Virus record (IMG/VR): IMGVR_UViG_3300035458_000048
Coordinates: 1 to 27,446 of that record
DNA length: 27,446 bases
Reading direction: 5' to 3' (one strand)
Source of the DNA: a virus
Under the pieces are notes generated by a model. It was not told where the DNA came from. It was given only the letters and a program-made list of their open reading frames with translations, and searched no databases. Made by a program: the position numbers and the translations under genes. Below are positions 1 to 27,446 of the stretch, piece after piece (position 1 is the first letter of the stretch; every line of letters starts with the position of its first letter).

Positions 1-541
1 CTTTCTGTGTCTTCCATATATGTTGAAGTAACCTGGTACCCATCTCTTCCCTTTCATCCATATAATCATAGTTGTAATACTTCTTCATCTTAAGAAGATC
101 ACTCTTGACCTGTCCTTCATTAAATTCAGGTTTCTCAAACTGGTTGACAAGAAAGTTTTTAAGTTCACTTACTTCTTTCTCCTGTTTCTGTATTACTACA
201 TGATCATTTGTTGCCCGTAGGTACCAATTAAAAGGACGTGATAACTCTTCTCCTTTTAACACGTCCAGTTTAGTAAGTTCTATTGGGTAGTTTTGGATCC
301 TTGCAGGAAAGTTTATTCCTTTCAGGTTTAATGGATTCAATGATCTGTCTATGTCCTTCTCATCGAATTTACCGGATACCAGGTTGTAGTTGATATCCAT
401 TTCTGCTTTTGTCTTTCGTAGTTTGCCAGGATCATAATCACAAAGAGTTACACCTGCCTTAACATTCTCTATTGCCCAGTCACGGTCTTTCTCTTTATAT
501 GATAACTTCTGTTTTGGGAAATTAAATATATGTGTCGACAT
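1..541 (-). CDS. Portal protein, N-terminal part (runs off left edge)
   Basis: This open frame begins with ATG at 541 and stays open to the window edge, giving 180 residues of a longer protein. The visible part starts MSTHIFNFPKQK and contains INFPARIQNYPIELTKLDVL followed by KGEELSRPFNWYL. I recognise that arrangement (NYPI, then L-x-GEE-x-x-RPF) from crAss-like portal proteins. A charged, probably helical stretch follows. The portal forms the dodecameric DNA channel at the capsid vertex. Its place just downstream of the large terminase on the same strand is the usual portal position. There is no clear Shine-Dalgarno sequence, and the 46-base gap to terL is AT-rich. The family call combines recognition and synteny; the domain core lies outside the window. 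Confidence 0.75.
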   Translation of the reverse strand, partial: MSTHIFNFPKQKLSYKEKDRDWAIENVKAGVTLCDYDPGKLRKTKAEMDINYNLVSGKFDEKDIDRSLNPLNLKGINFPARIQNYPIELTKLDVLKGEELSRPFNWYLRATNDHVVIQKQEKEVSELKNFLVNQFEKPEFNEGQVKSDLLKMKKYYNYDYMDEREEMGTRLLQHIWKTQK

Positions 542-587
542 TATATTTTTTTATATGTTTCGCAAATTAGGACTTAATAATTAACAA

Positions 588-2786
588 TCAAAATAATTTG
601 ATAGATGCTGAATTACTCTTAAATATTTTGTTTATATCATTATTATTTGATTTTTGATTTAGCTTTATAAGTGGATTATTGGCAAAGAATGGATGTAATA
701 ACTTCTTTTCAGATGTATCAAGATTAGGTTTATGATCCCATCTATCTTCATGTAGTATTAATAGATAGATTAATGCCAATACCCTATCAAAATTACCTTT
801 AGAATTATAATAAATTAATTCATCTAATAGAGCTATTGATTTGATTTTGTGCAAGTTAAGTATACCAGTGCCAGGTTCTGCTTCTCTCATCAACCATTCA
901 AGAATTAATTCCAATCCGTATTTTATTATAGGAGTTGTACCTGGTGTTCCTTTGCCTCTTGATAGCACTCTTTTATCTTCTATCTTATCTTTAATAATAT
1001 CTGGTGTATCACAAAGAAGATATTCAGCATGCATCTTCTTCATAAAACTGTGTAGTCCTTTAAGGTTATTTTCAAAGTTCTGCATTGCATTATAATGAAG
1101 TAACAGATACCAGTTAGTATTATAGAACATTGATGCTGTTGCAGGACGACCAGTATACTCAGCTACTATACGTTCCGTCATCCTATTCATTATGAATGTA
1201 GATCCTAATGATTCTGTTGTTGCCTGATCATGATCATAATTATCATTTCCAGATTCATATAATCCTAAAGGTATTATCCCATCCTTATTTTTAAATGGAG
1301 GTTCGTAGATTACTACACAACCATTAATATTAACAAGATCAGTATGAGGATAATGATCAATAGGTATTGCATTGTCATCTCTCTTCCATTCAATAAGATT
1401 AGTCTCAGGATTAGGAGTAAGAGTACCTATCCATGATCCTGCCAGTATACTATCCTGATGTGATAATAAATATGCTTTCTGTTGCTTTAAAAGATCTGTT
1501 GGGAATATATTACTACCTATCTGCATGAGTGCCTCAGAGGGCTTAATAGGAGCCTCTGCACAGTATCTAAGATGCATCTCTCTATTCTTGGTATCCTGTA
1601 GATGTCTCTCACGATCTTTCATTATATATTCAAGAGCAATCTCTTTATGTGAGTTACCATCTTTATCTGTAGCTATCTCATGGTTATCTTGTTCACCAAT
1701 AAATAATGCTGTCTTATCATATCCCATCTCAGGTTCAAAAGTATTCTTTATCATATGTACTCTGTATCCTGATCCTCTCGTATATAGTTGTTCCAATCCT
1801 AATAGATCATCTATAGCTGATCCACCGGTACCTAATGCAAACATAAGTCCAAATGTTAACCTACCCTGAGACATTGACTTAAGTGATATATTCCATGATT
1901 GTAAAAGATATGGAAACGTGCCAGCTTCTTCCCATATGATTAATTTACCCCTCTTACCTCTACCCTTATCAACATTAGCTTTAAATGATAATCCCATTAT
2001 CTCACTACCAAATCCTAACTCAGACATTATACCATTATGCATCTTCATGTATGAAGCTCTCTTATGCATCATAGTATCAACTTTGCTCTTTCTCTTACCC
2101 CATGGTGTATTGACTTCAATATGTCCCATACCATCCCATGCTTTGGTAAGAATACCATCAGAAGTAAGATACTCTTTCTCTGAAGCAAAGGCATATGACT
2201 TAGATCTTGGAATAAGATAGAAGTTACGATCAAGCATTGATGCACATTCAAATGATAATCCTCTACCTCTTGTCTTAAGTAATGCTCCATGTTCTCCGGA
2301 TTGTTCACATTCTTCAAGATACCAGAAGGTATCATAACTACTTGCCCAGTAATCAGGAAAGTCAGTCTGTCTTTCTGCCTGTATATTTAAGTAATCATCT
2401 TCAGTAGGTATAAGAAGGTTAAATGAATCTTCATCTTTTTTATGTTTTTCATTTATACTATACTGAAGTGATGATTCTGGAAGGATAAACTTATTCTTTT
2501 CTTCACTATCAAGCTTAACAGCTTTCTCAATAGGAAAATAATTAAGATACCAATAGTAGTATCCTGGTATTTCATCACGTCCTATATTATAACCATAAAG
2601 GCACCTTCGTGCCTCTTCAACCCAAAACTTATACCATTGACTATTAGGAGATAGATTTATTGGATGTCGTGTATATGATCCAAACTCCTTAAAGTGTTGT
2701 GCAGATACTGTAAACTCTGCAGTATTATAATGTGGTTCTGTCTTGTAAAGACCTAACTTCTTTTCCTGTAGTTCGAATATCTTCAT
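588..2786 (-). CDS. terL: Terminase large subunit
   Basis: This 732-residue protein is the packaging motor ATPase and nuclease. The N-terminal region has the GRDEIPGYYYWYLNYFPIE segment (about 69-87) that I associate with crAss-like TerL. The ATPase domain shows a degenerate Walker A-like loop, KTRGRGLSFE (171-180), instead of a classic GxxxxGKS. A hydrophobic strand ending in acidic residues, GKLIIWEEAG (280-289), fits Walker B plus the catalytic Glu, and FALGTGGS (316-323) fits the coupling motif. The C-terminal half carries the nuclease-like segment around GLYESGNDNYDHDQ, with acidic metal-ligand candidates, within the length expected for crAss-like TerL. It uses TGA as its stop codon, which argues that TGA is a normal stop here. 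The following gene is the portal. No frame disruption is visible. Confidence 0.93.
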   Translation of the reverse strand: MKIFELQEKKLGLYKTEPHYNTAEFTVSAQHFKEFGSYTRHPINLSPNSQWYKFWVEEARRCLYGYNIGRDEIPGYYYWYLNYFPIEKAVKLDSEEKNKFILPESSLQYSINEKHKKDEDSFNLLIPTEDDYLNIQAERQTDFPDYWASSYDTFWYLEECEQSGEHGALLKTRGRGLSFECASMLDRNFYLIPRSKSYAFASEKEYLTSDGILTKAWDGMGHIEVNTPWGKRKSKVDTMMHKRASYMKMHNGIMSELGFGSEIMGLSFKANVDKGRGKRGKLIIWEEAGTFPYLLQSWNISLKSMSQGRLTFGLMFALGTGGSAIDDLLGLEQLYTRGSGYRVHMIKNTFEPEMGYDKTALFIGEQDNHEIATDKDGNSHKEIALEYIMKDRERHLQDTKNREMHLRYCAEAPIKPSEALMQIGSNIFPTDLLKQQKAYLLSHQDSILAGSWIGTLTPNPETNLIEWKRDDNAIPIDHYPHTDLVNINGCVVIYEPPFKNKDGIIPLGLYESGNDNYDHDQATTESLGSTFIMNRMTERIVAEYTGRPATASMFYNTNWYLLLHYNAMQNFENNLKGLHSFMKKMHAEYLLCDTPDIIKDKIEDKRVLSRGKGTPGTTPIIKYGLELILEWLMREAEPGTGILNLHKIKSIALLDELIYYNSKGNFDRVLALIYLLILHEDRWDHKPNLDTSEKKLLHPFFANNPLIKLNQKSNNNDINKIFKSNSASIKLF

Positions 2787-2870
2787 TTATCAATGATAAT
2801 ATATTAATCATTGCCCTATTATATATATAATAATAAGGTATCATTTTATTTATTATGGACTTCTTTCTTT

Positions 2871-3470
2871 TCATCTACCTAACCATTTAGCACTTTCTGG
2901 ATCCTCAAAAGCATTAAGCATACCACCTCCACGTATCTTCATCTCTTCTTCTTCATCAAATACTTTCTTCTCCCACTTCTCTACTGTCTCAATGATATCC
3001 TCTACCTTACTCATAGTAGCTGTTATCTTGTCTATTGATATGAAAGGATTCTCAGGTACCGTTTCTTCACCTCTCATCTTAGTATCTTTTATCTGTGCAG
3101 TATCAAGGTAATCAATTATACCATTAACTCTCTTACGTACTGATTTAAGGTATCTCATTGAAGGTGTCTCCTGTAACTGTTCATATTTCACTATAGCTAT
3201 CTTAACCATAGGATCAGGTTTATAGTTTCTATTCTGGAATATATCGATACCTAACTGTGTCTCCATTGATAAACCATACCTAAGATATTCTGACTTATAA
3301 TCAGCTATATAATATATGTATGCAAATTCCTTAATTGCTTTTTTCTTTCCTGGTGACTTATCTCTTTCCCATAGATCTGAGAACTCAGATATAACAAGTG
3401 CTTTAGGATTGATATGTACTTTATCATCTTCAAGGATGAATAATGATTGCTGACTATTTTTTACTGTCAT
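2871..3470 (-). CDS. Conserved crAss-like phage protein of unknown function
   Basis: This gene encodes 199 residues from an ATG at 3470 (MTVKNSQQ). An open frame extends further upstream, but earlier starts would lie deep inside the IHF/HU-like gene; this one overlaps it by 17 bases, typical of the block. The segments ALVISEFSDLWERDKSPGKK and EFAYIYYIADYKSEYLRYG recall a protein found next to the HU-like gene and TerL in crAss-like genomes. The C-terminal third is strongly charged and probably coiled-coil (DKITATMSKVEDIIETVEKW), ending with a Gly-rich turn and EDPESAKWLGR. It has no signal peptide or membrane segment. Its place between the DNA-bending protein and TerL suggests a role in head assembly or packaging, but that is inference from position only. 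Confidence 0.7.
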   Translation of the reverse strand: MTVKNSQQSLFILEDDKVHINPKALVISEFSDLWERDKSPGKKKAIKEFAYIYYIADYKSEYLRYGLSMETQLGIDIFQNRNYKPDPMVKIAIVKYEQLQETPSMRYLKSVRKRVNGIIDYLDTAQIKDTKMRGEETVPENPFISIDKITATMSKVEDIIETVEKWEKKVFDEEEEMKIRGGGMLNAFEDPESAKWLGR

Positions 3471-3723
3471 AACGTCTTCGTTTTTCTTCGTCATATTTCT
3501 TTCTGCCATTAAGCATCTTAATCCTCCATGGTAGGAACTTAAATACTCCAAAGGCATTTATACGTACACTCTTGAATGTATCAGGTTCATCTGGTATACC
3601 TGATGTTATTATCCTGTTGACTCCTTCAAACTGACTAGAAACTATATGTGCTATCGATCTCTCATCCATCCCTTCTTCTTCAGCAATCTCATTTATTATC
3701 TGTCTGGTATGATTACTTCTCAT
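3454..3723 (-). CDS. IHF/HU-family DNA-binding protein
   Basis: This 89-residue basic protein has the HU/IHF layout. A helical N-terminus (MRSNHTRQIINEIAEEEGMD) is followed by a second helix with IAHIVSSQFEGVNRIITSG. Then comes the beta segment SVRINAFGVFKFLPWRIKML, which matches the family's beta arm entry (…I.GFGtF…). The tail is very basic (RKKYDEEKRRRYDSKK). HU/IHF proteins bend DNA as dimers, and crAss-like phages commonly carry one or two near the structural genes. The start at 3723 overlaps the upstream gene by 11 bases, and the 3' end overlaps the next gene. Only one copy is seen in the window, so a homodimer or pairing with a host or distant subunit is possible. The fold call is fairly safe; the exact role (packaging, replication or regulation) is unknown. 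Confidence 0.75.
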   Translation of the reverse strand: MRSNHTRQIINEIAEEEGMDERSIAHIVSSQFEGVNRIITSGIPDEPDTFKSVRINAFGVFKFLPWRIKMLNGRKKYDEEKRRRYDSKK

Positions 3724-4117
3724 CTTTGAAAATGAATTTAAAGGTTAACTCATATCCATCTTCCGGATAAAATATAAATGGTTTACTTATCTCCTTGCCT
3801 GTTAACAGATGTGTATTGCGTAACATAGACAGGTAGGTATTAAGATGTCCTTTATTAATCCCTACTATGTTCATTATCTCTAACTTAGTATTGTAATCGA
3901 ATACCATCTTCCACTTTACATTATCATCGTATTCTTTGTAGATATAGTTATAGTACAGAAGCAATGCAAATACCTGAAGCAGTTTAGGATTAAGTATGAT
4001 CTTCTTTTTGTTGATCATGTATAACATCATCTCAAGAACCGGTTTCTTAAGTACCAGGTATTCATAAAAGAAATCTTTATTGGTTGTGTTTATTTCAAGG
4101 ACTTCATTAATGCTCAT
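3713..4117 (-). CDS. Conserved helical phage protein, possibly HTH
   Basis: This 134-residue protein is rich in Leu, Tyr and Lys. The stretch PVLEMMLYMINKKKIILNPK is followed by LLQVFALLLYYNYIYKEYDD, then NIVGINKGHLNTYLSMLRN, then the beta-like end ELTFKFIFKDEK. The KGHLNTYLSMLRNTHLL part reads like the recognition half of a winged-helix or HTH fold. I associate the whole with a conserved gene beside the HU-like gene in crAss-like genomes. It is predicted soluble, since the Leu/Tyr-rich stretch is interrupted by charged residues. It is the first gene after the leftward terminator at 4178-4200, so it may open a transcription unit with the HU-like protein, the 199-residue protein, TerL and portal, although no convincing promoter is visible upstream. 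Confidence 0.65.
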   Translation of the reverse strand: MSINEVLEINTTNKDFFYEYLVLKKPVLEMMLYMINKKKIILNPKLLQVFALLLYYNYIYKEYDDNVKWKMVFDYNTKLEIMNIVGINKGHLNTYLSMLRNTHLLTGKEISKPFIFYPEDGYELTFKFIFKDEK

Positions 4118-4177
4118 ATTGATTATCTATTAATAGTTAGGTTAACATTAATATAGAAGTTAATAGTGTATTAAAAA

Positions 4178-4200
4178 AGCCTTACATTTTAAGTAAGGCT
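4178..4200 (-). terminator. Rho-independent terminator of the leftward block
   Basis: Read on the minus strand, AGCCTTAC, a 7-base loop and GTAAGGCT form a perfect 8-bp stem, followed by six T residues. It lies 24 bases past the stop of the GroES-like gene and should end that transcription unit before the HU-like, TerL and portal group. Confidence 0.85.
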
Positions 4201-4223
4201 AATCTAATACATTGATCCAATCG

Positions 4224-4628
4224 CTACACTTCTTCAGTAAGATATCTGAAGATAATCTCTCCAGGACGTAATGCCATATATCTCTTTTTATTATATATAG
4301 CAATCATTCCTGTATGTTCACTATGGTTATATGCTATCTTATCTCCTACACGAAGATCATAGTTTTCTTCATCTTCATCATTCATTGATACTATCACTGC
4401 CTGATCCGGATGTTCTGACCATACTTTTGTTGCATTACCAGAACTCTCTATAACCTGTTTGTTATAAGCAATGATCTGTTCTTTTGTTAGTTGTACATTA
4501 GGGTTTTTCTTTTTGGCTTCTTTCTCATAGTTACTTAGGATCATTAGTGGTTCTACAAGTATTAATCCTTTCATTGGTCTGGCTTTTATAGCCGGAGGAT
4601 AGAATTCCTCAGTTCGTTTTTCAGTCAT
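4224..4628 (-). CDS. GroES-like co-chaperonin (Cpn10 fold)
   Basis: This 134-residue protein has the C-terminal signature of the GroES/Cpn10 fold: DLRVGDKIAYNHSEHTGMI (about 91-109), then KKRYMALRPGEIIFRY, matching the family's VGDxV…Y…G…x…L…I-x-Y pattern. The N-terminal part, IKARPMKGLILVEP, resembles the first strand of Cpn10 (…I.PL.DRVLV.P). The middle (YEKEAKKKNPNVQLTKEQI) is an insertion compared with a standard 95-residue GroES and would include the mobile-loop region. Phage co-chaperonins such as T4 gp31 replace host GroES to fold the capsid protein, so the location among assembly genes fits. A terminator follows immediately. The fold is likely; partnership with the host GroEL is inference. 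Confidence 0.7.
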   Translation of the reverse strand: MTEKRTEEFYPPAIKARPMKGLILVEPLMILSNYEKEAKKKNPNVQLTKEQIIAYNKQVIESSGNATKVWSEHPDQAVIVSMNDEDEENYDLRVGDKIAYNHSEHTGMIAIYNKKRYMALRPGEIIFRYLTEEV

Positions 4629-4661
4629 AGTATTAATGTTTACGTTTACAAATGTAAGAAT

Positions 4662-4964
4662 TTATTTTTTATTTAATGATTTAAGATATTCTACAAGTCT
4701 TCTGTTATTCTCAAGTACCTTATCCATATCATCTTTAGTATTCTTATTATATTCTGTAGTCACTTCGTCCATCTTCTTTGCTACAGTATTCAGATCATCA
4801 TTGGATAGACTATTAACATCGATAAGCACTAAGTCTTCAGCATCATATTTAAATGGCTCTACACCACGTTTAGAGTCATATACAGCTAATCCTTTTTTAA
4901 ATAGGTCATACCATACACTCAGGTCTATTCCTTCCGGAAACGAGTTTACATCATATAACAACAT
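4662..4964 (-). CDS. Small acidic protein of unknown function
   Basis: This gene encodes 100 residues, starting MLLYDVNSFPEGIDLSVWYD. The first half looks globular, with YDLFKKGLAVYDSKRG and EPFKYDAEDLVLIDVNSLS. The second half is probably a long helix (DDLNTVAKKMDEVTTEYNKN…ENNRRLVEYLKSLNKK). No known family is recognised. It lies in a compact leftward set, 5 bases after the preceding gene and 33 bases before the GroES-like gene, so it is probably co-transcribed with the SSB. The helical tail suggests an oligomeric or adaptor protein, but that is a guess. Confidence 0.6.
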   Translation of the reverse strand: MLLYDVNSFPEGIDLSVWYDLFKKGLAVYDSKRGVEPFKYDAEDLVLIDVNSLSNDDLNTVAKKMDEVTTEYNKNTKDDMDKVLENNRRLVEYLKSLNKK

Positions 4965-4969
4965 AGATC

Positions 4970-5260
4970 TTACTCTCCATATTTCATTTCTATTATATTG
5001 ATTCTTTTTTCAACCTCAGTGTTTATAGTATCGATAGCTGATTTATTAACCAGTACATCAGTATCTGTAATAAGAAAGTCAAAATTAGGAATATCATATT
5101 GATATGTCATGATAGTCTTTTTATTATCATTATGATATTTCATCTTGAATTCTATTATATCATCACTCTTAATATACATAGCAGAACAATGGGTAATATT
5201 CTGTCCATGTTTTACAAGTAATGCATTACAGAAATTTGATATGTTAATTAATTCTTCCAT
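4970..5260 (-). CDS. Small protein of unknown function
   Basis: This gene encodes 96 residues, starting MEELINISNFCNALLVKHGQ. The middle is mostly beta-like with alternating hydrophobics (DDIIEFKMKYH, KTIMTYQYDIPNFDFLIT), and it ends in a helix (AIDTINTEVEKRINIIEMK). No family is recognised. Its ATG at 5260 lies inside the stop of the HNH gene (TAATGG), the tight fusion expected if the endonuclease was inserted just in front of an existing operon gene. There is no signal peptide or membrane segment. Confidence 0.6.
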   Translation of the reverse strand: MEELINISNFCNALLVKHGQNITHCSAMYIKSDDIIEFKMKYHNDNKKTIMTYQYDIPNFDFLITDTDVLVNKSAIDTINTEVEKRINIIEMKYGE

Positions 5261-5748
5261 TAAACTATTCCAAGAATTTTATTTATATATAAAGAATGTT
5301 CTTCTTTTGTTTTAAGTAATCTTCCTTCTATAGTTTTAAAACAAAGTGTTTCATTATCCAAAATTAAATATCTATGAATAAATCTATGAATCGGTTTCTT
5401 AAATACGAAAATATCTAATGGATAATTATAATTCCAATGATGTGCATTTTCATCTTTTTTAAGATTAAATCTTTTATGTAATTGTTTATAAACTGAATTT
5501 TTATATTTCTTTTTTACATTTAATTCATATTGTCTAATTCTATAATTTAATCTATAATATTTTTCTTTAGAACGAATTCTTTCTTTTTCAACCCAATCTG
5601 GATTACTAACTCTTAATTCTTTTTCTCTTATATCTGAATCTTTTCTTGTACAATCTTTACATTTATTAAGATGTCCATCTTCCATTTTAGGATGTTTATA
5701 AAATTCTTTTATATCTTTTTCTTCTCCACATTTAAATCATCTTTTCAT
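5260..5748 (-). pseudogene. HNH homing endonuclease broken by an in-frame TGA at codon 4
   Basis: The frame from an ATG at 5748 reads M-K-R-stop-F-K-C-G-E-E-K-D-I-K-E-F-Y-K and continues open to 5260. In this zinc-finger HNH family the N-terminus is normally M-K-x-C-x-x-C-G-x-x-K…F-Y…C-x-x-C, so the TGA at 5737-5739 sits exactly where the first Cys (TGT or TGC) belongs. The rest is intact: the second pair KCKDC, a long basic helix (WVEKERIRSKEKYYRLNYRI), and the HNH-like core AHHWNYNYPLDIFVF with HRFIHRYL. Its ATG overlaps the SSB stop as ATGA. If translated today it could only restart at 5685 (141 residues) and would lack the first zinc-ligand pair. Codon use is even more AT-rich than its neighbours, consistent with recent arrival. 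Read-through or a sequence error are alternatives. Confidence 0.75.
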
Positions 5749-6302
5749 ATCATAAATTGTATTAATAATCCAATAGTAATTGGTATTGTGAAAATGAAAG
5801 GTAAGTCATCTATCTGTGTGTTATTTTCAATCTTCTTTTCACTGCCAGGTCCTTCTGGAAACTGAACAAGAGGATCTTTCTCAACCATATATCCTGCCAA
5901 TTCTTCATCAGTAGCTTCTTTTATAGGATCCTTATACATCTTACCCACTTCGGTTATCACTGCACTCTTATCTTCCTGTGTATCTCTGGATACCGATGTT
6001 ATTATGTCAAGTTCATAACATATAAGACTGGTAAAGTTTATTGTCTTTCCATCTTTTACATAGTCTCTGCCTTCAATATAGAACATAAGTTTTATCAGAT
6101 CATCTACTCTGCAGGAATCAAGAAGACTATTATGATCATTGATAGTAGTAAGTTTCACTATTCTATTCTGTATCTTATTTGCAAAGTCAGTATCAGTAAA
6201 CCGTATTTTAAATTCACGTTTACGAAGCCATTGAGAGAATTGTTTCACTTCACCTATCTCAACGACAGTACCCATAAGTGGATATCTATTGGTATCTTCC
6301 AT
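5745..6302 (-). CDS. Single-stranded DNA-binding protein (DUF3127-like OB fold) with extended tail
   Basis: This 185-residue protein has an N-terminal OB-fold-like domain: GTVVEIGEVKQFSQWLRKRE and FKIRFTD, then VDDLIKLMFYIEGRDYVKDG, and INFTSLICYELDII. The order (K/R-E-F near strand 2, then a G-x-x-Y segment before an aromatic/Thr strand) matches the DUF3127-type SSB of Bacteroidota and crAss-like phages. An acidic linker leads to IDDLPF (164-169), the usual SSB tip that recruits partner proteins and is normally the very C-terminus. Here 16 more residues follow, FTIPITIGLLIQFMI being mostly hydrophobic. The stop codon overlaps the start of the HNH gene, so the extension was probably created by the endonuclease insertion. 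SSB protects ssDNA during replication and recombination. It is translated in a tight operon with small genes on both sides. Confidence 0.75.
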   Translation of the reverse strand: MEDTNRYPLMGTVVEIGEVKQFSQWLRKREFKIRFTDTDFANKIQNRIVKLTTINDHNSLLDSCRVDDLIKLMFYIEGRDYVKDGKTINFTSLICYELDIITSVSRDTQEDKSAVITEVGKMYKDPIKEATDEELAGYMVEKDPLVQFPEGPGSEKKIENNTQIDDLPFIFTIPITIGLLIQFMI

Positions 6303-6303
6303 A

Positions 6304-6450
6304 TTAGTTAAGCATTAAAGTAAATACCATCATCTTTTCATCAATATAACTAGGATGTCTTATATAGTATACCTTATATAATATACTGTTAAGATAGTCG
6401 ATAAATCGCTTGTCGTTGTTTAGTTTCTCTATGTCTTCTATGTTATACAT
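6304..6450 (-). CDS. 48-residue small protein
   Basis: An ATG at 6450 overlaps the end of the preceding HTH gene by 8 bases, and the frame (MYNIEDIEKLNNDKRFIDYL… …YYIRHPSYIDEKMMVF) ends one base before the SSB start. The fit on both sides, with no leftover sequence, is the main evidence that it is a gene. It is charged at the N-terminus and Tyr/Ile-rich in the middle, without a true membrane segment. No family is recognised. Confidence 0.6.
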   Translation of the reverse strand: MYNIEDIEKLNNDKRFIDYLNSILYKVYYIRHPSYIDEKMMVFTLMLN

Positions 6451-6730
6451 TTTGATCCATATGAAGAACGTCCTTTCCGTTCATTTTAGTTTGCTTGCCT
6501 CTATTACTTTTAAAATATGGTGTTCTTATTATCTTTACTCCTCTTGCCTGGATCTTATTTTTATTCTCTCTTAGTCTTCTTTGTAATGTTGACTTGGAAA
6601 TACCTATCATATTACATATTTCCTGTAGGTCGGAATATATTGCTCTTTCTATCACTTCACCATTCATCCACATAACTAACCATTTATATCCATCTGGTGA
6701 ATCAACTTTAATTTTATTATCGCTTTCCAT
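6443..6730 (-). CDS. Small HTH DNA-binding protein
   Basis: This gene encodes 95 residues. A short beta-rich N-terminus (GYKWLVMWMNGEVIERAIYS) leads to a clear helix-turn-helix, SDLQEICNMIGISKSTLQRRLREN (about 33-56), where IGISKSTLQRRL is the recognition half. A basic tail follows (KSNRGKQTKMNG). The HTH resembles those in phage DNA-binding or NUMOD1-type modules. It is the first gene after the terminator at 6831-6873, upstream of the 48-residue gene and the SSB, so it may regulate its own unit or late genes. The 168 bases upstream have no clear -33/-7 promoter that I can defend. Confidence 0.65.
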   Translation of the reverse strand: MESDNKIKVDSPDGYKWLVMWMNGEVIERAIYSDLQEICNMIGISKSTLQRRLRENKNKIQARGVKIIRTPYFKSNRGKQTKMNGKDVLHMDQNV

Positions 6731-6830
6731 AAGAATCTATATGACCTGTTTAATCGATTTAACGCATCAAAATTAAACTTTAATAATTTATAAAACAAGT
6801 CATAATAAATCTTTTTTAAAATTTGTTTAT

Positions 6831-6873
6831 AAAAAAAGGTCCCAGGAGATATATGACAAAACTCCCAGGACCT
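6831..6873 (-). terminator. Terminator after the virion-like genes
   Basis: On the minus strand AGGTCCTGGGAG pairs with CTCCTGGGACCT around a 13-base loop; the 12-bp stem has two central mismatches. Seven T residues follow. It starts 26 bases past the stop of the 223-residue gene and closes the first leftward unit. Confidence 0.85.
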
Positions 6874-6898
6874 AACCCTAATTAACCTAAACTACGAC

Positions 6899-7570
6899 CT
6901 ATGCTATTTTTCTCCAGTTAATTACTATAGTTCCTGTTGCAGTTAAGTTCCCAGTATTGTTTGCATTCCATGTTGCAGCTGCATTAAGAAATACGTTCTT
7001 AACGCTTCCTGCTACGTTTAAGGCTACTGCTCCTGTCTCCAGTCCTGCAGGATGATGACCAAGGATAACCCCTACTGCACCTCCTGTAGATGCTGTAGCG
7101 AAGTTTACTGCTCCTGACCTGTCAAGGAATGTTGCACTGCCGGCTGTAAGAGTGGCATTAGCTGAACCATCACCTATGACACTTGCCAAAGCTGTATTAC
7201 ATGCTGCTACTGCTGTTCCGGCTGCTGTGAGTGATAAACTGGCATAAAAACTCTCTTCTATATGTACTCCTGCAGGGAATACACATATTGCTGAAGGTGG
7301 TACAAGGATCTTAGCTGCTCCTGCTCCTGCCAATGGACCTATGATATAGTTTGTAAGAGTAAGTACTGTAGTCCATCTCTTACCATCTCCATACTCTGCT
7401 ATTGATACTGATGCTAGTGCTGTTGTAATAAGTGGTGTTGTCATTGCAACAAGACGTGTATCACTGATAGTATTAATACTATCAATTATCTCATTTATTT
7501 TCTCTGCTGATACTCTTACCGGTAGATGAGTAGGTATCCAATTTCTTGCTGTTAATTTCTGAATTGACAT
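6899..7570 (-). CDS. Probable virion protein (head fibre or decoration type)
   Basis: This 223-residue protein has a short helical N-terminus (KLTARNWIPTHLPVRVSAEK, INEIIDSINTISDTR) that could be an attachment or trimerisation segment. A long body rich in Ala, Gly, Thr and Val follows (LAGAGAAKILVPPSAICVFP, ATASTGGAVGVILGHHPAG, NAAATWNANNTGNLTATGT), ending in a short basic strand (IVINWRKIA). This composition, without Cys pairs or catalytic motifs, is typical of beta-structured virion surface proteins. Codon use is richer in GC than the small genes, as in the neighbouring virion-like gene. Synteny supports a structural role: same strand as TerL and portal, tandem with a similar protein, and followed by a terminator. 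Exact location in the particle (head fibre, decoration or tail) cannot be decided. Confidence 0.6.
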   Translation of the reverse strand: MSIQKLTARNWIPTHLPVRVSAEKINEIIDSINTISDTRLVAMTTPLITTALASVSIAEYGDGKRWTTVLTLTNYIIGPLAGAGAAKILVPPSAICVFPAGVHIEESFYASLSLTAAGTAVAACNTALASVIGDGSANATLTAGSATFLDRSGAVNFATASTGGAVGVILGHHPAGLETGAVALNVAGSVKNVFLNAAATWNANNTGNLTATGTIVINWRKIA

Positions 7571-7600
7571 AATTTTAATTTTTAGATTAATAAATCCTGA

Positions 7601-8089
7601 TTATTGTATATTATATAAATCTATGTAAGTGACATAGACAACAAGTTTTCCTCCTGTTAATGCTGACCAGTTGGCACCAGGTGTACATGATACACATATG
7701 TCTGATGCTACATCTGTTATTGCATTATTGAATCCTCCGGCATGTGCCATACTTGCCTTTGCTCCTGTTGCATACATATTTGCTGATGCTATGAATTGTT
7801 CTCCGGAAGATGCATTGCCAAGCTTAACACCAAATGATACTCCTGATGTCCATTGTTCAGGTGAGTATAAGAATGCATCAAGGATCCTTGCATATGGTGG
7901 TATGATACCAGACATCGTTATTACCTGTTCATTCTGATTTGCTGCAGACTTGAAGAAATAGTTCTGATCTGTCCTGCCTGGAAAAGTAATTACTTTCTTA
8001 ATAGTATATACCCTGTTCATTGCTGATATACTGCTAAGAAGGTCCTCCAGTTCCTTCATTAACTTATCTGTTAATAATATTCTACTCAT
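7601..8089 (-). CDS. Probable virion protein with a strong ribosome-binding site
   Basis: This 162-residue protein has a helical start (LLTDKLMKELEDLLSSISAM) followed by a beta-rich body with many Gly, Ser and Ala (VITMSGIIPPYARILDAFLY, GVSFGVKLGNASSGEQFIAS) and a final strand LVVYVTYIDLY. It has no enzyme motif or membrane segment. Like the next gene it has a short helical N-terminus plus a small-residue-rich beta domain, so the two may be partners in one virion structure. It is preceded by a near-perfect Shine-Dalgarno sequence and a Bacteroidota-type promoter candidate, both unusual in this window and consistent with high expression. Assignment as structural is inferred from composition and context. 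Confidence 0.6.
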   Translation of the reverse strand: MSRILLTDKLMKELEDLLSSISAMNRVYTIKKVITFPGRTDQNYFFKSAANQNEQVITMSGIIPPYARILDAFLYSPEQWTSGVSFGVKLGNASSGEQFIASANMYATGAKASMAHAGGFNNAITDVASDICVSCTPGANWSALTGGKLVVYVTYIDLYNIQ

Positions 8090-8093
8090 AACT

Positions 8094-8101
8094 TACCTCC
8101 T
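8094..8101 (-). promoter_or_regulatory. Strong Shine-Dalgarno sequence
   Basis: AGGAGGT is present on the minus strand, 4 bases before the ATG at 8089 counting from its last T (6 from GGAGG). Most genes in the window, and in Bacteroidota generally, lack such a site. It fixes the start codon of the 162-residue gene. Confidence 0.85.
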
Positions 8102-8130
8102 TTTTTATAGATTAATAAATCCTAATTTTG

Positions 8131-8173
8131 ACTACCAATGTATACCTTATATTATATATACACAAATGGTAGT
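8131..8173 (-). promoter_or_regulatory. Bacteroidota-type promoter within an inverted repeat
   Basis: On the minus strand TTTG (8166-8163), a 20-base spacer and TACATTGG (8142-8135) match the Bacteroides -33 TTTG and -7 TANNTTTG boxes with one mismatch. The arms ACTACCA (8131-8137) and TGGTAGT (8167-8173) form a 7-bp inverted repeat that brackets this promoter, which suggests operator control. It would drive the two virion-like genes. Confidence 0.6.
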
Positions 8174-8205
8174 AATATTTCAGGTAAGTCTTACTTATAA
8201 TTGTA

Positions 8206-8799
8206 TTATTTTTTTAAAGACAAAACAATATCTTTTGCTTCATTAAGACTATCTACAATAGCATACTTATTTATAGTACCGAATAACTTCTGTACTGCAA
8301 ATCTATTTCCATCACTGAATATATTTCCTTCTATTCTTTTCATATTATCCAATCCATTAAACTTCCATAAGACTATTGGTTTCGTTTTAGTCATCATATC
8401 AAATCCCATTTTAATAGGTTCTTTAACTAATGGATCTTCTTTTGGAACATTAGTTACTTTCTCAATGACTCTTTCTAAGATCTTAACCTTCTCCTTTTTA
8501 CTAATCTCTTCCGCATCTTTATGGTAAACCAATTCCTTCCTAACTTCTACTAAAGGATTAGAATCTTTAAGAAACCGTTCTCTAACCTCACCAATAACAG
8601 GTGCCTCTGTAAATTTATTCATACCAGTTAACCGAAACACAAAATCATTCAAGGCGATCCTCCAACGTTCAGCGAGAACCCTTTCACCTTTTATCCACTT
8701 CTGAAGTGTTGTCTTTGGACATCCTATCTCCTCTTCAATCACCTTCAACGTAAAATACCTTTCATTTTCTTTAAACCATTCTGAATTATCTGTCTGCAT
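8206..8799 (-). CDS. Helix-turn-helix regulator-like protein
   Basis: This 197-residue protein has an N-terminal HTH: KVIEEEIGCPKTTLQKWIKG (about 19-38), where CPKTTLQKWI is the recognition helix, followed by a basic helix (RVLAERWRIALNDFVFRL). The middle is highly charged (VRKELVYHKDAEEISKKEKV…RVIEKVTNV), probably a linker or coiled coil. The C-terminal part (GNRFAVQKLFGTINKYAIVD) looks globular. It is the first leftward gene at the divergent junction. Its promoter candidate contains palindromic repeats, and the same octamer recurs on the far side of the next gene, so it is a natural candidate for the protein that binds them. That link is inference. Lysine-rich composition and lack of a signal peptide fit a cytoplasmic DNA-binding protein. 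Confidence 0.65.
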   Translation of the reverse strand: MQTDNSEWFKENERYFTLKVIEEEIGCPKTTLQKWIKGERVLAERWRIALNDFVFRLTGMNKFTEAPVIGEVRERFLKDSNPLVEVRKELVYHKDAEEISKKEKVKILERVIEKVTNVPKEDPLVKEPIKMGFDMMTKTKPIVLWKFNGLDNMKRIEGNIFSDGNRFAVQKLFGTINKYAIVDSLNEAKDIVLSLKK

Positions 8800-8838
8800 T
8801 TTTAAATGTATTAAATTAATACTTTGAACCTATCATTA

Positions 8839-8870
8839 CAAAGGTCTATTTAATTAGACATATAAACAAA
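8839..8870 (-). promoter_or_regulatory. Leftward promoter with operator-like palindrome in the spacer
   Basis: On the minus strand TTTG (8870-8867), 20 bases and GACCTTTG (8846-8839) fit the Bacteroidota -33/-7 pattern with one mismatch in TANNTTTG. The spacer contains the inverted repeat GTCTA-TTTAAT-TAGAC (8844-8859). It would drive the HTH gene and could be autoregulated. Confidence 0.5.
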
Positions 8871-8875
8871 TAATA

Positions 8876-8914
8876 ATGTCTAATAATATAGGCATAGCCT
8901 AATTTAATAGACAT
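8876..8914. repeat. 18-bp imperfect inverted repeat in the divergent region
   Basis: The arm ATGTCTAATAATATAGGC (8876-8893) pairs with 8897-8914 at 15 of 18 positions around the loop ATA. The outer 7 bp and inner TAGGC/GCCTA are perfect. The arms carry the octamer TTAGACAT (or ATAGACAT), also found at 8854-8861 and 9575-9582. It may be an operator for the divergent blocks or part of an origin. From here to 9072 there is no gene; the stretch has C-rich patches at 8922-8932 and 8976-8980 and no convincing rightward promoter. Confidence 0.7.
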
Positions 8915-9072
8915 AGAATATCCCCCTACCCCGATTTCTCTTTATATAGCATAGCACGTGTACCACATCACTAAACCCCCATATAGTTCCAGGCTTGCTG
9001 GACGTTCCGCCGTCATCGGTCGAATGTTCTGTAAGTATGTATTTTAGTATTAATCAATTAACAATTAAGAAC

Positions 9073-9489
9073 ATGGCAAAAGATTTGAACAATTTGACTG
9101 AAGTCGAAAGGTTAGAAGTTACCAAAGAGATTGAAACTAAAGGTTTCAAACGGGCACAAGGTATCACACAGGTTGAAGCAGGACAATTAACAGCAACCGT
9201 TTGCACAAAGGTTGTAGGCAAAGTTATTAAAGCTTTATTCTCAGTTATGACCTTTAAAAGGAAAGATGCTGAAGGTAAGGAACTGCCCTTGTATTGGGAT
9301 GCTGCGAAGTTTGATGGTGTTCACAAAGAGTCAGGCAAAACGTATAACGACATCAAGGTTAACTTAGATGATAAGTTAAGAGATGAGTTAAGCAAACCTG
9401 AAAACCTGAAACGCAAATGTACATTACTTAGCACTCCATCAACATCAAACCCAAACAAAACGTTTGTAACGTTCGTTATGTGGAACTAA
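9073..9489 (+). CDS. 138-residue protein in its own transcription unit
   Basis: The ATG at 9073 (MAKDLNNLTEVERLEV) is chosen over upstream non-ATG possibilities because the upstream reading (Cys/Pro/Ser-rich) does not look like protein and the AT-rich leader ends just before it. The protein is predicted soluble and basic. It has a helical N-terminus, a helix rich in small residues (GQLTATVCTKVVGKVIKALF) and a C-terminal beta-like end (KTFVTFVMWN). Its codons are noticeably less AT-biased than those of the rightward small genes. It sits alone between the divergent junction and a strong terminator, a layout seen for highly expressed single genes. No family is recognised; a DNA-binding or host-takeover role is possible but unsupported. 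Confidence 0.7.
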   Translation: MAKDLNNLTEVERLEVTKEIETKGFKRAQGITQVEAGQLTATVCTKVVGKVIKALFSVMTFKRKDAEGKELPLYWDAAKFDGVHKESGKTYNDIKVNLDDKLRDELSKPENLKRKCTLLSTPSTSNPNKTFVTFVMWN

Positions 9490-9502
9490 AAGCCGGAGTC
9501 AG

Positions 9503-9525
9503 AGGGGACGCAAGTCCCCTTTTTT
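9503..9525 (+). terminator. Strong rho-independent terminator
   Basis: AGGGGAC, loop GCAA and GTCCCCT form a perfect 7-bp GC-rich stem followed by a T run. It begins 14 bases after the stop of the 138-residue gene. Confidence 0.93.
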
Positions 9526-9860
9526 CCTTGACTTGAGCATCATCAGCAAGTTTGTTCGAGTGAGTGAATAGGTATTAGACATGATATTAGAAAGGTTATA
9601 ACGCCTTATATAGAGTAATATAGATCAATAGACTTAGATGCATGGCTGAATTATTCTGTTTTATCAGGGTTTAATTTAATTAGGAAGTTATTATTGATTG
9701 ATTGAATTGGCTTAATTTTGATAGGAAATAACAGTTTTATTGATGATTATTATATTGGTATATTGATTATCAGTAAGATGATTATATATTTGATTGTTTA
9801 TTTTAAATAGCATGAAGTTTCATGTTATAGTTATAAGAAAACTATTTATAATTATATAAA
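9526..9860 (+). promoter_or_regulatory. Gene-free region with a rightward promoter candidate and a palindrome
   Basis: No open frame of useful length is seen on either strand. A Bacteroidota-type promoter candidate is ATTG (9762-9765), 19 bases and TATATTTG (9785-9792), the latter a perfect TANNTTTG. Downstream, CATGAA-GT-TTCATG (9811-9824) is a perfect 6-bp inverted repeat near the expected transcript start. TTAGACAT recurs at 9575-9582. The promoter would serve the lipoprotein gene at 9861 and the small genes after it. Confidence 0.5.
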
Positions 9861-10604
9861 ATGAATAAGTATATTGTTTTATTAGTAGTGATATTATATG
9901 GTTGTTCAAAAGAAGTCATTAAACCAACTATTAAGAATGATATAAAAGTATCTGTTGATTACTTCCTTCCTGTTCATTCAGGAGATATGATATCAAAGAG
10001 TAATTCAAGCAGTTATCTTAACTTCTATAACAAATATATAGTAACTAAGATACTTACACCTAAGACTTATAATCTTAATTTTATTAATCTGGAGACTGAT
10101 TATAAATGGGGTGTTTCAGGATTATGGGAAGCACATGATCTTATATCTGTACCACCAGGTAAATATAGAATATATGGTGATTCAAGAGCTGAAGAAGATT
10201 GTAGTGACCATTGTTCATTTGTATTTGATGATACAGTAATCATTTCATCTGTGACTACTACATTGGCTCTAAAAGCTATATATGCATGCTCATTGCTTCT
10301 ATTAGATACAACTAATATAGGATATACTAAGTTCTCTACTACTCATCCTAATCCATTAGTGATAACCAAATCAATGATGAAAACTGATGATGTATATCAT
10401 TCATTCATTAGTGATCAGGTTAATGGACCTGTTTATTCTAATCTTAGTATTGATCTTTGGATTGCTAATAGACCATTGGATGGTGAAGACTTTGGTACTG
10501 GTATGTCAATATCAATAACCAGTTATAAATGGCAGACAGGTAAATACTACTTCATTGAGAATACTGGTAATAACTATATCATACCACTAATGACAGGTAA
10601 TTAA
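9861..10604 (+). CDS. Phage-encoded lipoprotein
   Basis: This 247-residue protein has a lipoprotein signal: MNK, a short hydrophobic segment (YIVLLVVIL), and the lipobox LYGC with Cys15 as the lipidation site. The mature part is mostly beta-like and contains a Cys-containing segment (EEDCSDHCSFVFDDTVIISS), aromatic strands (LETDYKWGVSGLWEAHD) and TSYKWQTGKYYFIENTGNNY near the end. No known domain is recognised, though the layout resembles Bacteroidota surface lipoproteins with immunoglobulin-like or fimbrillin-like folds. It is the first gene of the rightward block, behind the promoter candidate. Phage lipoproteins made early often change the cell surface and block superinfection; that role is a suggestion from position and localisation only. 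Confidence 0.7.
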   Translation: MNKYIVLLVVILYGCSKEVIKPTIKNDIKVSVDYFLPVHSGDMISKSNSSSYLNFYNKYIVTKILTPKTYNLNFINLETDYKWGVSGLWEAHDLISVPPGKYRIYGDSRAEEDCSDHCSFVFDDTVIISSVTTTLALKAIYACSLLLLDTTNIGYTKFSTTHPNPLVITKSMMKTDDVYHSFISDQVNGPVYSNLSIDLWIANRPLDGEDFGTGMSISITSYKWQTGKYYFIENTGNNYIIPLMTGN

Positions 10605-10641
10605 ACAATTAATATTAATAACTATTTAAAACTATCTAATT

Positions 10642-10884
10642 ATGAAATTTACTAAGTTCTGGAGCTGGATTAAATCCTTGTTCAAACATCAGAAAGCTGA
10701 TGACGTATTCATACCTGATAATGATATCTATGGTATGATTAAACATGAAACTAAAAGACGTTATTCAATAGGACGTAGAACTATTGGTGCTCATAATAAC
10801 CGTAAGACTACTAAAGGAAGACATGTACAGTATGTCATGGGAGAAAATGGAATCACTAAACCTATCTATCATACAGGATATTAA
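10642..10884 (+). CDS. Small basic protein
   Basis: This gene encodes 80 residues, starting MKFTKFWSWIKSLFKHQKAD, an amphipathic aromatic helix that could sit at a membrane surface. A strongly basic middle (KHETKRRYSIGRRTIGAHNN, RKTTKGRHVQYVMG) follows. No family is recognised. It has one of the shared leaders (TTTAAAACTATC at 10625-10636) just before its start. The basic body suggests nucleic-acid binding. Confidence 0.6.
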   Translation: MKFTKFWSWIKSLFKHQKADDVFIPDNDIYGMIKHETKRRYSIGRRTIGAHNNRKTTKGRHVQYVMGENGITKPIYHTGY

Positions 10885-10885
10885 C

Positions 10886-11071
10886 ATGGGATCAATAATA
10901 TTGGCTATACTAACTGTATTTGCATTCTATCGTCTATATAAATGGACTGAAAAGAATGTATATCATGACCCTTCTAATGGAACTACTATAACACATCGTG
11001 AAGATGGTAAGACAGCTATGTTTGAATATATGGATATAATTGATAAAGAAAATGACAACAATAGTATATAA
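10886..11071 (+). CDS. Small membrane protein
   Basis: The ATG at 10886 is one base after the previous stop codon. It gives 61 residues with one N-terminal membrane segment (GSIILAILTVFAFYRLY) followed by a charged cytoplasmic part (KWTEKNVYHDPSNGTTITHR…EYMDIIDKEN). An earlier in-frame ATG inside the previous gene is unlikely because the sequence before residue 1 does not look like a leader. Function unknown. Confidence 0.6.
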   Translation: MGSIILAILTVFAFYRLYKWTEKNVYHDPSNGTTITHREDGKTAMFEYMDIIDKENDNNSI

Positions 11072-11288
11072 TATATCAGGTAAACTTAATCCTGGTGATA
11101 AGGATTATATTAAGGAGACATTGGATAGATTATATGTACAGGAAGCAATAGCATCTTATAATATAAATGAGAATGTTCTTACTATCATTACAATATATGA
11201 TGATCCAAGTATAATATTTAATCTGGGATCTGTTGTTGGATTAGCTATTGCTGCTTCATTAAATAAATCTAAATACGTATCCAAATGA
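11052..11288 (+). CDS. Small protein of unknown function
   Basis: The ATG at 11052 (MTTIVYNISGKLNPGDKDYI) overlaps the previous gene by 20 bases; a TTG 12 bases upstream is a less likely start. It has 78 residues with beta-like N- and middle parts (NVLTIITIYDD) and a weakly hydrophobic C-terminal helix (FNLGSVVGLAIAASLN). Its TGA stop overlaps the next ATG, indicating translational coupling. Confidence 0.6.
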   Translation: MTTIVYNISGKLNPGDKDYIKETLDRLYVQEAIASYNINENVLTIITIYDDPSIIFNLGSVVGLAIAASLNKSKYVSK

Positions 11289-11491
11289 ATGACTTAGCAC
11301 GTATGATCTTTAATTCTATTGGAAGAAAAGATATAGTAGAGAAAGAATTGGCAGGATTATGTGTTACATGTGGTTCTAAAATCGATTTAAATGACTTTAG
11401 AGACAGTATAAGTCTAAAAGAGTATTATATACTCGGCAACTGCCAATCGTGTCAGGATAAGATCTTCTGTGATCCTGAAGATGATATTTAA
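11285..11491 (+). CDS. Small zinc-ribbon protein
   Basis: This 68-residue protein contains two Cys pairs, LCVTCGSK and NCQSCQDK, about 27 residues apart and followed by an acidic end. This is a typical single zinc ribbon. It overlaps the previous gene by ATGA. Phages often use such proteins as small nucleic-acid or protein-binding adaptors; no specific role can be assigned. Confidence 0.65.
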   Translation: MNDLARMIFNSIGRKDIVEKELAGLCVTCGSKIDLNDFRDSISLKEYYILGNCQSCQDKIFCDPEDDI

Positions 11492-11497
11492 TTATTA

Positions 11498-11573
11498 GGG
11501 ATGAGACGAAGAATTGGTTTGATACCTACACTTTTGGATGCAAGGCAAGATTCGGCTATATAGGTAGCATCCC
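11498..11573 (+). ncRNA. Structured RNA candidate A (76 nt)
   Basis: In a 207-base stretch without a gene, GGGATG (11498-11503) pairs with CATCCC (11568-11573), and TACCTA (11523-11528) pairs with TAGGTA (11561-11566), one base inside the outer helix on the 3' side. An internal GGATGC (11536-11541) can pair instead with GCATCC (11567-11572), so two mutually exclusive folds exist. The 76-nt length and closing stem mimic a tRNA, but there is no T-arm (TTCRA loop) or anticodon arm in the right place. A riboswitch or small RNA is possible. Confidence 0.45.
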
Positions 11574-11582
11574 TATCTTATT

Positions 11583-11670
11583 AGGACTGGTTTGAGATTA
11601 TACTACTTCTAATTTTTCAAGTGGATGAAATAATTGAAGTATTAATTGATTACCAGTCCTTTTATTATTT
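11583..11670 (+). ncRNA. Structured RNA candidate B, long hairpin ending in a T-rich tail
   Basis: AGGACTGGT (11583-11591) pairs perfectly with ACCAGTCCT (11652-11660), directly followed by a T-rich tail. Inside, ACTTC (11605-11609) pairs with GAAGT (11636-11640), extendable with one mismatch, and TTTCA (11615-11619) pairs with TGAAA (11626-11630). The hairpin could be an intrinsic terminator for the 9.9-11.6 kb unit, the 3' end of a small RNA starting at candidate A, or both. Its GGATG (11623-11627) is also complementary to CATCC in A. Confidence 0.5.
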
Positions 11671-11698
11671 GTATTAATCTAAACTAATATTATAAACT

Positions 11699-11854
11699 AT
11701 GTTATCGATTATATTAGCTATTGTGATGATTTTATTTTCTTATTTAATGTATAAAGATGCCCATGAATACCATATGAATCAAAGACAAAGAATGAAAGAT
11801 CTATATGGATTTACAGATAAACAATTAGATGATATTGAAAATCGTAAAATATAA
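11699..11854 (+). CDS. 51-residue membrane peptide
   Basis: The ATG at 11699 opens a frame with an N-terminal membrane helix (MLSIILAIVMILFSYLMY) and a charged C-terminal part (NQRQRMKDLYGFTDKQLDDI). The leader before it (TAAACTAATATTATAAACT) resembles the shared leaders of this region. It is the first gene after the structured-RNA stretch. Function unknown. Confidence 0.6.
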   Translation: MLSIILAIVMILFSYLMYKDAHEYHMNQRQRMKDLYGFTDKQLDDIENRKI

Positions 11855-11886
11855 CTTTTATTATAAACTATTTAAATCTATTAATT

Positions 11887-12237
11887 ATGTGCTTTATTGT
11901 TGATTTTAATTCCAATCCTTTTTATAAAATAGCAGATAAAGATATTGTTTGCTATAAGCTCCTTGAAAGTAATTACCAGCCATTTTATAAATCTTCCAAG
12001 CCTCCTTACAAAAGACGTAAATTAATGCCTATTGTAGAACTTAATATTCAATATATTAATGGTGAAGAAGAGATATTTCATGGTTATCATTCTTACATAA
12101 AAAGAGAAGAGGCAATAAGAATAGGAGATGTGTTTCTTGATGTAGATTTCCACATCTGTAAGTTTATTATCCCAAAAGGAACTAAGTATTATCAGAATAA
12201 AAATGAATATGTAAGTGAAACAATTAAAAGATCATAG
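11887..12237 (+). CDS. Met-Cys small protein 1 (Bacteroidota phage family)
   Basis: This 116-residue protein starts MCFIVDFNSNPFYKIADKDI and continues VCYKLLE. It then contains a basic Tyr/Pro-rich loop (QPFYKSSKPPYKRRK), then EIFHGYHSYIKREEAIRIGD and the end ICKFIIPKGTKYYQNKNEYV. I recognise the pattern MC…DI-x-CYK-x-L…G-x-HSY…IPKGxxYY from small proteins common in Bacteroidota phages and prophages, for which I know no function. The conserved Cys2 would become the N-terminal residue after Met removal, as in enzymes with an N-terminal Cys nucleophile, but catalysis is only a thought. It is followed by a second Met-Cys gene with the same type of leader. Confidence 0.6.
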   Translation: MCFIVDFNSNPFYKIADKDIVCYKLLESNYQPFYKSSKPPYKRRKLMPIVELNIQYINGEEEIFHGYHSYIKREEAIRIGDVFLDVDFHICKFIIPKGTKYYQNKNEYVSETIKRS

Positions 12238-12272
12238 CTATATGCCTAATTACTAAATTAAAACTATCGACC

Positions 12273-12680
12273 ATGTGTAATTTAACTAAAAGAAGAACCG
12301 GATGGAAAGTATTGGCTTATATAGATAAGAATTTCTACAGCACATTTACTGGACAAAGAATCAGAACAGGAAAAGTTCCTAAACCTCCTGTAAAATGTAA
12401 TAGATTAACTGATAATTGGAATAGTTCTTTAGATAAATATAATCTTAAACATTGTGGATTTTATCATGAAAGTTTTGTAGGTAAGACAAGTGCTTTTATT
12501 ACATTATGGGAAGCTATAAATTTATATAATGATATTAACAATGGTATAATTTTTAATGATACTAAAATAGTCCTTACAAAAATAACATTTGATAATGTTA
12601 CATATACAGGAACATATCAAGATCATAAGATAATTGCTTCTGATACAATTAAATCTATTAAAATTATTCAAACTAATTAA
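12273..12680 (+). CDS. Met-Cys small protein 2
   Basis: This 135-residue protein starts MCNLTKRRTGWKVLAYIDKN and continues FYSTFTGQRIRTGKVPKPP. It then has HCGFYHESFVGKTSAFITLW and a beta-rich C-terminus (KIVLTKITFDNVTYTG). It shares with the previous gene the Met-Cys start, a basic Pro/Tyr-rich segment of similar position, a Gly-Phe-(Tyr)-His motif followed by a helix, and a final beta segment. The two may be diverged paralogues or members of one superfamily. Its leader TTAAAACTATCGA (12258-12270) lies 2 bases before the ATG. Function unknown. Confidence 0.6.
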   Translation: MCNLTKRRTGWKVLAYIDKNFYSTFTGQRIRTGKVPKPPVKCNRLTDNWNSSLDKYNLKHCGFYHESFVGKTSAFITLWEAINLYNDINNGIIFNDTKIVLTKITFDNVTYTGTYQDHKIIASDTIKSIKIIQTN

Positions 12681-12699
12681 TCTTTAAAACTTATCGAAA

Positions 12700-12939
12700 A
12701 TGACAAACTTTATTGAATTAAACATCGAATCACCAGTTTCCAGTCTATCAATGATAGATAATGAATCTCATTTTAAGCCCTTTTTAAGCGATTCTATCCA
12801 CTTTATATCTGAACGAATAGATATACCTGAGACTATGAGATATTGTCAGGAGTGTGGCATTGCTGATGAAATAGTACCTATTGCTTATAATGGCTATTGT
12901 AAACACTGTGCTGAATTACATCAATATGATAATTATTAG
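12700..12939 (+). CDS. Small zinc-ribbon protein
   Basis: This 79-residue protein has a disordered, Ser-rich N-terminus and a C-terminal zinc ribbon: YCQECGIADEIVPIAYNGYC then KHC, that is, two CxxC pairs spaced by about 17 residues. It ends with TAG, two bases before the next ATG. The leader TTTAAAACTTATCGA lies 2 bases upstream of its start. Function unknown. Confidence 0.6.
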   Translation: MTNFIELNIESPVSSLSMIDNESHFKPFLSDSIHFISERIDIPETMRYCQECGIADEIVPIAYNGYCKHCAELHQYDNY

Positions 12940-12941
12940 CC

Positions 12942-13139
12942 ATGGGAAAATTAATAACTATAGTATCAGCTTCATTTATATACATACTTTTCTTCCTTAT
13001 TATAATTATTGATACTGCATTTATGTATGGTATGGTAAAAGCTAAAGAATATAAAACAGTATGGATATGTATAAGTATATTTATCATATCTGCAGTTATC
13101 TTATTTGCTCAATCATTATCATTATTACACCATGGATGA
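12942..13139 (+). CDS. Small protein with two membrane helices
   Basis: This 65-residue protein has two hydrophobic helices (IYILFFLIIIIDTAFMYGMV and VWICISIFIISAVILFAQSL) separated by KAKEYKT. Size and topology would fit a holin-like or other inner-membrane phage protein, but the early-region position does not support lysis. Its end overlaps the next ATG. Confidence 0.6.
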   Translation: MGKLITIVSASFIYILFFLIIIIDTAFMYGMVKAKEYKTVWICISIFIISAVILFAQSLSLLHHG

Positions 13140-13317
13140 AAATCAATTAAGATATCAGAGACTATATAAGTATACTGAAGAAGAGCTGAAATACAAACAG
13201 TATAGGATAGTAATAGATTATGATGATTATACTAAGCGTGTTATAATACGTGCATGCTGTAATGAAGAAATAAAAGATTCAACTAAACAAAAAGTAATAT
13301 CTATAAAAGAAATTTAA
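13132..13317 (+). CDS. Small charged protein
   Basis: The ATG at 13132 (MDENQLRYQRLYKYTEEELK) overlaps the previous gene by 8 bases and gives 61 residues. An open frame extends upstream, but that part (His/Tyr-rich) is just the membrane gene read in another frame. The C-terminal half is beta-like (YRIVIDYDDYTKRVIIRACC). Function unknown. Confidence 0.55.
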   Translation: MDENQLRYQRLYKYTEEELKYKQYRIVIDYDDYTKRVIIRACCNEEIKDSTKQKVISIKEI

Positions 13318-13339
13318 TTAATTTAAACTATCGACAACT

Positions 13340-13804
13340 ATGGAAACAATTACAAGACAACCTTTAATAAAGGTACAGGACGATGTACTCATTTACATTA
13401 CCAATGGAGTATATCTTAAGTTTACTAAGATATTTCAATTTCCTGGTGCTTCAGATGCGTTTATAGCCCACTTTAACATATGGGATGATAATGCACCATT
13501 TTATGTGCTATATGACCGGAAATCGCTTAAAAGACTGCAAATAAAGGGATATAATAAATGTTTATTCATTCCTAATTCATTTGTTATCGGATATGATAAG
13601 AATAATAAGATGTATTTAAGATGTACAGATATATATCCGGATTGTTATCTTAAATATTATCCTATTACATCTGTCAAAGATATACGTAACCTGGTTGAAT
13701 TAAGAAATAAACAACATCAGTTATATGCCGGTTTCGTAAAAAGTGCGAAATTAGCTATTCATGGAGAAGCATTGGAATTAATCACAGTATCTAATAATTA
13801 TTGA
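13340..13804 (+). CDS. Conserved small phage protein of unknown function
   Basis: This gene encodes 154 residues that look like a compact, mostly beta fold: DDVLIYITNGVYLKFTKIFQ, NAPFYVLYDRKSLKRLQIKG, SFVIGYDKNNKMYLRC. A helical C-terminus follows (VELRNKQHQLYAGFVKSAKL). It has no motif I know. It has the best copy of the shared leader (TTTAAACTATCGA at 13322-13334) 5 bases before the ATG. Stop and next start are two bases apart. Confidence 0.6.
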   Translation: METITRQPLIKVQDDVLIYITNGVYLKFTKIFQFPGASDAFIAHFNIWDDNAPFYVLYDRKSLKRLQIKGYNKCLFIPNSFVIGYDKNNKMYLRCTDIYPDCYLKYYPITSVKDIRNLVELRNKQHQLYAGFVKSAKLAIHGEALELITVSNNY

Positions 13805-13806
13805 TA

Positions 13807-14070
13807 ATGAAAAACGAAATAAGAATTGAATTCTCAATAGGACCAAGAGAAGAAGATCAGGAGATAGTAGGATCATATCATTTTATAACTGAAAAAAGTG
13901 ATGAAGCTTTTATAGTAAATGCATTAAAGAAATCTATATCAAAACTTGAAATAACCAAGGAACAATTTATAGTAGGACTCTTTGATGTATTTATTAATAA
14001 CATCAAATCATATGAAGTTGGTTTATTTGGTATTGGGAAAATGATCAAATCGGAAATAAGAAAATTATGA
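13807..14070 (+). CDS. Small protein of unknown function
   Basis: The ATG at 13807 is used; a TTG six bases earlier overlaps the previous stop and is less likely. The 87 residues begin with a strand (NEIRIEFSIGPREEDQEIVG) and continue as helices (AFIVNALKKSISKLEITKEQ, FIVGLFDVFINNIKSYEVG). The end overlaps the DnaA-like gene by ATGA, so the two are probably translated together. Confidence 0.55.
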   Translation: MKNEIRIEFSIGPREEDQEIVGSYHFITEKSDEAFIVNALKKSISKLEITKEQFIVGLFDVFINNIKSYEVGLFGIGKMIKSEIRKL

Positions 14071-14504
14071 TTGAAAAAATAGAAGCTATCATATGTGCAG
14101 GAGAAGACATATTACCAAGTATGTTACATACTCCTGCACGTGATGGTGTCTTAAATACTACCAGGCAAATGATAATGTGGTTTGCTAAAAATGAAACAAG
14201 TATGTCATTATCTGAAATAGCTAATTACTTTGGAAGAACCAATCATGCAACTGCACTAAGTAATATACGTAAGATAAATGATAGAATAGATACCGAACCA
14301 TCATTCTTAATAAAGATTAATAGATATCAGAATAAAATAAACGCTAGTAAACATATCTTTGCAAGAATAGATGCAGTAACATTATTAATAGGTAATCTTT
14401 ATTCAGATGTATCATTAATTGAAAATAGGATTACTGAATTAAAATCAGCACTACAATCATTAAACAATGAAATTAGTGAATTATATAATAAACGAGATAG
14501 ATAA
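14067..14504 (+). CDS. DnaA domain-IV-like DNA-binding protein
   Basis: In this 145-residue protein residues about 28-72 match the DnaA C-terminal DNA-binding domain: LNTTRQMIMWFAKNETSMSL, SEIANYFGR and TNHATALSNIRKIND. The family signature is R-x-x-x-M-x-L…TSxSLxxIGxxFGxRDHSTVxxAxxKI; here RTNHAT (57-62) stands for RDHST. The AAA+ initiator part of DnaA is missing. Instead a C-terminal coiled coil follows (LIENRITELKSALQSLNNEI, SELYNKRDR). It may bind DnaA-box-like sites to recruit or block the initiator at the host or phage origin, or simply act as a regulator. The ATG overlaps the previous stop. Confidence 0.7.
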   Translation: MIEKIEAIICAGEDILPSMLHTPARDGVLNTTRQMIMWFAKNETSMSLSEIANYFGRTNHATALSNIRKINDRIDTEPSFLIKINRYQNKINASKHIFARIDAVTLLIGNLYSDVSLIENRITELKSALQSLNNEISELYNKRDR

Positions 14505-14601
14505 TGATTATCCATTTATATGTTGGGCAATAGGCGTATTACTCATCACACTCCTTTTCCTGCCATTAATACTGATTATGATTTTGATGCCTCCTTTTTA
14601 A
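14467..14601 (+). CDS. 44-residue membrane peptide overlapping the DnaA-like gene
   Basis: In the +1 frame relative to the DnaA-like gene, an ATG at 14467 gives MKLVNYIINEIDNDYPFICW followed by a strong membrane helix (AIGVLLITLLFLPLILIMIL) and MPPF. The helix lies after the DnaA-like stop, in sequence with no other explanation, which supports a real coding role. The 38-base overlap is longer than usual here, so the start is uncertain. Confidence 0.5.
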   Translation: MKLVNYIINEIDNDYPFICWAIGVLLITLLFLPLILIMILMPPF

Positions 14602-14635
14602 TTTTGAAACAGATTAAACATAAAGAATCGAATAC

Positions 14636-14890
14636 ATGAAAACAGAACAAGAAATAATCGAGTTCATAAATAAATTCAGTGATACACCTAAGGGATTTGG
14701 TTTCATTCCTCAATTAGCAAAAATGATGGATATTTCTAAAGGAAAGGGATGGCTTATTGAATTAAAAGAACCGTTAACTAAATTAGGATATGAAATTATT
14801 GAAGTAGAGGTATCATCAGGATTACCGGATAGTACAGAATATTGGTGGAATTACTCAGAACCAACTAAATATAAAATTGTAAAAATATAA
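14636..14890 (+). CDS. Small protein of unknown function
   Basis: This gene encodes 84 residues: KTEQEIIEFINKFSDTPKGF then FIPQLAKMMDISKGKGW, an amphipathic helical part, followed by KLGYEIIEVEVSSGLPDSTE and WWNYSEPTKYKIVKI. The PQLAKMMDISKGKGW segment could be a small DNA-binding helix, but no family is recognised. Start is supported by the AT-rich leader. Confidence 0.55.
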   Translation: MKTEQEIIEFINKFSDTPKGFGFIPQLAKMMDISKGKGWLIELKEPLTKLGYEIIEVEVSSGLPDSTEYWWNYSEPTKYKIVKI

Positions 14891-14896
14891 CACACA

Positions 14897-15070
14897 ATGA
14901 AAACACTATTTGAAAAGACAGAAAAGAAATTTATCTGTTACGAAATATGGAGACCGAATATTCCTGATAATGGATGTACAACACAATGTAAAGAATGTAA
15001 GGATAGACAGAGATATGAAGAACAGGTCGCAGAGTCAGTTTCAGACGTAGGATATTTTAGCGATAATTAA
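14897..15070 (+). CDS. 57-residue Cys-cluster protein
   Basis: The ATG at 14897, six bases after the previous stop, gives MKTLFEKTEKKFICYEIWRP followed by the cluster GCTTQCKECKDR, with C27, C31 and C34, and an acidic tail. With Cys14 this could bind one metal ion. It starts a run of four similarly small genes with the same spacing, two of them broken. Confidence 0.5.
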   Translation: MKTLFEKTEKKFICYEIWRPNIPDNGCTTQCKECKDRQRYEEQVAESVSDVGYFSDN

Positions 15071-15101
15071 AACAAACGATATAGGAAATATAAAAATTCA
15101 A

Positions 15102-15234
15102 ATGAAAACAATCAAAAAGCAAGGTCCATGCGGAAGTTTTTGTTTTTAAATATTGGCTTGGATCAGGGTGTGAAAACTGTTCTGTTGATGAGAAAGTTAA
15201 AAAGAAAGCAAAGTTACAATATAACTTAAAGTAA
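15102..15234 (+). pseudogene. Small Cys-rich gene broken by a +1 frameshift
   Basis: From the ATG at 15102 the frame reads MKTIKKQGPCGSFCF and stops at TAA. Skipping one T in the T5 run just before this stop continues the frame as KYWLGSGCENCSVDEKVKKK and AKLQYNLK, ending at 15234, one base before the next ATG. The joined product (about 43 residues) has a CxxxC and a CxxC pair and looks like one small zinc-binding protein. A 1-base insertion, a sequencing error in the homopolymer, or programmed frameshifting are the options. Confidence 0.55.
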
Positions 15235-15235
15235 A

Positions 15236-15502
15236 ATGAAAAATAAAGACACAAAACCTATTTTCTATAAAAATGCAGATGAAATGGACAAACCACTTTC
15301 CGTACTAATGGAATAACTGAGGATTGATGTAACTGAAATTAGAGGCAAGTTATCTGATATTAGACATTCATTCGGATGGGAAGATAGAATTGAACATCTC
15401 GAAGGTGGATTTACATGTATGATTGTTGCTATGTATGACACACAAAAAGAATGGAGGGAATCTGAGGAAAGGCGAACTAGGTTACAATCCCCCAAAAGTT
15501 AA
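15236..15502 (+). pseudogene. Small gene interrupted by an in-frame TAA
   Basis: The ATG at 15236 opens MKNKDTKPIFYKNADEMDKP LSVLME, then TAA (15314-15316), then in the same frame LRIDVTEIRGKLSDIRHSFG WEDRIEHLEGGFTCMIVAMY and an Arg/Glu-rich end, stopping at 15500-15502. The helical register runs through the stop, and CAA (Gln) to TAA is a single change. No internal ATG rescues the second half well. Both parts together would make 87 to 88 residues with a coiled-coil body. Confidence 0.5.
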
Positions 15503-15523
15503 GACTAACCAATAAAGAAGAAT

Positions 15524-15703
15524 ATGACAAAGAAAGAAAAATATTTAAGAGAAATACTTCATGATATAATCGAAATGAAAGACCGAGAGATTGAAGAGTG
15601 GAAAACTCGTTATGCACTTAAAGGAACAGGATGGTCTTTATTAAAAGATAATCCCAGAGCAGGTGAAGTTTATGCTATTCATCCTGAATATTTTACCTAT
15701 TAA
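15524..15703 (+). CDS. 59-residue small protein
   Basis: The ATG at 15524 gives a charged helix (KKEKYLREILHDIIEMKDRE, IEEWKTRYALKG) followed by a short folded end (GTGWSLLKDNPRAGEVYAIH, PEYFTY). No family is recognised. Intact, unlike the two genes before it. Confidence 0.55.
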   Translation: MTKKEKYLREILHDIIEMKDREIEEWKTRYALKGTGWSLLKDNPRAGEVYAIHPEYFTY

Positions 15704-15746
15704 AGAGACAATAACTAAAATTAAGAAACTTTAAAATTAAAAAAAA

Positions 15747-16088
15747 ATGTCAAAAACAGAAATCAATGAAGTCGAAATTAACGGCGTACAGTATGTCCGC
15801 AAAGATTTTATTACATCAAAACAGGAGTTTGATGGCGAAATTAAAATTGTGGTCCTTCAGAGAGGATGGGTTTATGTAGGTCGCTTTGAACGTAATGGAA
15901 CTGATTGTAAGCTTCATAATGCCTCATGTATAAGAGTTTGGGGAACTACTAAAGGTTTACAGGAACTGGTAAATGGCATAACTACTTCCACTAAATTGGA
16001 TAAATGTGAGGGAGTAGTTGAGTTTGATTGGCTCACAGTTGTTCATACCATCACCGTAAATAAAACAAAATGGATAGAATTGCTATAA
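15747..16088 (+). CDS. DUF6948-like small phage protein
   Basis: This 113-residue protein starts with INGVQYVRKDFITSKQEFDG, then KIVVLQRGWVYVGRFERNG and CKLHNASCIRVWGTTKGLQE, then LVNGITTSTKLDKCEGVVEF and a last strand VHTITVNKTKWIEL. The order (N-G-V-x-Y, a strand ending in G-x-V-x-x-G-R/Y-x-E/D, N-A-x-x-I-x-x-W-G, L-x-x-L-x-x-x-G) fits my memory of DUF6948, a compact family of unknown function in phages and prophages. It is preceded by an A-rich leader. The next gene, the hexamer-repeat protein, starts inside its last 19 bases. Confidence 0.6.
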   Translation: MSKTEINEVEINGVQYVRKDFITSKQEFDGEIKIVVLQRGWVYVGRFERNGTDCKLHNASCIRVWGTTKGLQELVNGITTSTKLDKCEGVVEFDWLTVVHTITVNKTKWIELL

Positions 16089-16231
16089 ACTTTGAGGATT
16101 CTCAGAATAGCTACGGCAACGGCTACGGCAACGGCGACGGCGACGGCTACGGCGACGGCGACGGCGACGGCTACGGCGACGGCGACGGCTACGGCAACGG
16201 CAACGGCGACGGCAACGGCTACGGCTATTAA
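16070..16231 (+). CDS. 53-residue Gly-Asp/Tyr/Asn repeat protein
   Basis: The ATG at 16070, overlapping the end of the DUF6948-like gene, opens MDRIAINFEDSQNS followed by 19 dipeptides X-G, with X being Tyr, Asn or Asp, and a final Tyr. The frame closes with TAA at 16229-16231, 12 bases before the next gene. Similar short proteins with a MxxIxINFExSQ-like start and G-D/G-Y/G-S repeats exist, as far as I recall, in gut Bacteroidota and their phages; no function is known to me. The repeat has no predicted fold, resembling low-complexity, possibly metal-binding or phase-separating sequence. Its base composition is far more GC-rich than anything near it. Confidence 0.6.
   Translation: MDRIAINFEDSQNSYGNGYGNGDGDGYGDGDGDGYGDGDGYGNGNGDGNGYGY
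16112..16225 (+). repeat. NACGGC hexamer tandem repeat (19 units)
   Basis: Nineteen consecutive 6-base units, each NACGGC. Only the first base varies (T, A or G, never C); the other five bases are invariant in all units. The tract is about two thirds GC in an otherwise very AT-rich genome. Longer-order duplication is visible, as blocks such as GAC-GGC-GAC-GGC-TAC-GGC recur. Confidence 0.95.
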
Positions 16232-16243
16232 TATTATTACGAT

Positions 16244-16585
16244 ATGAAAACATTCCTCATTTTCTCTCTTCTCTTTTGTCTAGCCTGTACTAAGCATGAA
16301 GAGAACTTTGCAGTGACACAGATAGTCAACCTGCAAACACGTAATCAGATCGGTATTGATTGCCCTGGTAAGGTCATAACACTTGATCTGGCCTATGACA
16401 ATATGAATTATGATGAAATCCATGCACTTGTTAAAGAATTGACTTATTCAGTCTGGATTGCACCTAATGACACGGCATGGGTACTTAAAGATTATAAAAA
16501 GTTACCGGATATGTATTTTGTCTATTCTGATTCAATACGCATGACAAGCAAGGTGAAAAGCTATGAACCTTATTACTGTCCTTAA
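16244..16585 (+). CDS. Small lipoprotein
   Basis: This 113-residue protein has a signal peptide MKTFLIFSLLFCLAC; Cys15 after L-A is the probable lipidation site, although the -3 position is Cys rather than the usual Leu. The mature part has beta-like strands and two further Cys residues (IDCPGKV, YYCP), which could form a disulfide. No family is recognised. It follows the repeat protein by 12 bases. Confidence 0.6.
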   Translation: MKTFLIFSLLFCLACTKHEENFAVTQIVNLQTRNQIGIDCPGKVITLDLAYDNMNYDEIHALVKELTYSVWIAPNDTAWVLKDYKKLPDMYFVYSDSIRMTSKVKSYEPYYCP

Positions 16586-16599
16586 ATAATAATAAAGTT

Positions 16600-16782
16600 A
16601 TGATTGAAATTACATTAAAAATAACAGATCAATTTTCAAAAGAACTTGATACTCTTGTAAAAGATTTTGGTGAATTAGGTATTAAAACTACCAGAGAAGA
16701 TCTAGCTATTAAATTTATGATGGTAGGCAATCTGAATGAATTAAGAGAAAGAGGTAAACGTAATTATGCAGTAGAAGAATAA
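16600..16782 (+). CDS. 60-residue helical protein
   Basis: The start is a short strand (MIEITLKITD) followed by helices (QFSKELDTLVKDFGELGIKT and REDLAIKFMMVGNLNELRER). The strand-helix-helix order resembles a ribbon-helix-helix DNA-binding protein, but this is too short a match to assert. Three bases separate it from the HNH-like nuclease gene. Confidence 0.5.
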   Translation: MIEITLKITDQFSKELDTLVKDFGELGIKTTREDLAIKFMMVGNLNELRERGKRNYAVEE

Positions 16783-16785
16783 AAT

Positions 16786-17295
16786 ATGCCGAAGTATTGT
16801 ACAAACCACAGCAATAGGAGAGTATTCTCACATGGATTATGTATATCATGTTATAAAAGAGATATACTATATCCTAAGTATAAACTTAAAGAAAAGAAGA
16901 CATATGCAATAAAATCTTATTCATTAAAAAGAGAAAGACTTAATCTTGTTTATACAATTAAGAAAAAAGATAAATGGGCACAATTAGTAGCTGAAGGTAA
17001 AAATGTCTGTTACTTTACCAATGTTAAATTAGATCCGGAGATACTTCCAGACTTTCATCATAGCATCGGAAAAGATGGAGATCTATTAACAGATATGGAT
17101 TATGCCTTTCCTGCCACTTTTAAAGCCCATAGACAATACCATGATCTTAAGTATGGTTTTGATGATCTGGAGAAAGTAAGCTGGTATAAAGACTTCCTAT
17201 TGCGTCTACAGAAGAATAATCCTTTATTGTACGAAAAGGAGATGTATAGAATTCGTAAAGCAAATACAAAAGTAAATAGATGGCAAAGTATGTAA
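16786..17295 (+). CDS. HNH-like nuclease or recombination endonuclease
   Basis: This 169-residue protein has an N-terminal Cys/His group (YCTNHSNRRVFSHGLCISCY) that fits a zinc finger. The central part, WAQLVAEGKNVCYFTNVKLD, leads to DFHHSIGKDGDLLTDMDYAF and KAHRQYHDLKYGFDD, the H-H…G-x-D-G-x-L-L…H-x-x-x-H arrangement of HNH-type nucleases used by Bacteroidota phages in the slot of NinG-like enzymes. The C-terminus is a helical tail. It is placed directly before dnaB, overlapping it by 16 bases, so it belongs to the replication unit. Resolution of branched replication or recombination intermediates is a plausible job, inferred from context. Confidence 0.6.
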   Translation: MPKYCTNHSNRRVFSHGLCISCYKRDILYPKYKLKEKKTYAIKSYSLKRERLNLVYTIKKKDKWAQLVAEGKNVCYFTNVKLDPEILPDFHHSIGKDGDLLTDMDYAFPATFKAHRQYHDLKYGFDDLEKVSWYKDFLLRLQKNNPLLYEKEMYRIRKANTKVNRWQSM

Positions 17296-19082
17296 AGAAG
17301 ACAAATGAAAGAATAGTAATATCAGGATCAATGGGTAAAGTGCCTCCCCAGGCATCAGATATCGAAGAAGCAGTTTTAGGTACGATCCTTCAGGATTATC
17401 ATTACATAGCTAAATTTCCTTACTTTAAGCCCTGCGTATTCTATAAAGAAACAAATCAGATAATATATCAGGCAATGGTTGAAATGTATGATAAAGACAT
17501 TAAACCAGATCTTGTTACATTAACTGATTATCTAAGGACTAATCATAATCTTGAAACAGTAGGAGGTCCATTATATCTTACCAAGTTATGTGATAAATCT
17601 CTTCCATATATCGATACCCATGTAAAGATACTTATGGATAAATATTTCTATAGGGAATTGATTCGATTCTCATATATGACAGAGAATGATGCATTCGAAG
17701 GAATAAAAGATCCTGTAGATATAATGGATGAATTACAGAATCAGTTAATGGAGATGACTGAATTCGATGGTGACGTACAAAATAACTTTCATAAATCATT
17801 AGAGAAAACATTAATAGATATTGATAAAGCATCAGAAGGAGAAGGTATAACAACATTACATTGTGGATTCCCACTATTAGATAAAAGATTTACATTTAGA
17901 ATACCATATGTATGTATAATAGCTGGACCGGAAGGATCAGGGAAAAGCAAGTTCACAGTAGCATTAATAAGAGGTATGCTGGATAATGAACCGGAATTGG
18001 CAGTACAATGGTTTTCATTTGAAGATGGAAGAGAGATGATAATAAGATCATTCTTATCTATGGATGTAAAGAAAACAACCAAGGAACTTCAGTCTATTAA
18101 CTATAAGATGACTGATAGTGATAAGAAAGAAGTAAGAGAACATGCTAAGAAATATAAAAACTATAATATCGAATTCTATGATAAAGCAACATCTATAAGC
18201 AATATAGTATCAAGAGCAAAACGATTCAGTGATAAGAATAAAGAAAAGAAAAGGATAGTAATCATTGATAACCTGGGATTAATCGATTGTGATAAGACTG
18301 GTATTGACAGGGATGATTTCATTGCTGCCAAGATAAAAAGTATCGCAGACATGAATAATACATCAATAATACTCATTCATCATTTTACAAAAGAAATATC
18401 CCGTAAAGCAAATATTGAAGATGGTTATCGACCAAGAAAAGAATATCTTAAAGGATCAACAAGGATCCTTGATTATGTCCAACAGGCATTATTTGTCAAT
18501 CTTATACGTAAGTATCCGGACCTGTTAGCTGAAGAGAAACATCCTTCATTAGATTTCTTAGGTACTGCAGAAATAGAATTCACTGAAGTAAACTTTGATA
18601 AGTATCTATGGAGTATAAATAGCCAAAGAGATAAGGAAACGGAATCAGTTACTGATCTTAAAAGTGAGACATTTGCAAAACTTGCTACATTAGTATTAGG
18701 CAAGTATAAGTTTGCCAATGGAGATATCATTAAGTTCTCTGATATAATACAGAAATATTCAGAATACTCAGGATATGTAGATACACGTAATAAAGGAAGA
18801 GAAGACAAGTATAAGTCTAAGAAAGCATCTATCTATACATTTATTGTAAGGAAGATGTATAATGAAAGCTATATAAGTAGTGATTTATCACCAAGAAGCA
18901 GATATCTATATGGAAAAAATAAGAACCTAAGATATCATTTAGATGATCTATTTATAGTAGAGAGTGTCAAGAATCGTGACGATGATAATCTTAATGATAA
19001 TGCAATATTCAGATTTATAGTTGATCTCGGTTATAACCTATTTAATGAAATAAATGATGATGGAAAATTTGAAGAAAAATAA
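17280..19082 (+). CDS. dnaB: Replicative DNA helicase, DnaB family
   Basis: This 600-residue protein has the DnaB N-terminal domain at about 22-110 (PPQASDIEEAVLGTILQDYH, then LRTNHNLETVGGPLYLTKL). The RecA-like domain contains Walker A GPEGSGKS (216-223), the acidic WFSFEDG strand (244-250), and Walker B RIVIIDNLGLID (325-336). IILIHHFTKE follows (363-372, the DnaB H3-like strand), then KGSTRILDYVQQALFV (391-406). A C-terminal extension of over 100 residues (from about 480) includes a probable winged-helix segment (KYKSKKASIYTFIVRKMYNE) not found in bacterial DnaB. It unwinds the fork as a hexamer. It is in an operon with the HNH-like nuclease upstream and the ATPase downstream. No separate primase lies in the window. 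Confidence 0.92.
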   Translation: MAKYVKKTNERIVISGSMGKVPPQASDIEEAVLGTILQDYHYIAKFPYFKPCVFYKETNQIIYQAMVEMYDKDIKPDLVTLTDYLRTNHNLETVGGPLYLTKLCDKSLPYIDTHVKILMDKYFYRELIRFSYMTENDAFEGIKDPVDIMDELQNQLMEMTEFDGDVQNNFHKSLEKTLIDIDKASEGEGITTLHCGFPLLDKRFTFRIPYVCIIAGPEGSGKSKFTVALIRGMLDNEPELAVQWFSFEDGREMIIRSFLSMDVKKTTKELQSINYKMTDSDKKEVREHAKKYKNYNIEFYDKATSISNIVSRAKRFSDKNKEKKRIVIIDNLGLIDCDKTGIDRDDFIAAKIKSIADMNNTSIILIHHFTKEISRKANIEDGYRPRKEYLKGSTRILDYVQQALFVNLIRKYPDLLAEEKHPSLDFLGTAEIEFTEVNFDKYLWSINSQRDKETESVTDLKSETFAKLATLVLGKYKFANGDIIKFSDIIQKYSEYSGYVDTRNKGREDKYKSKKASIYTFIVRKMYNESYISSDLSPRSRYLYGKNKNLRYHLDDLFIVESVKNRDDDNLNDNAIFRFIVDLGYNLFNEINDDGKFEEK

Positions 19083-19088
19083 TATGTT

Positions 19089-19271
19089 ATGGGACGGGTA
19101 AAAGAATTACTGATTGATCTTCATAATCAGAATCCAGAAATAGATGATTATGATTATCTATATAATGAATGGCTAAAACAATTTGAACCAGATAAAAAAA
19201 GTATTAAAATTAAAAAATTTAAAGCTGACAAAAATGGCAACAAAAGAAAAAGTATTAATCGACCCTTCTGA
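19089..19271 (+). CDS. 60-residue acidic-basic helical protein
   Basis: This gene lies seven bases after dnaB and starts MGRVKELLIDLHNQNPEIDD YDYLYNEWLKQF. The first two thirds are an acidic helix, the last third is very basic (KKSIKIKKFKADKNGNKRKS). It resembles small phage proteins of the M-x-R-x-K-E-L-L type. It overlaps the ATPase start by 38 bases. Confidence 0.55.
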   Translation: MGRVKELLIDLHNQNPEIDDYDYLYNEWLKQFEPDKKSIKIKKFKADKNGNKRKSINRPF

Positions 19272-20736
19272 ACAGGAAATTAAATTAACATTTCATAATT
19301 ATAAGCTTCTTAAGCATGAAGAGTTTAATCTTCAGGGATCTCATATCTACTTTGTAAAAGGACCGAATGAGACCGGTAAGAGTAGTATCTTATTTGCTCT
19401 TAGAGCTGCAATGGAAATAAAAGATGACACACATCAGAAGGTTTCTATTGGTGAATCGGAAGGATTGAATGAATTCTCTATACCAGGTCCCGATGGTAGG
19501 ATGTATAACGTAGTATATGAGTTTACCGATGCTACTACCAAGTTTGTAATATTTGATGAAGATGGTAATAAGATATCAAAGATTACAGAGATGCGTAATA
19601 TTTTCAAATATAATCATGTTGATGCCACTTCATTTATTGCATGGAGTAATACAGCTGAAGGTAGAAGGAAACAGAAAGATTATATTCTTCAGTTATTACC
19701 AAGTGGATCATATATTAAGTTTAAAGATCTGGAACAGGAAGAAGATAGACAATTCAAATTAAGGACTCAGAAGAATAAAGATCTTGAAAGTGCTACTCAG
19801 TTACAGAATGAATTTATATTAACTGAAGAAGAGAAAGTAATACAGAGGAATCTTGAGCCGGCTCAGAAACAATTAAAGTTAAGAGAAGAAGAATATAATA
19901 CTGTATTAAATTCTACCAATGAACTTGAATTAGCTGTAGATAAGGTTAAGATATTACAGAATAAGAACTCTGTATTAACTGAAGATATAAATGATATTAA
20001 TAATGAAATAGAAAAACTTCAAAGAAGATTACAAGACAAGACTGATGAACTTAAAAGATCATTGAAACTATTTGAGGAAGTAAATAACTCATATAATATG
20101 TTACTTGAATCTAAATTAGATAATGAATCAAAGAAAGAGAAACTAAGACTTTCAGTAGAGAATGGAAGAGAATATGTAAACAGATCTAAATCACTCAATG
20201 AGAAGCTTGCCAAATTTGCCACTTTTAAAGAGAAATCAGACACTTTGTTTACTGAGTGTGCTGATCTAACACAGGCAATAGAATCTATCAGAGAACAGAA
20301 AGAAAAGATAATTACAGAAGGTAAGTTTCCTGTAGAGAATCTATCCTTTGATCAGGAAGGATATCTTACCATTAATGGATTAAGATTTGATGAACACCAG
20401 ACATGTGAATCAGATACCATACTTATTGTTGCTCAGTTATTATGTAAGATGAATATAAGTCCAATACAGATATTAGGTGATGCATCATTACTTGATTATA
20501 ATAAATTGGATAAATTATATGATATAGCAGAAGCAAATGGTAAGATTATGTTTGTTGATGAGATTGATCGTACTCTTGATAAACTTGTTATTGTAGGATA
20601 TGAAAAGAAAGATAAGACTTCAAAGAAAGCACCAACTACAAAGACAAAGAATATAATTAAAGATATTAAGAAAGAGACAGAGAAGATTAATGAAGATCTG
20701 AAAAAAGATAATGATCCACTTAAACCTTTATTCTAA
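19234..20736 (+). CDS. SbcC/RecF-like coiled-coil ATPase
   Basis: The ATG at 19234 (MATKEKVLIDPSEQEIKL) is preferred to an ATG 51 bases upstream, because the upstream residues only repeat the Lys-rich tail of the overlapping gene in another frame. The protein has 500 residues. The N-terminal ATPase half has LTFHNYKLLKHEEF and Walker A GPNETGKSS (43-51). A long coiled coil spans about 170-370 (NELELAVDKVKILQNKNSVL and many Glu/Lys heptads). The C-terminal half has ENLSFDQEGYLTINGLRF, the signature-like CESDTILIVAQLLCK and a Walker B-like IQILGDASLLD. The Asp is present but not followed by the usual Glu; VDEIDR is nearby. The family handles DNA ends with a nuclease partner; the Cas4/AddB-like nuclease three genes on is a candidate. 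The tail is Lys-rich. Confidence 0.75.
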   Translation: MATKEKVLIDPSEQEIKLTFHNYKLLKHEEFNLQGSHIYFVKGPNETGKSSILFALRAAMEIKDDTHQKVSIGESEGLNEFSIPGPDGRMYNVVYEFTDATTKFVIFDEDGNKISKITEMRNIFKYNHVDATSFIAWSNTAEGRRKQKDYILQLLPSGSYIKFKDLEQEEDRQFKLRTQKNKDLESATQLQNEFILTEEEKVIQRNLEPAQKQLKLREEEYNTVLNSTNELELAVDKVKILQNKNSVLTEDINDINNEIEKLQRRLQDKTDELKRSLKLFEEVNNSYNMLLESKLDNESKKEKLRLSVENGREYVNRSKSLNEKLAKFATFKEKSDTLFTECADLTQAIESIREQKEKIITEGKFPVENLSFDQEGYLTINGLRFDEHQTCESDTILIVAQLLCKMNISPIQILGDASLLDYNKLDKLYDIAEANGKIMFVDEIDRTLDKLVIVGYEKKDKTSKKAPTTKTKNIIKDIKKETEKINEDLKKDNDPLKPLF

Positions 20737-20966
20737 TGAAAGTAGTATTTAATGAATGGAATAGCGGAGAAGGAGTAGAATTACAATTAATTCCTGAAAC
20801 TGTTATAGAAGTTGGACAATTAATAAGATATGCCAATAGTGCTAATTCTGAAAGACCTTCTGTATTTCTAAGTTTTGAGAAAGAAATTAAATGTGATATT
20901 ATATTACGTAAACACAAGAAATCTATTCAATCTTTTTATATTAGTCCTTGGAAAAGAATTAAGTAA
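20736..20966 (+). CDS. Small beta-rich protein
   Basis: Starts with ATG overlapping the ATPase stop (TAATG). The 76 residues are mostly beta-like (KVVFNEWNSGEGVELQLIPE, VFLSFEKEIKCDIILR) with a basic end (KHKKSIQSFYISPWKRIK). No family is recognised. Tight coupling suggests a partner of the ATPase or the OB-fold protein after it. Confidence 0.55.
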   Translation: MKVVFNEWNSGEGVELQLIPETVIEVGQLIRYANSANSERPSVFLSFEKEIKCDIILRKHKKSIQSFYISPWKRIK

Positions 20967-20983
20967 TTTAATAAATAAATAAA

Positions 20984-21721
20984 ATGGCAGAAATAAAAAC
21001 AATTAAAGTATTATCAGTAGAATATGAAAGCGATTTTAAACCTGAAGGAAAGAGTTATACTCTCTTTTATTTTCATCTTAAAACAGATGATGAAGAAATA
21101 GCAAGATTTTCAACTAATGCTAGGAATCAAACAAAGTTCTTAATTGGTGAAACTTATGAAGTAGTAGTATCTCAAAAAAATAATCCAAGTAATGTTAAGA
21201 CATTCTTTGATTATTCAGATGCAGAAAAAGAAAGACGTAAAGCAGGATCTGGCAGTTCATCATCTGGTGGTGGACAGAAGAAAGGAGGAGCATGGCAACC
21301 ATATGTAAGACCAAGGAAAGAAGTGGTAAGTATTATAGCACAGTCATCATATGAAGCAGCTATGACAGCTTGTGTTAAGCTTAATCCTTTGATTAATTCC
21401 CATACACAGGTAAAGAGTGTAAGTAAGATATTTGCTGATTTCATCATTAAAGAATCAGGATTGAATTCTACAGAATGTATGAATGGTATATCAGATGCTT
21501 TAAAAGAAGCAAATAATAAATCAATCGTATTACAGAATGCTCTTAAACGTGCTATTGAATCTCTTGATTTCACTCCTACTACTGATGAACAGGAAAAAGC
21601 TGGTAAGATAGGTATGGAGAAAGAATTAGGAGGATCAACTAAGACAAGATCAACACAAGGCATTATAAGCCTTACTGAGTTAATTGTAAAAGATATAAAT
21701 GAAATAGCTAATGTGTTATAA
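20984..21721 (+). CDS. OB-fold-like DNA-binding protein with Gly-Ser linker
   Basis: This 245-residue protein has a beta-rich N-terminal domain (IKTIKVLSVEYESDFKPEGK, SYTLFYFHLKTDDEEIARF, GETYEVVVSQKNNPSNVKTF) that looks like a small OB fold. A linker of Gly, Ser and Lys follows (AGSGSSSSGGGQKKGGAW), then YVRPRKEVVSIIAQSSYEAA and helices (DFIIKESGLNSTECMNGISD, KSIVLQNALKRAIESLDF). It resembles two-domain replication or recombination proteins in Bacteroidota phages. The window already has an SSB on the other strand, so this may be a second, specialised ssDNA-binding or mediator protein. Binding is inferred. Confidence 0.55.
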   Translation: MAEIKTIKVLSVEYESDFKPEGKSYTLFYFHLKTDDEEIARFSTNARNQTKFLIGETYEVVVSQKNNPSNVKTFFDYSDAEKERRKAGSGSSSSGGGQKKGGAWQPYVRPRKEVVSIIAQSSYEAAMTACVKLNPLINSHTQVKSVSKIFADFIIKESGLNSTECMNGISDALKEANNKSIVLQNALKRAIESLDFTPTTDEQEKAGKIGMEKELGGSTKTRSTQGIISLTELIVKDINEIANVL

Positions 21722-21723
21722 TT

Positions 21724-22338
21724 ATGGAAGGAGTAATAGATTTATTTCCTGAGACAATATCACAAGGAATAGCAACTATATCTAACTTTGAATTTAAAAA
21801 TGATGAAAATCCCTTATTTAATCTACGTGCTGTAAGAGATGGTGGTTTAATGTTTTATGTAAGTGATGGTAAATATGTAAGACTTCATATTAATGGAGAA
21901 TTAGTAATGTCAGACACAAGATTAGAAAAAGAATCAAATTATTATTTTACACATGTAGCTAATGGTAGAATATTAATTGCAGGATTAGGTATTGGTTTAA
22001 TTATTAAAAATATTCTTAAAAAAGATTCAGTAAAAGAAATAACAATAGTAGAAAAATATCAAGATGTAATAGATTTAGTATCACCTAAATTTACAGATAC
22101 AAGAATAAAATATATTTGTGATGACATATTTAAATGGAGACCACAAAAAGGAGAAAAATTTGATACTATTTATTTTGACATATGGTCTAGTATAAGTCAA
22201 GACAACTTATCAGATATAAAAAAATTACATAATAGTTTTAAGTTTTATCTTAATCGTAATAATTCAAATCATTACATGAATTCATGGATGAAAGAATTCT
22301 TATATAAACAAAGAAGAGAAGATAACTATGGATTTTAA
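21724..22338 (+). CDS. SAM-dependent methyltransferase / spermidine-synthase-like protein
   Basis: In this 204-residue protein a small N-terminal beta domain (about 1-75) precedes a Rossmann fold. The glycine-rich loop is GRILIAGLGIG (81-91), the acidic residue after strand 2 is E110 (ITIVEKYQDVID), an acidic pair ends strand 3 (YICDDIFKW), and FDTIYFDIW (147-154) is strand 4. This order, with a beta domain before GxGxG, resembles spermidine-synthase-type class I transferases. There is no NPPY or DPPY motif, so it is not an ordinary adenine DNA methylase. Its codons are more AT-rich than those of neighbours, suggesting separate acquisition. The nuclease gene begins inside its last 11 bases. 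Substrate unknown: polyamine, DNA base or protein are possible. Confidence 0.7.
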   Translation: MEGVIDLFPETISQGIATISNFEFKNDENPLFNLRAVRDGGLMFYVSDGKYVRLHINGELVMSDTRLEKESNYYFTHVANGRILIAGLGIGLIIKNILKKDSVKEITIVEKYQDVIDLVSPKFTDTRIKYICDDIFKWRPQKGEKFDTIYFDIWSSISQDNLSDIKKLHNSFKFYLNRNNSNHYMNSWMKEFLYKQRREDNYGF

Positions 22339-23251
22339 ACAACGTCCCTTAAATCAATCCCTGATATCACGTTTCCTATATAAAGGAGAAGAGAAACAAC
22401 TTATATGTCCTAAGAGAACATATTGTATTGATATAGCAAAGACACATCATTATCGAACTGAATCAATGCTTAAAGGTGCATTCTTTGAGACTCTTTGTAT
22501 AGGACGTGGTGCAGGAGGAAGAATAACAGATGACTTACCACGTAAGCATCTAGTTAAGGCAAGAGAACTGGAGAACCTTAAACGAAAAGAGAATGGTCTA
22601 CCTGAGATAAAAGGTGAGAAGACTATGGATCAGATAAGGATAGAACAACAGGCAGCACGATTTAAGATCCTTAGTGCCAAATATCAGATAACAGTATTGG
22701 ATAATAATACTCAGGTAAAGATACAAGTACCATGGCATAAGAATCCAGAGATAATGTTAGGATGCGAATTTGATATCTTCCCTACAGCAATAATAACCAA
22801 TGAAGGATTAAAGATGGCTATCATTGATCTTAAGCTTACAGCTGATGTTAATGCTACATTTGGTGAATATTGTTGGGGTGCTCCGGAATTCCTTGATCTT
22901 ATCCAGGCATATATGTATCACTATTGTGCCAGACAAGTAATTAATCATGTTAACCTTAATCCACATCTTACTGAATTATTAACAAGACCGGCAGTAGAAT
23001 TAATAAAGAACAATGGACTTGAATTCTATTACTGGGTGTTTAATTATAAGAAAGATGTATTAGAAGATAAGCTTATTAAGGTTGTATGGGATGAACAGAA
23101 GGAACAAGAATTCCATGAAGCTGTTAGAAAGACTATTTCCCTTATTGAATATTGGGAGAAACTTGAATGGCCTACAAGACCAAACTACAAACTATGTAAA
23201 GAATGCACGTTTTTTGAGTGTCCTGACCGTCAGCAAATCCAACAAATTTAA
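22328..23251 (+). CDS. PD-(D/E)XK nuclease with Cas4/AddB-like Fe-S cysteines
   Basis: In this 307-residue protein the nuclease core is visible: GAFFETL (50-56, Glu54), GCEFDIFP (145-152, Asp149), IIDLKL (165-170, Asp167 and Lys169) and QAYMYHY (193-199), the Q-x-x-x-Y motif of RecB-type exonucleases. Cys27 (LICPKR) plus C290, C293 and C298 (LCKECTFFECPD) form the C…CxxC…C set that holds a 4Fe-4S cluster in Cas4 and AddB nucleases. The helical insert with LENLKRKENGLPEI is extra. The enzyme would resect or process DNA ends, and its neighbours (coiled-coil ATPase and OB-fold protein) fit a recombination unit. It overlaps the methyltransferase-like gene by 11 bases. Confidence 0.85.
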   Translation: MDFKQRPLNQSLISRFLYKGEEKQLICPKRTYCIDIAKTHHYRTESMLKGAFFETLCIGRGAGGRITDDLPRKHLVKARELENLKRKENGLPEIKGEKTMDQIRIEQQAARFKILSAKYQITVLDNNTQVKIQVPWHKNPEIMLGCEFDIFPTAIITNEGLKMAIIDLKLTADVNATFGEYCWGAPEFLDLIQAYMYHYCARQVINHVNLNPHLTELLTRPAVELIKNNGLEFYYWVFNYKKDVLEDKLIKVVWDEQKEQEFHEAVRKTISLIEYWEKLEWPTRPNYKLCKECTFFECPDRQQIQQI

Positions 23252-23264
23252 ACCAATTAATCAT

Positions 23265-24158
23265 ATGACAAAAAGACTATTAGATTTTAAAGAGAATCCA
23301 GTACAGACATTAACATTGCAAGAATTAGCTGAAACAGTAGATGAACGTAACATCGGTGGCAATCCTATCGGTGGAATAACCCACTTTGTATTACTACAGA
23401 GGATAGCAGATATGCTTAAAGAAAACAAATTACCTTATAATGTAGAGCCTATCTATGCTACATCAGGTGGTCCATCAGCATTCCCTGGTGTTACTAAGAT
23501 CACTGCATTGGAAGAAAAGTACGGAGAAGGTTCACTTCAGACTCATGTCCTTAGACGACTTATTACAGCCTTTAATATTACCAAAGGAGAAACAGATGAA
23601 ACTACTCAATCAATAGCTGTAGCATATCATCAACAAGGTATACAGGTTGCATTTGGTCCCAATATTAAGATATGTAAGAACCAGTGTATATATGGAGCAA
23701 AGAACAGGTTTCAATCCTATGGTGATAATAAAGAAAATGTAGAAAGGATATTTCAGCTTATGGCTGATTGGATCCTGCACTATGATGAAATAAGAAAAAG
23801 GGATTTAACAATCCTTAATAATATGAAGATGATAATTATGGACTTTGGTACTGTATGTAATGTAATAGGAGACTTAACTCTTAAGCGTGTTGCAAAAGAT
23901 GCATTACATATCACTCCGGAATATATCTTACAACAGAATCAGATCGGTGATCTTAGTAAGTCATATCTTGAATTCCTTAAAGGAGAGTCTAAAGAATTAA
24001 ACTACAACAAAGGTTTAAATGTATATGAGTTCTATAATATGTGTACAGCTATGTACAAACCAGAAATGACTGATCTTCCTAATATCATTGGAAGAAATCA
24101 CATGCTTGGAGATTATCTGATTGAAAAGTTTGAATTAGATAATAGTATTCTTAATTAA
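23265..24158 (+). CDS. DUF3871/DUF932-like protein
   Basis: The ATG at 23265 (MTKRLLDFKENPVQTLTLQE) is 13 bases after the nuclease stop. An open frame extends back into the nuclease gene, but there it only shadows it. The 297 residues include NIGGNPIGGITHFVLLQRIA, HVLRRLITAFNITKG, SIAVAYHQQGIQVAFGPNIK and ICKNQCIYGAKN. Then come a helical part and LTLKRVAKDALHITPEYILQ, plus a C-terminal segment (GLNVYEFYNMCTAMYKPEMT). The core (strand, G-P-N-x-x-I/V-C-x-N…, and later L-T…) recalls the DUF932 and DUF3871 proteins of phages and Bacteroidota mobile elements, which have no proven activity. Position at the end of the recombination unit, before a terminator, suggests a replication or repair role. 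Confidence 0.6.
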   Translation: MTKRLLDFKENPVQTLTLQELAETVDERNIGGNPIGGITHFVLLQRIADMLKENKLPYNVEPIYATSGGPSAFPGVTKITALEEKYGEGSLQTHVLRRLITAFNITKGETDETTQSIAVAYHQQGIQVAFGPNIKICKNQCIYGAKNRFQSYGDNKENVERIFQLMADWILHYDEIRKRDLTILNNMKMIIMDFGTVCNVIGDLTLKRVAKDALHITPEYILQQNQIGDLSKSYLEFLKGESKELNYNKGLNVYEFYNMCTAMYKPEMTDLPNIIGRNHMLGDYLIEKFELDNSILN

Positions 24159-24174
24159 TTTTAAGTTGTTAATC

Positions 24175-24203
24175 AAGAGGGATCTTATAGGTCCCTCTTT
24201 TAT
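24175..24203 (+). terminator. Terminator closing the replication module
   Basis: AAGAGGGATC, loop TTATA and GGTCCCTCTT form a 10-bp stem with one T-G pair, followed by a T-rich tail. It lies 16 bases after the stop of the DUF3871-like gene. Confidence 0.9.
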
Positions 24204-24212
24204 TTTATCTAT

Positions 24213-24347
24213 ATGCATGAATATCATGTAATGTTTAATAGTTCTAGTGGAAAGTTTTACTCCATAATGTTATGGTTTAATACTTTCGATTTAGTTGAAC
24301 AATGGTTGGAATCTATTAATGCTACTTATTGGGAGATTGGATTATGA
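24213..24347 (+). CDS. 44-residue small protein
   Basis: The ATG at 24213 gives MHEYHVMFNSSSGKFYSIML WFNTFDLVEQWLESINATYW EIGL, with TGA overlapping the next ATG. The pattern (strand, G-x-F-Y, helix, W-E-I-end) is seen in other very small phage proteins. It is the first gene after the terminator. Confidence 0.6.
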   Translation: MHEYHVMFNSSSGKFYSIMLWFNTFDLVEQWLESINATYWEIGL

Positions 24348-24589
24348 CAAAGAAAGACTTTAAGACCGTAGTAGATGAGTTAAGACAGAACATCTCCTAT
24401 CCTGATATAGATATATCACCTTTATGTGGTTGTGGTCTCCCAGGCTTTGAAAAGGGCAAAATAATAAGAAAAGAAGTTATACTTATGCATTTAAGATGGC
24501 AATGTTTACATCTTAATGGTACAATAGATGAACAGGAATTATGTGATAACCTTGAATTATTTAAATATCTTAAAATTATAATGATATGA
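24344..24589 (+). CDS. Small Cys-containing protein
   Basis: The ATG at 24344 overlaps the previous stop; a TTG 15 bases upstream is not needed. The 81 residues have DISPLCGCGLPGFEKG near the middle, followed by KEVILMHLRWQCLHLNGTID and a helix with a Cys. The C-G-C and later Cys could bind metal. Ends with ATGA into the next gene. Confidence 0.55.
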   Translation: MTKKDFKTVVDELRQNISYPDIDISPLCGCGLPGFEKGKIIRKEVILMHLRWQCLHLNGTIDEQELCDNLELFKYLKIIMI

Positions 24590-24927
24590 ATATCATAGAA
24601 TTTAAACAATGGGAGTGTATTATAGAAAAAAGTCATTATACAAATGGCAGAACAGCATTGATATTATTTAATGCCAATGAAGAGAAAGAAGGTGGACACA
24701 TTATATATCCTCCAGGAACGATGCAGATAGCTGTAGCTACTGTTAACCTACCAGATGTAGATCTTGCCCCTGATGAAGTTATTATTAAGAACTGGAGTGA
24801 AAACGAAGGTATGTTAGAGACTTTACATAATGAGGATATAATAGGTCCGGTATTAAGGATTGTTAAAACAGGATTTGTAGAAGCGTATGTTTGTCAGTTG
24901 TTAATTAATAATCATGCCAGAATATAA
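24586..24927 (+). CDS. DUF4313-like small protein
   Basis: This gene encodes 113 residues. The segment TNGRTALILFNANEEKEGGH, then MQIAVATVNLPDVDLAPDEV, then IIKNWSENEGMLETLHNEDI and a final GFVEAYVCQLL match the arrangement I remember for DUF4313 (G-R-T-A…A-T-V-N-L-P…K-x-x-S-E-N-E-G-M-L). This family is found in mobile elements and phages, with unknown function. It overlaps the previous gene by 4 bases and the next by 14. Confidence 0.6.
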   Translation: MNIIEFKQWECIIEKSHYTNGRTALILFNANEEKEGGHIIYPPGTMQIAVATVNLPDVDLAPDEVIIKNWSENEGMLETLHNEDIIGPVLRIVKTGFVEAYVCQLLINNHARI

Positions 24928-25174
24928 AATAGAATTTCAAGTAGATTCATCAGAGATATATTATACATATGTAGAAGCTGAATCACCACAAGAAGGATTA
25001 AGATTATGGAAAGAAGATCCTAATCAATACGATGCAGAACCTGATTACACTATTGAATGTACTGATTTAATTGAAACAGTAGAGTGTATAGGTGAATGGA
25101 TACCAGATGAAAAAGATAATAGATTTTCATCACTTAAACGATATGAAGAACCAATTAAATTAAATGAAGACTAA
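24914..25174 (+). CDS. Small acidic protein
   Basis: This gene encodes 86 residues with a strand-helix start (YKIEFQVDSSEIYYTYVEAE, SPQEGLRLWKEDPNQYD) and an acidic end. The order (beta strand, A-x-S-P-x-E-G-L helix, D-Y-x-I-E-C) resembles small phage proteins that accompany replication genes. No catalytic motif is visible. The next gene starts 11 bases before its end. Confidence 0.55.
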   Translation: MPEYKIEFQVDSSEIYYTYVEAESPQEGLRLWKEDPNQYDAEPDYTIECTDLIETVECIGEWIPDEKDNRFSSLKRYEEPIKLNED

Positions 25175-25343
25175 AGATAAAATAGTAAAAGAAGAAATAG
25201 TTGAATTAAAGTTTAAAGTCGATCCTAAGTTCAGAGATCCATTACTATCTGAAAATATATTTCAAGAAATTGAAGTGGAAGAAAATAAGTATTATTATCA
25301 AGTACACCTAGGTTATCCAATTAATAGAAATGATGATGATTAA
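25164..25343 (+). CDS. 59-residue charged protein
   Basis: The ATG at 25164 overlaps the previous gene by 11 bases and gives MKTKDKIVKEEIVELKFKVD, then PKFRDPLLSENIFQEIEVEE and NKYYYQVHLGYPINRNDDD. Start and stop fit between neighbours. No family is recognised. Confidence 0.55.
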   Translation: MKTKDKIVKEEIVELKFKVDPKFRDPLLSENIFQEIEVEENKYYYQVHLGYPINRNDDD

Positions 25344-25365
25344 TTATAAGATATTTTATATATTT

Positions 25366-25441
25366 GAAATTGGATAGTCGGAAGTAATTACCCGATGAAA
25401 AGGGGAAACCAGAACTCCCCTTCCAATTTCTTCTGTTCTGG
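25366..25441 (+). ncRNA. Structured RNA candidate C: three-way junction with pseudoknot
   Basis: Between two genes, GAAATTGGA (25366-25374) pairs with TCCAATTTC (25422-25430), a perfect 9-bp closing helix. It encloses TCGG/CCGA (25378-25381 with 25392-25395) and GGGGA/TCCCC (25402-25406 with 25416-25420). The loop of the last hairpin contains CCAGAAC (25409-25415), the exact complement of GTTCTGG (25435-25441) outside the closing helix, giving a 7-bp H-type pseudoknot. The gene downstream at 25465 is an HNH-AP2 homing endonuclease. A cis-regulatory element, a ribozyme or a small RNA are possible; it does not match any class I know. Confidence 0.6.
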
Positions 25442-25464
25442 AATATATAAATAAACTGGAAATA

Positions 25465-25944
25465 ATGAAAGAAATTAAACTTACTCAAGGTGAAAAAGTA
25501 TTAGTCGATGATGAAGATTATGAATATCTAAATCAATGGAAATGGATTATTCGTAGAACTAAAAAATACAATTATGCTGGCAGACAATTAAAAATAGATA
25601 ATAAATATAAATTACTTTTAATGCATAGAATAATTATGAATGCACCAAAAGGAATGGAAATTGATCATAAAGATATGAATGGACTTAATTGCCAAAAATA
25701 TAATTTAAGAATTTGTACACATAGTCAAAATCAAATGAATAGAAACTCATTTGGGTTAATTAAATATAAAGGTGTTGCTATTGCAATTGCAAATAATAAA
25801 TATATTTACTATCAATCACATATCGCTAAAGATCATCATACATATTATCTAGGTAATTTTAAAACAGCAGAAGAAGCTGCAAAAGCTTATGATAAAAAAG
25901 CAATAGAATTACATGGAGAATTTGCTAAATTAAATTTTAAATAA
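25465..25944 (+). CDS. HNH homing endonuclease with AP2 DNA-binding domain
   Basis: In this 159-residue protein the N-terminal module IKLTQGEKVLVDDEDYEYLN QWKW is typical of this free-standing family. The HNH core is LLLMHRIIMNAPKGMEIDHK, DMNGLNCQKYNLRICTHSQN and QMNR, with H, D-H, N and H/N ligands present. The C-terminal part, IKYKGVAIAIANNKYIYYQS with YLGNFKTAEEAAKAYDKKAI and ELHGEFAKLNF, is a complete AP2 domain. The gene is extremely AT-rich in codon choice. Such enzymes cut alleles without the insertion and spread by repair. No intron splice sites are evident. It follows the pseudoknotted RNA candidate by 23 bases, and the next gene starts one base after its stop. Confidence 0.9.
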   Translation: MKEIKLTQGEKVLVDDEDYEYLNQWKWIIRRTKKYNYAGRQLKIDNKYKLLLMHRIIMNAPKGMEIDHKDMNGLNCQKYNLRICTHSQNQMNRNSFGLIKYKGVAIAIANNKYIYYQSHIAKDHHTYYLGNFKTAEEAAKAYDKKAIELHGEFAKLNFK

Positions 25945-25945
25945 A

Positions 25946-26227
25946 ATGGGAATTATAGATATTAGAGATCCAATAGAACCTAACTCCTTTTATCAGGAGT
26001 TTAATGAACCAGATAGAGGAGATGATTTAGATCCAGATGCAGATGCTCATAGAGAAGGAAGTAACTGGGACAATGATGATTTTGAAGAAGATCTGTTAGA
26101 GTGTCCTAATTGTAATGCTATTTGGGGATTTGATGAAATTCAATTCCAACAATGTGATGCATGTGGATGGCCTTATATTGATGATGAAGATGACGATGAT
26201 GAATTAGATTATGAACAAATCAGTTAA
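25946..26227 (+). CDS. Very acidic zinc-ribbon protein
   Basis: This 93-residue protein is rich in Asp and Glu (NEPDRGDDLDPDADAHREGS, then DDEDDDDELDYEQIS at the end). The middle has a zinc ribbon, LECPNCNAIWGFDEIQFQQC DACGWP, with two CxxC pairs about 15 residues apart. The acidic tails could mimic DNA and the ribbon bind protein or nucleic acid. No family is assigned. Confidence 0.6.
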   Translation: MGIIDIRDPIEPNSFYQEFNEPDRGDDLDPDADAHREGSNWDNDDFEEDLLECPNCNAIWGFDEIQFQQCDACGWPYIDDEDDDDELDYEQIS

Positions 26228-26236
26228 TTATATATT

Positions 26237-26378
26237 ATGAATATACAAGAAATGGAATGGGGTGATTTATTTGCAGATAGATACTTCCTTAATTGATAAA
26301 ACAGTTTTCACTTATAACAATTATATACCAGAAAGCAGAACTAAAGAATTTAACTTAAATACACTATTTGAACTATGA
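26237..26378 (+). pseudogene. Small gene with a probable 1-base insertion
   Basis: From the ATG at 26237 the frame reads MNIQEMEWGDLFADRYFLN and stops. Removing one G from the GGGG run at 26258-26261 continues the frame as VIYLQIDTSLIDKTVFTYNN YIPESRTKEFNLNTLFEL, ending with TGA that overlaps the next ATG as in intact neighbours. The total length of 142 bases is one more than a multiple of three, which agrees with one inserted base. A GTG-started second half is an alternative. Confidence 0.5.
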
Positions 26379-26590
26379 CAAATACATTAATCTTTTCAGA
26401 ATGTGAACATCAAGGAGATATAGAAAATTATCAATCTGACATAATTAAGTCAGGTGGTAAGATATTAGATTCAGAATTCGATCATATTAATGAAACAGTT
26501 ACAATTATTATAGAATATGAAGAAGATGATTTTCTTGAGAAGTTCATAAATACGAATGCATTTCAATTTTCTAATTTAAATTATTATTAA
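26375..26590 (+). CDS. Small protein of unknown function
   Basis: This gene encodes 71 residues: NTLIFSECEHQGDIENYQSD, then a helix and strand (IIKSGGKILDSEFDHINETV, TIIIEYEEDDFLEKF). The alternating alpha/beta order fits a compact fold of the ferredoxin-like type, but there is no motif. Stop and next start overlap (TAATG). Confidence 0.55.
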   Translation: MTNTLIFSECEHQGDIENYQSDIIKSGGKILDSEFDHINETVTIIIEYEEDDFLEKFINTNAFQFSNLNYY

Positions 26591-26796
26591 TGACTATCAA
26601 TGGTAAGGAGATAAAAACTATTCGTCCAATGACAGATAGTGAGAAAATAGAGTATTTTAATAATTATAATATATCTGATAAACAGGTATTTTGTATAGAA
26701 TTTAGTGATAATTCAATTATTTATCCGAAATTTGACTGCGTTCAGTGTATGGAGAATAGTAAATGTTTATTCACTTTAGCCTATCAAATACCATGA
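26590..26796 (+). CDS. Small Cys-containing protein
   Basis: This 68-residue protein starts MTINGKEIKTIRPMTDSEKI and has beta strands (VFCIEFSDNSIIYPKFDCVQ) and a Cys group (FDCVQCMENSKCLF) that may hold a metal. Its TGA overlaps the next ATG, so the following FISUMP protein is translationally coupled. Confidence 0.55.
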   Translation: MTINGKEIKTIRPMTDSEKIEYFNNYNISDKQVFCIEFSDNSIIYPKFDCVQCMENSKCLFTLAYQIP

Positions 26797-27398
26797 CAAC
26801 CAAAGAATATGTTAACCTTATATCCAATGGATCATTATCCTTAGTAAAAGAAAATGCAACACATGAAGATGAATTTAAGTTAGGTGCGAATGAATATTTC
26901 GCATTTTTATTTTGTACCAGTAATAAGACATATTTCCGTAATTATATCCAGTATAGGGGTAGATTCAATGAAAACAAGAAACTTAAGTTATACGATATTG
27001 AATTAAATACCTTGGCAAATACTGATGAATTCTTCCTGTCAAAGATATATGATGCAGTAAACTATGAAGGACAGATGGGAAGAGTTATAATTGTAGGTGT
27101 TGGAAGTGCAGTAATTGTTCATACCGTTCCTCCTCCTAAACCAGTTATTATTCCTACTCCAATAGTACCTCCTCTTCCTATTACTTATAAAGGATATGGG
27201 GCTTTATATAATTGGTATGCTGCTACTGATATAAGAAACATAACAAATACTGGTTGGCATGTGCCTCTTAATATTGATTGGAGTGAATTATCTACATTTT
27301 TAGGTGGTGATGCTATTTCTGGGGATCATCTTAAAGAATCTGGTACATCTCATTGGAATGTTTATAATGATGGGGATAATTATAGTTGTTTTAACTAA
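26793..27398 (+). CDS. Two-part protein ending in a truncated FISUMP domain
   Basis: The ATG at 26793 overlaps the previous stop and gives 201 residues. The N-terminal part (about 1-110) is a mixed alpha/beta domain without recognised family. A proline-rich linker follows (112-129, TVPPPKPVIIPTPIVPPL). The C-terminal part, YGALYNWYAATDIRNITNTG WHVPLNIDWSELSTFLGG and LKESGTSHWN, matches the Fibrobacter succinogenes major paralogous domain (FISUMP), which is common on surface and adhesion proteins of Bacteroidota. The family continues well past HWN; here translation stops 14 residues later, so the domain is cut short. No signal peptide is present. It could be a phage adhesion module or a remnant. 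Confidence 0.65.
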   Translation: MTTKEYVNLISNGSLSLVKENATHEDEFKLGANEYFAFLFCTSNKTYFRNYIQYRGRFNENKKLKLYDIELNTLANTDEFFLSKIYDAVNYEGQMGRVIIVGVGSAVIVHTVPPPKPVIIPTPIVPPLPITYKGYGALYNWYAATDIRNITNTGWHVPLNIDWSELSTFLGGDAISGDHLKESGTSHWNVYNDGDNYSCFN

Positions 27399-27400
27399 TT

Positions 27401-27446
27401 ATGAACATGATATATATATTATTTGGGTTTATTTTATATATTATTA
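27401..27446 (+). CDS. Start of a membrane protein (runs off right edge)
   Basis: An ATG at 27401, two bases after the previous stop, opens MNMIYILFGFILYII, the beginning of a hydrophobic segment, and stays open to the window end. Only 15 residues are visible. Confidence 0.4.
   Translation, partial: MNMIYILFGFILYII

Follow-up and report, generated by a model that had tools for sequence, protein, structure and literature searches.

The 27,446-nucleotide stretch of viral DNA analyzed here over its entire length (hereafter referred to as the window) encodes a terminase large subunit (PHROG 6681, positions 588-2786, minus strand) and a DnaB-like replicative helicase (Pfam DnaB, positions 17280-19082, plus strand), two products that identify the contig as that of a tailed phage. 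The protein encoded at positions 26763-27398 carries a Fib_succ_major domain (Pfam E = 5.1e-11), suggestive of a host from the Bacteroidota or Fibrobacterota. A three-way junction with a pseudoknot (positions 25366-25441) is placed 24 nt 5' of an HNH-AP2 endonuclease gene; the AP2-like C-terminus of the HNH protein was read from the sequence, and the Pfam AP2 model gave no passing match for this 159-aa protein. The gap between genes at this site (25344-25464, 121 nt) is sizeable, as stated in the first-pass annotation, but it is not the sole one, since positions 26228-26374 are also devoid of listed ORFs of at least 40 aa. The helix closing the junction (P1) is abutted by a putative promoter box of the TAnnTTTG type, which we take to be the -7 promoter consensus of Bacteroidota. 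Considered together with the Fib_succ_major domain on the same contig, this box suggests that the host of the phage is probably of the Bacteroidota kind. The coordinates of these features are provided in Table 1.

Table 1. Features of the RNA element and of the HNH-AP2 gene in the window
Feature	Position	Strand	Remarks
Putative TAnnTTTG-type -7 promoter box, TATATTTG	25359-25366	+	Abuts P1; kept in L121 (TATATTTG) and L389 (TATCTTTG)
P1, 5' strand, GAAATTGGA	25366-25374	+	Pairs with 25422-25430 (9 bp, perfect); compensatory changes relative to L121 and L389
P2, 5' strand, GTCGG	25377-25381	+	Pairs with 25392-25396 (5 bp, one G-U); preceded by the conserved UA junction
P2, 3' strand, CCGAT	25392-25396	+	Double changes: ACTGG/CCAGT in L121, GCCGG/CCGGT in L389
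GAAAA junction between P2 and P3	25397-25401	+	Conserved in RF02996 and nearly all relatives
P3, 5' strand, GGGGA	25402-25406	+	Pairs with 25416-25420 (four G-C, one A-U); outer A-U pair 25401-25421 optional
Loop L3, AACCAGAAC	25407-25415	+	CCAGAAC (25409-25415) pairs with the pseudoknot strand; CCAG also with copy 2
P3, 3' strand, TCCCC	25416-25420	+	
P1, 3' strand, TCCAATTTC	25422-25430	+	
Copy 1 (pseudoknot strand), GTTCTGG	25435-25441	+	7-bp complement of L3, perfect
Copy 2 (second L3 complement), CTGG	25456-25459	+	5 nt before the start codon
HNH-AP2 endonuclease gene (159 aa)	25465-25944	+	Pfam HNH_3, E = 1.3e-7; PHROG 99 HNH endonuclease, E = 2.2e-30

All of the pairings initially claimed for this RNA are present within positions 25366-25441: the closing helix P1, the hairpins P2 and P3, and a 7-bp pseudoknot between the loop of P3 (L3) and a strand located 3' of P1 (copy 1). 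The RNAfold prediction for positions 25350-25460 gave a value of -27 kcal/mol (z = -2.6), with two of 200 shuffled sequences equally stable. These pairings had also been considered improbable by chance, but the assessment depends on the strictness of the shape definition: a strict form (helices of 5, 5 and 9 bp with a 7-bp pseudoknot) was found once in the real window and in none of 80 shuffled windows, whereas a loose form (helices of at least 4, 4 and 8 bp with a pseudoknot of at least 6 bp) was matched 18 times in 60 shuffled windows, both strands included. The decisive support for the fold is comparative, relatives of the element maintaining the pairing through compensatory changes.

No Rfam family matched the window at its gathering score. 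Below this level, the int-alpA model (RF02996) aligned with the element over its full length (model positions 1-71 of 71, with the P1-P2-P3 three-way junction included), with a score of 28.8 bits (E = 0.00098) against a gathering score of 35.8 bits. The initial view, which implied that the RNA belonged to no known family, was therefore mistaken. The HNH-associated HEARO and OMEGA RNAs were detected neither in the whole window at the gathering score nor among the six matches obtained near the locus up to E = 10. The UA and GAAAA junctions of RF02996 are present, CU is replaced by UU, and the closing pair of P1 is A-U rather than C-G, as it is in three relatives described below (L138, L389 and L436). 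As in int-alpA, L3 is complementary to the strand 3' of P1, and this 7-bp match is compensated in L121. As the window lies below the cut-off and relatives in the same position lie on both sides of it, the element was filed as int-alpA-like rather than as a formal member; it is a divergent int-alpA relative, of the Bacteroidota type. The order integrase, element, one gene, alpA observed in Escherichia coli strain UTAK-8 fits the Rfam name. A full-text literature search for int-alpA returned nothing related, and it is possible that the position before genes or the pseudoknot had already been noted by the original int-alpA authors.

Relatives of the HNH protein were taken from viral contigs, and their surroundings were searched with RF02996 and with our own model (hereafter referred to as R1). 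R1 was built from 36 sequences including that of the window, such that the R1 score of the window is not independent, whereas its RF02996 score is. Six further HNH-type loci, on other contigs, had the element directly upstream of the gene, with RF02996 scores of 52.6 (L132), 42.3 (L436), 34.5 (L138), 32.1 (L389), 31.5 (L121) and 30.0 bits (L414). L389 was found via a sequence pattern, not via the HNH-gene scan; L121 is on the same contig as L448 and L384, and L437 is identical to L436 in R1 score and position. The pattern scans required the GAAAA junction; the HNH-gene scans, which were the source of L121, L132, L138, L414 and L436, did not. The window, L121 and L389, the three sequences constituting the window-type lineage, have in common the RNA, the gene and a TAnnTTTG box immediately next to P1, and the gene upstream of the element in L121 differs from that in the window. 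Compensatory changes had been proposed as support for the RNA, and such changes are indeed present in P1 and P2 among these three sequences and in the pseudoknot between the window and L121: the CCAGAAC of L3 in the window corresponds to CCCGAAC in L121, in which the GTTCTGG of copy 1 is GTTCGGG. The CTGG located before the start codon in the window (copy 2) has also changed in L121, to CGGG, matching the changes in L3 and copy 1; both copy 2 and L3 are unchanged in L389. This triple change between the window and L121 pointed to a second partner of L3. BLASTN searches of phages with the RNA and the gene yielded matches confined to the AP2-coding end of HNH genes, and those with the L132 RNA yielded nothing useful. 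The pattern GATGAAAAG...AAACC was found in 111 stretches, with the element in none of the 99 loci to which the model was applied. Eight stretches were obtained with a tighter window-type pattern, and the only real elements among them were L384 (on the contig of L121) and L389.

Two pattern scans, one of viral contigs and one of genomes, together with model R1, provided 219 instances, reduced to 199 by the removal of duplicates and of sequences with an unparsable L3. The pattern scans fixed the GAAAAGCGG/CCGCCTG part, plus CTAG in the genome scan, and the conservation of P3 and of the junctions in these sequences therefore cannot count as evidence; the patterns placed no constraint on the pseudoknot, copy 2, the Shine-Dalgarno (SD) hairpin or the greater part of P1 and P2. 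The titles of the genome contigs included Pseudomonadota, Nitrospirae, Planctomycetota, Chloroflexi, Acidobacteria and others. Strong covariation of P1 and P2 is seen over the 219 instances. In the family, P1 is 93.7% paired, with double changes in seven of its eight pairs. In the 91 distinct genome sequences, 95.7% of pairs are kept, and the number of doubly changed cells is 367, versus 121 after shuffling and 51-107 in slid controls. Upstream of P1, the enrichment of a general sigma-70 promoter across the family was only weak (19% vs 14% in shuffles). The Planctomycetota-type genomes to which L284 and L350 belong or lie close (G041 and G040) contained five to six copies of the element versus the usual one or two, and two copies were separated by just 120 nt in one contig.

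An ORF lies downstream from the element in 191 of the 199 non-redundant members, its start codon mostly being located 28-40 nt past P1. The proteins encoded by these downstream genes are diverse (104 clusters among 177 proteins). HNH nucleases accounted for 10 of 150 according to PHROG, and the other products included endonuclease VII, DUF1376 primosomal proteins, Rha, YhcG nucleases, integrases and Dam. For 111 of the 136 pairs of leaders at least 90% alike, the proteins behind them were unrelated: the leader stays and the gene behind it changes. The gene following the element at L248 (positions 9289-10074) looks, from its sequence, like a GIY-YIG homing endonuclease gene, which suggests that homing endonucleases of types other than HNH are also associated with the element. 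Defence genes were considered and rejected as the shared cargo, PADLOC matches being few and mainly to homing endonucleases and PDC-S02. The upstream ORF on the same strand very often stops 5-15 nt before P1 (141 distinct elements); this distance is within the reach of a terminating ribosome, and coupling to upstream translation is possible. The notion that the element marks the insertion of the endonuclease gene holds in that the promoter box, RNA and gene stay together in differing surroundings, but HNH genes are not the only ones preceded by the element.

For 123 of the 141 distinct loops, L3 had two complements that did not overlap (at least 4 nt, within 45 nt); when the loops were permuted among members, the corresponding number averaged 42 and never exceeded 57 (200 permutations). 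In a further count, 18 members had no copy 2 under the criteria used. The mean match was 5.28 nt for copy 1 (3.29 nt permuted) and 4.80 nt for copy 2, in the SD region (3.45 nt permuted; 3.78 nt, with a maximum of 3.98, when permutation was restricted to loops of the same CC type). Of the 110 cases with both a copy 2 and an SD match, 96 had copy 2 overlapping the best SD match. In 85% of cases, versus 25% of shuffles, copy 2 is located in a loop closed by a stem with a score of 4 or more. The mean predicted duplex energies were -7.33 kcal/mol for L3 with copy 1 and -7.39 kcal/mol for L3 with copy 2. L3 covaries with both copies: for 80 distinct pairs of loops, the change in L3 is compensated in copy 1 and copy 2 alike, the window and L121 providing one such pair. 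In the window, copy 2 is only 4 nt long, its pairing with L3 is 4.4 kcal/mol weaker than that of copy 1 and, taken alone, it could well be a chance match. The SD hairpin of the usual family kind is absent from the window, and a search for a T4-type hairpin over the ribosome-binding site (RBS) of its HNH gene found the start region to be weakly folded (-2.7 kcal/mol, z = -1.5). Weak complementarity also exists between the two copies themselves in the window (UUCUGG/CUGGAA, -2.7 kcal/mol, positions 25436-25461), a possible third pairing, and both copies might have further partners.

On balance, we favor as reasonably probable the interpretation that the window RNA is the 5' leader of the HNH gene and a cis-acting translational switch of the int-alpA-like type. 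The three-way junction would present L3, the pairing of which with copy 1, a decoy, in the pseudoknot would leave the start region free, whereas its pairing with copy 2 at the ribosome-binding region would block initiation. Both pairings use the same L3 bases and would therefore be mutually exclusive, resulting in a two-state switch; as L3 of the window pairs far more strongly with copy 1 than with copy 2, the predicted default is translation on. SD pairing is little used in Bacteroidota, so the mode of blocking is uncertain, and copy 2 pairing would act there by covering the start region. The comparison establishes the fold, the covariation of P1, of P2 and of L3 with each of its two copies, the narrow spacing from start codons and the repeated association with HNH genes; from these, we infer repression by copy 2 pairing, switching between the two states and the existence of a trigger setting the state, for which a protein, a metabolite, ribosomes leaving the upstream gene and the speed of transcription are candidates. 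Across the family, leaders of one type precede cargo genes of phages and satellites that would be interchangeable; the unit that would travel in the window consists of the HNH gene, its leader and, probably, a promoter. This functional interpretation holds more strongly for the family than for the window element. Control of the endonuclease by the RNA, already envisaged in the first-pass annotation, is supported by the presence of the element upstream of six other HNH-type genes and by the covariation of the loop with the ribosome-binding region.

A trans-acting sRNA, with the junction as scaffold and L3 as seed for the RBS of other mRNAs, the neighboring gene being one target among several, would be consistent with the Rfam type of int-alpA ("Gene; sRNA") and with the frequent resemblance of L3 to an anti-Shine-Dalgarno sequence. 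We nevertheless judge this alternative unlikely, because the distance to the start codon is narrow in nearly all instances, across 104 clusters of downstream proteins, copy 2 covaries with L3 in cis and no terminator-like poly-U follows the fold in the window. The narrowness of this distance also makes a phage small RNA, one of the roles first proposed, the less supported reading. These observations suggest that int-alpA-like RNAs, rather than being free-floating sRNAs, act as on/off folds where ribosomes land on the mRNAs of phage cargo genes that can replace one another.

The unrelated proteins behind 111 of the 136 near-identical leader pairs begin right at the start codon, and the cargo includes HNH and GIY-YIG-like nuclease genes, as would be expected if the leader were a landmark for recombination or gene exchange, providing homology for the swapping of cargo, homing endonucleases included, with the fold being secondary. 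However, DNA homology would not preserve an RNA fold by compensation, nor would it tie both copies to L3, and the leaders of different lineages have a common structure but different sequences; we regard this explanation as very improbable. There is also little likelihood, in our view, that the element is a constitutive 5' stabilizer or insulator, in which the pseudoknotted fold would guard the mRNA end or hold the start region open with no switching. The compact pseudoknotted 5' fold, the promoter box abutting P1 in the window lineage and the far better pairing of copy 1 than of copy 2 in the window are all compatible with such a role, but it leaves unexplained the second L3 complement, which is SD-placed and covaries family-wide.

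The translational switch favored here may have a broader form, which we put forward tentatively and with some doubt: int-alpA-type RNAs would be widespread two-state sensors, in which a conserved junction receptor responds to a metabolite, to a protein of the host or phage, or to ribosome traffic by shifting L3 from the decoy to the RBS or back, thereby providing a regulated slot for exchanged, unrelated cargo genes, including those of homing endonucleases. If these readings are correct, a catalogued RNA of unexplained role would become a control device, open to testing, for the cargo genes of phages and satellites, one mechanism would account for the duplicated loop complement, and homing endonucleases outside the T4 group would also be under translational RNA control. 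A receptor-like junction with two equally strong partners would offer a handle on the timing of phage accessory genes.

The window RNA has in common with int-alpA the order of the helices, the UA and GAAAA junctions, the AACC-like start of L3 and the matching 3' strand. It differs from int-alpA in that P1 is closed by A-U instead of C-G, UU replaces CU before the 3' strand of P1, the P2 loop is longer, the SD hairpin is lacking and the score is 7 bits under the cut-off. The int-alpA model of Rfam ends at copy 1, with copy 2 and the start codon lying outside the model. In T4-type phages, RNA folds hiding the RBS control the translation of homing endonucleases, and RBS-sequestering hairpins have been described for I-TevI, I-TevII, I-TevIII, segB and mobE (PMC2988022); RNA control of the HNH gene is thus plausible on independent grounds. 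Like the T4-type hairpins, the window element would be a 5' fold in the mRNA of a phage homing endonuclease that is able to hide the RBS. However, the T4-type structures are single hairpins, relieved by a late promoter inside the fold (PMC2988022). The window element is a conserved three-way junction, with a loop having two alternative partners, and no homology is implied.

No Rfam match to families of the preQ1-II or SAM-II type was obtained in the window at the gathering score. The pseudoknot riboswitches preQ1-II and SAM-II hide the SD sequence; unlike these riboswitches, the int-alpA-like element has, to our knowledge, no known ligand. It nonetheless shares with them a folded leader, a conserved core and a pseudoknot involving the ribosome-binding region, and is distinguished from them by its two competing copies of the partner strand.
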